Under the pieces are notes generated by a model, which was given only the letters and a program-made list of their open reading frames with translations, was not told where the DNA came from and did no database searches. Position numbers and translations under genes: made by a program. 56,697 nt of DNA from Vicinamibacteraceae bacterium (GTDB lineage Bacteria; Acidobacteriota; Thermoanaerobaculia; Multivoradales; Multivoraceae), in NCBI GenBank assembly GCA_012270995.1, contig JAAXHG010000087.1:1-56697 (forward strand). Reading direction: 5' to 3'. Numbering within the stretch: the first letter of the stretch is position 1; every line of letters begins with the position of its first letter. Of the stretch, positions 1 to 56,697 are shown one piece after another.

Positions 1-323
1 TCGGTGCAATTTGCGGGCTAGGCCGGTTCCCGGCGATAGCGCCTCTTCCTGTACTCGTTGACCCACCGACGTAAGCTGCGCCACCTGCCGTCGGGATCAC
101 GGACCGCTCTGAGCCGCCCGCGAATCGCGGCGACTCGAAGCGCGGATGCCCGCAGGTCGCCGGTCGCCAGCGCCGCCAGGAGCACGAGCCGCGCTGAACC
201 CGTCCCCGTCTCCCAACCGACCGCCCCAGACGCTGGAAGCGGAGGACACGACGTTCTTGTGCGGGTGCCCCAGCCCCGCTAGGGTGCCAAGTTCCCACCC
301 TCGGCAAGCTCGGAGCATCCGTC
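1..323. other. No confident gene; possible C-terminal remnant on the minus strand
   Basis: I recognise no complete gene here. On the minus strand a frame is open from about 270 down to a TAG at 18-20 and ends in an arginine-rich tail (RRWVNEYRKRRYRREPA). That tail could be the last residues of a gene that has lost its front, but I cannot name a family. The plus-strand frames are low-complexity Pro/Arg/Ala and look non-coding. The interval probably also carries the 5' region of the restriction-modification remnant that starts at 324. Confidence 0.2.
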
Positions 324-3413
<3,090 letters not shown>

Positions 3414-3662
3414 GACCGCGAGACCGACCGCGGACAGCCCTCTCGACCGGTAGTCGCTACGGCTTGACCAAGCTGGCGAAGGCACAAGCGGCCCGAACCT
3501 GGCCAGTGACTCGCGGCAGAACGGCCAACGATGCCGCGAGTACGGCGATCGGCTCTCGCCTGTTGCTGGCCTTGAAGCTCGCTCCCCGCCCAGAGCGCGG
3601 CGCGGTGGGCAGACGGCGTGAACACGGCACGGACACGGCGCGGATCCAGCATCGCCTACGCC

Positions 3663-3678
3663 ATAGCACACGTGCTAT
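3663..3678. promoter_or_regulatory. Palindromic operator and -10 region of the HigBA module
   Basis: A perfect 7-bp inverted repeat, ATAGCAC-AC-GTGCTAT, overlaps a -10-like TATACC at 3676-3681. It lies about 40 bp upstream of the toxin start. HigA-type antitoxins bind such palindromes to repress their own operon, so this is the likely autoregulatory site. The 250 bp between the end of the R-M remnant and this site contain no gene I recognise. Confidence 0.6.
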
Positions 3679-3720
3679 ACCATCCCCAGGACTTGGCGCG
3701 TCGAGACACTGAACGACACG

Positions 3721-4014
3721 GTGGACAAGGAGCTGGATTCGCTGCCCGCCGACATACGCGCCAGGTTCACGAGGACATGCCAGTCGATCTCCACCGTCGG
3801 TCTGGAGCAGATGGGGGCGCCGCACGTCCGGCACGTGACCGGACCGCTCTGGGAATTGCGTCTCTCGGGCCGAAGTGGGATTGCACGGGCGCTCTATGTC
3901 GCGGCCAGCGGTCGGCGCGTTGTAGTCCTGCGCGCATTCGTGAAGAAGACCCGACGGACGCCGCGCCGGGAAATCGAACTGGCGCTTCGGCGCGCAAGGG
4001 AGGCATTGCCATGA
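3721..4014 (+). CDS. higB: RelE/HigB-family toxin (Gp49-like)
   Basis: A 97-residue basic protein of the HigB/Gp49 branch of the RelE superfamily; relatives are ribosome-dependent mRNA interferases. The core reads GPLWELRLSGRSGIARALYVAASGR then VVVLRAFVKK, the usual central strands of this family. The C-terminus is a basic helix (RREIELALRRARE). I used GTG 3721, but the frame is open upstream to 3667 and encodes WRVETLNDT, which resembles the conserved N-terminus of relatives. The true start may be further upstream at a non-standard codon, because no ATG is available. The stop codon overlaps the antitoxin start as ATGA, so the two genes are translationally coupled in toxin-first order, as in higBA. 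Confidence 0.8.
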   Translation: MDKELDSLPADIRARFTRTCQSISTVGLEQMGAPHVRHVTGPLWELRLSGRSGIARALYVAASGRRVVVLRAFVKKTRRTPRREIELALRRAREALP

Positions 4015-4289
4015 CGAAAGTCGCTGAACTGCAGGAGCGGTGGAACCGGGACGCGGACTACCGCAAGGCGTATGAAGAGCTCGGACCGGAGTTCGCCGTG
4101 GCGAGATCGCTGATCGAGGCGCGAAAGGGCGCGGGATTCACTCAGGCGGAGTTGGCGGCGCGGATGAAGACGACGCAATCGGCGGTGGCGCGGATGGAGA
4201 GCGGCCGGGTGCCGCCGTCTATCCGAACGCTCGTGAGGGTCGCTCGCGCGACCGGTACCCGGCTGCGAATCCACTTCGAACGGGGCTGA
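4011..4289 (+). CDS. higA: XRE-family antitoxin (HigA-like)
   Basis: A 92-residue protein whose second half is a helix-turn-helix of the XRE type: FTQAELAARMKTTQSAVARMESG, then PSIRTLVRVARATG. The N-terminal 40 residues are helical (RWNRDADYRKAYEELGPEFAVARSLIEAR) and probably contact the toxin. It starts at ATG 4011, overlapping the last 4 bases of the toxin gene. The expected role is to neutralise the HigB-like toxin and repress the operon through the palindrome at 3663-3678. Its size and toxin-first order fit the HigBA/Gp49 family. Confidence 0.85.
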   Translation: MTKVAELQERWNRDADYRKAYEELGPEFAVARSLIEARKGAGFTQAELAARMKTTQSAVARMESGRVPPSIRTLVRVARATGTRLRIHFERG

Positions 4290-4434
4290 AGCCCCGGATT
4301 CGCCCCGACCCGACCGACCCGTTCCGGAACGCGAAGCGGTCGAAGCGACCACGCACCCGCGGATATAGTCCCGTCCGCCTTCTCGCAGTCCTCCGACGCA
4401 CCCGGGTGCGTCCAACCCTCCGCCGGAGAATCCC

Positions 4435-5199
4435 GTGCTCGAGATCCAGACGATCCCCGTCCTGAGCGACAACTACTCCTACGTGCTCCACGACACGGGA
4501 AGCGGCAAGATCGCGGTCGTCGACCCGCCCGAAACCGGTCCGATCGAAGCGGCGCTCTCCGCCAGCGGTTTCGGCATCGACTGGATCGTGATCACCCACC
4601 ACCACATGGATCACATCGCCGCGGTTCCGGCACTGAAGGAGAAACACGGTTGCCAGGTGGTCGGGCCCGCCGCCGACCAGCATCGGATTCCGGGACTCGA
4701 CCTCCTGGTACGCGAGGGTGATCGCTTCCAGCTCGGCGAAGCCGAAGCACAGGTGTTCGATACGCCCGGCCACACCACGGGACACATCACCTACTGGTTC
4801 GAGGACGACCGGGCGCTCTTCTGCGCCGACACGCTCTTCGCCCTGGGCTGCGGCCGGGTGTTCGAGGGCACGATGGAACAGATGTGGGAATCGCTGGCCA
4901 AGCTGCGGGCGCTACCCGACGATGCGATCGTCCACTGCGGCCACGAGTACACCCTCTCCAACGCCCACTTCGCCGTGACCGTCGATCCCGACAACGAGGA
5001 ACTGATGGAGCGGGTCGCGGAGATCGAGGAGCTGCGGAGGGACGGCAAGCCCACGGTGCCCTCGAAACTGGGGGTCGAGAAGCGGACGAATCCCTTCCTG
5101 CGACCCGACGACCCGGGCATCCGCACCCTGCTCGGCATGGCCGGCGCCTCCGACGCCGAGGTCTTCGGCGAGATCCGGACCCGCAAGGACAACTCCTGA
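4435..5199 (+). CDS. gloB: Hydroxyacylglutathione hydrolase (glyoxalase II)
   Basis: A 254-residue metallo-beta-lactamase-fold enzyme. It hydrolyses S-lactoylglutathione to lactate and glutathione, the second step of methylglyoxal detoxification. The binuclear metal site is visible: THHHMDH gives H55, H57, D59 and H60; PGHTTGH gives H113; CADTLF gives D132; HCGHEYT gives H170. The C-terminal part has the glyoxalase II helical region with NPFLR. The length matches the family (about 250). The start is GTG 4435; a -10-like TATAGT lies at 4364-4369. The gene stands between the HigBA pair and an amidohydrolase on the same strand. Confidence 0.92.
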   Translation: MLEIQTIPVLSDNYSYVLHDTGSGKIAVVDPPETGPIEAALSASGFGIDWIVITHHHMDHIAAVPALKEKHGCQVVGPAADQHRIPGLDLLVREGDRFQLGEAEAQVFDTPGHTTGHITYWFEDDRALFCADTLFALGCGRVFEGTMEQMWESLAKLRALPDDAIVHCGHEYTLSNAHFAVTVDPDNEELMERVAEIEELRRDGKPTVPSKLGVEKRTNPFLRPDDPGIRTLLGMAGASDAEVFGEIRTRKDNS

Positions 5200-5263
5200 C
5201 ACCCGCAACGGCTGGATGGGCCGTGGAACACCTCCCGTCTTCGTGAATGTAGGAGTCACGCGC

Positions 5264-6262
5264 ATGAACGAACAGGAAGCAGCCTGGCTGGCCCGCACCC
5301 GGGAGGAGCCGATCGACCCCGAGCAGGAGATCTGCGACCCCCACCACCATCTCTGGGACTATCCCGAGTCCCGCTACATGCTGGAGGAGCTCCACGGCGA
5401 CACCGGCGCCGGCCACAACGTGACGTCGACCGTCTTCGTCGAGTGCGCATCCGGCTACCGCGAGGACGGCCCCGAGGAGATGCGGGTCGTCGGCGAGACG
5501 GAGTTCGTGCTGGAAGTCGCCGAACGAAGCGACGCCGCGGGCCCTTCGATCGCCGGCATCGTCAGCCACGCCGACATGCTCCTCGGCGATGGCGCCAAGG
5601 CCGTGCTGGAAGCCCACATCGAAGCGGGAGGCGGGCGCTTTCGCGGCATCCGGCACTCCGCCGCCTACGACCCCAGCCCGGACATCCGGGTCTCCCACTC
5701 CAAGCCGCCCCCGAGCATGCTGCTCCGGTCCGACTTCCGCCGAGGGTTTGCCTGCCTGGGACCCCTCGACCTGAGCTTCGACGCCTGGCTCTACCACCCT
5801 CAGACCGACGAGCTGACCGATCTCGCCCACGCCTTCCCCGACACCCGGATCATCCTCGATCACGTCGGCGGGCCGCTCGGCATCGGGCCCTACCGGGGCC
5901 GGCGGCGCGAGGTCGAGGCGGCCTGGCGCAAGTCGATCACCGAACTCGCCCGCTGCGAGAACGTCGTGGTCAAGCTCGGCGGCCTGCCGATGAAGATCTG
6001 CGGCTTCGGCTGGCACAAGCAGGACGCGCCGCCCTCCTCCGCCGAGACCGCGGAGGCTCATCGCCCCTACTACCTCCACTGCATCGACCGCTTCGGAGTC
6101 GACCGTTGCATGTTCGAGTCGAACTTCCCGGTCGACCGCGCCGGCGGCGCCTACACCCTGCTTTGGAACTCCTTCCAGCGCATCGTGGCGGACTTCTCCG
6201 AGGACGAGAAAGCGGCGCTCTTCCGCGACACGGCGCACCGGGTCTACCGGCTCGCCTCCTGA
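5264..6262 (+). CDS. Amidohydrolase family 2 (TIM-barrel metal-dependent hydrolase)
   Basis: A 332-residue protein of the COG3618/amidohydro_2 family, whose members include lactonases and decarboxylases of sugar and aromatic acid catabolism. The N-terminal metal motif is ICDPHHHLWD (H27-H29). Later strands carry IILDHVGGP, and FESNFPVDR gives the late acidic residue of the barrel. I chose ATG 5264 because an AGGAG lies about 8 bases upstream; an in-frame ATG at 5216 has no such site and adds 16 unconserved residues. It follows gloB by about 65 bp and may share its transcript. The substrate cannot be told from sequence alone. Confidence 0.85.
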   Translation: MNEQEAAWLARTREEPIDPEQEICDPHHHLWDYPESRYMLEELHGDTGAGHNVTSTVFVECASGYREDGPEEMRVVGETEFVLEVAERSDAAGPSIAGIVSHADMLLGDGAKAVLEAHIEAGGGRFRGIRHSAAYDPSPDIRVSHSKPPPSMLLRSDFRRGFACLGPLDLSFDAWLYHPQTDELTDLAHAFPDTRIILDHVGGPLGIGPYRGRRREVEAAWRKSITELARCENVVVKLGGLPMKICGFGWHKQDAPPSSAETAEAHRPYYLHCIDRFGVDRCMFESNFPVDRAGGAYTLLWNSFQRIVADFSEDEKAALFRDTAHRVYRLAS

Positions 6263-6351
6263 CTCCGCGGGAGAGGCCATTCGCCACTCCGGGCCTGGGA
6301 GCGGGGCCATCCTTCGCATCCGGCACGAACCGTCGCGTAAGGTGAGAAGCC

Positions 6352-7404
6352 ATGCCGCGACTCGAGAAGACGCTCGACGAGGTGTGCGGCCTGCTCGCCG
6401 ACGCGGGCGTCGCATCCGAACTGCACGGCGCCGGCGGGTTCCTGTGCCGCTCGGTCGCTTCCCTCGAACAGGCCGGGCCGGACCAACTGTCCTTCGCCAA
6501 GGACGAACGGGCGCTGAAGGCCACGAACACGCGCGCGGGCGCCTTGGTCGTACCGGCGACTACGACCCGTCTGGCCGCCCACCAGATCGTCGTCGACGAT
6601 CCCTTCGTCGCCTTCATTGTCGTGTTGGGCCACATCGACCGGGAGCGCCGGCGGGAGAACGTAGGCGTTCATCCGTCCGCCGCCGTGGCCGAAAGCGCCT
6701 CCGTCGGCGACGACGTGTCCATCGGCGCCGGCGTCACCGTCCGCGACGAAGCCGCGGTCGGCGACCGCACCGTTCTTCACGCGAACGCCTACGTCGGCCG
6801 GCGCAGCCGGATCGGCAGCGACTGCGTCCTCTTTCCCGGCGTCGTGGTCATGGAGGACGTCACGCTGGGCAGACGCGTCACCGTCCACGGCGGCACCGTG
6901 ATCGGCTGCGACGGCTACGGCTACATCCAGCGGGAGGGCCGGCACGTCAAGATCCCCCAGGTCGGCACGGTCGAGATCGGCGACGACGTCGAGATCGGCT
7001 CCCAGGTCACGATCGACCGCGCCGCTCTCGATGCGACGGTGGTCGGCCGCGGCTGCAAGATCGGCGACCTGGTCCACGTCGCACACAACGTGACGATCGG
7101 CGAGCGAACACTGATAGTGCCAACGGCGAGGATCGCCGGCCGAGTGAACATCGGAAAGGGCGTCGTGCTCGCTGGCGCAGCCGGCGTCGCGGACGGCGTC
7201 GTGATCGGCGACGGCGCGGTGATCGGCGGCAGCAGCGTGACCTACCGCGACGTCCCGGCGGGCGCCGTAGTCTACGGCGATCCGGCCCGGCCCAAGACGC
7301 ACCAGTTGCGTATCGAGGCGGTGCTCAACCGCCTGCCCCAACTGGAGCGAGATCTGCGCAGGCTGCTGCGACGGTCGGCAGGCCGGGACGAGAAAAACGG
7401 TTGA
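6352..7404 (+). CDS. lpxD: UDP-3-O-(3-hydroxyacyl)glucosamine N-acyltransferase
   Basis: A 350-residue lipid A biosynthesis enzyme that adds the second hydroxyacyl chain, from acyl-ACP to UDP-3-O-acyl-glucosamine. Residues 1-100 form the uridine-binding domain. From residue 105 to about 320 run left-handed beta-helix hexapeptide repeats (for example VAESASVGDDVSIGAGVTV). The LpxD signature GCDGYGY is near 185-191 and the catalytic histidine is in VHVAHNV (H245). A short C-terminal helix follows. The gene stands alone, without the usual fabZ/lpxA neighbours. It shows that the organism has lipid A and therefore an outer membrane. Confidence 0.95.
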   Translation: MPRLEKTLDEVCGLLADAGVASELHGAGGFLCRSVASLEQAGPDQLSFAKDERALKATNTRAGALVVPATTTRLAAHQIVVDDPFVAFIVVLGHIDRERRRENVGVHPSAAVAESASVGDDVSIGAGVTVRDEAAVGDRTVLHANAYVGRRSRIGSDCVLFPGVVVMEDVTLGRRVTVHGGTVIGCDGYGYIQREGRHVKIPQVGTVEIGDDVEIGSQVTIDRAALDATVVGRGCKIGDLVHVAHNVTIGERTLIVPTARIAGRVNIGKGVVLAGAAGVADGVVIGDGAVIGGSSVTYRDVPAGAVVYGDPARPKTHQLRIEAVLNRLPQLERDLRRLLRRSAGRDEKNG

Positions 7405-7450
7405 GCCGCGGAAGATGAGCTGGAAGCCCGAGACGGCCGTGATCGAGGCG

Positions 7451-7456
7451 TAGACT
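7451..7456 (+). promoter_or_regulatory. Candidate -10 box (TAGACT) before the GWxTD/VWFA gene
   Basis: TAGACT lies 29 bp before the ATG at 7486. The same hexamer recurs at 14153-14158 and, on the minus strand, at 51236-51241. I found no good -35 match, so this is a weak individual call that gains weight from the recurrence. Confidence 0.35.
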
Positions 7457-7485
7457 AGGACGCTCTGCCTAAGGGGCGGTCCACG

Positions 7486-10143
7486 ATGCGCTGCAACCCC
7501 CTCATCCGAGCCTTCCTTGTCGCCGTCTCCGCGGTCCTGCTCGCGTCCGGCGCCGCGACAGCCGCCAAGAAGAAGCGGCCCCCTTGCCAGGACGGCCGTC
7601 AACCCGATGCCGGCGCCCTGCCGGCCCGCCACCTCCAGTGGACCGAGGAAGTCGCCCTGCTGCTCACCGATGAGGAGATTCAGTCCTTCCTCTGCCTGTC
7701 CCAGGACTACCAGCGGGACGCCTTCATCACCGAGTTCTGGAAGGCGCGCGACCCCTACCCCGAGACCGCCCGCAACGAGTTCCGCGAGCACTGGGGCGAA
7801 CGGCTGTCCATGGTCCGCCAGTTGTTCGACAGCACGGACGACGAGCGGGCCCGGTACTACCTCCTGAACGGCCCGCCCGAAATCCACGTCGACATCTGTC
7901 CGCGGCGTTCCGCCACCAAGGTCGAGGCCTGGTTCTACGGCTTCCGGGACATGAGCGAGGTGATCGGCGCGATCTACAGCCGCCGGCTCCGTCAGGACCA
8001 GTACGCCGTCATCTTCTACCGGCCGTTGGGAGTCGGCGCCTGGCGGGTCTGGCTGCCGAACGAGGACCTCGGCCGCCGGCTGATGCAGCCCGGCGGACGA
8101 ACCGACCTGCCCGGCGGGCGTCTCGGCGGACTGAGCCGCGAGGAACTCGGAGCCGGCTGCAAGGACGAGGAACTCGGCTACGCGATGGGCATCATCCAGA
8201 TCCTGAACGACTGGGGCGGCATGCTGGGCTTCTACTACGACCGGATGATCGGCGAGAAGCTGGAACCGATCGAGGCGCCCTCCAACGAGTGGCTGCGCAC
8301 GTTCGAGTCCTATTCCACCGATCTTCCCTCCGGCGCACCGCAGCTTTCGGCCTCGCTCGACGTGACCTTCCCGGGCCGCAAGGAGAGCCGCACCGTGGTC
8401 CAGACCCTGGTCCAGGTCGAGGCAGCCAGTGCGACTCTCGCCGACCTCGCCGGCGCCCGTTCCTACGGTTTCGAGCTGATCGGAGAGATTCTGCGGGCGG
8501 ATGCCGACACCGGGGACGACCGCCTGTTCGAGAGCTTCCGCTATCGCTTCGAGTTCCCCGTGGAGGACGACGGGGCAAGCGGCGACGAACTAGCCGCCAT
8601 GCCGCTCGTCGCCCAGCGCTATCTGAGGCCCGGGAGCTTCAAGCTGATCCTGCGCGTCGACGATCTGAACGGGGACGCGGTGTGGCGCCACGCCCAGCCG
8701 CTCGAAGTGCCCCGGGTCGAAGAGGCCGCCGGCTGGACCGAAGCCGACCTCGAACCGATCTTCGCCGAGGCGAATCGGGCCCTGGCCGCCGGCGAGCCGA
8801 CGATCCGGATCATCGAGCCCGGCGGCGACCTGATCTCCGGCTACCTCCGCTTCGACACCGCGGTGACGGGCCCGGTCGACAAGGTGCGCTTCACCCTCGA
8901 CGACAAGGACCTCTTCACCACCAAGCGGGCACCCTTCAGCGCCGACGTGCGACTGGGCGATCTGCCCCGCAGCCAGATGCTGCGCGCCATCGCCTATGAC
9001 GCCGCCGGCGACCAGATCGCCAGCGACTCCTATCTGATCAACGGCTCTCCCCACCGCTTCGACGTGCGGATCATCGAGCCGATCCCCGGCAACCGTCACA
9101 GCGACAGCGTCCGCATGCGAGCCCAGGTCACGGTGCCCGAGGGACGGAGCCTCGAGGAACTCCAGGTGTTCCGCAACGACGACCAGGTGGCAACGCTCTA
9201 CGAAGAGCCCTTCACCGTACCCATCGAGCTGCCGGACGGACCGGCGCTGACGATCGTGCGGATCGTCGGCAAGCTGCTCGACGCCGAGGGTCCGGCCGCC
9301 TTCGTCGAGGACACCGCGATCATCAATGGTCCGGCCACCCTCGAAGAAGTCCAGGTCGACTTCGTGGAGCTGTACACGACGGTCGACGACCGGGACCGCC
9401 GGCCCCTGCTCGATCTCCCGGAGAACGCCTTCCGGGTGCTCGAGGACGGAGTCCAGCAGGAGATCGTCCGTTTCGAACGCGTCGACGACACGCCGCTGAT
9501 CGGCACGATCCTCCTCGACGTCTCGGCGTCCATGGAGGAGCGCCTCGAACGGTCGGTTCAGGCCGCCGCCGACTTCTTCCAGCAGGTGATCACCGATCGC
9601 GACGAACTCTCCATCATCACCTTCAACGACCGACCGCATCTAGCGTCGCCCTTCACCCGCGACCGGATCGAGTTCGCCAAGGGGTTGATGGGACTGCGCG
9701 CCGAGCGCGGCACCGCGCTCTACGACAGCCTGATCTTCACCCTCTACCACCTGAATGGGCTGCCCGGCCAGCGCACGGTCCTGCTGCTCTCCGACGGCGT
9801 CGATGAACACAGCCGCTACGACCTGGACGACGCACTGGAGTACGCCCGCCGCTCGGAAGCGGCCATCTACGCGATCGGCCTGGCGCTGCCGAAGAAGGCG
9901 AAGGAGAGCCCGAAGAAGGTGCTCGAGCAACTGGCGACCGAGACGGGCGGCCGCGCCTTCTTCGTCGACGACGTCAGCCAGCTCGGCGCCGTCTACGACC
10001 AGATCGCGGTCGAGCTTCGCTCGAAGTACTTCCTCGCGTACCAGTCGTCGAGCACGCAGCCGAGCGACGCCTTCCGCAGGGTGGAAGTGCAGATCGACGC
10101 CAGGGGCGCCAAGGCGCGGACGATTCGCGGTTACTACCCGTAG
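7486..10143 (+). CDS. Secreted GWxTD-region plus VWFA-domain protein (Acidobacteria type)
   Basis: An 885-residue exported protein. The signal peptide is residues 1-26 (hydrophobic core FLVAVSAVLLASGAATA). Residues about 60-140 resemble the GWxTD region found in Acidobacteriota and relatives (FWKARDPYPETARNEFREHW, then RYYLLNGPPE), although the GWxTD tetrapeptide itself reads STDDE here. The middle holds beta-rich, Ig-like segments. The last 300 residues are a VWFA-related domain with TILLDVSASMEERLE (MIDAS-like DxSxS), TALYDSL and LLSDGVDEHS. The function is unknown; VWFA domains usually bind metal and protein partners. The gene ends one base into the start of tag. A second VWFA-related protein lies at 27055. 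Confidence 0.75.
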   Translation: MRCNPLIRAFLVAVSAVLLASGAATAAKKKRPPCQDGRQPDAGALPARHLQWTEEVALLLTDEEIQSFLCLSQDYQRDAFITEFWKARDPYPETARNEFREHWGERLSMVRQLFDSTDDERARYYLLNGPPEIHVDICPRRSATKVEAWFYGFRDMSEVIGAIYSRRLRQDQYAVIFYRPLGVGAWRVWLPNEDLGRRLMQPGGRTDLPGGRLGGLSREELGAGCKDEELGYAMGIIQILNDWGGMLGFYYDRMIGEKLEPIEAPSNEWLRTFESYSTDLPSGAPQLSASLDVTFPGRKESRTVVQTLVQVEAASATLADLAGARSYGFELIGEILRADADTGDDRLFESFRYRFEFPVEDDGASGDELAAMPLVAQRYLRPGSFKLILRVDDLNGDAVWRHAQPLEVPRVEEAAGWTEADLEPIFAEANRALAAGEPTIRIIEPGGDLISGYLRFDTAVTGPVDKVRFTLDDKDLFTTKRAPFSADVRLGDLPRSQMLRAIAYDAAGDQIASDSYLINGSPHRFDVRIIEPIPGNRHSDSVRMRAQVTVPEGRSLEELQVFRNDDQVATLYEEPFTVPIELPDGPALTIVRIVGKLLDAEGPAAFVEDTAIINGPATLEEVQVDFVELYTTVDDRDRRPLLDLPENAFRVLEDGVQQEIVRFERVDDTPLIGTILLDVSASMEERLERSVQAAADFFQQVITDRDELSIITFNDRPHLASPFTRDRIEFAKGLMGLRAERGTALYDSLIFTLYHLNGLPGQRTVLLLSDGVDEHSRYDLDDALEYARRSEAAIYAIGLALPKKAKESPKKVLEQLATETGGRAFFVDDVSQLGAVYDQIAVELRSKYFLAYQSSSTQPSDAFRRVEVQIDARGAKARTIRGYYP

Positions 10144-10733
10144 TGCCGGAGCCGACACGCTGCGGGTGGGTCAACGAGGATCCTCTCTACATCGTCTACC
10201 ACGACGAGGAGTGGGGCGTTCCGGTCCGCGATGACAGAAGACTCTTCGAGATGCTGGTGCTCGAGGGCGCGCAGGCCGGGCTGAGCTGGTACACGATCCT
10301 CAAGAAGCGCGAGTCGTACCGGCGCGCGTTCGACGGTTTCGACCCGGAGCGTGTCGCCCGCTACGACGAGCAGAAGATCGCCGCGCTCCTGCAGGATCCC
10401 GGTATCGTGCGCAACCGCCTCAAGGTGAACGCAGCGATCGGAAACGCACGCGCGTGGCTGGACCTGCGCGAGTCGGGCGTGCGCTTCTCGGACTTCCTGT
10501 GGAACTTCACCAGCGGTGAGCCCGTCGTCAACGAATGGAGCCGGCTCAAGGACATTCCCGCAGCGACGCCGGCCTCCGAGGCGATGAGCAAGGCGCTGAA
10601 GAAGCTCGGATTCCGCTTCGTCGGCCCTACGATCTGCTACGCCTTCATGCAGGCCGTGGGCATGGTCAACGACCATACGACGACGTGCTTTCGGTGGAAG
10701 GAATGCAAGGCGCTCGCGGAAGACCCTCGCTGA
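10143..10733 (+). CDS. tag: DNA-3-methyladenine glycosylase I
   Basis: A 196-residue base-excision repair enzyme that removes 3-methyladenine from alkylated DNA. The zinc-binding residues of the Tag family are all present: C7 (RCGWV), H20 (YHDEEWG), H178 and C182 (DHTTTCFRW). The core shows the typical MLVLEGAQAGLSWYTILKKR helix-hairpin-helix region. The length equals the family norm. The start is GTG 10143, sharing one base with the stop of the VWFA gene, which suggests co-transcription or coupled translation. Confidence 0.96.
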   Translation: MPEPTRCGWVNEDPLYIVYHDEEWGVPVRDDRRLFEMLVLEGAQAGLSWYTILKKRESYRRAFDGFDPERVARYDEQKIAALLQDPGIVRNRLKVNAAIGNARAWLDLRESGVRFSDFLWNFTSGEPVVNEWSRLKDIPAATPASEAMSKALKKLGFRFVGPTICYAFMQAVGMVNDHTTTCFRWKECKALAEDPR

Positions 10734-10735
10734 AC

Positions 10736-11980
10736 GTGCGAACGGCCCTCGGCGCGACACTTGCCCTATGCACGGTTGCTGCCGCCCCCGCGAGCGACTG
10801 GCCGCAGTTCAGGGGTCCGACCGGGCAGGGGCACGCACCGGACGAGCCGGTGCCGCTCACCTGGAGCGAGACGGAGAACGTCGCCTGGAAGGCGCCTGTT
10901 CCCGGCCGGGGTTGGTCGTCGCCCGTCATCGCCGATGGCCTGGTCTGGCTGACGACGGCGGTTACGGACCGCGAGACGGGAACCTCGCTCCGCTTGCTGG
11001 CCTACGACGCCACGTCCGGCGACGCCGTGATGGATGTCGGAGTGTTCGACATCTCCGACACGATCCTCCTGAACCAGAAGAACAGCTTCGCCTCGCCGAC
11101 GCCCGTGATCGATCCGGCCGGCGAGCGGGTGTACGTCCACTTCGGCGCGCAGGGCACGGCGGCGGTCGCCGCGGGTGGCGAGTCGGCAGGCGCCGTTCTC
11201 TGGCGAACCCGCTTCTCCTACACCTCGCAGCATGGGAACGGGGGATCGCCGATCCTTCACGACGGACTGCTCATCGTCAGCATCGACGGCTACGACACCG
11301 CCTTCCTGGTCGCCGTGGACGCCGAAACCGGCGAAGAAGGCTGGCGGGCGGTGCGGCCGGCGCCCATCTCGCAGGCATACTCCACGCCGCTGGCGATTCG
11401 TGTCGGGGATGCCGACCAGATCGTCAATGTCAGCGCCTTCCGCGCCTCGGCGCACGAGCCCGCGACCGGCAACGAGATCTGGCGGGTCGAGTACCCCGGC
11501 GGCTTCTCCAACGTCTCGCGCCCGGTCTACGGGCATGGGCTCGTCTACCTCTCGACCGGCTTCAACGAGCCTGTCCTACTCGCCGTCCGCCCGACCGGCA
11601 GGGGAGACGTCACGGAATCGGAAGTCGCCTGGCGGCTGCGCCGTGGCGCTCCGCTCACCGCTTCGCCGATCCTCGTCGGCGACGAGCTCTACACGGTGAC
11701 CGACAGCGGGATCGCCACCTGCATCGACGCTCTCACGGGCGAGATCCACTGGCAGCACCGGCTCGGCGGCAACCACTCCGCCTCGCCGATCCATGCCGGC
11801 GGACGGATCTACTTTCAGAACGAGGAAGGCGTCACGACGGTCATCGCTCCCGGCCCTGGTCTGGAGCAACTGGCCAGCAACGAACTCGACGGCTCGACCC
11901 TCGCCTCGATGGCCGTTTCCGACGGCGCCTTCTTCATCCGTACCGGCACGCACCTGTACCGCATCGAGGAGGCCCCCTGA
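10736..11980 (+). CDS. Exported PQQ-like beta-propeller protein
   Basis: A 414-residue protein with an 18-20 residue signal peptide (MRTALGATLALCTVAAAPA). It has repeated beta-propeller blades with PQQ-repeat signatures: WPQFRGPTGQG at the N-terminus, WKAPVPGRGWSSPVIADGLV, IDALTGEIHWQHRLGG and SASPIHAGGRIYFQNEEG. Proteins with the opening WPQFRGP are common in Planctomycetes and Acidobacteria, usually described as BamB-like or PQQ-binding-like, with unknown function. I chose GTG 10736, two bases after the tag stop, because the signal peptide begins there. It is probably in one transcript with tag. Confidence 0.8.
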   Translation: MRTALGATLALCTVAAAPASDWPQFRGPTGQGHAPDEPVPLTWSETENVAWKAPVPGRGWSSPVIADGLVWLTTAVTDRETGTSLRLLAYDATSGDAVMDVGVFDISDTILLNQKNSFASPTPVIDPAGERVYVHFGAQGTAAVAAGGESAGAVLWRTRFSYTSQHGNGGSPILHDGLLIVSIDGYDTAFLVAVDAETGEEGWRAVRPAPISQAYSTPLAIRVGDADQIVNVSAFRASAHEPATGNEIWRVEYPGGFSNVSRPVYGHGLVYLSTGFNEPVLLAVRPTGRGDVTESEVAWRLRRGAPLTASPILVGDELYTVTDSGIATCIDALTGEIHWQHRLGGNHSASPIHAGGRIYFQNEEGVTTVIAPGPGLEQLASNELDGSTLASMAVSDGAFFIRTGTHLYRIEEAP

Positions 11981-12050
11981 TCTTCGCCGTGGCCGGCCAT
12001 TGAACGGGAAGAACCGCGGATGCAGCGAAGCACGGACCGTGCCGCTGCTG

Positions 12051-12065
12051 TATACTGTGCAGTAT
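12051..12065 (+). promoter_or_regulatory. -10 box and palindromic operator overlapping the vapB start codon
   Basis: TATACT at 12051-12056 is a near-consensus -10 box. It overlaps a perfect 6-bp inverted repeat, ATACTG-TG-CAGTAT (12052-12065), whose right arm runs into the ATG at 12064. With normal -10 spacing, transcription would begin at about the A of the start codon, giving a leaderless mRNA. The palindrome would let the VapB ribbon-helix-helix protein block the promoter directly. Confidence 0.6.
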
Positions 12066-12309
12066 GCCAGCGACACGCACCCAGATCTACCTCCAGCCTC
12101 TTCAGCGTCAGCGACTCGATGAGATCGCCGGCTCGCGGGGCCTGAGTCTCGCTTCCGTCATCCGGGAGGCGGTCGACCTCTACCTCGCCAATGCCGAGGT
12201 CGACCCGACCGAGGCCCTGAGGGAGACGTTCGGCGCCGCCCCCGATGCCTGGGTTCCGGATCGTGACGAGTGGGACACTCGCGACGACAGGCTGAAGATT
12301 CTGGACTGA
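12064..12309 (+). CDS. vapB: Ribbon-helix-helix antitoxin (VapB-like)
   Basis: An 81-residue protein. The N-terminal half is a ribbon-helix-helix DNA-binding fold: RTQIYLQPLQRQRLDEIAG forms the strand and first helix, and SLASVIREAVDLYL the second. The acidic C-terminal tail (WVPDRDEWDTRDDRLKILD) is of the type that wraps round and blocks a PIN toxin. It is followed after 3 bases by the PIN-domain gene. It probably represses its own promoter through the palindrome overlapping its start codon. Confidence 0.85.
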   Translation: MPATRTQIYLQPLQRQRLDEIAGSRGLSLASVIREAVDLYLANAEVDPTEALRETFGAAPDAWVPDRDEWDTRDDRLKILD

Positions 12310-12312
12310 CCA

Positions 12313-12672
12313 GTGGCGGCACTCCTCGTGGACACCGATGTCTTCGTCGACCATTTGCGCGGCTTCAGGCAACTGAGACCGGGCCGCCACCGGCTCCACT
12401 ACTCGGTGGTCACGCGCTGCGAGTTGTTCGCGGGCACCTTCGAGACCGCAACGATCCAGCGGCTGTTGAGCTCTTTTCGGGAGCTGAGGGTGGATCGGGC
12501 TGTTGCCGAGCGGGCCGGGAGGATCCGTCGAGAGACTCGCATCGGAACTCCTGATGCCCTGATAGCGGCTACGGCAATCGAGCGGCGAATGACCCTTGTC
12601 ACGCGCAACCTCAAGGACTTCGGGTCCGTCAAGCAGCTACGCTTCCGACGGCCAGGAGAGTCGTCCCCGTGA
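12313..12672 (+). CDS. vapC: PIN-domain ribonuclease toxin (VapC-like)
   Basis: A 119-residue PIN domain, a Mg-dependent RNase that in VapC toxins cuts tRNA or rRNA. The acidic active-site residues are visible: D7 and D9 in LLVDTDVFVDHL, E37 in TRCELFAG, D81 in GTPDALIAATA, and the closing VTRNLKDF. The start is GTG 12313 directly after vapB. The last bases form GTGA, overlapping the GTG start of the next gene, so the downstream hydrolase may be co-transcribed by read-through. The length and residues suggest an active toxin. Confidence 0.88.
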   Translation: MAALLVDTDVFVDHLRGFRQLRPGRHRLHYSVVTRCELFAGTFETATIQRLLSSFRELRVDRAVAERAGRIRRETRIGTPDALIAATAIERRMTLVTRNLKDFGSVKQLRFRRPGESSP

Positions 12673-14108
12673 CCGCCCTCCGAAATCGGCTTTTCGCCAA
12701 AGCCACGGCGCCTGCCGCCGTCGTGCTCGCTGTCGTCACGCCGCTAACCGCGCAGACGGCTGACGTAGCCGGCCACTGGGAAGGCTCGGTCGTGGCGCCG
12801 GGCCAGCCCCTCGTGGTCATGGTGGACCTTGAGCAAACCGACGGCGGGTGGTCGGGAACGATCGACATTCCCGCTCAGGGTGCTGTCGACCTGCCGCTCA
12901 GCGGCGTCGCCGTGGAGGGCGAGACCGTGCGCTTCACGATCAGCCGCGTCCCCGGCGAACCGACCTTCGAGGGCACGCTGGCGGACGGCGCAATCACGGG
13001 CGAATTCAGCCAGGGCCCGGCCAGGCTCCCGTTCCGGCTGGGCCGCGAGACGGTCGAGGCCGACGGGCCGCCCCGGCCCCAGGAGCCGAAACCGCCCTTC
13101 CCCTACGACGCCGAGGACGCCCTGTACCGGAACGGCGAGATCACGATCGCCGGCACCCTGACCCTGCCGCCGGGCGAGGGCAAGGCCCCAGCGGCGCTGC
13201 TCATCAGTGGCAGCGGCGCCCTGAACCGCGATCTCGAACTCGCTGGCCACAAGCCCTTCCTGGTGCTGGCGGACCATCTGACCCGGCTCGGCATCGCTGT
13301 CCTGCGCGTCGACGACCGCGGCGTCGGCGGTTCGACCGGCAACACCTTGCAATCGACATCGCGGGACAAGGCGGCCGACGTGCTGGCCGGCGTGCGTTTC
13401 CTGCGCGGCCACGCGCGGATCGAGCCGGAGCGGGTGGGCCTGATCGGCATCTCGGAGGGAGGCATGGTCGCCCCCCTGGCGGTCAACCGCGTCGAGCCCG
13501 GCACGGTGGCCTTCACCGTCCTGCTGGCCGGCACCGCCGTCCCCGGCGGCGACGTGCTGCGCCGCCAGCTCCGCCGGATCGCGGCCGCGAACGGCGCCTC
13601 GGCGGAGATGATCGAGAGACTCGCCGCGCTCCAGGACCGGGCACTCGAGATCATGGGCTCCGAGATTCCGCACGCGGATGCCGCGGCCGCCCTGCGGGAA
13701 GTGGCCGCCGAGCAGATGGCGGCTCAGCCGGAAACGGCGCAACTGAGCGGCGAGCCTCTCGAAACGGCTCTTGCCCAGGTCGTCGAGTCGAACCTGAGTC
13801 CCTGGTTCCGCTTCTTCATCCGTTACGACCCGGGGCCGGCGCTGGGCGGGCTCCATGTCCCGACGCTGGCCCTGTTCGGCGGCAAGGACACCCAAGTGGA
13901 CGCCGACCAGAACCAGTCCGCCATGGAAGCCGCACTCGCCCCCTCCGGCAACCCGGACGTGACGATTCGTCGGTTTGCCGACATGAACCACCTCTTCCAG
14001 ACCGCCGGCACCGGCTCGCCGGCCGAGTACGCGCTGATTGAGGAGACGATGGCGCCCGAAGTCCTTGATCTGATCGGAAGCTGGATCGTCGAGCGGTTCG
14101 TCGACTAG
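12669..14108 (+). CDS. Secreted alpha/beta hydrolase (serine esterase-like)
   Basis: A 479-residue exported hydrolase. The signal peptide is about residues 1-29 (APAAVVLAVVTPLTAQ). Residues 30-130 form a beta-rich domain (GHWEGSVVAPGQPLVVMVDL) often placed in front of such hydrolases. The alpha/beta hydrolase domain spans 140-479 with oxyanion strand ALLISGSGALNRD, nucleophile elbow GISEGG (S262), the acid in FGGKDTQVD and the histidine in DMNHLFQ. It resembles COG1073-type acyl hydrolases. The start GTG 12669 overlaps the vapC stop. The substrate is unknown. Confidence 0.8.
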   Translation: MTALRNRLFAKATAPAAVVLAVVTPLTAQTADVAGHWEGSVVAPGQPLVVMVDLEQTDGGWSGTIDIPAQGAVDLPLSGVAVEGETVRFTISRVPGEPTFEGTLADGAITGEFSQGPARLPFRLGRETVEADGPPRPQEPKPPFPYDAEDALYRNGEITIAGTLTLPPGEGKAPAALLISGSGALNRDLELAGHKPFLVLADHLTRLGIAVLRVDDRGVGGSTGNTLQSTSRDKAADVLAGVRFLRGHARIEPERVGLIGISEGGMVAPLAVNRVEPGTVAFTVLLAGTAVPGGDVLRRQLRRIAAANGASAEMIERLAALQDRALEIMGSEIPHADAAAALREVAAEQMAAQPETAQLSGEPLETALAQVVESNLSPWFRFFIRYDPGPALGGLHVPTLALFGGKDTQVDADQNQSAMEAALAPSGNPDVTIRRFADMNHLFQTAGTGSPAEYALIEETMAPEVLDLIGSWIVERFVD

Positions 14109-14152
14109 ACGCTTCCGCGATCGGGGACATTCCGACCGGCCGGCCGGTCGAT

Positions 14153-14158
14153 TAGACT
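14153..14158 (+). promoter_or_regulatory. Candidate -10 box (TAGACT) before the ferredoxin gene
   Basis: TAGACT occurs 58 bp before the ferredoxin ATG at 14216, in an otherwise GC-rich 107-bp gap. It matches the hexamer before the genes at 7486 and 51224. There is no convincing -35 element. Confidence 0.35.
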
Positions 14159-14215
14159 CCCGGTCCGGCGGTGCCGGCAGTCGGCCTTCGCCGAACAACG
14201 ACAGGAACGGTCCTG

Positions 14216-14539
14216 ATGCCGAAGATCACCTACATTGACCAGGACGGCGGTTCGCGCGAGGTCGAGGCGCCGGTCGGCGACTCCGTCATGGAATGCGCGG
14301 TCGACAACGATGTCGACGGCATCGTCGCGGCCTGCGGCGGCAACTGCTCCTGCAGCACCTGCCACGTCTACATCGACGAGGCCTGGGTCGAGGCGGTCGG
14401 TCCCCGCCACGACGAGGAGGAGTTCACGCTCGAGTACGGCATCGACGTGCGCCCCACGAGCCGCCTGAGCTGCCAGATCAAGGTGACCGACGCACTGGAC
14501 GGCCTGGTCGTCCATCTACCCGCCGAACAGGCAGAGTAA
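14216..14539 (+). CDS. 2Fe-2S ferredoxin (adrenodoxin/terpredoxin type)
   Basis: A 107-residue electron carrier. The cluster ligands follow the adrenodoxin-type pattern C-x5-C-x2-C...C: C40, C46 and C49 in ACGGNCSCSTCH, and C86 in SRLSCQI. An additional cysteine (C44) sits inside the loop. The start ATG 14216 gives the usual N-terminal strand MPKITYIDQDG. Such ferredoxins feed cytochrome P450s, Rieske oxygenases or Fe-S assembly. None of those partners lies in this window, so the partner is unknown. A UPF0173 hydrolase follows 60 bp downstream. Confidence 0.92.
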   Translation: MPKITYIDQDGGSREVEAPVGDSVMECAVDNDVDGIVAACGGNCSCSTCHVYIDEAWVEAVGPRHDEEEFTLEYGIDVRPTSRLSCQIKVTDALDGLVVHLPAEQAE

Positions 14540-14599
14540 AGCCAGAAAAGCACACCGGTCCCGTGCAACGAGGGCCGCTCCCAAGGGAGAAATCACCCC

Positions 14600-15268
14600 A
14601 TGACCCTCGAACTCACCTTCCTCGGCCATTCCGGCTTCCTGATGGGCGACGGCGGCCACACGCTCGCGGTCGACCCCTTCCTCACCGGCAACCCGGTCGC
14701 GACGATGGCGGCCGGGGACGTGAAGTGCGACGCCATCGCCCTCACCCACGGCCACGCGGACCACTTCGACGACACCCTGGCCATCGCCCAGGCCAACAAC
14801 GCGAACGTGATCGCCGCGTTCGAGATGTGCAACTACCTGCAGGAGCAGGGCCACGACAACGTGAACCCCGGCAACCCCGGAGGCCGCATCGACACGGACT
14901 TCGGCTGGGTGGCGTTCACCCACGCCTTCCACTCGTCGTCGTACGAAGGCCGCTACATGGGAATGCCGTGCGGCCTCGTCGTCTACATGGGCGGCAAGAC
15001 CGTCTACCACTGCGGCGACACGGGACTCTTCGGCGACATGAAGCTGATCGGTGAGACTTACAGACCGGACGCCGCCTGCGTGCCGATCGGCGACCGCTTC
15101 ACGATGGGGCCGGAACTGGCGACGAAGGCCGCCGAACTGATCGGCGCGCCGGTCGCGATCCCGATCCACTACGACACCTGGCCGCCGATCGCGCAGGATC
15201 CGGCGGACTTCGCACCCGACGGCGTCGAGGTCAAGGTCATGGCGCCGGGCGATACGCTCGCGATCTGA
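14600..15268 (+). CDS. UPF0173 metal-dependent hydrolase (metallo-beta-lactamase fold)
   Basis: A 222-residue protein of the YtkL/UPF0173 family. The metal-binding motif LTHGHADHFDDT and the downstream YHCGDTGLFGDM and PIGDRFTMGP are all conserved, as is PIHYDTWPPI near the C-terminus. The length is typical. The family fold predicts a Zn-dependent hydrolase, but the physiological substrate is not established. It starts at ATG 14600 after GGGAGAAATCACCCC, which holds a good ribosome binding site. Confidence 0.9.
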   Translation: MTLELTFLGHSGFLMGDGGHTLAVDPFLTGNPVATMAAGDVKCDAIALTHGHADHFDDTLAIAQANNANVIAAFEMCNYLQEQGHDNVNPGNPGGRIDTDFGWVAFTHAFHSSSYEGRYMGMPCGLVVYMGGKTVYHCGDTGLFGDMKLIGETYRPDAACVPIGDRFTMGPELATKAAELIGAPVAIPIHYDTWPPIAQDPADFAPDGVEVKVMAPGDTLAI

Positions 15269-15356
15269 CGGCGCTGCCGCGCACCCGCCGGCGGACCGCC
15301 GGCGCGGCGCCGCGCAACAAGCGCGGCGGCCGTGCGTAACAGCAACCTGACAGCCC

Positions 15357-16211
15357 ATGCTCCTGTTCGACCATGTCAGCAAGTGCTTCGGCGACCTGCG
15401 CGCGGTCGACGACCTGTCCTTCGAACTGGAGGCCGGCGAAGTGTTCGGGCTGCTGGGGCCGAACGGCGCCGGCAAGACGACGGCCGTCAACATGGCGGTC
15501 GGCCTGCTCGAGCCGGACGAAGGCGTGGTCCGCTTCGCGGACAAGGCCTTCGACCGGAACCCTCGCGACGCGGAGAATCGCAGGTCGCTGGGCCTGGCGC
15601 CGCAGTCCATCGCTCTCTACGAGCAGATCAGCGGCGCCGACAACCTGCGTTTCTTCGGCCGCCTGCACGGTCTGAGGGGATCCGACCTGGAAGAACGGGT
15701 CGCCGCCTGCCTCGACTTCGCCGACCTGACCGATGTCGGGAAGAAGGTGGTCTCCAAGTACTCCGGCGGCATGCAGCGGCGACTCAACCTGGCCGCCGCG
15801 ATCATCCACGACCCGGAACTCGTGCTTCTCGACGAGCCGACCGTGGGCGTGGATCCTCAATCGAGGAACGCGATCTTCGATCGCGTCGAACAGCTCCGGG
15901 ACGGAGGCAAGCAGGTCGTCTACACGACCCACTACATGGAGGAGGCGCAGCGTCTCTGCGACCGGGTCGCGATCCTCGACCGCGGCCGCCTGATGGCGCT
16001 CGACACGGTGCCCGCCCTGATCGAGGCCCACGGCGGTCCCGGAAACCTGGTGGTCCGGACCGGCGAAGGCGAGTCACGCCACGAAACGACCGAACCCCTG
16101 AAGACGCTCGGTGAACTCCAGGCCAGGCAGGCGGTGGATCACTTCCAGTACCTCCCGCCGGATCTTGAGACTGTCTTCCTCAATCTCACCGGCAGAGCGC
16201 TGCGGGACTAG
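15357..16211 (+). CDS. ABC transporter ATP-binding protein (ABC-2 exporter type)
   Basis: A 284-residue ATPase: Walker A GPNGAGKTT, signature YSGGMQRRLNLA, Walker B LVLLDEPTVGVD and switch histidine TTHYMEEAQRL. The C-terminal extension of about 60 residues is typical of ABC-2/NatA-type exporters. It pairs with the permease that begins 18 bp downstream. The substrate could be a drug, a sodium ion or an envelope compound; the sequence does not decide. Residues 1-10 (MLLFDHVSKC) form the first strand, supporting ATG 15357. Confidence 0.9.
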   Translation: MLLFDHVSKCFGDLRAVDDLSFELEAGEVFGLLGPNGAGKTTAVNMAVGLLEPDEGVVRFADKAFDRNPRDAENRRSLGLAPQSIALYEQISGADNLRFFGRLHGLRGSDLEERVAACLDFADLTDVGKKVVSKYSGGMQRRLNLAAAIIHDPELVLLDEPTVGVDPQSRNAIFDRVEQLRDGGKQVVYTTHYMEEAQRLCDRVAILDRGRLMALDTVPALIEAHGGPGNLVVRTGEGESRHETTEPLKTLGELQARQAVDHFQYLPPDLETVFLNLTGRALRD

Positions 16212-16229
16212 CGCCGCCAGGAGCACACC

Positions 16230-17513
16230 GTGAACAAGATCGTCGCCATGGCCGCGAAGGACATCCACATCCTCTTCCGGGACAAGCTGGGCTTCTTCTT
16301 CACGATCTTCTTCCCGTTGATGATGGCGATCTTCTTCGGCGCCGTTTTCGCCGGCCTGAGCCGCGGACCGGCGAACATTCCGATCGCAGTCGTCGATGAG
16401 GACCGAACCGCCGGTTCGGAGCGTTTCGTCGGCAGGCTCGAAGCCGCGGAAGGGCTCGCTCTGGAGCAGATTCCGCGTGAACAAGCCCTGGATCAGGTAC
16501 GCCGCGGGCAAACGGCCGTCATGGTCACACTGAGTCCCGGATTCGGCGCCGCCCTGGACAACCCCTTCGTGAACACTCCCCAGGTCGAGATGACGGTCGA
16601 TCCAACGCAGTTCGCCGCCGCCGGGATGCTCCGCGGCATCATGCTCGAGGCCGCGGGCATGGAACTGCAGGAGATGATGAACGACCCGTCCCGCATGGCC
16701 GCGGCGAACGAGGCGAACCGCCAGGCAATCGTGGCCTTCACGCCAGCCTCGCCCGCTCGCGACGACTTCCTGAACTTCCTCGACCTGAGCGGGCGCGTCT
16801 CCGAGCTCATCGATCAACTCGGTCTGAACAACGTGACGACCGACGCTGCCCCTGGAGGCTTCGGCTCTCCACTCGAGATCGAACAGGCCCAGGTCCAGGC
16901 GCAGCGCCGCGGTCCCACCAACTCGTACGCCACGTCCTTCGCGCAGGCCATGCTCTGGACGCTCATCGGCGGCTCCGTGTCCTTCAGCATGTCGATCGCC
17001 ATCGAACGGAGCCGCGGCACGCTGATGCGACTGCTGGTGGCGCCGATCACGGCGCGCCAGCTCCTCGCGGCCAAGGGACTGGCCTGCCTCGGCGCCACGC
17101 TGTTCACGAGCACTTCCCTGATCACGTTGGGGATCACCGTGTTCGGTGTCAGACCCACGTCCTATCCGCTACTGGCACTGGCTCTTCTCTGCGGCTCGAT
17201 CTGCTTCTGCGGCATCATGATGGCCCTGAGCGTGATCGGTCGCACGGAGCAGACGGCGGCCGGCGCCGGCTGGGGAATCTCATTGCCCCTGTCCATGCTC
17301 GGCGGCGGCATGGTGCCCCTGTTCCTGATGCCGGAGTGGATGCAGACCCTCGGCAACGTCAGCCCGATGAAGTGGACGCTGATGGCATACGAGGGCGCCA
17401 TCTGGCGTGGTTTCACGCTGAGCGAGATGCTGCTGCCCTGCGCCGTTCTGGTGACCATCGGGGTCGTGGCCTTCACGCTCGGCGCGAGGAACCTGCGCTG
17501 GGATACCGGTTGA
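16230..17513 (+). CDS. ABC-2 type permease
   Basis: A 427-residue inner-membrane protein. One transmembrane helix lies near residues 20-42 (FFFTIFFPLMMAIFFGAVFAG). A large extracytoplasmic loop of about 180 residues follows, then five hydrophobic segments in the C-terminal half ending GVVAFTLGARNLRW. This is the ABC2_membrane_3/NatB layout. GTG 16230 follows AGGAGCACACC, a good ribosome binding site. It forms a transporter with the ATPase just upstream. The next gene starts 4 bases after its stop, so the sugar kinase may share the transcript. Confidence 0.88.
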   Translation: MNKIVAMAAKDIHILFRDKLGFFFTIFFPLMMAIFFGAVFAGLSRGPANIPIAVVDEDRTAGSERFVGRLEAAEGLALEQIPREQALDQVRRGQTAVMVTLSPGFGAALDNPFVNTPQVEMTVDPTQFAAAGMLRGIMLEAAGMELQEMMNDPSRMAAANEANRQAIVAFTPASPARDDFLNFLDLSGRVSELIDQLGLNNVTTDAAPGGFGSPLEIEQAQVQAQRRGPTNSYATSFAQAMLWTLIGGSVSFSMSIAIERSRGTLMRLLVAPITARQLLAAKGLACLGATLFTSTSLITLGITVFGVRPTSYPLLALALLCGSICFCGIMMALSVIGRTEQTAAGAGWGISLPLSMLGGGMVPLFLMPEWMQTLGNVSPMKWTLMAYEGAIWRGFTLSEMLLPCAVLVTIGVVAFTLGARNLRWDTG

Positions 17514-17517
17514 GTCC

Positions 17518-18441
17518 TTGACCGGCCCCCTGCTCGTCATCGGCTCGGTCAACTACGACCTGATCTTCCGGCATCCGAGGCTGCCCCGGCAGGGCGAGAC
17601 GATCACAGGCGCCGGACTCTTCGAATCCTGCGGTGGCAAGGGCGCCAACCAGGCGGTGGCGGCGGTCCGGTGCCGCGGCGCCCTCGGCGAGGCCGCACCG
17701 CCCGTTCTCTTCGGCGGCGCGGTCGGCGGCGACGCCCACGCCGCGGCCCAACGGCGGGTCTTTGAAGAAGGCGGACTCGACACCAGGTACCTGCTCGTCC
17801 TCGACGACTGCCACACGGGTCTCTCAGCCGTGTGGGTCGAGGCCGCCACCGGCGACAACCGGATCATGAACTCGCCGGGGGCGAACAGCCGGCTGACCGC
17901 GGGCGTGCTGGCCGCGGTGCCGATCGAGCAAGCTGGGTTGCTCCTCATCCAGAACGAGACGCCTGCCGACGGTGTGAGGAGCGCCGTCGAACGCGCCCAC
18001 GGCGCCGGCTTGCCGGTGATCTGGAACCCGGCGCCCATCGACGAGGCGAGCGACCCGGGGCTCGATCCCCGGCAAGTCGACTGGGTCACACCGAACGAAG
18101 TGGAGTGCGCGGTGCTGTTGAGCCGGACCGGCGAGCGGATCGATGCCGGCAGCGCCCCCGACGCCGCGGCCGAGTTGCTCAGGCTCGGCTACCGCGGCGC
18201 GATCCTGACCCTGGGTCCGGCCGGAGTACTGGTCGCGAAGCCGGAGTCGCCACCGAAGTGGATTTCCGCGCCCCAGGTCGACGCGGTCGACACGACCGGG
18301 GCGGGCGATGCCTTCAACGGCGCCTTCGCCGCCGCCCTGCTTGCCACCTCCGACAGCCGGGAGGCGGCGGCCTTCGGCGTCCGCTACGCCAGCGACTCCG
18401 TGACCAGGCACGGCACCCAGACCTCCTTCGCGCGCTGGTAG
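17518..18441 (+). CDS. PfkB-family carbohydrate kinase (ribokinase-like)
   Basis: A 307-residue kinase. The N-terminus has the substrate-binding signature GSVNYDLIFRHPRLPRQGETI and CGGKGANQAVAA. The C-terminus has the PfkB signature DTTGAGDAFNGAFAAAL with the catalytic aspartate. The family phosphorylates ribose, fructose or related sugars; the GGKGANQA motif is close to ribokinase. The start is TTG 17518, four bases after the permease stop; there is no better ATG. Its link to the exporter is positional only. Confidence 0.88.
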   Translation: MTGPLLVIGSVNYDLIFRHPRLPRQGETITGAGLFESCGGKGANQAVAAVRCRGALGEAAPPVLFGGAVGGDAHAAAQRRVFEEGGLDTRYLLVLDDCHTGLSAVWVEAATGDNRIMNSPGANSRLTAGVLAAVPIEQAGLLLIQNETPADGVRSAVERAHGAGLPVIWNPAPIDEASDPGLDPRQVDWVTPNEVECAVLLSRTGERIDAGSAPDAAAELLRLGYRGAILTLGPAGVLVAKPESPPKWISAPQVDAVDTTGAGDAFNGAFAAALLATSDSREAAAFGVRYASDSVTRHGTQTSFARW

Positions 18442-18505
18442 CGCCCGGGAAGAGCGGGTACTCCGTCCACGCCCTCGGGCCGAGGGAACTTGCTAGCGTC
18501 GCGCC

Positions 18506-19801
18506 GTGACCCGCGGTTCCAGTCCCAGGCTCGCCCTGCTGGGCGGCACACCGCTTCGGACCGACTCCTGGCCGCAGTGGCCCGCGCGCGGACCGGAAGA
18601 GGAACAAGCCGTTGTCGCGGCGCTCCGGGACGGCGACTGGGGCGGCTTCCCGCTGCCGAACGAGCGCTCGGCCGCCTTCGCCGCCGCCTTCGCCGAGCGC
18701 CACGACTGCGAACACGCCCTGTGCGTTGCGAACGGCACGGTCTCGCTCGAAGTCGCGCTGCAGGCGATGGGCGTGGAACCGGGCGCAGAGGTCATCGTGC
18801 CGGCCTACACCTTCGAGGCGACCGCCTCGGCCGCCCTGTTCGCGGGATGTGTGCCGGTGTTCGCCGACATCGACCCGGAAACCTGGTGCATCGACGTCGA
18901 GGCGGCGGCAGCCCTGGTCACGGAGCGCACACAGGCGATCGTGCCGGTGCATCTGGCGATGACGATCGCCGACCTGGACGCGATCGGGTCGCTCGCCGGG
19001 AAGCACGGACTGGCCGTTCTCGAGGACTGCGCTCACGCCCACGGCGCCCGCTGGCGCGGCCGGGGCGTCGGCTCCTGGGGCGACGCCGGCTCGTTCAGCT
19101 TCCAGACCTCGAAGCTGATGACCGCCGGCGAGGGCGGCATCGTGACGACGTCTGACGAAGCGATTCTCGACCGCCTCCACGCCCTGGTGAACTGCGGCCG
19201 CCAGCGCCCGGGTGCCGCGGAGCCGGCCGCGGTCATCGGCCACAACTACCGGATGACGGACCTGCAGGCGGCGATCCTGGAGGTCCAGCTCCGGCGGCTG
19301 GACGAACAACACCTGGTCCGCGGGCGAAACGCCAGCCGCCTGCGCGCAGCGATCGAGGACATCGCCGGGCTCGCCAATCTTCGGATCGACGACCGGGTGA
19401 CGACCCAGGCCATCTACCAGTTCGTCTTCCGCTTCGACAGCGGCGCTTTCGCCGGCATGGACCGCGACGTCTTTGTCGCCGCTCTCGAATCCGAAGGCGT
19501 GCCCGCCGACGGCCGGTTCTACGAGTCGCTGCCCGTGAGCGAACTGCTACGCCCCGACCCCTCCCGCTATCCGGCCTGGAGCGCCGCACTAGCCGCCCCG
19601 CCGGCAGCAGACTGCCCGAACGCCGAGCGCGCCGCGTACCAGGAGTCCGTCTGGCTTCCCCACCAACTCCTCCTGGGCACGCGGGCCGATGTCGACGACA
19701 TCGTCGAAGCCTTGCTCAAGGTACAGCGCGGCGCCGAAGACCTCGCCGGACTCGAGAGCGCTGAAGTCGAGCGCCTGCGACAGGCGCGATCAGCCCGCTA
19801 G
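18506..19801 (+). CDS. DegT/DnrJ/EryC1/StrS-family aminotransferase
   Basis: A 431-residue PLP enzyme of the sugar aminotransferase family. The PLP-contacting aspartate is D174 (LEDCAHAHG) and the Schiff-base lysine K203 (SFQTSKLMTAGEGG). The N-terminal TDSWPQWPARG and the GTVSLEVALQAMG helix are typical. Members make amino sugars or, in some branches, act as dehydratases. No nucleotide-sugar genes are adjacent, so its product is unclear. It ends in the palindrome CTAG at 19798-19801, which also holds the stop of the convergent DUF1552 gene. Confidence 0.88.
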   Translation: MTRGSSPRLALLGGTPLRTDSWPQWPARGPEEEQAVVAALRDGDWGGFPLPNERSAAFAAAFAERHDCEHALCVANGTVSLEVALQAMGVEPGAEVIVPAYTFEATASAALFAGCVPVFADIDPETWCIDVEAAAALVTERTQAIVPVHLAMTIADLDAIGSLAGKHGLAVLEDCAHAHGARWRGRGVGSWGDAGSFSFQTSKLMTAGEGGIVTTSDEAILDRLHALVNCGRQRPGAAEPAAVIGHNYRMTDLQAAILEVQLRRLDEQHLVRGRNASRLRAAIEDIAGLANLRIDDRVTTQAIYQFVFRFDSGAFAGMDRDVFVAALESEGVPADGRFYESLPVSELLRPDPSRYPAWSAALAAPPAADCPNAERAAYQESVWLPHQLLLGTRADVDDIVEALLKVQRGAEDLAGLESAEVERLRQARSAR

Positions 19802-21066
19802 GACCAGGTCAGGGCGCTGGTGCTCTGCCCGAAAGAACCCGTCTCCACGCCCATCGACTGCAGCATCGTCACGTAGAGGTTGCACAACGGCGCGTTGTGC
19901 CGGCCCTCGTGGACGACGTGCTGGCCGTGGCTGAAGCCGCCGCCGGCGAGCAGGATCGGCAGGTCCTTCGGCTCGTGCGAGTTCGCGTTGCCCAGGTTGC
20001 TGCCGAACAGGACCATCGTCTGGTCCAGCAGCGAGCCGTTGCCGTCGCCGCGCTCGCCCAAGTCGACCAGCAGGTCGTCGAAGCTCTCGACGATCTCGGT
20101 CTCGATCTTCTTGAGCTGGGCGATCTTCGACGGATCCTGGCCGTGGTGCGACAGGCTGTGCTGATCGAAGTTGACGCCCGGGACGTCGATCACGACGCCG
20201 TGATCCTGGATCATCAGGCTGACGACCCGTGACGAGTCGGTCTCCAGGATCAGGGGGATCATCCGGAACATCAGTTTGATGCGGCCGATCAGGTCGTTGC
20301 GCGACGGAATGTCGACGGGAGGTTCGGCGTCGACCACCGGCTTCGGCTTCTGCTGCCAGGCCTTGACCTCGGCCAGGTCGAGTTCGGCGGTCCGCACCGC
20401 GTCGAAGTAGGAGTCCAGCTTCACCTGGTCGGCAATGCTCACCCTCCGCCGCAGCGCCGATGTCTGCGACTTGAGCCGGTCCAGGATGCTGCCTCCGTCG
20501 TTCAGGCTCCGCTTCTCGCGTTCGACTTCCTCGGGCGTCCCCTGCAGGAACAACTGGCGAAACAGGTTCGCCGGACTCGTTTCCGCCGGCACCATGGCCC
20601 CGCTCCTGGTGTAGGACTGGCTCTGCGGCGCCGCCGTGCCGAGCACGATTGACGGAAAGCGGGTCGTGTACCCGAGATGGTTCGCGGCCACCTGGTCCAT
20701 CGAGATCGTGTTGCGGAAGCCGTCCAGGCCGGGGCGCCGGGCCGCGGTCAGGAAGGTGATCTCCGAGTTGTGCGGCTGCCGGCCGGTCTGCTCCTCGTGC
20801 GAGAACCCGGTGAACAGGGTGAAGTTGTCCCGGTGCTGCTCGAGCAGCGACAGGTACTCCGTCGTCTCCCAGGCCGCGCCGGCGGTCTTCGGGAACCAGG
20901 CTTCCTTGTAGAGGCCGAGGGTGTTGCAGACGTTGACCATCCGCCTCGGTCCGGTGGCCGCTGCATGGGCCAGCCTCGGGCTCATCGACTCGAGCATGGG
21001 CAGCGCCAGGGCGACGCCCGAGGCGCGGAGGAAGGTTCGCCGGTCGAGCGGCTTCGTCAGGTTCAT
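19798..21066 (-). CDS. DUF1552 protein (Tat-exported, DUF1501-like)
   Basis: A 422-residue protein. The N-terminus MNLTKPLDRRTFLRASGVAL carries a twin-arginine signal and is followed by a hydrophobic stretch, so export by Tat is expected. The body has the DUF1552 pattern: NVCNTLGLYKEAWFP, TGFSHEEQTG, FGSNLGNANSHEP and LLAGGGFSHGQHVV. DUF1552 proteins are regularly encoded next to DUF1592-type cytochromes in Planctomycetes, Verrucomicrobia and Acidobacteria, and their biochemical role is not established. The start codon lies 2 bases after the stop of the DUF1592 gene, so the two form an operon. Confidence 0.88.
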   Translation of the reverse strand: MNLTKPLDRRTFLRASGVALALPMLESMSPRLAHAAATGPRRMVNVCNTLGLYKEAWFPKTAGAAWETTEYLSLLEQHRDNFTLFTGFSHEEQTGRQPHNSEITFLTAARRPGLDGFRNTISMDQVAANHLGYTTRFPSIVLGTAAPQSQSYTRSGAMVPAETSPANLFRQLFLQGTPEEVEREKRSLNDGGSILDRLKSQTSALRRRVSIADQVKLDSYFDAVRTAELDLAEVKAWQQKPKPVVDAEPPVDIPSRNDLIGRIKLMFRMIPLILETDSSRVVSLMIQDHGVVIDVPGVNFDQHSLSHHGQDPSKIAQLKKIETEIVESFDDLLVDLGERGDGNGSLLDQTMVLFGSNLGNANSHEPKDLPILLAGGGFSHGQHVVHEGRHNAPLCNLYVTMLQSMGVETGSFGQSTSALTWS

Positions 21067-21068
21067 CG

Positions 21069-23516
21069 CTACCTCGTCCTGAAGAGATCGCTCTTCGCGA
21101 CCTCGTGGATCATCGTCCGGAAGGGATAGTTGTCGTCGCTCAGCGTCGCCACGACACCCTCGACGCCGTCACGGTCCGCGAACTCGATCTCGGCGCCCGT
21201 CGAGTACACGAGAAGCTGCGACACGAGGTGACGCGCCACCTGCTCCACGTCCCTGCCGAGCAACGCCTTGTACTCCTCGATCCCGGCGAAGGGCTCGCCG
21301 TCGGCCGTCACGCCGGTGGCGTCGACCGGGGGCCCCTGCTTGTACGGCATCGGATAGGTGAATCCGTCCGGAGTCGTGCCTTCACCACCCGCCGCGCGGT
21401 AGTGGGTGCGCAAGCCGCCGATCACATCGAAGGACTCAAGCGCGAAGCCCGGCGGATCGATCACCCGGTGGCAACTGTTGCAGACCGGCTCGTTGCGGTG
21501 CTTCGCCAACTGCTCCCGGACCGTCGTGGCGCCGCGCGTGTCCGGCTCCAGGGCCTCGACGCTCTCGGGCGGCGGCGGCGCCGGCTGGCCGAGCAGGTTC
21601 GCCAGCACGAAGTTGCCGCGCGGTATCGGCGACGTGATCGTGCCGTTGGCGGTGATCTTGTGGATGCTCGCCTGGGTGATCAGCCCGCCGCGGACGCTGT
21701 CCGGCGGCAGCGTCACCTTGCGCATGTACTGACCTTCGACGCCCGGCACGCCGTAGTGCTCGGCGAGCCGCCGGTTGAGGAAGGTGAAGTCGGCGTCGAT
21801 CAGGCTGCCCACGCCGTGGTTTCCGTCGATCAGCTCGGCCAGGAACAACTGCGTCTCCCGGGCCATCGCCTGACCCAAGCGATCGTCGTACTCGGGATAG
21901 AGGCCGGAATCCGGGACCGTCGCCTTCATCTCGTAGAGCCGGAACGCTTGACCCGCGAAATCGTGGACGAACCGCTCCGACCTGGGATCGTCGAGCAACC
22001 GTTCGACTTGAGCCGAGAAGACTCCCGGGTCGGACAGGCTGCCGTCGTCCGCGCTGGCGAGCAGCGCGTCGTCCGGCAGGCTCCGCCACAGGAAGTAGGA
22101 AAGCCGCGAAGCCAGAGCGTGATCGTCCAGCCGGCCCGGATCGCCGGTCTGGAACAGGAAGGGCGGCGCGCTGAGAATGGCGCGCAGTGGGATGCGAACC
22201 GCGTCGATGAAGGGCCGGCCGTCCTCCAGAAGCGGCCGGGCCAGGCTCGCATAAGCCTCGAGTTCGCCTTCAGTGAGCGGTCGACGGAACGCCCGCGGCG
22301 CGAAAGCGGCGACGACATCGACCACATGCTCGTACGGAGCCTTGCTGAGTGTGACCTCGCCTCCTTCGTCGAACTCGACGCCCGCCAGCAGCTTCCGCGT
22401 GCTCGGCGGCGGCCACGACTCGAACAGCGGCCCCTCGATCGTCAGGGAACGGAGCGCGATCCCCTCGCCCCTGTAGTTCTCGACGTTCGTTTCCGGAGCG
22501 AAGTAGTTGACGTACTCGCCTGGAGGGCGGTCCGCTTCGGCAAGCGACGGTGCGAGGAGGTCGCCCGGCCGCAGGAACGTCTCGAACTGCACCGTCCTCG
22601 GCGTCTCGCCGACGAGATCGTAGTAGGCCACCAGTTCGTCGAGCGAGGCGGCCGCCGCCTGCTTGGAGCCCAGGTAGACGGTCAGAGTCACCGGCGCGGT
22701 GGCCTGATACGCCCAGCCCTCGATCGTGGCGCGATAGCGGCCCGCGTAGGGCACGTCGTAGCCCTCGGTCTCGCTGTGCATGAGGTACGTCGACCCGCCG
22801 TCGAAGAACATGACCGCCGCATCGTCCAGCATCTTGGTGATCCCGCCGCCCAGGATCTCCGCCGTGCTCATGAAGGTGAGGTACTGGGAATCCGCGTAGT
22901 CGATCTCGCGCCGGCCGGTCTCCGGCCGGGGACCGATCTTGAGGGCCTCGTCGAGCGCGCGATCCGCCGCCTCGAGGTAGCTGCGGACATGCAGGGGCGA
23001 CATGCTCTGGTTCGCCGCCACGGTGTCGAAACCGCCCGAATCGGCCTCCGCCGGCAGGCTCCGGCTCAGTTCCATCGCCACCGCTTCGTCGATCGCAAGC
23101 AGATCCTGGATCGTGTAGGCGTACTCGAGCCGGGTCAGGCGACGCAGCGGCACGCGCTGGCCTCCGCGGGCAGCCAGATTGGCCTCCACCAGAGCGCCCT
23201 TGAGCGACGCCAGCGCCGCCTCGATCAGCTCCGCCTCGGGCTTCGGCGCCTCGGGAGGCGGCATCTCGCCGTTGGCGATCCGGTCGTGAATGCGCTGCCA
23301 GGCGCGGAACGTCTTCGCGTCCGTCAGATCGCGGCTCAGGCGGGTGATGCTGAGCGGCGTCGCCGTCCGGTCTCCGTGGCAGCGGATGCAGGAACGGTCG
23401 ACGAGCGGCGCGACACCCTCGAAGAACCCGACGGCCTCCGACGTCTTCTGCGCTGAGACGGCCGGCACGAGCAGAGCAAACGGCAATACCGCGGCCGCAA
23501 TGCGATTCTGCTTCAT
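21069..23516 (-). CDS. PSD1-type cytochrome protein (DUF1587/1592/1588/1585)
   Basis: An 815-residue exported protein with signal peptide MKQNRIAAAVLPFALLVPAVSA. The Planctomycete-type cytochrome c motif CIRCHGD is near residue 43. DUF1587 follows (LRRLTRLEYAYTIQDLL, about 125-190), then DUF1595/DUF1592 (ASRLSYFLWRSLPDDALL, about 465-600). DUF1588 (QASIHKITANGTITSPIPRG) holds a second heme motif, CNSCHRVIDPPG, and the DUF1585 tail is DRDGVEGVVATLSDD. The role is thought to be periplasmic and redox-linked, with substrate unknown. It pairs with DUF1552 downstream. A Shine-Dalgarno AAAGGGAACAGG precedes the ATG. Confidence 0.9.
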   Translation of the reverse strand: MKQNRIAAAVLPFALLVPAVSAQKTSEAVGFFEGVAPLVDRSCIRCHGDRTATPLSITRLSRDLTDAKTFRAWQRIHDRIANGEMPPPEAPKPEAELIEAALASLKGALVEANLAARGGQRVPLRRLTRLEYAYTIQDLLAIDEAVAMELSRSLPAEADSGGFDTVAANQSMSPLHVRSYLEAADRALDEALKIGPRPETGRREIDYADSQYLTFMSTAEILGGGITKMLDDAAVMFFDGGSTYLMHSETEGYDVPYAGRYRATIEGWAYQATAPVTLTVYLGSKQAAAASLDELVAYYDLVGETPRTVQFETFLRPGDLLAPSLAEADRPPGEYVNYFAPETNVENYRGEGIALRSLTIEGPLFESWPPPSTRKLLAGVEFDEGGEVTLSKAPYEHVVDVVAAFAPRAFRRPLTEGELEAYASLARPLLEDGRPFIDAVRIPLRAILSAPPFLFQTGDPGRLDDHALASRLSYFLWRSLPDDALLASADDGSLSDPGVFSAQVERLLDDPRSERFVHDFAGQAFRLYEMKATVPDSGLYPEYDDRLGQAMARETQLFLAELIDGNHGVGSLIDADFTFLNRRLAEHYGVPGVEGQYMRKVTLPPDSVRGGLITQASIHKITANGTITSPIPRGNFVLANLLGQPAPPPPESVEALEPDTRGATTVREQLAKHRNEPVCNSCHRVIDPPGFALESFDVIGGLRTHYRAAGGEGTTPDGFTYPMPYKQGPPVDATGVTADGEPFAGIEEYKALLGRDVEQVARHLVSQLLVYSTGAEIEFADRDGVEGVVATLSDDNYPFRTMIHEVAKSDLFRTR

Positions 23517-23666
23517 CCTGTTCCCTTTCGGACGCCGCGCACCGGCTAGCTGGAACTCGTCTCAAGAACTTGTAACACCCTACCACTTTCGGGCGGATGC
23601 GCCCGATGACGGACGCACCGCCGGGGCGCGTGCCGAGCGGAACGCGCGGCCCGGGCTCGGGCCGCT

Positions 23667-25079
23667 TCAGCGGCTGCCCTCAAGCGGCAGCGCCGCCCCG
23701 ACGTGGTCCCGGATCCACCTGGCGTCGAACCACTCAAGGGGATTGACCGGCAGGCCGCCGAGGAGCACGGCGAAGTGGAGGTGGTCGCCGCCGGCGAGTC
23801 CGGTCTCGCCGCTCAGGCCCAGGCGCTGGCCCGCCTCGACCTCCTGGCCCACCTCGACGTCGATCCGGGACAGGTGCGAGTACAGGGTCTGCAGGCCGTA
23901 GCCGTGATCGACGATCACGGTGTTGCCGTAGATGCCGAAGTATTCCGTCAGCACGACGACGCCCGAGTTGGCGGCCGGAACGTCGTCCTGAACCCGTGAC
24001 GCGAGGTCGAAGCCGAGATGATCCTGCGTGTCGACGACCCGGCCCTGGTAGAGATACTGCCTGCGGGTCGCGAACTGGTCCATGACCTGCGTGTTCCGCA
24101 TCTGCCGGAACGGTCCGCTCCAGAGCTGACGCGGCGCCGAGTCGGCCGCGATCTCGACCATGCGTTCGGCGTTCATCCGCCGCAGCTCCCCGTTCAGCAT
24201 GAGGTAGTTGTCGAGCAGGTTGCCCCGATCTTCGAGCTCGGGCGTACGGGACATGATCGCCGGTACCACGCGCGCCATGAAACCGTCGCTGAGCCGGATG
24301 GTCGAGGACCGAAGCGGCGACGGCTCCACCTCGCCGAGGAACTGCACGTTCGCCTCGTTGCCGAGTTCGTCGCGAGCGACCAGCCGGAACGGAGATGGAT
24401 CGGCGCTGTCGTAGGGGACGCCGAAGAGTACGAACCGCTCCCGGGGGCCGGCGCCGGGAAGCGGATGGCCCGGAAACCGGTACGGGCCGACTTCGACTCC
24501 GCTGTCCACCGCGCTGTCGCCGACGAGATAGCGCAGGACGCCGCTGCCCGACTGGGTGGGCGTGGCCGTCACCCGCACCGAGCTCAGTTCCGGCGGGCGG
24601 AACCGGACGGGCAGCGTGAGTTCGGCCACCCTGGGCCCCGGCCGGCGCAGCAAGGTCCCGGGGCGCTCCACCGTGACCCTCACCGTGGCCTGGCCCTCGA
24701 CCAGACCCGGGATCGACTCCCCGCCCACCTCGACCTCCAGCGTCGCTTCGGCGACCGGCTCGCCGCCAAGCGAGAACGGTCCGGGCGGCCGGTGGGTCCT
24801 CTCTTCGAGCAGGACCGGTTCCCCGCCCTGGATCAGTTCCACCCGGATCGAACCGAGACCGCGGCCGCCGGCCTCCGCCACCGAGGTCACGACGGTCCTG
24901 GGGCCGATCCCGGGCAGGTCGGACCTGATCGTGACGACGGGTTCCGGCCCGATGCGAATCCACAGGACCGCGCCCGCGGCAACCAGGGCCGCAACGAGGA
25001 TCGCCGCGATCGCCGCCCAGGGCAGCCGGCGGCGCCGGCGCGGTTCCAGGCGAACGGCTTCCCTTCTCGTAAGCGCCAA
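23667..25079 (-). CDS. Membrane-anchored M23 metallopeptidase
   Basis: A 470-residue protein. A basic N-terminus and one transmembrane helix (about residues 20-43, AAIAAILVAALVAAGAVLW) anchor it in the inner membrane. The 300-residue middle is beta-rich. The peptidase M23 domain spans about 345-455 with HLGFD (H354, D358), the YSHLS histidine (H402) and GGDHLHF (H433, H435), so all Zn and catalytic residues are present. M23 enzymes cut peptidoglycan crosslinks, or activate amidases when degenerate; this one looks active. It ends 150 bp before the DUF1592 gene. Confidence 0.9.
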   Translation of the reverse strand: MALTRREAVRLEPRRRRRLPWAAIAAILVAALVAAGAVLWIRIGPEPVVTIRSDLPGIGPRTVVTSVAEAGGRGLGSIRVELIQGGEPVLLEERTHRPPGPFSLGGEPVAEATLEVEVGGESIPGLVEGQATVRVTVERPGTLLRRPGPRVAELTLPVRFRPPELSSVRVTATPTQSGSGVLRYLVGDSAVDSGVEVGPYRFPGHPLPGAGPRERFVLFGVPYDSADPSPFRLVARDELGNEANVQFLGEVEPSPLRSSTIRLSDGFMARVVPAIMSRTPELEDRGNLLDNYLMLNGELRRMNAERMVEIAADSAPRQLWSGPFRQMRNTQVMDQFATRRQYLYQGRVVDTQDHLGFDLASRVQDDVPAANSGVVVLTEYFGIYGNTVIVDHGYGLQTLYSHLSRIDVEVGQEVEAGQRLGLSGETGLAGGDHLHFAVLLGGLPVNPLEWFDARWIRDHVGAALPLEGSR

Positions 25080-25093
25080 AACTCCGCGACCCG

Positions 25094-25489
25094 TCAGCCG
25101 ACCTGAAGCAGCTCGACCCAGTTGCCGTCCGGATCCTCGATCATCGAGAGCTTGATGCCGGGACGAATCTCCCGCGGCGAGATGACGACCTTGCGGCCCG
25201 CCTCCTCCGCCTGCGCCGTCGCCTCGTCCAGGTTCGAGACCGAGAGGGTCCAGTACCGGTAACCCGTCGCTCCTCCGATGCCTCCCGGCGGCGCCTCGGC
25301 CTCCGGCAGTCTCGACAGCGACAAGAGCTTGATCAGGCTCGTGCCGCAGAGCAGGCGGTGCATCGTGCCGCCCGGCATCGGCATCTCTCCCTGGTCTTCG
25401 AGTCCCAGGATGTCGCGGTAGAAGTGAAGCGCCGCCTCCGCGTCACGCACCACGATGCCCAGATCGATCGAGTCCTTCGTCAATTGCAC
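25094..25489 (-). CDS. Glyoxalase/bleomycin-resistance (VOC) family protein
   Basis: A VOC-fold protein of about 131 residues from GTG 25489. Two beta-alpha-beta-beta-beta modules are visible: DSIDLGIVVRDAEAALHFYRD, LGLEDQGEMPMPGG, then YWTLSVSNLDEATAQAEEAG and LSMIEDPDGNWVELLQVG with the usual C-terminal metal-ligand glutamate. I preferred the GTG because GGAGGAGG lies about 11 bases upstream on this strand and the conserved strand starts there; an ATG at 25540 would add 17 unconserved residues. Its reaction cannot be assigned. Confidence 0.8.
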   Translation of the reverse strand: MQLTKDSIDLGIVVRDAEAALHFYRDILGLEDQGEMPMPGGTMHRLLCGTSLIKLLSLSRLPEAEAPPGGIGGATGYRYWTLSVSNLDEATAQAEEAGRKVVISPREIRPGIKLSMIEDPDGNWVELLQVG

Positions 25490-25573
25490 GCCCAAACCAG
25501 CCTCCTCCCCGTCGTCGTGGCGGCGGATGTTATCCGGCAACGACGTGCGGGGAAGGAGGCGTCGGGGATCGAC

Positions 25574-26182
25574 TCAACGGGACTCGCTCTCCTTCTGCCG
25601 GGCAACGACAGCGCGAAACAACAGGAACAGACCGATCGCCATGACGGCGACGGGCCAGAAGTCGAGAATCTGATCCGCCCACTCCCACTCCGGAAAGCCG
25701 GCGACGACGAGCACGGCGCCGGGAATCAGCGGCCACCAGCGGTTGACCCGTTCGTAGAGAAGCGAGACGACGTAGATCAGCAGGAACCCGGCCCCGAGGC
25801 CGAAGAGAGCGCTCTCAGCGTAGACGAACGAACTCGAGTACAGATCCTCGTACGCGAGGCCGGATCCGAGTCCGATCAGGATCCCGCCCGGGATCAGCAG
25901 TCCGAACGCCTTCCTGTAGAAGTAGCCCGCCGCGAAGACCCCGCCGACCAGGATCAGAAACAGATGATCGGGCGAGCCGCCCGTCCGCTCGAGTGCCAGC
26001 AAGGCGGCGCCCAAAACGATCAGGGCCACACCCGCGGCAACCTGGCCTGCCACCGTCGGGCCGGCGTCCTCCGACGGCGCCGGCGGCGGCTCGGCTGGTC
26101 CGGCGGCCGTCGATGCCGCTGATTCGGCCTCGGAGCCCGCGGACGGAGTCGCGGTGTCGTCGTTGATCTCTTCAGGTGCCAT
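25574..26182 (-). CDS. Integral membrane protein of unknown function
   Basis: A 202-residue protein with no family I can name. Residues 1-45 are acidic and Ala/Pro-rich, then five or six hydrophobic segments follow (AAGVALIVLGAALLAL, HLFLILVGGVFAAGYFY, FGLLIPGGILIGLGSGLAY, GLGAGFLLIYVVSLLY, WPLIPGAVLVVAGF, FWPVAVMAIGLFLLF). The layout resembles small DUF5668/LiaI-like membrane proteins. ATG 26182 follows GGGGGGA and is better supported than the upstream ATG at 26233. It is divergent from the hydrolase at 26319. Confidence 0.6.
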   Translation of the reverse strand: MAPEEINDDTATPSAGSEAESAASTAAGPAEPPPAPSEDAGPTVAGQVAAGVALIVLGAALLALERTGGSPDHLFLILVGGVFAAGYFYRKAFGLLIPGGILIGLGSGLAYEDLYSSSFVYAESALFGLGAGFLLIYVVSLLYERVNRWWPLIPGAVLVVAGFPEWEWADQILDFWPVAVMAIGLFLLFRAVVARQKESESR

Positions 26183-26318
26183 TTCGTCCCCCCTCGTAGC
26201 CACAGTAAGGCGAGCCGCAACAAGAGCGCTCAAAACACTCTACGCGGCTCGCAACCGCCAGGTTCCATCGACTTCACCCAGGCGGCGCCCGCCGGCCGCG
26301 ACTGGTACGCTTTGCAGG

Positions 26319-27050
26319 ATGCCGGTCTTCGAACGGGGCGATGTCCGAATCCAGTGGTGGGAAGCCGGTTCCGGCTACCCCGTCCTCCTGTTCGCGCCGG
26401 GCGGCATGCGCTCCGCCGCCGACATCTGGGGAACGAGCCCGTTCGATCCGCGCGAGGCGCTCTCGGAGTCGTTCCGGGTCATCTCGATGGACCAGCGCAA
26501 CGCCGGCGGATCGACGGCTCCGGTGACCGCGGCGGATGGCTGGCACTCCTACGCGGACGATCACCTGGCGCTGCTCGACCACCTCGGGATCGAGCACTGC
26601 CACGTGATGGGAGGCTGTATCGGCTCCTCGTACTGCCTGGGCGTGCTCCAGGCCGACGCCTCCCGGGTCAGCGCCGCGGTGCTTCAGAATCCGATCGGCC
26701 ACCACGAGAACCAGGATCTGTTCTGCGCCATGTTCGACACCTGGGCCGAAGCGCTCCTCGAGCAGCGCGACGACGTGGACGCGGCGGACCTTCCCCCGTT
26801 CCGGGAGCGCATGTACGGCGGGGACTTCACGTTCAACGTCGACCGCGACTTCGTCGCCGCCATCCGGACGCCGCTTCTGATCCTCGCCGGAGACGACGCG
26901 TACCATCCCCGGCCGATCGCCGAGGAGATCGCCGGCCTGGCGCCGAGAGGCGAGTTGATCCTCGAGTGGAAGAGCGAAGAGGCGGCGCCGGAGGCAGCAG
27001 CGAGCGTCAGGGACTTCCTCCAACGACACACGCCCCACAACGCCGGGTGA
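26319..27050 (+). CDS. Alpha/beta hydrolase with a cysteine in the nucleophile elbow
   Basis: A 243-residue protein of the alpha/beta hydrolase fold: LLFAPGGMRSAADIW oxyanion loop, SMDQRNAGGS strand-turn, DDHLALLDHLG helix, and LLILAGDDAYHP near the acid residue. The nucleophile elbow reads MGGCIGSS, so position 100 is Cys where most relatives have Ser. No strong catalytic histidine is obvious near the C-terminus, where the LEWKSEEA region would normally hold one. It may be a Cys-type hydrolase, as in dienelactone hydrolase, or an inactive member. A -10-like TACGCT lies just before ATG 26319. Confidence 0.75.
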   Translation: MPVFERGDVRIQWWEAGSGYPVLLFAPGGMRSAADIWGTSPFDPREALSESFRVISMDQRNAGGSTAPVTAADGWHSYADDHLALLDHLGIEHCHVMGGCIGSSYCLGVLQADASRVSAAVLQNPIGHHENQDLFCAMFDTWAEALLEQRDDVDAADLPPFRERMYGGDFTFNVDRDFVAAIRTPLLILAGDDAYHPRPIAEEIAGLAPRGELILEWKSEEAAPEAAASVRDFLQRHTPHNAG

Positions 27051-27054
27051 CGTG

Positions 27055-28851
27055 ATGATCGGAGCAACTCTCTTCGGCCTGCTACTGGCCCTGGGCGCTC
27101 CGCAGCAGCCGGTGGCCGCGGCTGAAGCCGCGCAGGACGCCCCGGTCGGCCGCGGCGTCGGCGACCTCGCCGACGTCGTGGAAGTCACCGTGGTCAACGT
27201 GGACGTCGTCGCCACCGATCGCAACGGGCGTCCGGCCCGGGATTTGACGCGCCAGAACTTCCGCGTCTTCGACAACGACGAACCGGTCGACATCGAGTAC
27301 TTCGGCCGGGCCGGCGGCAGTGGCGATCCGGCCGGCGCGGCCCTGCTCCGCGAACCGCTGTCGATCGCCTTCTTCTTCGACAACACGCACCTCTCCGTCG
27401 CCAGCCGCTCGGCGGTCCTCGAGCAGATCAAGGAGTTTGCCCGCGGCCAGCTTGAAGCGGGCGACGAGGGGGCCCCGGTTCATGCCATGGTGGTCGCGTT
27501 CGACGGCGAGCTGCGATTGCTCATGGACCTGACGACCGACTACTTCGCCCTGGCGCAGGGGCTGAACCGGGCCGAAGCCGCCCACCAGATCTACACGGAG
27601 GCCGGCAACCTGAAGCGGCGCTCCCAGGAGAGCTTCCTTCAGTTGATGGATCAACTGAACTCCAACCCCCGCCGCTCCGCCGGCAGCATCGGCGCCTTGC
27701 GGACCACGCTCGCCGAGATGCTCGCCTACGCCCGAGTCCTGCACGAGGACAGCGCCCGCACCGCCGACGCGATCGAGGAAGTGGTCGAAGGCCTCGCCCT
27801 GGTCCCCGGCCGCAAGGCCTTCTTCCTGATCAGCGACGGCTTTGCCTCCCGGCCTTTCGACCGCCTCCTGCAGCATGTCCAGAAGCGGGTCGCGGGCCGG
27901 CGCGAGGAAACCGGCGTCGACATGATGCAGACCCGCCTCATCGACACCCCGGAGGGCTTCGACGCGCCGAACAACCTCTACACACGGTACTCGAACATCC
28001 AGGGCACCGCGGCGCTGACGACCACTTCCTTCCAGCAGCGGCTGTCCAACTTCGACCTCAGTTCCCGCTTCTCCGAGATCGCCGCACGGGCCAACTCGTA
28101 CCGCGTCTCGTTCTACGCCTTCAAGCCTCCTGAAACCGAGGTCGCGGCGGCAACGCTCTCCGAGCGCGTGGCCGATCAGCAGAAGCTGACCTACCTGTCC
28201 GACCTGCGGGGCGTGCTCCATCAACTCGCCGGCGACACCGGCGGACGGTCCTGGGTGTCGGGGCGCAACGTCGACGCCTTCTTCGAACAGGCGGCCGAGG
28301 ACCTGGGCTCGTACTACTCGCTCGGGTACGTGCTGGACGAGTTCGTCGAGGGTTCGACCCACGACATCGAAGTCAAGCCGAGACCGCGCCACCTGCGTCT
28401 CCGGCACCGGACGAGCTACGTCGCCCGCTCGCTGCGCGAGCGGATCGCCGAGCGGACGGTGGGGGCCCTTCTGCTGGGCTGGACGGAGAACCCGCACGCG
28501 CTCCACATCGACAGCATCGAATGGGATACGGGCGGCGGCTACTACGACGTCGACTTCACGGTCTCGGTACCCTTGGGCAACCTGGCGATGATCGAACAGG
28601 GCGGCAACCGCACCGACCAGGTGCGCGTCGTCGCCGCGGTGCTGACCGAGGACGGGGAGCAACTGGCCCCCAGCCACATCGTCCTGCCCCTGACCATTCC
28701 CGCCCAGGACTGGGCGCAGGCGAAGGACCAGTTCTTCGCCGTGAGTTTCGAGTACGCGATCCCCCGCGGCCATCACCGCGTTGCCATCGGCCTCTGGGAC
28801 GAGAACGGCGGCAACGGCTCGTACATCCGCCGCGAGTTCGACATCCGCTAA
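27055..28851 (+). CDS. VWFA-related Acidobacterial-type protein
   Basis: An exported protein of 598 residues (599 if GTG 27052 is used). The signal peptide is MMIGATLFGLLLALGAPQQPVAAA. The region VNVDVVATDRNGRPARDLTRQNFRVFDND is the hallmark start of the VWFA-related Acidobacterial domain. SIAFFFDNTHLS, then GRKAFFLISDGFASRPF, and SLGYVLDEF complete it. The MIDAS motif is degenerate (FDNTHLS), so metal binding is doubtful. The C-terminal 150 residues form a beta-rich domain. The function is unknown. Its start lies 4 bases after the stop of the alpha/beta hydrolase. Confidence 0.8.
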   Translation: MIGATLFGLLLALGAPQQPVAAAEAAQDAPVGRGVGDLADVVEVTVVNVDVVATDRNGRPARDLTRQNFRVFDNDEPVDIEYFGRAGGSGDPAGAALLREPLSIAFFFDNTHLSVASRSAVLEQIKEFARGQLEAGDEGAPVHAMVVAFDGELRLLMDLTTDYFALAQGLNRAEAAHQIYTEAGNLKRRSQESFLQLMDQLNSNPRRSAGSIGALRTTLAEMLAYARVLHEDSARTADAIEEVVEGLALVPGRKAFFLISDGFASRPFDRLLQHVQKRVAGRREETGVDMMQTRLIDTPEGFDAPNNLYTRYSNIQGTAALTTTSFQQRLSNFDLSSRFSEIAARANSYRVSFYAFKPPETEVAAATLSERVADQQKLTYLSDLRGVLHQLAGDTGGRSWVSGRNVDAFFEQAAEDLGSYYSLGYVLDEFVEGSTHDIEVKPRPRHLRLRHRTSYVARSLRERIAERTVGALLLGWTENPHALHIDSIEWDTGGGYYDVDFTVSVPLGNLAMIEQGGNRTDQVRVVAAVLTEDGEQLAPSHIVLPLTIPAQDWAQAKDQFFAVSFEYAIPRGHHRVAIGLWDENGGNGSYIRREFDIR

Positions 28852-28914
28852 CGCCGCCGGACCCGCCGCTTCCTTCGTGTCCGGCCTCAATCCCCACCCC
28901 ACCAGGAGAGCATC

Positions 28915-29511
28915 GTGAGAGGAACCACCAGCGCGGCCGGCGGTCCGACCGCCGACGCCGCGGACCACCGCAGCGCACTTGAGTTGGAGGCCGGTTTCGG
29001 CCACGTTCTCGATTCACCCGGCGACCGCGGCACACTCGAGATGATCGTCCGGCGCCCCGGAGTGAACCACCGCGAGGTGATCGAGGAAGGTCGGCTCACC
29101 TTCGAGACCGGCCTGGAAGGCGACACCTGGGATCGCCGCAAGGGCTACGTCACCGAGGACGGCTCTCCGGATCCCGACGCGCAACTGACGCTGACGAACT
29201 CCCGCTTCGCCAACCTCATCGCGGGCAGCCGCGACCGCTGGCCCCTGGCCGGCGATCAGCTCTACGTCGACCTCGACCTCGGCGCCGAGAATCTGCCGCC
29301 CGGCACCAAGCTCCGCCTCGGCGAAGCGGTGATCGAGATCACGGCGCTCCCCCACACCGGCTGCAAGAAGTACGCGCAGCGCTTCGGCGCGGAGGCACTC
29401 AAGTTCACGGCCCAACCGGATGGCAGGCGACGCAATCTCCGCGGCATCTACGCGCGGGTCGTCGTGCCGGGAATCGTCCGGGTGGGCGACATCGCCCGCA
29501 AGGTCAGCTGA
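28915..29511 (+). CDS. MOSC domain-containing protein
   Basis: A 198-residue protein with a MOSC (molybdenum cofactor sulfurase C-terminal) fold. It has the conserved cysteine in LPHTGCKKYAQRFG plus REVIEEGRLTFETGLEGD and NLIAGSRDRWPLAGDQLYVDLDL. MOSC domains bind sulfur or molybdenum cofactor and deliver sulfur to metal centres. The start is GTG 28915 after CCAGGAGAGCATC, a good ribosome binding site. It is followed after 4 bases by a rhodanese gene; a pairing with a sulfur-transfer enzyme makes functional sense. Confidence 0.85.
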   Translation: MRGTTSAAGGPTADAADHRSALELEAGFGHVLDSPGDRGTLEMIVRRPGVNHREVIEEGRLTFETGLEGDTWDRRKGYVTEDGSPDPDAQLTLTNSRFANLIAGSRDRWPLAGDQLYVDLDLGAENLPPGTKLRLGEAVIEITALPHTGCKKYAQRFGAEALKFTAQPDGRRRNLRGIYARVVVPGIVRVGDIARKVS

Positions 29512-29515
29512 TCCC

Positions 29516-29923
29516 ATGGCGATCACCAGGGGCATCCGTCAGCTCGTCGCGGAGGCCGATGCCGCGATAGACACCGTGACGGTTGACGAAGCCCGGGAGC
29601 GTAAGGCTCAGGGCGCCGTCATCGTCGACTTGCGGGACATCCGCGAAAGGGCGCGCGAGGGCTTCATTCCGGGCTCCTTCCACGCTCCGCGGGGCATGAT
29701 CGAGTTCTGGGTCGATCCCGAAAGCCCCTATTTCAAGGATGTCTTCGGAAGCGGCCGGGAGTTCATCTTCCACTGTGCGAGCGGCTGGCGTTCGGCGCTC
29801 GCCACCAAGGCCGTCCAGGACATGGGTCTTGAACCGGTCAGCCACATCGGCGGCGGCTTCACGGCATGGAAGAAGGCGCAGGCCCCCGTATCGAAGACCG
29901 GCGACGGCCGCGAGCCACGGTGA
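29516..29923 (+). CDS. Rhodanese-like sulfurtransferase
   Basis: A 135-residue single-domain rhodanese. The catalytic cysteine is C87 in FHCASGWRS, the six-residue active-site loop of the sulfurtransferase type. IVDLRDIRERAREGFIPGS and MGLEPVSHIGGGFTAWKKA complete the fold. It transfers sulfane sulfur from thiosulfate or a persulfide to acceptors. The start ATG 29516 lies 4 bases after the MOSC stop, so the two are co-transcribed. The downstream gap leads to the lysW attenuator region. Confidence 0.9.
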   Translation: MAITRGIRQLVAEADAAIDTVTVDEARERKAQGAVIVDLRDIRERAREGFIPGSFHAPRGMIEFWVDPESPYFKDVFGSGREFIFHCASGWRSALATKAVQDMGLEPVSHIGGGFTAWKKAQAPVSKTGDGREPR

Positions 29924-29970
29924 GAACCGAGGCGCGGGCACCGGCACCCGTTCGCCGCCCACGACGGCGC

Positions 29971-29999
29971 TTGACAGCGACCCGCCGGTTCCTTAGCCT
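29971..29999 (+). promoter_or_regulatory. Candidate promoter of the lysW operon
   Basis: TTGACA at 29971-29976 is a perfect -35 hexamer. After a 17-bp spacer comes TAGCCT (29994-29999), a partial -10. Transcription would start near 30006 and give a leader of about 265 nt before lysW. That leader ends in a terminator hairpin, an arrangement suited to attenuation. Confidence 0.45.
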
Positions 30000-30185
30000 C
30001 TCGGCCCTTCGATCTCGGTCACCCGAATCCGCTTCTCCGACTCGACCACACGCAGCGATGCTCATCCACCTCGGCCCTCGCTCTGTTTCGACCGTGTCCT
30101 GCCTCAAGACGGACGCAGTGGGCGCGAAGCGCACGGCGCATGCTTCCGGGTGACCTGGTAGATCGAGAACCAACCTTCTCTTGAC

Positions 30186-30219
30186 GGCCGGCCATCCAGA
30201 AGGATGAGCCGGCCTTTTT
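30186..30219 (+). terminator. Rho-independent terminator or attenuator upstream of lysW
   Basis: GGCCGGC at 30186-30192 pairs with GCCGGCC at 30208-30214. CATCC pairs with GGATG across an AGAA loop, with one bulged A at 30207, giving a 12-bp stem. TTTTT follows at 30215-30219. This is a strong intrinsic terminator. Only 53 nt lie between it and the lysW ATG, and I see no promoter in them, so it probably controls read-through into the operon. Confidence 0.75.
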
Positions 30220-30272
30220 CTTGGAAACTCCGCCTTTCTGAGCCTTTCCCTGCCAACCGAGGAGAACCCGCG

Positions 30273-30458
30273 ATGGAACTTACGACCGTGACCGCTCAGT
30301 CCGAGTGCCCCGAGTGCTTCGACGAACTGCAGCTTGAGGCCGTGATGCAGAACGAGATCGTCCAGTGCGCCGGCTGCGGCGTCGACCTCGAGGTCATGGA
30401 ACTCGATCCCCTGACCCTCGAACTGGCGCCGGAAGAGGAAGAGGACTGGGGCGAGTAG
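30273..30458 (+). CDS. lysW: LysW amino-group carrier protein
   Basis: A 61-residue acidic carrier protein. The N-terminal half is a zinc ribbon with C12-x2-C15 and C32-x2-C35. The C-terminus ends in EDWGE, the LysW signature, whose terminal glutamate carries alpha-aminoadipate (or glutamate) through the pathway by an isopeptide bond. ATG 30273 follows GAGGAGAACCCGCG and is clearly preferred over an upstream in-frame ATG at 30204, which lies in the terminator. It heads the operon lysW-X-Y-Z-J-K. Confidence 0.96.
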
Positions 30459-30468
30459 CCGGCAGGCG

Positions 30469-31350
30469 ATGCGTATCGGAGTCCTGTACAGCCGGGTTCG
30501 GCCCGAAGAGAAGCTCCTGTTCCAGGAGCTGGAACGGCGGCGCGCCGACGTCGAGCTGATCGACGACCGAAAGGTGGTCCTCTCGTTCGGCGGCGCGAGC
30601 GCGCTGGAACCGGCCTTCGACTTCGATGTCGTCCTCGACCGTTCACTCAGCCACAGCCGGGCCCTCGTCCACCTGAAGGTGCTGGCCGACCGCGGAGTAC
30701 CGACGGTGAACCGGATCGAGGTCGCCCTGAACTGCGGTGACAAGGTGCGGACGTCCAGCCTGCTCCAGGCTGCCGGCGTGCCGGCGCCGGACACGCGGGT
30801 CGCCTCGACACCCCAGGCAGCGCTCTCGGCCATCGAGGAACTCGGCTACCCGGTCGTGCTCAAGCCGGCCGTCGGCTCCTGGGGACGGCTGATCGCCCGC
30901 ATCAACGACCGCGACGCGGCGGAGGCGCTGCTCGAGCACAAGAGCACGCTCGGCTCCTACCAGCACTCGATCTTCTACCTGCAGCGGTACGTCGACAAGC
31001 CGGAACGCGACATCCGCGCCTTCGTTGCCGGCGGCGAGACGATCTGCGCGATCTACCGCCAGGCGCCGCACTGGGTCACGAACACCGCACGTGGCGCCAG
31101 GACCGCGAACTGCCCGGTGACGCCCGACCTGGCGAGCCTCTGCCGGCAGGCAGCGGACGCGGTCGGCGGCGGACTGGTGGCCGTCGACCTGGTCGAGGAC
31201 AGGCATCGCGGGCTGCTGGTGCTGGAGGTCAACCACACGATGGAGTTCCGCAACTCGATCGAACCGACCGGCGTCGACATCCCCGCGCGGATGATCGACT
31301 TCGTCGAGCGGGTGGGCGCCGAAGGCCGGGACCGCCCGGAGGGAACATGA
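30469..31350 (+). CDS. lysX: LysW-aminoadipate/glutamate ligase (ATP-grasp)
   Basis: A 293-residue RimK-like ATP-grasp ligase that joins the amino acid to the C-terminal glutamate of LysW using ATP. It has the [20 protein letters not shown]-binding strand, [16 protein letters not shown] and the metal-binding [14 protein letters not shown]. The length matches LysX/ArgX (about 280-290). Residues that separate LysX from ArgX cannot be judged without an alignment. It begins 10 bases after lysW and overlaps the next gene as ATGA. Confidence 0.93.
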
Positions 31351-32429
31351 CCGTGCGCGCCAGCATCGTCGGCGGATCCGGCTACGCCGGCGGCGAGCTG
31401 CTGCGTCTATTGCTCGGTCATCCCGGGTTCGAGGTCGCCCAGATCACCTCCCGGCGGCTGGCCGGCTCCTTCGTCCACTTCACGCACCCGAATCTGCGGG
31501 GCAGCACGGACCTTCGCTACTGCACCCTCGACGAACTGGAACGATGCGACCTGCTCTTCCTCTGCCTGCCGCACGGCAGCGCGGCCGCGGATGTCGACCT
31601 CTACTCCCGGCTGGCCCCGCGGATCGTCGACCTGTCGGCCGACTTCCGGCTCCGCTCGTCCCCGGTCTACGCGGACTGGTACGGCGCCGAACACCCCGCG
31701 CCCGATTGGCTCGATCGCTTCGTGTACGGCCTGCCGGAACTCGACCGCGAGGCGGTCGCCGGCGCGACGAACATCAGCGGCGTGGGCTGCAACGCCACGG
31801 CCACGCTGCTCGGTCTGCTGCCGCTGCTCGAACCGGAACCCCTCGAGCAAGACCTCGTCGACTGGAGCCGGGGCGTCGTCACCGAACTGAAGGTCGGCAG
31901 CAGCGAGGCCGGCGCGTCGTCGTCGAGCGCCTCCCACCACCCCGAGCGGTCCGGAGTGGTGCGCAGTTTCCGCCCCACCGGCCACCGCCACACCGCGGAG
32001 GTCGAACAGGCGCTGGGGATGCGCGGTATCACGGCCGCCGGCCGCGTCCACCTGTCGGTGACCTCGGTGGAGATGGTGCGCGGCGTTCTGGCCACGAGCC
32101 ACGTGTTCCTGAACCAGCCCGAAAGCGGCAAACCCACGGATCGCGATCTGTTCCGCGTCTACCGATCCTTCTGCGGGCGCCATCCGTTCGTTCGCCTGGT
32201 CAAGGACCGGCGCGGCATCCACCGCTATCCCGAACCGAAGATCCTGGCCGGCAGCAACCACGCCGAGGTCGGTTTCGATCTCGATCCCCGCACCGGACGC
32301 CTGGTCGTCATCTGCGCCATCGACAACCTGATGAAGGGCGCCGCCGGCAACGCGGTCCAGTGCGCGAACCTGATGTGCGGATTCCCCGAAGCCGAGGGGC
32401 TGTCCTTCCCCGGCCTTCACCCGGTGTAA
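31347..32429 (+). CDS. lysY: LysW-aminoadipyl/glutamyl phosphate reductase
   Basis: A 360-residue NADPH-dependent semialdehyde dehydrogenase of the ArgC/LysY family; it reduces the LysW-bound acyl phosphate. The Rossmann motif is [15 protein letters not shown] near the N-terminus. The catalytic cysteine is C148 in [18 protein letters not shown], and the SHHPERSG and [11 protein letters not shown] segments are present. The length is typical. It overlaps lysX by 4 bases. In the LysW pathway it acts after LysZ and before LysJ. Confidence 0.93.
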
Positions 32430-32435
32430 CGGCCC

Positions 32436-33362
32436 ATGCCCGCATCGCGCCCGACTAACGCTGCCGCCGGCCTTCGCCAGACCGGCGAGGAGACGCTCGT
32501 GGTCAAGGCGGGAGGTGGCAAGTCGCTCGACCTCGAAGCGATCGCCGGCGACATCGCCGAGTTGTCGACTTCCGGCCTGCGGATCGTTCTCGTTCACGGC
32601 GGCGCGGAGACGACGAACGACGTCGCCGAGCAGTTGGGGCATCCGCCCCGGTTCGTGACCAGCGAGAGCGGCTACAGCAGCCGCCGCACGGACCGGCGTA
32701 CGCTCGAGATCTTCGAGATGGTCTACTGCGGACTGCTGAACAAGCGCTGGGTGGAGCTGCTGCAGCGCCACGACATCCCCGCGGTCGGACTCTCCGGCCT
32801 CGACGGCCGCCTGTTCGAGGGCCGGCGCAAGGACAAGCTGCGCATCCGGGTCGGCGCCCGCCGGATGGTGCTACGCGATGACTGGACCGGCACGGTCGAC
32901 CAGGTCAACGCGGACCTGCTCCGCCTGCTGCTGGAAGCCGGCTACCTGCCCGTGCTGACGCCGCCGGGTTCGTCCTACGACGGCGAGGCGGTCAACGTCG
33001 ACGGCGACCGCGCGGCCGCCGCGGTGGCCGCGGCTCTGGGCGCGAGAGTGTTGGTCTATCTGTCCGGAACCCCGGGCCTGCTCGCCGACTTCCCCGACGA
33101 GGCCTCCCTGATCGCCCGCCACGACGTCGCTCCCGCCGATCTGGCGGGGCCGGAAGCGCACGCCGGGCTCGAACCCCTGATGGCGGCCGCCCAGGACCGG
33201 ATGAAGAAGAAAGTACTGGGCGCCGCCGAGGCGCTGCGCGGAGGACTGGAGCGGGTGATCCTCGCCGACGGCCGCATCGAACGTCCGGTCCGGGCGGCCC
33301 TCGAGGGCGCCGGTACTCACGTCGTGGCCGGCGGCGCCAGTCCAGGGGAGGATGCGTCATGA
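32436..33362 (+). CDS. lysZ: LysW-aminoadipate/glutamate kinase
   Basis: A 308-residue amino acid kinase of the ArgB/LysZ family that phosphorylates the side-chain carboxylate of the LysW-bound substrate. It shows VVKAGGGKSLDL (ATP site), VLVHGGAETTNDVAEQLG, the LysZ-type RRTDRRTLEIFEM, and VNVDGDRAAAAVAAALGA. The first 18 residues before EETLVVKAGG are unconserved, so an internal start is possible. It starts 6 bases after lysY and overlaps lysJ by ATGA. Confidence 0.92.
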   Translation: MPASRPTNAAAGLRQTGEETLVVKAGGGKSLDLEAIAGDIAELSTSGLRIVLVHGGAETTNDVAEQLGHPPRFVTSESGYSSRRTDRRTLEIFEMVYCGLLNKRWVELLQRHDIPAVGLSGLDGRLFEGRRKDKLRIRVGARRMVLRDDWTGTVDQVNADLLRLLLEAGYLPVLTPPGSSYDGEAVNVDGDRAAAAVAAALGARVLVYLSGTPGLLADFPDEASLIARHDVAPADLAGPEAHAGLEPLMAAAQDRMKKKVLGAAEALRGGLERVILADGRIERPVRAALEGAGTHVVAGGASPGEDAS

Positions 33363-34552
33363 AGTCCGCTGTCCCGCAGAACGTCGCGGAGGTCGAGAAC
33401 CGCCGGCTCGGCACCTGGGCGCCGCGGAAACCGACTCCACCCATCGTCCGCGGCGAGGGGTGCGAACTGATCGCCGAGGGCGGCGACCGCTATCTCGACC
33501 TGACCGCCGGCTACGGCGTCTGCTGCCTCGGCTACAACCATCCGGCGCTGGTCGAAGCGCTCACCGCCCAGGCGGAGCGGCTCAGCTACTGCCCGATGAA
33601 CATCTCCAGCCAGAACCGGGCCGAGTACCTCGAGGCGCTGGCCGGCGTGCTGCCTGAACCGTTCGACCGGGTCTTCCTGTGCAACAGCGGCACCGAGGCG
33701 GTGGAGGGCGCACTGAAGTTCGCCGCCCTGGTCACCGGGCGCAGCCGCACGATCGCGCTGCGCGACAGTTTCCACGGCCGCACCCTGGGCGCGCAGGCGA
33801 CGATGTGGAACCCGGCCGCCCGCAGGCTCTACAGCGGTCTGCTGCACGAGAACGTGTTTGTCCGGCCGGATCCCGAGGCGATCGAGGATGCGGTCGACGA
33901 CGACACCGCGGCGCTCATTCTCGAACCGGTCCAGGGCGAGGGCGGAGTCAACGTGCTGAGCGACGAGGCGCTGCTCGCGGCACGCCGTGCCTGCGACCGC
34001 CACGGAGCGCTGCTCATCGTGGACGAGGTGCAGACCGGCTTCGGGCGCTGCGGCGCGTGGTTCGCTCACCGCGCGACACCCGGACTCGAAGCCGATCTGA
34101 TGCCGCTCGCCAAGGCGATCGGCGGCGGCTTTCCGCTCGGAGCGATCGCCTACGGAGAGCGGGTCGCGGCCGCTCTCCGGCCCGGCTGCCACGGCTCGAC
34201 CTACAGCGGCAATCCGCTCGCCTGCGCCGCCGGCCTGACGGTCATCGACACGCTGCGGGCGCTCGACCTCCCGGCGAGGGCGGCCAGCGTCGGCGCGCGC
34301 TTCCTGGCCACGCTGCGCGAACGCCTGGCCTCCAACCCGCTGGTGCGGGAGGTGCGCGGGCGCGGTCTGATGCTGGGTGTCGTCCTGCGGCGGCGGGCCG
34401 GACGCCATCTCGCCCGTTTGACCTCGGAACACCGGATCCTGGCACTCCCTGCCGGACCCAACGTGATCCGCCTGCTGCCGCCGCTGATCGTGAGCATGGC
34501 CGAGCTGGAGCGCGCCGCCGACGCGCTGGACGCGGTGCTGAGCGAGGAATGA
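33359..34552 (+). CDS. lysJ: LysW-lysine/ornithine aminotransferase
   Basis: A 397-residue class III PLP aminotransferase. It converts the LysW-bound semialdehyde to LysW-lysine (or ornithine). The PLP lysine is K252 (LMPLAKAIGGG), the pyridine-binding aspartate D222 (LIVDEVQTGFGR), and CNSGTEAVEGALK holds the phosphate-binding turn. The length matches LysJ/ArgD. Its stop overlaps the start of a 20-codon proline-rich reading frame that runs to lysK. Confidence 0.93.
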   Translation: MKSAVPQNVAEVENRRLGTWAPRKPTPPIVRGEGCELIAEGGDRYLDLTAGYGVCCLGYNHPALVEALTAQAERLSYCPMNISSQNRAEYLEALAGVLPEPFDRVFLCNSGTEAVEGALKFAALVTGRSRTIALRDSFHGRTLGAQATMWNPAARRLYSGLLHENVFVRPDPEAIEDAVDDDTAALILEPVQGEGGVNVLSDEALLAARRACDRHGALLIVDEVQTGFGRCGAWFAHRATPGLEADLMPLAKAIGGGFPLGAIAYGERVAAALRPGCHGSTYSGNPLACAAGLTVIDTLRALDLPARAASVGARFLATLRERLASNPLVREVRGRGLMLGVVLRRRAGRHLARLTSEHRILALPAGPNVIRLLPPLIVSMAELERAADALDAVLSEE

Positions 34553-34611
34553 CGATGCCGGGAAAACCGCCGCTGCCGCCGCCGTCACCACCGAATGCGA
34601 GCGGCCCATGA
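34549..34611 (+). CDS. Possible 20-residue proline-rich coupling peptide between lysJ and lysK
   Basis: A short frame runs from ATG 34549, overlapping the lysJ stop as ATGA, to TGA 34609-34611, overlapping the lysK start ATGATG. It encodes MTMPGKPPLPPPSPPNASGP. Overlaps at both ends would let ribosomes pass from lysJ to lysK, and the PPLPPPSPP run could stall them in an EF-P-dependent way. It may equally be chance in GC-rich sequence. Confidence 0.25.
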   Translation: MTMPGKPPLPPPSPPNASGP

Positions 34612-35861
34612 TGGACGAGGGCATTCCCTGCCGGCGCGACCCGGCTCGCGACCGGACCGAGATCGAACTCGTGCGAGGCCTGGTGTCGGTGCCGTCGCTC
34701 TCCCGGCACGAGGCCGCCGCAAGCGGCTGGCTGGCTGCCGAAATGGAGGCTCGCGGCCTGGAGCGCTGCCAGGTCGACGGGGCTCTGAACGCGGTCGGCG
34801 AGCTCGGAGAGCCAGGTGCGTCCCGCCTCGTGGTCCTGCTCGGGCACATCGACACCGTGCCGGGGAACATCCCGGTCCGGATCGAGGACGACGGATCGCG
34901 CCACGGCATCCTTCACGGCCGCGGTTCGGTCGACGCGAAGGGGCCGCTCGCGTCCTTCGTCGCGGCGGCGGCGCGCCTGGGCGGCGATTGGGCCCGCGCG
35001 CACGACGTGCGGCTGATCGTCGCGGGGGCGACAGAGGAGGAGGCGGCCAGCTCCCGGGGAGCACACCACCTCCTCGGGCGGCTCAACGGCCGCGACGAGC
35101 CGATACCCGACTTCTGCATCATCGGCGAGCCCAGCCGCTGGCACCGGGTGACGCTCGGCTACAAGGGCCGCCTGCTCGTTGATCTGATGGCCCGCCGCCC
35201 CAGCAGTCACACGGCCGGCCCGGAAGCCGGCGTCGGCATCACCGCCTTCGGCCTCTGGCGACAACTGGAAGCCGTGGCCGAACGAAGCGGCGGCAGCTCC
35301 TCGTTCGAACGCGTGCTGCCAAGCCTGCGCTCGATCCACACGACGACCGACGGCCTCTACGACACGGTCCGCGCCGACTACGGACTCAGGCTGCCCGTCG
35401 ACTTCGATGTCGGCGCCCTGGTGAACGAACTGACGCACTGGTTCCGCGACGCCGCGGCGGACATCCGCGGACCGCTGTTCTCGGACCTCGATCCGGAGCA
35501 CGCCACCGGCACGATCCGCTGCGAGCAGGGGCACGCCGGCCTCGAGCTCAGCCTGCGCGGGTACGAAGTCGGAGTCCGCGCCGACCGCCGCTCCCCGCTC
35601 GTGCGGGCCTTCCTCAGCGCCATCCGAACCGTCGGCGGCCCGAAGACGGCGCCCAAGTTCGTCGTCAAGACGGGCACCTGCGACATGAACATCGTCTGGC
35701 CCGTGTGGCGGTGTCCCATCGTCGCCTACGGCCCGGGAGACAGTACACTCGACCACACCCCGAACGAGCACCTGGAACTGGACGAGTACCTGCTGGCGGT
35801 CGACACCGTGGAACTTGCGCTGAGGAACCTCGCCGCCGCGCCGGTGGGCGCCGCCGGCTGA
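34608..35861 (+). CDS. lysK: LysW-lysine/ornithine hydrolase (M20 peptidase)
   Basis: A 417-residue M20 metallopeptidase that releases lysine or ornithine from LysW, closing the pathway. Metal and catalytic residues are seen in LLGHIDTVPGN, HGRGSVDAKGPLASF and GATEEEAASSRG; the last metal ligand is in DHTPNEHLELDEYL. It is somewhat longer than typical LysK (about 350-370) because of inserted segments such as residues 180-240. Two start codons lie in tandem at 34608 and 34611. A BCCT transporter follows after 4 bases. Confidence 0.9.
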   Translation: MMDEGIPCRRDPARDRTEIELVRGLVSVPSLSRHEAAASGWLAAEMEARGLERCQVDGALNAVGELGEPGASRLVVLLGHIDTVPGNIPVRIEDDGSRHGILHGRGSVDAKGPLASFVAAAARLGGDWARAHDVRLIVAGATEEEAASSRGAHHLLGRLNGRDEPIPDFCIIGEPSRWHRVTLGYKGRLLVDLMARRPSSHTAGPEAGVGITAFGLWRQLEAVAERSGGSSSFERVLPSLRSIHTTTDGLYDTVRADYGLRLPVDFDVGALVNELTHWFRDAAADIRGPLFSDLDPEHATGTIRCEQGHAGLELSLRGYEVGVRADRRSPLVRAFLSAIRTVGGPKTAPKFVVKTGTCDMNIVWPVWRCPIVAYGPGDSTLDHTPNEHLELDEYLLAVDTVELALRNLAAAPVGAAG

Positions 35862-35865
35862 CCGC

Positions 35866-37407
35866 GTGACGCCTCGCCCACCGCGCATCGACCGCACCGC
35901 CTTCGGCGTCAGCGTCGGGCTGATCGCGCTCGTCTGCATCCCCCTGTTCCTCGCCCCGGAGAGCGGCGGCAGGTTGGTGACGCGCGCCTACGAACTCCTG
36001 GCCGACCGGTTCGGCCTCCTCTACCAGTGGGTCACCATCGCCGTCACGGTGTTTCTGCTCTGGCTGGCCCTGAGCCGTCACGGCCGGCGCCGGCTCGGCG
36101 AGCCCGACAGCCGACCCGAGTTCAACACCTTCAGTTGGATCGCGATGCTGTTCTGCGCCGGCATCGGCTCCGGCCTGCTCTACTGGTCGACGATCGAGTG
36201 GGCCACGTACCTCGGCCAGCCCCCGTTCGGCCTCGAACCCGACTCGACCGAAGCCGCCGAGTGGGCGGCTACCTACGGCATCTTCCACTGGGGATTCTCC
36301 GCCTGGGCCCTGTACGGCTTCCCCGCGGTGGCCATCGCTTTCCCCTACTACCGCAAGCACCTGCCGTTCCTCCGGCTCAGCACCGGCATCCACGGCCTGA
36401 TCGGAAAGGAAGGCTACGATCGCCCTCCCGCCCGGATCATCGACCTCGTGTTCATCCTTTCGCTGATCGGCGGCACCGGCACCTCGCTCGGCCTCGGGAC
36501 GCCGATGATCGCAGCCTGCATCAGTCAGGTGTTGGGAATCGAGCACACGTTCGGGCTCGAGGTGGCGGTCATGGCGATCTGCGTCGTCACCTTCGCCGCC
36601 AGCGTCTATTTGGGCCTGAACCGGGGCATCAAGCCGCTGTCCGACGCCTCGGTGATCGCCGCGGTCTGCCTGCTCCTGTTCATTCTCATCGTCGGGCCGA
36701 CCCTGTTCCTGCTGCGCACCGGCACGAACTCTCTCGGGCTGCTGCTCGAGAACTTCATCCGGATGAACACCTGGACCGACCCGGTGGACCGCACCGGCTT
36801 CGTCGAGGGCCAGACCGTCTTCTACTGGGCCTGGTGGATCGCCTACGGACCCTTCATGGGCATCTTCGTCACCCGCATCTCCGGCGGCCGCACCCTGCGG
36901 CAGATGATCGGCGGGATGCTCCTGCTCGGCACCCTGGGCTGCACCGTCTTCTACGTCATCCTGGGCAACTACGGCATGCACCTCGATCTCTCGGGCGCCC
37001 TGCCGGTGCGCGACATCGCGGCTGCCTCGGGAGCACCGGCGGCGATCGCCGAGACGATCGGCTTCCTGCCCTTCGGCCTCGTCGCGCTCACCATCTTCTC
37101 CCTGGTCGCCATCGTCTTCATCGCCACGACCTACGACTCCGCCTCCTACTGCCTGGCCGCGTCGGCGACGCGCAACCTGCGGGAGGGCGCCCACCCGGCG
37201 CGCTGGCACCGGCTGTTCTGGGCCTGCGCGGTCGGCGTGCTGCCGGTGGCCCTGATGTTCATCGGACGCGAGGGCGACAACGACTCCCTGACGGTGGTGC
37301 AGTCGGCCACCCTGGTCGTGTCGCTGCCCGTGCTCGTGGTGGGGGCGCTGATGGCGGTGTCGCTGATGCGCTCGCTCCGGGAAGCGGACCGCGAGTCCGA
37401 AACCTGA
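35866..37407 (+). CDS. BCCT-family betaine/carnitine/choline transporter
   Basis: A 513-residue secondary transporter with about 12 transmembrane helices. Family marks include the glycine-rich FCAGIGSGLLYWSTIEW in TM3, GIFHWGFSAWALYG, and the BCCT signature FYWAWWIAYGPFMGIF with its substrate-binding tryptophans. It imports quaternary ammonium osmolytes or related compounds using sodium or protons. GTG 35866 is 4 bases after lysK, so it is probably in the lys operon transcript, an unusual neighbour for amino-acid biosynthesis. Confidence 0.93.
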   Translation: MTPRPPRIDRTAFGVSVGLIALVCIPLFLAPESGGRLVTRAYELLADRFGLLYQWVTIAVTVFLLWLALSRHGRRRLGEPDSRPEFNTFSWIAMLFCAGIGSGLLYWSTIEWATYLGQPPFGLEPDSTEAAEWAATYGIFHWGFSAWALYGFPAVAIAFPYYRKHLPFLRLSTGIHGLIGKEGYDRPPARIIDLVFILSLIGGTGTSLGLGTPMIAACISQVLGIEHTFGLEVAVMAICVVTFAASVYLGLNRGIKPLSDASVIAAVCLLLFILIVGPTLFLLRTGTNSLGLLLENFIRMNTWTDPVDRTGFVEGQTVFYWAWWIAYGPFMGIFVTRISGGRTLRQMIGGMLLLGTLGCTVFYVILGNYGMHLDLSGALPVRDIAAASGAPAAIAETIGFLPFGLVALTIFSLVAIVFIATTYDSASYCLAASATRNLREGAHPARWHRLFWACAVGVLPVALMFIGREGDNDSLTVVQSATLVVSLPVLVVGALMAVSLMRSLREADRESET

Positions 37408-37458
37408 CCCGCCCGAGGCGCCGACACCCCGCTCGCTGCCGTCAGTCGAGCCCGGGGC

Positions 37459-38235
37459 TCAGCGGTCGCCGCCGGGCGCCAGCGCCGACCTGAGCTCGGC
37501 GATGGCGCTCGCCATCGCGTCGAGCGCGTTCTCCCAGTCCGACCAGTGGAACGCATGACCGGCCTCGATCGCCTCGTCCCACGAGGCGTTGATCGCGAAC
37601 AGCGCATCGGCCGCCTCATGGCGCTTCGAGGGGTCCCTGAGCCGCAGAACGGCGCGACTCACGTCGGCCCGCTGCCGGCCGAGAACCCGTTGCCGCGCCA
37701 GGTTGCGGCCGCCCCGCGCCAGCGCTTCCTGGCCCGCTTCACCGGGAATACCGACCTCTTCGTGATCGGCGTCCGGGCCGTGACAGTGGCTGCAACGCGC
37801 CTGCAAACCACCCTCGACACCGAGCGACTGCGCCGCAACGCTCCCGTGGCAGGTCGTGCAGGTCGGAGCGGCATGGACCTGGCGCTCGAGCAGCGCGTAG
37901 TGGGCGCTCTGCCGCAGCGCCCCGTACTCGGCGTCGTGGCAGCGGCCGCAGGTCCGCGGCAGGTTCCAGTGGTTGGTCGGGCTGTCGCGGTGGGCGCTGT
38001 TGAGCACCCCCTTGTGGGCGCGCAACTCGACGAAGGTCGAGGGGTTGCCGCCATGACAGTCCGCGCAGGAGACGCCGGCCGAGGCGTGAGCCGAGTCGCG
38101 GAACTGCCGCAAGTGGACTTGCACCACCTCGTCGAGTTCCTGGGCGGCGTGGCAGTCGATGCACGGATCCTGGGCCGACGCGGCGCCGGCCAGAGCGGCG
38201 ACGGCCAGCACCGGAACCGACCACCGTACGATCAT
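37459..38235 (-). CDS. Periplasmic five-heme c-type cytochrome
   Basis: A 258-residue protein from ATG 38235. The signal peptide is MIVRWSVPVLAVAALAGAASA. Five CxxCH heme motifs follow: CIDCH, CADCH, CGRCH, CTTCH and CSHCH, all within the first 170 residues, together with several extra histidines that can serve as distal ligands. The last 90 residues are helical without heme motifs. It resembles NapC/NrfH-linked or cytochrome c3/c7-like periplasmic electron carriers, but the partner is unknown. An upstream ATG at 38277 would add 14 residues before the signal peptide and is less likely. Confidence 0.85.
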   Translation of the reverse strand: MIVRWSVPVLAVAALAGAASAQDPCIDCHAAQELDEVVQVHLRQFRDSAHASAGVSCADCHGGNPSTFVELRAHKGVLNSAHRDSPTNHWNLPRTCGRCHDAEYGALRQSAHYALLERQVHAAPTCTTCHGSVAAQSLGVEGGLQARCSHCHGPDADHEEVGIPGEAGQEALARGGRNLARQRVLGRQRADVSRAVLRLRDPSKRHEAADALFAINASWDEAIEAGHAFHWSDWENALDAMASAIAELRSALAPGGDR

Positions 38236-38317
38236 CCCTCCGTCCTCGTTCCCTCCAGTTCCGCCAGCTCCGCTCACGGCGTCAGACTACCAACACCCGC
38301 ACGCGAGAACACCGGTG

Positions 38318-40048
38318 TCACCGCCAGTCGAACTCCGGCGTCAGCGTGACCTCACGGTCCCCTCCCGACATCTCGGGCAATCGCAGGCGGTAGTAGTTCA
38401 GCGGAATCCCGCCGTACCAGTAGCGGTGCCGGGCGATGCGGGTCGGCCGCTCGAGGACATGCCGCACCGTTGCCTGGCCCGTACCCGCGGCGACAGGCGC
38501 CAGAGTCACCGTCAGACGGGCAAGCCGCACCGGCGAACCGACCAGGATCTCGCCGTCGGCGGACGGCCGGTAGCGGATTCCGTCGGGACCGTGCGGCCAA
38601 ACGCCGTCGCCGATCAGCCGGACGCGGAGGTCGCCGTGCTGGATGTCCGCCGGCGCCGACCCGAGGTGAATCTGGGACGTCTCGAGCGGCAGAAGCCCCT
38701 TCGCCGCCGCCGATACGTAGCGCAAGCGGCGGGCGCCGTGCTCGCGATCGATCTCCAGCGGGAAGGAAGCCGCCGTCCGCCACAGCGGCAGGACGAACAG
38801 CGCCGCTCCAACGGACATGGTCGCGAGCCAGCGCCTGGACGGCGGCCGCTCGATCAGGAACCAGCAGGCCGCGTACAGCGGCAGGAACCAGCGGTTCGCG
38901 ATGGCTCCCGCTCCGCCGTAGAAGTTGTACGGATTCTTGATCAGGAACGCCAGGAGTCCGACGGCGATTCCGAGCAGCAGCCATCGCCGCCGCGATCCGC
39001 GCCGCAGGCAGGCGCAGGCGACAAGCAGTGGCAGGAAGTACGGGACGATGCCGATGCTCCGGCCGATCAACGCGTACACCACATTGTGGCCGAGCAGCGC
39101 CGCGTCGAAGTCGGGCAGCAAGAAGCCCTCGCGAGCCCAGGACGCATCGCCGCGCACGGACAACAGCTCGGGCCAGCGCTGCCGCTCGAAGTCGACGTCC
39201 GGATAACCCGTGGCGCTGCTGAATCCCTGCCGTTCGCTCACGTAGGGAGTCCACGCGCCGCCGCTCATGCGGTGAAACCACGCCGAGCCGGCAAGCAGCA
39301 CGATCGCGCCGCCCACGACGAGCGCGGCCGCCCGGCGGCCCCACGCCTCACGCAACGTCGGCGACGTCGCCAGGAGCACCGCCGCCAGAACCGCCAGGTA
39401 GAAAGGCCGACCCGCCCCGGCAACCGCCAGAAGGGCGCCGCCGGCGACCAGCCGCGCCGGAGGGAGTCGCCCGCCCTCGAGCCACGGATCCAGGCAGCAG
39501 AGCCCCAGCGCCGTAACGACCACGTAGAAGAGGTCGGCGTGGATCCAGAACACGTGACCGAAAGTGACCGAGAAGAAGAGCAGGAACGCCGCCACCAACG
39601 GGCCGTCCGCGCCGATCCGGGCGGCCAACAGGCAGTCGAGCAGCAACGCCGCGAGGAGAAACAGCAGCAGGTTCGCCAGGATCGGCCCGCGTTGGGGCGC
39701 GACACGGACGAAGGGCGCGAGGTAGAGCGAGTAGAAGGCAGGCTTGGCGTAAACGAGCGTGGCGCCGTCGTCGACGCTCTGGAGAATCAGCGGATCGGGC
39801 ACCTTGCCCGTCAACCGCTGGTAGCGCCGGAAATCGGCTTCCTCGTAGCGCCGGTCGAGGTCGAAGGCCAGGCTCTGGGCCTGCATCGCGTAGACGCCCT
39901 CGTCGCCCACCGTGTAGGGCCAGTCCGACGGATCGAAGACGGCCGCTCCGGTCGCCAGCGCGAACAGGAGCGCCCAGAGCACGCCCCGCTGCCAGGTCGG
40001 CTCTTTGATGCATCGCCACCCCTGCCTGCTGCCCGGGATTCCCCCCAT
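38318..40048 (-). CDS. Multi-spanning membrane protein, glycosyltransferase-39-like
   Basis: A 576-residue protein with about ten hydrophobic helices followed by a 140-residue soluble C-terminus. The early segment DPSDWPYTVGDEGVYAMQAQSL places an acidic pair after TM1, as in GT-C/ArnT-like lipid-linked sugar transferases (D/E-x-x-Y). I cannot assign a family firmly. Gene-like features are strong: good hydrophobic periodicity and a codon structure consistent along the whole length. It is transcribed divergently from the TonB-dependent receptor. Confidence 0.65.
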   Translation of the reverse strand: MGGIPGSRQGWRCIKEPTWQRGVLWALLFALATGAAVFDPSDWPYTVGDEGVYAMQAQSLAFDLDRRYEEADFRRYQRLTGKVPDPLILQSVDDGATLVYAKPAFYSLYLAPFVRVAPQRGPILANLLLFLLAALLLDCLLAARIGADGPLVAAFLLFFSVTFGHVFWIHADLFYVVVTALGLCCLDPWLEGGRLPPARLVAGGALLAVAGAGRPFYLAVLAAVLLATSPTLREAWGRRAAALVVGGAIVLLAGSAWFHRMSGGAWTPYVSERQGFSSATGYPDVDFERQRWPELLSVRGDASWAREGFLLPDFDAALLGHNVVYALIGRSIGIVPYFLPLLVACACLRRGSRRRWLLLGIAVGLLAFLIKNPYNFYGGAGAIANRWFLPLYAACWFLIERPPSRRWLATMSVGAALFVLPLWRTAASFPLEIDREHGARRLRYVSAAAKGLLPLETSQIHLGSAPADIQHGDLRVRLIGDGVWPHGPDGIRYRPSADGEILVGSPVRLARLTVTLAPVAAGTGQATVRHVLERPTRIARHRYWYGGIPLNYYRLRLPEMSGGDREVTLTPEFDWR

Positions 40049-40085
40049 CCGGCCGGGACGCTAGCAGCCGACAGCGGAAGTGCTG

Positions 40086-40091
40086 TAATCT
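40086..40091 (+). promoter_or_regulatory. Candidate -10 box of the TonB-dependent receptor
   Basis: TAATCT lies 44 bp before ATG 40135 in the divergent gap. An AAAGGAG ribosome binding site lies about 10 bases before the ATG. No clear -35 hexamer was seen. Confidence 0.35.
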
Positions 40092-40134
40092 GCGACGCGG
40101 TTGACGTTCCATCAAATCAAAGGAGCACTTTCCC

Positions 40135-42834
<2,700 letters not shown>

Positions 42835-42867
42835 ATCTGAAGCAGGGTCCCAGCGTTCGAACCTGCC

Positions 42868-44676
42868 TCAGCCGCCCGCCGCCGACTGGATCGACGCGGG
42901 CGGCTGTTGTCTTTCCAGGCTCTGGAGCAGCCAGTACCGGCGGTACAGCTCGTTCCCCGCGTACAGTTCCTCGTGACTGCCGGCGGCCACCAGCCGGCCC
43001 CGATCGAGGACGTGTATCCGCCGGGCCCGGCGCGCGGTGGCCAGGCGGTGCGCGATGACGATCGTCGTCCTGCCCTCGAGCAACTGCTCGATCGCCCGCT
43101 GAACCGTCGCCTCCGAGTCTGGATCGAGGGAGCTCGTCGCCTCGTCCAGCAGGAGAATCCGCGGATCGCGCAGAAAGGCCCGCGCGATCGCGACCCGCTG
43201 CCGCTGGCCGGCCGAGAGCCGCACGCCGCGCTCGCCGACCTCCGTTTCGAAGCCCTCGTCCAGGCGTTCGATGAACGACGCCGCGCCCGCCGCCTCGGCG
43301 GCCGCCCGCACCTCGTCGTCGCGCGCGGCCGGCCTGGCCAGCCGGATGTTCTCGGCCACGGTTCCCGAGAACAGGAAGATGTCCTGAGGCACCAGGGCCA
43401 TGCGCCGCCGCAGATCGGCCAGCGCCACATCGCGAAGCGGCCGGCCGTCGATCAGGAGTTCGCCCTGCTGGGGTTCGTAGAAGCGCAGCAGCAGGGAGAA
43501 GAGCGTGCTCTTGCCCGAACCCGACGGTCCCACCAGGGCCGCCAGTTCCCCCGGCTCGACTTCGAGCGATACGTCGGCGAGAGCGGGTTCTTCCGCCCCC
43601 GCGTAGCGGAAGCCGACCGAACGGAGGCTCAGGGCGGCGGCGTCCTCCGCCAGCCGGACGGGCGAGGCCGAGTCGACGATCGCCGAACGCTCGTCGAGGA
43701 GCTGGAAGACGCGCTCGCTCGATCCCCGCAGCCGCCGGTAGCCGGCGTAGAGCGACCCCAACTGACCGACCGACGTGGCGATCGCGAACGTGTAGAGGAG
43801 AAAAGACGTCAACTGACCCGCCGTCATCGCCCCGTCGAGCATCAGGTTTCCGCCGTATCCGAGCACGAGGGCGAAGGCGGTGAAACCGAAGAACGTGATC
43901 AGACCGCTGAACGCGCCGTAGAGACGGACGTTGCGGAACTGGATGCCGAGCAGATCGATCAACCGTTCGCCGTAACGGCCTCGGGCCTGCTCTTCCGCCG
44001 AGAACGCCTGAACGGTGCGAACGCCGGCCAGCACCTCCTCGGCCCAGGCGGAGGTTTCGGCAACCGCGTCCCGCTCAAGGGCCGCCACCTTCTCAAGTCG
44101 CCGCCCGAAGATCATCGCGAACGCCACGACCGGCGGCACCACCAGCAGGGCGACCGCGGTCAACCTGGTCTGCATGACGAGCAGGATCGCCAACACGCCC
44201 ACGAAACGCGCCACTGCCTGGAGCCCGGACGGGATCTGCTCCGTCAGGGCGGTCTGCACCACCGTGAGGTCCGAGTTCATCCGCGACAGCAGCTCGCCGA
44301 CCCGACGCCGGTCGAAGAAGTCGATCGACAGACCGACCAGGTGGTCGAAAAGGCGTCGGCGCAGATCGCGCAGCAAGCGGGCGCCCGCCGCGCCGAGAAG
44401 CCAGGCCTGGAAGTAGCCGAGCAGGCCGAGGACCGCGAACAGGCCGATCAGCCAGATGACGAGTTGACGAAGCTCCTCTACGGAACCGGACTCAAGCGCG
44501 CTGTCCACGAACTGCCCGGCCCGCATCGGCACCAGCAGGAAGACGCCGCTGCCGGCGAGCAGCAGGACGGTTCCCCAGCACAGGGGCCGCAGGTACGGTC
44601 TGGCGAGCCCGTACAGCCGGCGGAACGGTACCGGAGTGGAGGAGCGCTCGCCCCCTTCGCGGCCTCTCGAACTCAC
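42868..44676 (-). CDS. MsbA-like ABC exporter (fused permease and ATPase)
   Basis: A 602-residue half-transporter. Six transmembrane helices fill residues about 30-310 (for example LCWGTVLLLAGSGVFLLVP). The ATPase domain has Walker A GPSGSGKST, signature RLSAGQRQRVAIARA, Walker B ILLLDEATSSLD and H-loop IVIAHRL. Homodimers of this type export lipids, lipid A precursors or drugs; MsbA is the family archetype, but multidrug exporters look the same. The ATG overlaps the stop of the upstream gene (ATGA), so the two are coupled. Confidence 0.9.
   Translation of the reverse strand: MSSRGREGGERSSTPVPFRRLYGLARPYLRPLCWGTVLLLAGSGVFLLVPMRAGQFVDSALESGSVEELRQLVIWLIGLFAVLGLLGYFQAWLLGAAGARLLRDLRRRLFDHLVGLSIDFFDRRRVGELLSRMNSDLTVVQTALTEQIPSGLQAVARFVGVLAILLVMQTRLTAVALLVVPPVVAFAMIFGRRLEKVAALERDAVAETSAWAEEVLAGVRTVQAFSAEEQARGRYGERLIDLLGIQFRNVRLYGAFSGLITFFGFTAFALVLGYGGNLMLDGAMTAGQLTSFLLYTFAIATSVGQLGSLYAGYRRLRGSSERVFQLLDERSAIVDSASPVRLAEDAAALSLRSVGFRYAGAEEPALADVSLEVEPGELAALVGPSGSGKSTLFSLLLRFYEPQQGELLIDGRPLRDVALADLRRRMALVPQDIFLFSGTVAENIRLARPAARDDEVRAAAEAAGAASFIERLDEGFETEVGERGVRLSAGQRQRVAIARAFLRDPRILLLDEATSSLDPDSEATVQRAIEQLLEGRTTIVIAHRLATARRARRIHVLDRGRLVAAGSHEELYAGNELYRRYWLLQSLERQQPPASIQSAAGG
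42870..42905 (+). terminator. Hairpin at the convergent end of the TonB receptor and ABC exporter genes
   Basis: AGCCGCCCGC (42870-42879) and GCGGGCGGCT (42896-42905) form a perfect 10-bp stem with a 16-nt loop. It lies 36 bp after the TonB receptor stop and inside the last codons of the convergent ABC gene. The following GTTGTCTTT is only partly T-rich, so termination is plausible rather than certain. Confidence 0.4.
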
Positions 44677-45953
44677 CTGCCGACCGCGACCGTGACGACG
44701 AGTTCCGGCCGCTTCGCGTCGGCGACGATCTCGTCGAAGACGCCGCCGTCGATCGACAACGGAATCTCGAACGCCACCGAGCCGTGTTGGATCTGCGCGG
44801 GGATGCCGCGCCCGGCGCGGCCGGCGACGCTGGCGGCGGCGACCGGCGCCTCTTCGGCCGCCAGGCCGCCCCGACGCAGGTCGATGCCGATGTAGACTCG
44901 CCGGGTCGCCCGAGCCGCGTGGACCGCCAACACCACCTTCAGCTCCACGCGGCCGCGGCGCGCCAGGCGTTCGACCCGGACCTGTTCGATCGTGACGCCC
45001 TCGCAGAGGTAGGGCGCGGTGTCGCGGGTGATCCAGCCGTAGCCCTCCGGAAGCGATTCGACTGGCCCAAGCGGCAGACGCAGGACCATTGGCGAGGCCA
45101 TGGCGATGCGTTCGATCGCCGTCGCGTCGACGGCACGGCCCGACTCGGCCGTCACCTCGCCGCTCGCCGGCGCGGAGGCGGACGCCGGCGCCAACGCCGG
45201 TGCCGGCCTCGCCTGGGGCGCCGCCCGCGCCGTTTCGACCGGCGCCGTCGGGGCGGGCGAACGCGGTTCGACCGCTACGCCGGCAGACGGATCCGCCGGT
45301 ACGGGCGTTTGCGCGGCGGTTTCGACCGGACGGACAGGCCGCGGCTCGGGGCGGTCGGCGGGCACGTAGTGTCCCTCGAACAGCACCGTCGAAGGTCGGC
45401 CGCCTCGGCCCGCGCGGCGCGACCGGCCGGCGGTCCAGGCGATCCGCCCGTCGCCTTCCAGGCTCAGCCGTTCCCGCCAGCTCGAACTCCGTCCATCCGC
45501 GTCAACGTGCTCGCCGTCGAATACGATCTCCTTGCCGTCTACCGTGCCGTCCGAGCGCACGATGACGCCGAGGCTCGAGACGCTGAACCGCCGCCACGTC
45601 CTGGCGGCCAGATCGAAGGAACTGTAGGTGCGGCCCGACCTGCCGTCGACGAAGGACCATGTCTCCGCGATCAGGCAGCCGCCCTCCAGCTTCTCCACCC
45701 GACTGCTGCCTACCGTCTCGCCGCCCGACGCCAACCGCCATTCGCCGAGCAGGAAGTCCAGAGCCAGGTAGGCGTCGTCCGCTTTGCACGGACCGGAGGC
45801 CTGCGCCGACAGCGGCCCGGCCGCCGCCAGACCAAGACCGCAGAGCAGCACGGGCGCCAGAATCCGGCCGACGGAGCGGCCGACCGCGCCCGGCTTTGCC
45901 GCGCTTCCAGCCCCCGAATCCGTCCATGTCCATGGAGGGCGGGAATGCGGCAT
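44673..45953 (-). CDS. Exported protein of unknown function with a DUF1579-like N-terminal domain
   Basis: About 426 residues from ATG 45953; the start is uncertain. A hydrophobic segment ILAPVLLCGLGLAAAGPLSAQ acts as a signal peptide. Then follows a beta-rich domain, LDFLLGEWRLASGGE, CLIAETWSFVDGRSG and DFDLAARTWRRFS-like strands, reminiscent of DUF1579 lipocalin-like folds. A Pro/Ala-rich linker of about 70 residues leads to a second beta-rich domain of 150 residues. The stop overlaps the start of the ABC exporter, which suggests joint expression. The upstream end lies head-to-head with the coiled-coil gene at 46000. Confidence 0.55.
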   Translation of the reverse strand: MPHSRPPWTWTDSGAGSAAKPGAVGRSVGRILAPVLLCGLGLAAAGPLSAQASGPCKADDAYLALDFLLGEWRLASGGETVGSSRVEKLEGGCLIAETWSFVDGRSGRTYSSFDLAARTWRRFSVSSLGVIVRSDGTVDGKEIVFDGEHVDADGRSSSWRERLSLEGDGRIAWTAGRSRRAGRGGRPSTVLFEGHYVPADRPEPRPVRPVETAAQTPVPADPSAGVAVEPRSPAPTAPVETARAAPQARPAPALAPASASAPASGEVTAESGRAVDATAIERIAMASPMVLRLPLGPVESLPEGYGWITRDTAPYLCEGVTIEQVRVERLARRGRVELKVVLAVHAARATRRVYIGIDLRRGGLAAEEAPVAAASVAGRAGRGIPAQIQHGSVAFEIPLSIDGGVFDEIVADAKRPELVVTVAVGR

Positions 45954-45999
45954 TCGGGCGAGCCAGGCCGCGAAACGGCGGGAAACGGAGTTCACGGAC

Positions 46000-46521
46000 A
46001 TGCAGCGGACGTCAGTTGTAGAGTCGGACAGGGCGTCGACGGAGCGAACCGGCAAGGAGGTTGGATTCGATGGCGAACAGGCTCGGACCCAGGCGGACAT
46101 GACCGGCGCGACCGACGAACGGTCCGCGGACGCCGTGACGAGAGGCGAACTCGCCGAACTCCGCACCGAGATGCGCAGCGGTTTCGCGACGATTCATGGC
46201 CGGACCGACGGCCTGAGAGACGAGACCAACGCCAGGTTCGAAGGCCTGAGAGAAGAGATGAACGCCAGGTTCGAAGGCCTGAGAGAAGAGATGAACGCCA
46301 GGTTCGAAGGCTTGAGAGAAGAGATGAACGCCAGGATGGAGGGCCTGGAGGGCCGACTGAACGCCAAGTTCGAGGGCCTGCGGGACGAAATGAACGCCAG
46401 GTTCGAAGGCCTGGAGGGCCGATTGAAACTCATGCTCTGGTTCATGGGGGTCGGCCTGACGCTCTACACGGGCACGACCGTGTCGCTGATGATCCTCTTG
46501 TTCCGGGACCGCGGCGTCTGA
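46000..46521 (+). CDS. Coiled-coil membrane protein with 11-residue repeats
   Basis: A 173-residue protein. Residues about 45-145 are a long coiled coil built from 11-residue (hendecad) repeats of the type NARFEGLREEM. One transmembrane helix closes the protein (LMLWFMGVGLTLYTGTTVSLMIL) with a short basic tail. The layout resembles DUF1640/CCDC90-like and Bdr-like proteins, whose functions are poorly known. ATG 46000 follows a GGAG about 10 bases upstream. The C-terminal anchor suggests the coiled coil projects into the cytoplasm or periplasm. Confidence 0.7.
   Translation: MQRTSVVESDRASTERTGKEVGFDGEQARTQADMTGATDERSADAVTRGELAELRTEMRSGFATIHGRTDGLRDETNARFEGLREEMNARFEGLREEMNARFEGLREEMNARMEGLEGRLNAKFEGLRDEMNARFEGLEGRLKLMLWFMGVGLTLYTGTTVSLMILLFRDRGV
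46231..46428 (+). repeat. Six tandem 33-bp repeats in the coiled-coil gene
   Basis: Units start at 46231, 46264, 46297, 46330, 46363 and 46396. The first three are nearly identical; the last three have diverged. Each codes for 11 residues beginning ARFEG or a variant. Multiples of 3 keep the frame, so unit number can change the length of the coil without breaking the gene. Confidence 0.85.
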
Positions 46522-46562
46522 ACCGGGCAATTCGCCGCCCCAACGCCGAGACTCCCCACTCC

Positions 46563-49500
46563 CTAATCGCCCGCCGGCCTCACGACGAAGAGCAGGTCGC
46601 CCTGGTTGACGACCTGGCCGTTCGCCGCGTTGACGCGCGTCACCTCGTAGCGGGAGTGGCCGGAAAACAGCTCGGCGCCGGCGTCCAGGGACGCGAGCGA
46701 CACCGACCTGAACAGCTTCATCGCCTCGATCAGGCACAGGGTCTTCTCGCGGCTCACGATGTCGCCCGCGCGGACGAAGGGCGGATCGTTCGGGGAGGCG
46801 GCGGCGTAGAAGAGACCGCCGGACGGCGCCTTGACCTTGAGCTCGTCGCTGCCCTCGATCTCGATGTCGGCCCGGTCGACGTTTCGCCCGACGCCCGCGA
46901 AGCGCTCGACCTCGTCCACCAGCTCGTCGCCCGAGATGCGGTCGAGGAAGTCGGCGAGGAAGCGGGTGTCGTAGTCGCCCGACCGGAACTGCTCGTCGCT
47001 CAGGACCCGGCGAAGCAACGGCAGGTTCGTGCATACGCCCTCGATGGCGACTTCCTCCAGGTAGGAGACCAGGCGATCGATCGTGTCCGCGCGATCCCTG
47101 CCGCGGCACACGACCTGCGCGACCAGGCTGTCGTAGTAGGGCGACACGACGGCGCCCGTCTCGATCGTGGCCAGCACGTCGATGTCCTCCCGCCGCGGAA
47201 AATCGCAGCGGGTCACGGTCCCGGGAGAAGGCAGGAGAACGATCCCTTCCGCCGAGAGGGAGGCGCGTTCCGCGTTGATCCGCACCTCCATCGCGTAGCC
47301 GTCCTCGGCGACGGGCTCGTCGGCGATTCTCGCGCCGCCGGCAATGTCGAACTGGGCCTTGACGATGTCCGTGCCGCTCACCGCCTCGGTCACCGGGTGC
47401 TCGACCTGAAGCCGGGTATTCATCTCCATGAAGTAGAGCTTCCGGTCCTCGAGGTCGAAGATGAACTCCACCGTGCCCGCGCCGACATAGCCGATCTCCG
47501 CGGCGATCGCCGCGGCGTAGCGGAAGCTCTCGTCGCGCAGCGCCTCCGGCAACGCCGTCGACCCCGACTCCTCGATCAGCTTCTGGTTGTTCCGCTGGAC
47601 GCTGCAGTCGCGCAGGCCGAGCACGCGCACCGTGCCGTGCTGGTCGCAGAGCACCTGCACCTCGACATGGCGCAACGAGACGACGCACTTCTCGAGATAG
47701 CAGTCCGCGTTGCCGAAGGCGCTCTCCGCCTCGACGCGAATCTGCGCGAACGCTTCCCGGAAGTCCTCCGCCCGGTCCACCCGACGAATGCCCTTGCCGC
47801 CGCCGCCATGGACCGCCTTGAGCATGACCGGGAAGCCGACCTGTTCGGCGACGGCGAGCGCCGTGTCCGCGTCGGTCAGGATGCCCTCGCTGCCGGGCAC
47901 GACGGGTACGCCCACCTGGACCGCCGTCTGGATCGCGTTCGACTTGTTGCCCATCCGCCTCATCGCATCGCCGGTCGGACCGATGAAGTTCAGCCCGTGA
48001 CTCCGGCAAAGATCAGCGAAGGACGCGCTCTCGGAAAGGAATCCGATTCCGGGATGGAGGGCGTCGGCCCCTTCCCGCTCGGCGATGCGAATCACCGAGT
48101 GGGCGTTCAGATAGCTCTCGTCCGGCGTGCTGCCGCCGATGCAGACCAGCGTGTCGCGTTCGCGCAGCATCGTGGCTGCAGGCGAGTCGACGTCTGGATC
48201 GGATTGCACCAGGATCACTTCGACGCCGGCCCGCTGCGCCACGCGCACGAGCTTCACGGCGGTGCAACCCCGCGCGTGGATCAGCGCCCGCTGCACCTGG
48301 CGCGGGGCGACCAGAGGCGCGGGCTCGTGGACCTCCGCCGCTTCCTGCCGCCGCAGGCGGGCGGTCAGGAACTCGACGCGTCGTTCCTCCTGGAGCAGCC
48401 GCTTCAGAACGGCATCGACGGTGTCCTCGGGAACCGGAATCTGCGAATCGATCTGACGCAGCTGCTCATCGAGCTCCTCACCGAAGGGATGCTCGACGAG
48501 CCCGTGCATCGCCCCCCCGACCTCGCTCAGGTAGTTCGAGAGAGTCGAGGCCATCGGCAGGTGCGAGGGAACGACGATCTGCCCGGCGAAAGGCATGTTC
48601 GTGCCCGAGAAGTACCAGGTCTGGACCAGGGGATGGGTGACCAGGCTGGCCTGGGCGCCTCCGGTGCAGTCGCCGTAGCCGAAGCAGATCACCGGCAGGT
48701 CGTTGTCCCGGACGAAGCGGGTGATCCGATCGTTGACGATCGACATCGAGAACAGGGCGCCGGCGCCTTCCTTGGTCAGCATGCCGCCAGAGGAGATGAA
48801 ACAGACGACAGGCAGGCGCTCCTCCGCGCAGCGGAGCAGGAGCTTGCAGAACTTCTCCGCGCTCGCCATGTCGAACGAGCCGGCCTGGAAGGCAAGATTG
48901 GACACCAGCACGCCGACCCGGTTCCCCGCGGCGCCGCCGTCCTCCCCGTCGGCCGGGGCGCCGGTCCGGATCCGGGCCAGAGCCGCCACCGTCCCGCACG
49001 GCGTGACTCCCTGCTCGAGCGCCCGCTCGATCGATACCCGCAGTCCGGGGAAGCTCACCGGATCGGCGGTCATCCGGTCCGCTTCGATCTCCTGCACGTC
49101 CTGGAAGAAGCGGTCGAGAATCGCCTGAGGCCGGCGCGGCGTGTTCCGCTTCTGCTCGGCCAGGACGTCCTCGAGCAGCAGGTCGCGGTAGGCCGCGTCG
49201 AGACGGTTCCAGAAGTCCTTGATGCCGATGTTGCGCGGCGAGATGCGACCGTCGTAGCCGCGGATCCCCTGCTCGTCCTCGTAGAAGTTCGGCAGCAGGC
49301 GTTCGAACAGGAACGTCACCAGGCCGAAGAGCGGCTCGGAGATGCGCGGCATCTGGAGCCGCTTCCATTCGGCCACCGCCTTGAGCAGCCGGCCGCGACG
49401 CGGGTGCCGCGAGAAGTGGCGCAACCAGGAGCGGAACTGCCGGCGCAGACGGGCCTCGGCCTCCTCCGCCGCGTCGCCTTCGAGCCCCGCCGTCAGCTCC

Positions 49501-51224
49501 CCCATCGCCGCGTTCAGCGAATGGCGCAACAGCAGGTGAACCGACTCGCGCGCGATCACGTTGTCCTCGCGCGCCTCGCTGGCGATCGAGCGCAGGTGCT
49601 GGAAGATGTGGTCGTAGAGCCGGTCGAAGCAGATGAAGTTCTCGCACTCGCGCTGGAACAGCCGAAGTAGCCGCGGCTGGAGGATCACGTCGAGCACCGT
49701 GAGGTCGGCGGGCTGGGAACCGTCGCCACGCTCGGAGGCCGGGTTCTCTCCTTCGAGGCCTTCCTCCTCTACCGTCCGCATGACCGTGAGCAGGCGCCCG
49801 AAGTTGTCCTCCGCCCCGTCCTTCCACTGGTTGTACAGATGGAAGCCGTACTCCAGCAGCAGTTCGGCCCGGGCGCGGTTGAAGTGGTACTCGCGGCTGC
49901 CGAGCAGGAAGGACGCGAGCCGGCCCCGTCCTTCGTGGAGCGAGTCGCGCGCGGCCGCGTAGCGCTTGTAGGTCCGGCTCAGAACGTCGTCGTAGCGAAC
50001 CGCCAGCGGGTTGTCGAGCCAGCGCTCGAACGAAACCTTGCGCTGCCGTTCGCGGCGCGCCCGGGCCCCTCCGGCGGGCACTTCGGCCGCGGCCAGGCGG
50101 CCGTAGCTCGACACCGTGGTCGAGCTCAGGCGGCGTCGCAGTCCCAGGTAGCGCAGGTAGCGGAACGCGACGCCGAACACGTTCGCCTGCTCCGCCGGGC
50201 TGTGCAGGCGCGACAGGGAAGCGACTTCCTCGAGCACGGAGAGACTGTGGGACGGATCGACGTACCGTCGCGTGTTGCGGCGGTAGTGCTCGAACACGGC
50301 CGGTTCGTGGCGCACGAACAGCTTCGCGCGTTGCTCCACCAGCGCGATCGACGTGGTGACGGCGGCCTCGAAACAGGCCAGCCGGTCACCCCCCTCGCCG
50401 GGAACGAAGTCGATGACGCCGTCGAGATAGCCCTGCTCGTGAAGCTCGTAGGCCGAAACGCCGACCGCCTTCGCGCACTCTTCCCAGGACAGGTCGTAGC
50501 GGCGCACGATGTTCGCCAAGCCGCGCGGCTGGATCGTGTTGAACACGCCGTCCCGCACCGACAGCAGGACGTTCGTCGTGGCGAGAGGAATCGCGCCGCC
50601 GGAGTAACCGTTGCCGAGCACGACGCCGACCGTCGGCGCGTGAAGCTGCGCCATCTCGGCGATCAGCCGCGAGATCGAGTGGGCCTGATTGCCGCGGTTC
50701 GCCTCCTCGCCGGCGTCCGCGCCGGGCGTGTCCATCAGGGCAACGATCGGCAGCGCTCGACCCGCGAAGGAACGAATGACATCAACCGCCAGCTCGTGGT
50801 GGTCCGGCATCCACGCGCCGTTCCGCACCGAGCGTTCCTGCGCCAACACGCCGAAGCGCCGTCGGTGGCCTTCGATCACGCTTTCGAACACGGCGGCGTA
50901 GAGCGGGCCATGGTTGCGCTCTTCAACCAGCTCCCAGCTCGTCGCGGCCAGCACCGCGCCGGCGCCGAGGCGACCCGGATCTTCGGCCGGGGCCACCGTT
51001 CGGCGAATGTACTCGTCGACCTCCAGCCGGGCGAGGCGCTTGAGCGTCTGGCGGATGCGCCGCTCGGAGATCAAGCCCCCGATGCGCGCACCGCCGTCGC
51101 CAGCCCGCCGGTCATCCGCCTCCGGAAACAGGGAAAACGCCCGAGCCCGCTGCTCCGCCTCGCGGAACAGCGGGTCGACATCGCCCCGCGAGGGCTCCGG
51201 CTGGCTCTGGAGCAGTATCGTCAT
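46563..51224 (-). CDS. Single-chain acyl-CoA carboxylase (CT-alpha, CT-beta, BC, BCCP)
   Basis: A 1553-residue biotin-dependent carboxylase. Residues about 90-300 match the AccA-type carboxyltransferase half (MDTPGADAGEEANRG, GNGYSGGAIPLATTN). Residues 300-720 are a helical region I cannot assign. Residues 720-960 match the AccD-type half (CFISSGGMLTKEGAGALF, FGYGDCTGGAQASL, SGTNMPFAGQIVV) without its zinc ribbon. Residues 975-1440 are biotin carboxylase (GGGGKGIRRVD, FMEMNTRLQVEHPVTE). Residues 1460-1553 are the biotinyl domain with EAMK (K1503). It would make malonyl-CoA or a methylmalonyl-type product from acyl-CoA, ATP and bicarbonate. The BC N-terminus reads ALIHARGCTA instead of the usual IANRGEIA. 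TAGACT at 51236-51241 lies very close to the ATG. Confidence 0.88.
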   Translation of the reverse strand: MTILLQSQPEPSRGDVDPLFREAEQRARAFSLFPEADDRRAGDGGARIGGLISERRIRQTLKRLARLEVDEYIRRTVAPAEDPGRLGAGAVLAATSWELVEERNHGPLYAAVFESVIEGHRRRFGVLAQERSVRNGAWMPDHHELAVDVIRSFAGRALPIVALMDTPGADAGEEANRGNQAHSISRLIAEMAQLHAPTVGVVLGNGYSGGAIPLATTNVLLSVRDGVFNTIQPRGLANIVRRYDLSWEECAKAVGVSAYELHEQGYLDGVIDFVPGEGGDRLACFEAAVTTSIALVEQRAKLFVRHEPAVFEHYRRNTRRYVDPSHSLSVLEEVASLSRLHSPAEQANVFGVAFRYLRYLGLRRRLSSTTVSSYGRLAAAEVPAGGARARRERQRKVSFERWLDNPLAVRYDDVLSRTYKRYAAARDSLHEGRGRLASFLLGSREYHFNRARAELLLEYGFHLYNQWKDGAEDNFGRLLTVMRTVEEEGLEGENPASERGDGSQPADLTVLDVILQPRLLRLFQRECENFICFDRLYDHIFQHLRSIASEAREDNVIARESVHLLLRHSLNAAMGELTAGLEGDAAEEAEARLRRQFRSWLRHFSRHPRRGRLLKAVAEWKRLQMPRISEPLFGLVTFLFERLLPNFYEDEQGIRGYDGRISPRNIGIKDFWNRLDAAYRDLLLEDVLAEQKRNTPRRPQAILDRFFQDVQEIEADRMTADPVSFPGLRVSIERALEQGVTPCGTVAALARIRTGAPADGEDGGAAGNRVGVLVSNLAFQAGSFDMASAEKFCKLLLRCAEERLPVVCFISSGGMLTKEGAGALFSMSIVNDRITRFVRDNDLPVICFGYGDCTGGAQASLVTHPLVQTWYFSGTNMPFAGQIVVPSHLPMASTLSNYLSEVGGAMHGLVEHPFGEELDEQLRQIDSQIPVPEDTVDAVLKRLLQEERRVEFLTARLRRQEAAEVHEPAPLVAPRQVQRALIHARGCTAVKLVRVAQRAGVEVILVQSDPDVDSPAATMLRERDTLVCIGGSTPDESYLNAHSVIRIAEREGADALHPGIGFLSESASFADLCRSHGLNFIGPTGDAMRRMGNKSNAIQTAVQVGVPVVPGSEGILTDADTALAVAEQVGFPVMLKAVHGGGGKGIRRVDRAEDFREAFAQIRVEAESAFGNADCYLEKCVVSLRHVEVQVLCDQHGTVRVLGLRDCSVQRNNQKLIEESGSTALPEALRDESFRYAAAIAAEIGYVGAGTVEFIFDLEDRKLYFMEMNTRLQVEHPVTEAVSGTDIVKAQFDIAGGARIADEPVAEDGYAMEVRINAERASLSAEGIVLLPSPGTVTRCDFPRREDIDVLATIETGAVVSPYYDSLVAQVVCRGRDRADTIDRLVSYLEEVAIEGVCTNLPLLRRVLSDEQFRSGDYDTRFLADFLDRISGDELVDEVERFAGVGRNVDRADIEIEGSDELKVKAPSGGLFYAAASPNDPPFVRAGDIVSREKTLCLIEAMKLFRSVSLASLDAGAELFSGHSRYEVTRVNAANGQVVNQGDLLFVVRPAGD

Positions 51225-51235
51225 ACAAACTGCGT

Positions 51236-51241
51236 AGTCTA
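51236..51241 (-). promoter_or_regulatory. Candidate -10 box (TAGACT) of the carboxylase gene
   Basis: TAGACT on the minus strand lies 11 bases before the ATG at 51224. Normal spacing would place the transcript start only about 5 nt before the start codon. This is the third occurrence of the hexamer in a promoter position in the window. Confidence 0.4.
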
Positions 51242-51322
51242 CCCGCTCCCCGGGCGGTAAAGGACCGGCAACGTGTAACTTGGCCGAATCCGGGCGCTAT
51301 TCCTGGGCGCCCGCAATGAGGC

Positions 51323-52246
51323 TCAGTTTCCCCGTTCCTCGGCCCGGGTCGGACCGATCTCCTGCAGTGTCGCCAGGCTGGGAGCGACCATCACCCGTGC
51401 CGCCGTCTCCTCGTAAGCCGCATACATCGAGGGCAGCTTCTCCCGCAGCTCCTCCTGGTCGCGAATCGTCCATTCCTCTTCCCACACGGGGCCGTAGGGC
51501 GCCTGGAGGTTCCAGGCCGTCGTGATGAACCAGTACGCGAACTCCTGCATCTGGACCCGGAAACGGACCTCCTCGTCCTCAAAGTCGGCGTACTGGTCCA
51601 TCTGGTAGTAGCCCTCCTCCGCGGCCTTCGCCATCGCCTTCGCCAGTTCCGAGTCCTCGGCGATGCCCCACACCTCCGGGAACGTGTAGTGCAGGCCGAT
51701 GTCCGTCACGTAGTGGAGGATGTGCTCGACCACCTCCATCACCTGGCCCTGGGGAACGTCCTGCATGATCACGTCGCAGACCGAGTTGTCGCGCTCGATC
51801 GCCGCCCACCGCTCGTCGGTTTCGTCCATGAAGCTGTAGTCGTACCCGAGCGGAACCGGGATCAGAGCGTTGTAGCGATAGTGGTTCGCGAGCACTTCGC
51901 GCTGCAGCTCGGCGTCGAGCCCGGCGTCCCGCGGAAACGACTCGGCGATCGTCCTCGCGACGAGGCGCATGAAGTCGTCCGAGATGTCGTCGCGGGCGGC
52001 GAGCTTGAGGCCGTGCACCTGCAGCTCCTTCGTGAACGGCGGCAGTGCGTCGGTGCGTACCACGTCGCCGCGCAGGTAGACGTCGTCGGGGACTTCTCCT
52101 TTCGGGTCGAGCAGGATGCAGCCGCCGAGATGGGTCGGTGCGGCGTCGGCTGACGCAGTTCCACCGCCATCGGCGCCTTGTCGGTCACCGCACGCCGCGA
52201 TCAAGAGCAGGAGCCACGGGAGCGCGAGCGGCAATCGTCTGTTCAT
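51323..52246 (-). CDS. Lipoprotein of unknown function
   Basis: A 307-residue protein. The N-terminus MNRRLPLALPWLLLLIAACGD has a lipobox (IAAC), so it should be cleaved at and lipidated on C19. The mature part is acidic and helical with many aromatic residues (YNALIPVPLGYDYSFMDET, VEHILHYVTDIGLHYTFPE, EFAYWFITTAWNLQAPYGPVWEEEW). I do not recognise a family. It ends 98 bp before the carboxylase and may be transcribed ahead of it. Confidence 0.65.
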   Translation of the reverse strand: MNRRLPLALPWLLLLIAACGDRQGADGGGTASADAAPTHLGGCILLDPKGEVPDDVYLRGDVVRTDALPPFTKELQVHGLKLAARDDISDDFMRLVARTIAESFPRDAGLDAELQREVLANHYRYNALIPVPLGYDYSFMDETDERWAAIERDNSVCDVIMQDVPQGQVMEVVEHILHYVTDIGLHYTFPEVWGIAEDSELAKAMAKAAEEGYYQMDQYADFEDEEVRFRVQMQEFAYWFITTAWNLQAPYGPVWEEEWTIRDQEELREKLPSMYAAYEETAARVMVAPSLATLQEIGPTRAEERGN

Positions 52247-52407
52247 CGGACACCTCCAAGCAAGAACCGTGAGTCTACGTCAAGGCCAGCAGCGACCTCC
52301 GTTGAAACGACCCATCGGACCGTCGGAGCACTGGTCGGTCGAGGCGAATCGCGTCGAGCCCGCTTGACGTCGCGCTTGAAGCGCGATGAGCGGACCGGAA
52401 CCAGCAC
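52243..52407 (-). pseudogene. Truncated YafQ/RelE-like toxin remnant
   Basis: From GTG 52407 the frame reads MLVPVRSSRFKRDVKRARR. This matches the N-terminal strand and helix of YafQ-type mRNA interferase toxins. After about 19 residues the similarity stops and the frame runs on as unrelated sequence to a stop at 52243, next to the lipoprotein start. Intact YafQ is about 90 residues. It begins 1 base after the stop of the antitoxin remnant, the normal antitoxin-toxin arrangement. Confidence 0.6.
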
Positions 52408-52408
52408 G

Positions 52409-52666
52409 TCAGATAGCGAGATCGCGGAACAGTTCGTCGGCGGTGTCGAAGCGGCGGCCTCCGCCGCTCTCAAGTTCCTCCATCGCCTCAACGGTGGCGC
52501 GGCGCGGCGCCTGCACCGCGAAGGGTAGCCGTTTTCACTCGGCGACGCGCACGAGGAGCAGGCGAATCGCGTCGGAGACCGACAGCCCCATCTCCCGCAG
52601 CGCCTCGGTTGCGCGCTCCTTGGTCGCGCTGTCGATCCGAGCTCTCACTACCGTGTCCGCGTTCAT
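52409..52666 (-). pseudogene. RelB/DinJ-family antitoxin interrupted by an in-frame stop
   Basis: From ATG 52666 the frame reads MNADTVVRARIDSATKERA then TEALREMGLSVSDAIRLLLVRVAE. This is the RelB/DinJ ribbon-helix-helix half, and it meets TGA at 52535-52537 after 43 codons. The same frame continues without interruption as KRLPFAVQAP, then ATVEAMEELESGGGRRFDT and ADELFRDLAI to a stop at 52409. That is the normal C-terminal half of the family; the full length would be 85 codons. A GGAGG ribosome binding site precedes the ATG. The DNA-binding half could still be made. Confidence 0.75.
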
Positions 52667-52681
52667 TCGACTGCGACCTCC

Positions 52682-52706
52682 CGTGTAGCTCTAACGTAGC
52701 TACACG
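52682..52706. promoter_or_regulatory. Palindromic operator upstream of the DinJ-like antitoxin remnant
   Basis: A perfect 9-bp inverted repeat, CGTGTAGCT and AGCTACACG, is separated by 7 bases. It lies 16 bp before the antitoxin ATG at 52666 (minus strand). Its place and form match the autoregulatory site of a DinJ-type module. It has survived although both genes are damaged. Confidence 0.6.
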
Positions 52707-52737
52707 CACGGCCGACGTCAAGCCAGAGACGTACGAC

Positions 52738-52945
52738 GACGTACGACGAGTTCCCCGGCCTACTGGCCGAGTGAGACCGGAGGTAGTCGACCTTGGCGCG
52801 GGAGCGCTTCGGCGGAGGATGGACCAATCGAACTGGGTCGAGCGCCTCGACCTTGTGTACGGGGACGAGAGTTGGCAGGGCCTCTATCGGCCCGATCGCC
52901 AACAGAAGCTCTTGGGATCCCGCGATTCCGAGCTCCCTGGGGTAC
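52738..52945 (+). pseudogene. Remnant of a DUF5131-TcmP gene pair
   Basis: TACGACGAGTTCCCC near 52746 repeats the end of the DUF5131 gene (near 54818). The frame at 52793 reads MARERFGGGWT, the first residues of TcmP (MARERFGGAWT). Right after it, in another frame, comes WVERLDLVYGDESW then QGLYRPDRQQKL, matching TcmP residues 179-205 (WVKRLNHVYGDDSW). About 165 codons between these parts are gone and the C-terminus is missing. It is a decayed second copy of the pair found intact at 54117-55702. Confidence 0.75.
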
Positions 52946-52957
52946 TCTGGACCGGCC

Positions 52958-53614
52958 ATGAACGTATTCATCTACTGGGACAACTCCAACATCTACCATG
53001 AGGCCCAACGCCTTGCCGATGAAAGGGAGGGCACGCCGGGGGCCCGCTACCTCATCCGCGTCCACTTCGACAATCTGCTGCGGCTGGCTCACGCTGACCG
53101 TCCGATGGAGAGGGCCGTGGCCGCCGGTTCGATCCCGCCCGAAATGAAGCAACTCTGGAACCGTATGGAGAACCGAGGCGTGGAGGTCAACCTGTACGAC
53201 CGCGGCACGAGCGGCCTGGGCGAACAGGGCGTACCCGACCAGTGGTTGCAGCTTCGAATGATGGAGGACGGCCTCGATTACAACGGCAACCCCGGAATCG
53301 TCGTGCTGCTGACGGGCGACGGCGCCGGCTACGCGCGGGGCAGAGGGTTCCACAGTGCGCTGGCGCGGCTGCAGCAACGAGGCTGGCCGGTGGAGGTGTT
53401 GTCGTGGGCGCACTCATGCAACCGCGGGATGCGCACGTGGGCGGAAACCAACGGCGTCTTCATCGCTCTCGACGACTACTACGACGCGATCACTCTCCGG
53501 GAACCGTCCCGGCCCGGCTACGAGTTCGCACCGCGACGCGACGCGACCAGGGACTCTTGGACTTGTCGTCGCGACCGAGGGCAACGGGCCAGTCATAGCG
53601 TCGAGGTCAGATGA
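52958..53614 (+). CDS. NYN-domain (PIN-like) putative ribonuclease
   Basis: A 218-residue protein from ATG 52958. It opens with FIYWDNSNIYHEAQ, the NYN signature with catalytic aspartate D8. DQWLQLRMMEDGLDY and IVVLLTGDGAGYARG supply further acidic residues, followed by GWPVEVLSWAHSCNRGMR and the closing strand GVFIALDDYYDAI. NYN domains are metal-dependent RNases related to PIN and are found in RNA decay and phage defence. The last 25 residues are basic and unconserved and may be read-through. It sits between the TcmP remnant and a methyltransferase remnant on the other strand. Confidence 0.78.
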   Translation: MNVFIYWDNSNIYHEAQRLADEREGTPGARYLIRVHFDNLLRLAHADRPMERAVAAGSIPPEMKQLWNRMENRGVEVNLYDRGTSGLGEQGVPDQWLQLRMMEDGLDYNGNPGIVVLLTGDGAGYARGRGFHSALARLQQRGWPVEVLSWAHSCNRGMRTWAETNGVFIALDDYYDAITLREPSRPGYEFAPRRDATRDSWTCRRDRGQRASHSVEVR

Positions 53615-53722
53615 GCCCGGTCGCGGCTGCCAGGTCGGGCGGCACTCCGCGGGTCAGTCGATCGAAGGCCCGCGGAACCCAGCGCGATGTCCGGTACTCC
53701 CGGAGGCTCTGAGTTCGTGCTG
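53607..53722 (-). pseudogene. C-terminal remnant of a DNA methyltransferase (second copy)
   Basis: On the minus strand HELRA is followed, after a one-base frame change, by LREYRTSRWVPRAFDRLTRG and a stop at 53607. This matches the end of the methyltransferase at 55730 (HELKAFGEYRTSRYV, LQAFDQLTRG). Nothing of the preceding 200 residues is recognisable. It faces the NYN gene, as the better copy faces TcmP. Confidence 0.75.
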
Positions 53723-54040
53723 GTCTCTTGCGGCGGTATCCCGGGCGGCATCTCCTGATCCATGGGCGGGATCTCCTTGGGCACTTCGAGGACAGGGAGA
53801 CAGCGGTCGCTTCCGGCTATCGGCGCTTTGGCGTCGGGCCGTTCCTCGTCCGCCAAAGCGGCGAAGGCACGATCGAACTGTCGGCGCCCGCGCTGACCCT
53901 CGGGATAGCTCTCGTTGACGATTCCGGCGCTTCGCTTCGGTAGCGCAATCGCTGCCGATGGAGACGGCGAGCAGCGGGAGATCCCGCCGGCGGTGCATCT
54001 GCGCCAGCGCGGGCCGATCGTTTCGGTTGGCCGCTCACCC
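53723..54040. other. No confident gene; possible decayed coding sequence
   Basis: About 320 bp without a gene I can name. A minus-strand frame reads IVNESYPEGQRGRRQFDRAF then AALADEERPDAKAP and looks protein-like, and another frame upstream reads RPALAQMHRRRDLPLLAVSIG. Neither matched a family from memory. Since both neighbours are remnants, this is most likely decayed coding DNA. Confidence 0.3.
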
Positions 54041-54069
54041 TTGATTTACGCCCTTTTTCCGCTTACTGT
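54041..54069 (+). promoter_or_regulatory. Candidate promoter of the DUF5131-TcmP operon
   Basis: TTGATT (54041-54046), a 17-bp spacer and TACTGT (54064-54069) lie in an unusually AT-rich stretch. Transcription would start near 54076, about 40 nt before ATG 54117. A GGAGG ribosome binding site stands 6 bases before the ATG. Confidence 0.5.
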
Positions 54070-54116
54070 TCAGCTCGCCAAAGGAACCTGACGGTCAACT
54101 GCAAGCGGAGGCCGCG

Positions 54117-54857
54117 ATGGCCGACAAGAGCACGATCGAGTGGACCGACGCCACCTGGAATCCCGTGCTCGGATGCACGAAGGTCAGCGCCGGCTGCGCC
54201 CATTGCTACGCGGAGCGATTCACGGAACGCTTCCGCGGCGTGCCGGGACACCCCTTCGAGCAGGGCTTCGATGTCCGCCTCGTTCCGGCGAAGCTCGACC
54301 AGCCGCGGCGCTGGAGGCAACCGCGCCGCATCTTCGTGAACTCGATGAGCGACCTGTTCCACCCGCGGGTTCCGGCGTCATACATTGCGGAGGTCGGGCA
54401 CGTGATGAGCAGCACCCGGCGGCACACCTTCCAGGTGCTCACGAAACGCCACGACCGCATGCGTCGGCTCTTGAACGACGAGTTGTCGTGGATGGCCAGG
54501 CTCCCGAACGTCTGGTACGGCGTAAGCGTGGAGAACCGCCGCCAAGGACTGCCCCGTCTCGACGCTTTGCGGGAAACACCGGCCACCATGCGCTTCGCCT
54601 CCGTCGAACCCTTGCTCGAGGACCTGGGCGACTTCGACCTCGGCTCCATCGATTGGGTGATCGCCGGCGGCGAGAGCGGTCCGGGGGCCCGCCCGATGCG
54701 CGAGGACTGGGTCTTGGGCGTCCTCAATCAGTGCCGGAGGCAAGACGTGCCGTTCTTCTTCAAGCAGTGGGGCGGCACCCGCAAGAGTCGCAACGGCCGC
54801 CTGCTTCAGGGCAGAACGTACGACGAGTTCCCCCGTCAACTGGCCGGGCGAGGCTGA
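54117..54857 (+). CDS. DUF5131 (phage Gp37/Gp68-like) three-Cys-motif protein
   Basis: A 246-residue protein. It has IEWTDATWNPVLGCTKVSAGC with the three-cysteine motif C20-x6-C27-x2-C30, then ERFRGVPGHPFEQGFDVRL, RRIFVNSMSDLFHP, FQVLTKRHDRM, WYGVSVENRR, WVIAGGESGPGARPM and FFFKQWGG. These are the conserved blocks of DUF5131. The motif resembles a radical-SAM-type cluster site with a widened first spacing. The family is found in phages and mobile islands and is paired with TcmP. Its reaction is not known to me. TcmP begins 12 bases after its stop. Confidence 0.9.
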   Translation: MADKSTIEWTDATWNPVLGCTKVSAGCAHCYAERFTERFRGVPGHPFEQGFDVRLVPAKLDQPRRWRQPRRIFVNSMSDLFHPRVPASYIAEVGHVMSSTRRHTFQVLTKRHDRMRRLLNDELSWMARLPNVWYGVSVENRRQGLPRLDALRETPATMRFASVEPLLEDLGDFDLGSIDWVIAGGESGPGARPMREDWVLGVLNQCRRQDVPFFFKQWGGTRKSRNGRLLQGRTYDEFPRQLAGRG

Positions 54858-54868
54858 AGGTACGCCGG

Positions 54869-55702
54869 ATGGCCCGGGAGCGCTTCGGCGGCGCATGGAC
54901 CAAGGAGAAGCTCAAGGTCTTGCAGCGCTACCTTGAGGCGTACACGACCGCACTCAAGAAGCAGCCGTTCCAACTCTGGTACATCGACGCCTTCGCCGGC
55001 ACCGGCACTGTTCAGCTGCGGAGACCCGAGGACGGCGTCGACGAGTTCCTCGCCGGGTCCGCCAAGCGGGCCCTCGACGTGCAGGGACGGCCATTTGATC
55101 GGTTGATCTTCATCGAGAAAGACCCGAAGCGCTGCAGGGCCTTGGAGATGCTCCGGGCCGAACACCCCGGCCGGGACGTCAGAGTAGAGAACAACGAGGC
55201 GAACTCTTACCTCGCTGGGCTGGCGCCGCCACGGAACGTCCGGGGCGTTCTCTTCCTTGATCCCTTCGCCACCCAAGTTTCCATGAGCACGTTGAAGCAC
55301 ATAGCGACCCTGAAGTGTTTCGACACCTGGATTCTCTTCCCGGTGAGCGCCGTCGCACGACTGCTGCCGACGTCCCGTCAGCCGGACGATGTTTCGCCCT
55401 CGTGGGTCAAGCGACTGAATCATGTCTATGGTGACGACAGTTGGCGGAGTCTCTATGGTCCTGCAGCCCAAAAGAACCTCTGGCAGGCCGTCGAAACCAC
55501 ACGAGAGTCCGGCGTGGCTGAGTTGACCAGCATCTACCGGGCCCGCCTCTCGGAAGCCTTCGGCCGGAGACTCCTCGCAGATTCGGCGGAGCTCAAGAAC
55601 TCGCGCGGTTCCGTCCTCTTTGAACTCATCTTCAGCGTGGGCCATCCCAAGGGCATCCGCCCCGCGAAGAGCATTGCGGCACACCTCCTGAACAAGATCT
55701 GA
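54869..55702 (+). CDS. tcmP: Three-Cys-motif partner protein TcmP
   Basis: A 277-residue protein with a Rossmann methyltransferase-like core: IDAFAGTGTVQL (motif I, residues 39-50), IFIEKDPKRC (motif II), VENNEANSYL (motif III) and VLFLDPFATQVS (motif IV-like DPF, 131-133). The opening MARERFGGAWTKEKLKVLQRYL and WVKRLNHVYGDDSW are typical of the family. TcmP is named for always standing next to the three-Cys DUF5131 protein, which is the case here. It may modify nucleic acid or a protein using SAM, but this is inference. It looks full length and intact. Confidence 0.88.
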   Translation: MARERFGGAWTKEKLKVLQRYLEAYTTALKKQPFQLWYIDAFAGTGTVQLRRPEDGVDEFLAGSAKRALDVQGRPFDRLIFIEKDPKRCRALEMLRAEHPGRDVRVENNEANSYLAGLAPPRNVRGVLFLDPFATQVSMSTLKHIATLKCFDTWILFPVSAVARLLPTSRQPDDVSPSWVKRLNHVYGDDSWRSLYGPAAQKNLWQAVETTRESGVAELTSIYRARLSEAFGRRLLADSAELKNSRGSVLFELIFSVGHPKGIRPAKSIAAHLLNKI

Positions 55703-55729
55703 GCGGTACTCGACCCTTTCTCTCGCCGA

Positions 55730-56620
55730 TCACGCAGCGGTGACGGGCAAGCTGGGCGCTTCGCCGCGGGTCAGTTGATCGAACGCCTGGAGCACGTAGC
55801 GACTGGTCCGGTACTCGCCGAAGGCCTTCAGTTCGTGCTGCTTGAGGAGCGGGAACGAGGCCGAGGGGGGCTCGGCGTCCAGGATCCACTCGAGGTCGGA
55901 GCGGTCGAGGCGGTACATGTGGGCGTAAATCGCGTCGAGTTCGGAGCGGAGGCGATGGCGGCGGTCTTCGTCCCAGGCGAAGGGCGGGCCGTCGTAGCCG
56001 AGGTCCTCGGCGAAAGGGCGCAGTTCGTCCGCGGCGTAGGTCAGTTCCAGGACGCGCGGGACGACGAGTTCGACGTACGTCGGTCCGTGGGCCGCGCGCC
56101 ACAGGTAGGCCTCGGGCGGCAGTACGGGAAGCTGCTTGACGATGAAGAAGTTGAGGTTGACGCCGCCCACGGAGAGCCGGGCCGCCCAGTCGAGCGGCAG
56201 GCTGTTCAGGTTGGCCAGCACCAGGGCCGAGGCGACGGCCCGGGCGTTCGAGTAGTCGACCGCCGGGGCGCTGTTGCCGACGCCGCTTCTCGGCAAGTTA
56301 CCCGAAAGGAGCGTCCGCTCGTCGGTCGCTCGAGTGATCCCGCGGAAGGCCTGAAGCCAAGCCTCCTGATCGACGTTCAGAAGAGGCGCCTTGTTGCTCA
56401 CCGCCGCCTCCGGGAACGCGCCGAGGATCGTTGTTCGCTGGTTCGTCGGCGCCGCGATGTCCCGGAACGCGAGGAGCCAACCAGGATCACGGCCGCGGAA
56501 TGGCCGAACCCGACGTTCGGAATCATGCCGACGACTCCGGTCCGCTCGTTGGTCGCGTTCGTGATCTGGCGGAAAGCGAGTTGCGAGCGCGCTCGGCAAG
56601 GATGTCGAACGTCGACCGGT
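55730..56620 (-). pseudogene. C-terminal part of an Eco57I/DISARM-like N6-adenine DNA methyltransferase
   Basis: On the minus strand a frame from about 56479 to the stop at 55730 encodes about 250 residues: NFFIVKQLPVLPPEAYLW, VPRVLELTYAADELRPFAEDLG, DDRSDLEWILD-type helices and the tail GEYRTSRYVLQAFDQLTRG. This is the target-recognition and C-terminal region of large N6 methyltransferases such as DISARM and BREX enzymes. Upstream, from about 56485 to 56590, similar sequence (AFRQITNATNERTGVVG, MIPNVGFGHSA) continues in a different frame. The catalytic domain is not in the window. It is broken by a frame change, partial at the window edge, or both. Confidence 0.7.
56259..56590 (-). repeat. 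Three degenerate copies of a 40-residue segment in the methyltransferase remnant
   Basis: Reading the minus strand from the right edge: LAFRQITNATNERTGVVG-MIPNVGFGHSA, then LLAFRDIAAPTNQRTTILG-AFPEAAVSNKA, then LQAFRGITRATDERTLLSG-NLPRSGVGNSA. The spacing is about 110-120 bp. Related methyltransferases have this segment once, as far as I know. The first copy is in a different frame from the other two. Confidence 0.7.
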
Positions 56621-56671
56621 TGGCTGGCTCGCGAGGTGGGGTCGGGCGCCGCCGTGATAGCGTTCGAGGGT

Positions 56672-56697
56672 GGTTGACGGTTGACGGTTGACGGTTG
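56672..56697. repeat. GGTTGAC heptamer tandem repeat at the window edge
   Basis: Three full units of GGTTGAC plus GGTTG run into the last base of the window. The array may continue beyond it. Seven-base units shift the reading frame when the copy number changes. It lies about 80 bp upstream of the methyltransferase-like coding sequence on the minus strand. Confidence 0.85.

Follow-up and report, generated by a model that had tools for sequence, protein, structure and literature searches.

The window analysed here, a 56,697-nt contig of a Vicinamibacteraceae bacterium (C118), ends in a minus-strand methyltransferase sequence that faces an intact DUF5131-TcmP pair, and remnants of the same kinds of genes lie to the left. 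The arrangement raises the question of whether these genes belong together; the original prediction had joined them in one undescribed functional unit, present in duplicate, with the right-hand methyltransferase reduced to a fragment. Our analysis indicates that the "fragment" is probably the 3' end of the methyltransferase gene in a three-gene operon carrying the ARMADA type I gene set, and that the non-triplet repeat inside this gene is a predicted three-way phase switch.

A methyltransferase gene divided between two contigs

C118 stops inside a heptanucleotide tract, and the remainder of the gene is found on a second contig (C131), so that the right-hand methyltransferase is the end of a longer gene and not a fragment. 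The 21-base pattern of the tract occurs at only two sites in the genome, the end of C118 and C131:5-25, and C131:47-3295 encodes a methyltransferase body (E 1.1e-290 to the body of a relative). TcmP is matched over its full length in five congeners (G002, G003, G007, G013, and G020), and in all of them the sequence from C131:11578 onward follows TcmP at a distance of 13-66 nt, which joins C118 and C131 independently of the tract. The TcmP gene of G020 contains one in-frame stop. Decay of the right-hand methyltransferase is ruled out by the body on C131, the shared tract, and the synteny of the congeners.

As far as C118 and C131 reach, only three genes are inserted between TcmP and C131:11578 (Table 1). 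They encode a large helicase that matches a YprA/DruE-like PADLOC model, a BrxHII/RapA-like SNF2 helicase, and a PglX-like DNA methyltransferase, in that order (YprA, BrxHII, PglX) and all on the minus strand of C131; Pfam identifies Eco57I in the related methyltransferases of L059 and L060. In PADLOC the methyltransferase part has hits to type IIG models, and Pfam names no nuclease domain in L059 and L060. DISARM class 1 was rejected because its DrmA, DrmB, and DrmC core is absent from these three genes: the 25 best PADLOC matches listed per protein include no DrmB or DrmC model, and the large helicase scores 304.6 bits with DruE versus 49.2 bits with DrmA. The operon is predicted to have a role in antiviral defence.

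Table 1. Features of the window (C118) and of contig C131, with p-values from the codon-position test
Feature	Position	Strand	Evidence
Left remnant: DUF5131 end and first TcmP codons	52739..52827	+	81% nt identity to 54816-54903, E 2e-18 (blastn)
Left remnant: TcmP codons about 178-204	52834..52912	+	72% to 55403-55481, E 2e-7 (blastn)
NYN-domain gene, 218 aa	52958..53614	+	PF01936 2.6e-8; within a 1.9-kb stretch absent from congeners
Left remnant: last codons of same-family methyltransferase	53631..53777	-	53647-53722 vs 55764-55840, 78%, E 7e-12 (blastn)
DUF5131 (three-Cys protein, PDC-M41B)	54117..54857	+	PF07505 9.1e-97; PADLOC PDC-M41B 2.8e-101, PDC-M30B 3.8e-99
TcmP (PDC-M41A)	54869..55702	+	TIGR04474 7.6e-49; PADLOC PDC-M41A 1e-65
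223-aa downstream ORF (P0121), GTG start at 56401: M2 end, M3, methyltransferase C-terminal part	55730..56401	-	frame-B constraint p=8.2e-21
GTGA: frame-A stop TGA overlapping start codon of 223-aa ORF	56398..56401	-	NTG in 19/19 regions
Module M2, frame B, continuous with 223-aa ORF	56402..56486	-	FRDIAAPTNQRT..AVSNK; frame-B pattern weaker, p=0.073
Module M1, frame A	56496..56580	-	AFRQITNATNERTGVVGMIPNVGFGHS; frame-A constraint p=3.3e-7
(GGTTGAC)n tract, 26 nt, putative phase-variable repeat	56672..56697	+	TRF; contig end
Methyltransferase body, 1,111-codon ORF	C131:1-3334	-	DrmMI 1.8e-64, PglX 5.7e-14 (PADLOC)
SNF2 (BrxHII/DpdE/DrmD-like) helicase	C131:3339-6233	-	PADLOC DpdE 1.4e-211, DrmD 1e-81, BrxHII 6.8e-53
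DruE/YprA-like helicase	C131:6234-11480	-	PADLOC DruE 4.1e-91

The DUF5131-TcmP pair and the left block

DUF5131 and TcmP are whole in the right block, as had been expected, and the two adjacent proteins match both models of the PADLOC candidate system PDC-M41. DUF5131 adjoins TcmP in 17 of 18 TcmP loci of relatives, so the pair is conserved, but it is not an undescribed system; no difference from PDC-M41 was found, and the pair is an ordinary member of that candidate. The match of DUF5131 to TIGR04471, on which its radical-SAM-like character depends, scores 80.7 bits, far below the cut-off of 355.

That DUF5131, TcmP, and the convergent methyltransferase form one functional unit, duplicated here, is extremely improbable. 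A methyltransferase end does stand behind TcmP in both blocks of the window, and one close relative may share the neighbourhood, with a TcmP (P0002, 78%) and a methyltransferase end (P0131, 82%), each listed with a longest contig of 9,329 bases, presumed to lie on the same contig. In the survey of 18 TcmP loci, however, a methyltransferase of this family is found behind TcmP in none (the contig extends 80 nt behind TcmP in L120 and 260 nt in L111), and 35 of 36 methyltransferase loci are without DUF5131 or TcmP in the DNA fetched; the exception is L090, about 3 kb off on the same strand. The methyltransferase also has its own operon, and the insertion is absent from the five congeners. Judged by these neighbourhoods, DUF5131-TcmP is an independent resident pair beside the methyltransferase operon and not part of it, and the methyltransferase is the neighbour of TcmP through insertion, given its absence behind TcmP in the loci surveyed.

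The relationship between the two blocks is supported by three colinear, same-orientation blastn matches (52739-53722 vs 54816-55840, 72-81% identity), and the decay of the left copy is evident from what remains of the DUF5131 end, TcmP, and the methyltransferase end. An NYN gene does lie inside the left block, and 52151-54039 as a block is unmatched in the congener loci compared. The left methyltransferase remnant aligns by tblastn (38%) to residues 233-284. Duplication describes the left block only in part; its TcmP piece (52831-52919) shares 86.5% identity with the TcmP gene in congeners G002 and G020 versus 72% with its right-hand neighbour, which excludes a simple tandem copy and marks this piece as a remnant of another allele. 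In the same comparison with congeners the remaining two pieces match the right copy only, so that the left block looks mosaic. We infer that an earlier allele occupied this site and left the block behind as debris.

Reading frames behind the repeat tract

Relatives in several phyla have a non-triplet repeat at the same spot as the tract, with units of differing sequence. The 428,737 bases of 36 loci contain 20 tracts of at least 26 nt with units of 2, 4, 5, 7, or 8, all 20 of them (in 17 loci) at this spot, and no tract of that length with units of 3, 6, or 9. Homopolymers of 9-11 were found in four further loci, and relatives without a 26-nt tract have one module (7/7). As in SSR phase-variable genes, a non-triplet tandem repeat is located inside the coding region and the frames differ between genomes. 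The 12 readable loci comprise five in frame A, three in frame B, and four in frame C, with L064, L067, L070, L072, and L091 set aside and the window gene, for which C118 and C131 both stop within the tract, outside the count.

Three modules in two frames lie between the tract and the C-terminal part. Constraint acts on M1 in frame A (the mean difference is 0.145 at A2 vs 0.513 at A3) and on M3 and the C-terminal part, more weakly on M2, in frame B; the 18 sequences used in this codon-position test are related by descent and transfer, and its p-values overstate their independence. Constraint changes from frame A to frame B sharply at about -90. Frame B, too, has no stop across the M1 DNA, and frame C terminates at offset -124; the signature of M1 is distinct from those of M2 and M3.

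The frame-A stop is located at +1 in all 19 regions compared; in six of them frame A also stops earlier than the NTG, by 5 to 71 nt, so the coupling is not uniform. The NTG is GTG in 14 of the 19, although GTG accounts for 65 of 251 nearby Val codons, and an SD-like motif stands before 11 of the 19 and is lacking before the other eight, against 16 occurrences among 162 control NTG codons. In 18 of 19 regions frame B runs across the overlap without a stop, and in as many frame C has stopped by -121. An indel breaks the frame relation in L067, and only the C-terminal part is visible in L069 and L078.

A search with P0121 gave 1,261 protein matches, mostly of about 220 aa among the 120 listed. 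AlphaFold models were poor both for P0123 (pLDDT 48.7) and for P0121 with 101 homologues (pLDDT 62.6); Foldseek returned nothing with an E-value of 0.001 or lower, sequence searches of the PDB with A3 or the L060 fusion were likewise negative, and Pfam at E 10 gave no match in the four C-terminal pieces tried. The modules of the methyltransferase may belong to a TaqI-type specificity domain; since they are conserved in sequence, they may not set specificity.

Slipped-strand changes in the copy number of the tract would select the reading frame. Frame A would yield the body with M1 and, by re-initiation at the NTG overlapping the frame-A stop, the C-terminal part as a separate chain (a split enzyme); frame B would yield a single long polypeptide, a fused enzyme that includes M2 and M3; and frame C would turn the methyltransferase off. 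Within a single clone, both methylation and the activity of the anti-phage operon would then be likely to vary from cell to cell. We tentatively propose, as a possible reading, that one immune methyltransferase has two alternative ends in two overlapping frames, and that a repeat fixed in site but replaced in sequence across phyla picks the split enzyme with M1 as its recognition module, the fused M2-M3 enzyme, or the off state, so that ARMADA immunity within one cell lineage would alternate between two activities or two specificities. Methyltransferase-bearing defence systems can harm their own cell and need bounds; if two coding states and an off state do exist in an ARMADA methyltransferase of several phyla, one clone could hold several immune settings simultaneously. 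Such a switch would also explain contig breaks at the methyltransferase gene in MAGs and the many detached C-terminal ends in protein collections.

Contig ends at the site could instead mean that the tract and its frame relations are artefacts of misassembled repeats. Contigs start in the tract or at most 12 nt from it in L057, L063, L065, L074, L076, and L083 and just behind it in L058 and L061, and runs of N occupy the site in L070 and L072. The same tract, modules, and frames are nevertheless present in L059 (3.0 Mb) and L060 (2.3 Mb), whose records are titled as chromosomes, and the codon-position signal falls outside the tract, leaving this explanation a negligible probability. Programmed -1 frameshifting, in which frame-A ribosomes would slip to frame B after M1 to give body, M1, M2, and M3 in one chain, fits the -1 shift that separates M1 from M2-M3 and the sharp switch in constraint; it is very unlikely, and was rejected, because a slippery heptamer in frame A is absent from 18 of 19 regions (the one found is CCCGGGA, in L068), and homopolymers of at least 6 are absent from the scanned stretch (-145 to the stop).

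Plain on/off phase variation, with the frame-B fusion alone working, frames A and C off, and M1 a leftover of tandem duplication, has precedents: cj0031, a type IIG enzyme with a mid-gene tract, is known to switch on and off (PMC4889913), and phase variation of PglX is known (PMC9122589, PMC6326788). Frame B is also the sole state that yields one full-length chain. We consider this simpler switch unlikely, because M1 is under frame-A constraint and retains its own signature, and because retention of the NTG/TGA overlap in every region is unexpected for a leftover at such divergence.

Comparison with known systems

In-gene tracts are known from other restriction and modification enzymes. The type IIG gene cj0031 of Campylobacter jejuni has one likewise (polyG at position 2573 of 3732 bp), but it is a homopolymer with an on/off effect, and is absent from other homologues, and the available text describes no alternative module conserved in a different frame (PMC4889913). 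A tract also chooses between forms in NgoAV hsdS of Neisseria gonorrhoeae, where a shortened or a complete subunit is made and specificity changes; that gene differs in encoding a type I specificity subunit and in its polyG tract, and the accessible part of the report mentions no overlapping second frame (PMC6789123). In the C-terminal phase variation of Helicobacter canadensis (PMC2823697) and N. gonorrhoeae (PMC5320596), a repeat late in the gene alters the C-terminus, sometimes fusing the next ORF; in the sections available these are mostly homopolymers and short tails, and neither conservation of a switch site across phyla nor a defence methyltransferase of this sort is described.

Closer in kind is PglX of Pgl/BREX, likewise a phage-defence methyltransferase that phase-varies, with a homopolymeric tract responsible in one case; an alternative like that of M1 and M2 goes unmentioned in the accessible text (PMC9122589, PMC6326788). 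A phase-variable ARMADA methyltransferase was not found in a literature search at the level of titles and abstract openings, with subscription papers mostly beyond its reach. ARMADA type I consists of a YprA-like helicase, a BrxHII-like helicase, and a PglX-like methyltransferase (PMC12458937); the same three gene kinds are present here and are arranged on C131 (DruE/YprA-like, SNF2, methyltransferase) in the way that is usual for type I according to that paper. Its main text has no word beginning with "phase" and, in the parts available, describes no repeat tract or split methyltransferase. The methyltransferase described here, by contrast, contains a repeat tract, and its three modules are spread over two reading frames.

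The DUF5131-TcmP pair and its two blocks

Comparison of the two halves of the region (blastn, 52400-54050 against 54051-56697) gave three significant colinear matches (81%, 72%, and 78% identity; E = 2e-18, 2e-7, and 7e-12), so the two related blocks are real. The original prediction of a duplicated cassette with one decayed copy holds to that extent, and is revised as to the origin of the left block, which, of the DUF5131-TcmP pair, keeps only pieces, and also carries a NYN gene. This block is extra DNA, because the counterpart of 52150-54040 (1.9 kb in the window) spans 210 nt in congener G002 and 219 nt in G003. Its TcmP piece has 86.5% identity to TcmP of G002 and G020, versus 72% to the TcmP beside it, and the block is read as debris of another allele. 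At its left edge, the decayed block carries the direct repeat GACGTACGAC (2.2 copies, 52728-52749), a possible mark of an insertion or a deletion.

The pair, already in PADLOC as PDC-M41, occupies the same chromosomal site in five congeners (G002, G003, G007, G013, and G020), chosen by a full-length TcmP match (that of G020 carries one in-frame stop). TcmP was matched in 19 of 147 genomes searched, including the window's own. DUF5131 adjoins it in 17 of the 18 other loci, on a different strand in two; the single exception is at a contig end. Beside DUF5131, TcmP retains only its opening ~50 codons in G019 and ~25 in G015, where only residues 129-244 of DUF5131 match; decay at the pair is therefore not unique to the window.

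Features of the DUF5131-TcmP site
Feature	Location	Remark
Upstream gene common to window and five congener sites	51323-52246	no Pfam match
DUF5131	54117-54857	right block
TcmP	54869-55702	right block
Shortened TcmP	L106 (G019) 9435-9584	
Shortened TcmP	L107 (G015) 8402-8476	

A single 1,553-aa ORF (46563-51224, minus strand) marks the conserved flank: of the five congener loci compared, four match it at 89-95% protein identity. Presumably it resembles a fused acyl-CoA carboxylase. Also present is a plus-strand 245-aa ORF (45784-46521), whose NARFEGLREEM-like tandem repeats probably form a coiled coil; opposite-strand repeats lie at 46194-46445.

The methyltransferase gene and its operon

The right-hand methyltransferase, previously taken for a fragment, is cut where the window contig stops in (GGTTGAC)n; the rest of the gene is on C131, another contig of the same genome. 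A 21-base pattern of this repeat has two sites in the 5.27-Mb genome, the window contig end and C131:5-25. From the tract, on the same relative strand, C131 encodes a 1,111-codon methyltransferase body ending ...PRYWVPAGEVESRLVNRQPSTV, followed by two helicases, an SNF2 protein of 964 aa and a DruE-like protein of 1,748 aa. DNA from C131:11578 onward sits 13-66 nt behind TcmP in 5/5 congeners, so the operon is an insert behind TcmP and the repeat joins the two contigs.

TcmP and the methyltransferase do not form a unit. The three-gene system once suggested fails on neighborhood: the methyltransferase is next to TcmP in none of the 18 other TcmP loci (two of which, L120 and L111, have just 80 and 260 nt of contig behind TcmP), and three of them carry weak pieces of it at a distance of 3.5-8.5 kb. 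Conversely, within the DNA fetched, DUF5131 and TcmP accompany one of 36 genome-contig loci with the methyltransferase end. In that locus (L090, 1578-7475), possibly a defense island, a single-module methyltransferase of the family and the pair share one strand, ~3 kb apart.

Repeat tract, overlapping frames, and proposed switching

The repeat is a conserved putative switch site. The 36 loci (428,737 bases) contain 20 tracts of at least 26 nt with units of 2, 4, 5, 7, or 8, all at this one spot in the methyltransferase gene, in 17 loci, and none that long with units of 3, 6, or 9. Units vary (AGACC, CCGAG, ATCGG, CAGA, GGCA, TCGGG, ACCCG, ACCG, GGACA, AG, and others), and names on the 17 loci include Caldilineaceae, Dehalococcoidia, Bryobacterales, Acidimicrobiia, Gemmatimonadetes, Rhodothermales, Rhodobacteraceae, Gammaproteobacteria, and Planctomycetota. 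Homopolymers of 9-11 occupy the spot in L071, L075, L077, and L082. Among the remaining 15 loci, seven (L084-L090) have one module and no 26-nt tract, four (L058, L061, L062, and L081) begin just ahead of the modules, and two (L069 and L078) contain the C-terminal part alone; L080 and L091 were given no tract class.

Beyond the tract, peptide signatures tell apart modules M1 (..RTGIFAMIP..GLSDS), M2 (FRDI..PTNQRT..AVSNK), and M3 (FRGITRATDERT..GVGNS). We viewed 25 regions (the window and 24 loci) and aligned 19; L061, L064, L069, L070, L077, and L078 were omitted as short, interrupted, without modules, or shifted in match start. In L064, ~400 nt of unrelated sequence (~7606-8001) separates M2 from M3 of a tract-bearing methyltransferase. 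Offsets are counted from the NTG that starts the downstream ORF (223 aa in the window). Frame A stops at +1 in 19/19 regions (after an earlier stop in six), overlapping this NTG, which is GTG in 14, ATG in four, and TTG in one (GTG makes up 65 of 251 downstream Val codons). An SD-like motif precedes NTG in 11/19 regions versus 16/162 control NTG codons. Frame B is free of stops through the overlap in 18/19, and frame C meets a stop at -163 to -121 in 18/19. In 18 sequences (L067 dropped), the third position of frame A is most variable from -180 to -95 (0.513 versus 0.145 at A2, p = 3.3e-7), and that of frame B after 0 (0.597, p = 8.2e-21); the frame-B bias is weak in M2 (p = 0.073).

Following the frame of the body across the tract places L056, L059, L066, L073, and L075 in state A, L060, L071, and L082 in B, and L068, L077, L079, and L080 in C; loci with an insertion (L064), an indel (L067), runs of N (L070 and L072), or diverged sequence (L091) were left out. 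B-form proteins include P0123, P0124, P0129, and P0133, search length limits favoring such forms. The strongest rival reading is plain on/off switching, with M1 a relic. The tract and its position, constraint in two frames, the stop-start overlap, and three states between genomes are all observed, and the mechanism we favor is a three-state switch. State A would yield body+M1 plus a separate C-terminal chain begun by re-initiation, presumably at NTG; B would yield a fused body+M2+M3; and C would be off. Under this three-state switch, slippage would occur within a clone, the split enzyme may assemble, and specificity or immunity might change.

Comparison with known systems

The C131 operon is like ARMADA type I in gene kinds and order, as given in section 5 of PMC12458937. 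The literature searched, available in part, held neither a three-state-type switch in ARMADA nor an overlapping frame that encodes a conserved alternative module. Already known are C-terminal phase variation (PMC2823697, PMC5320596), a phase-variable type IIG enzyme (PMC4889913), phase-variable PglX enzymes (PMC9122589, PMC6326788), and, in NgoAV, specificity under tract control (PMC6789123).
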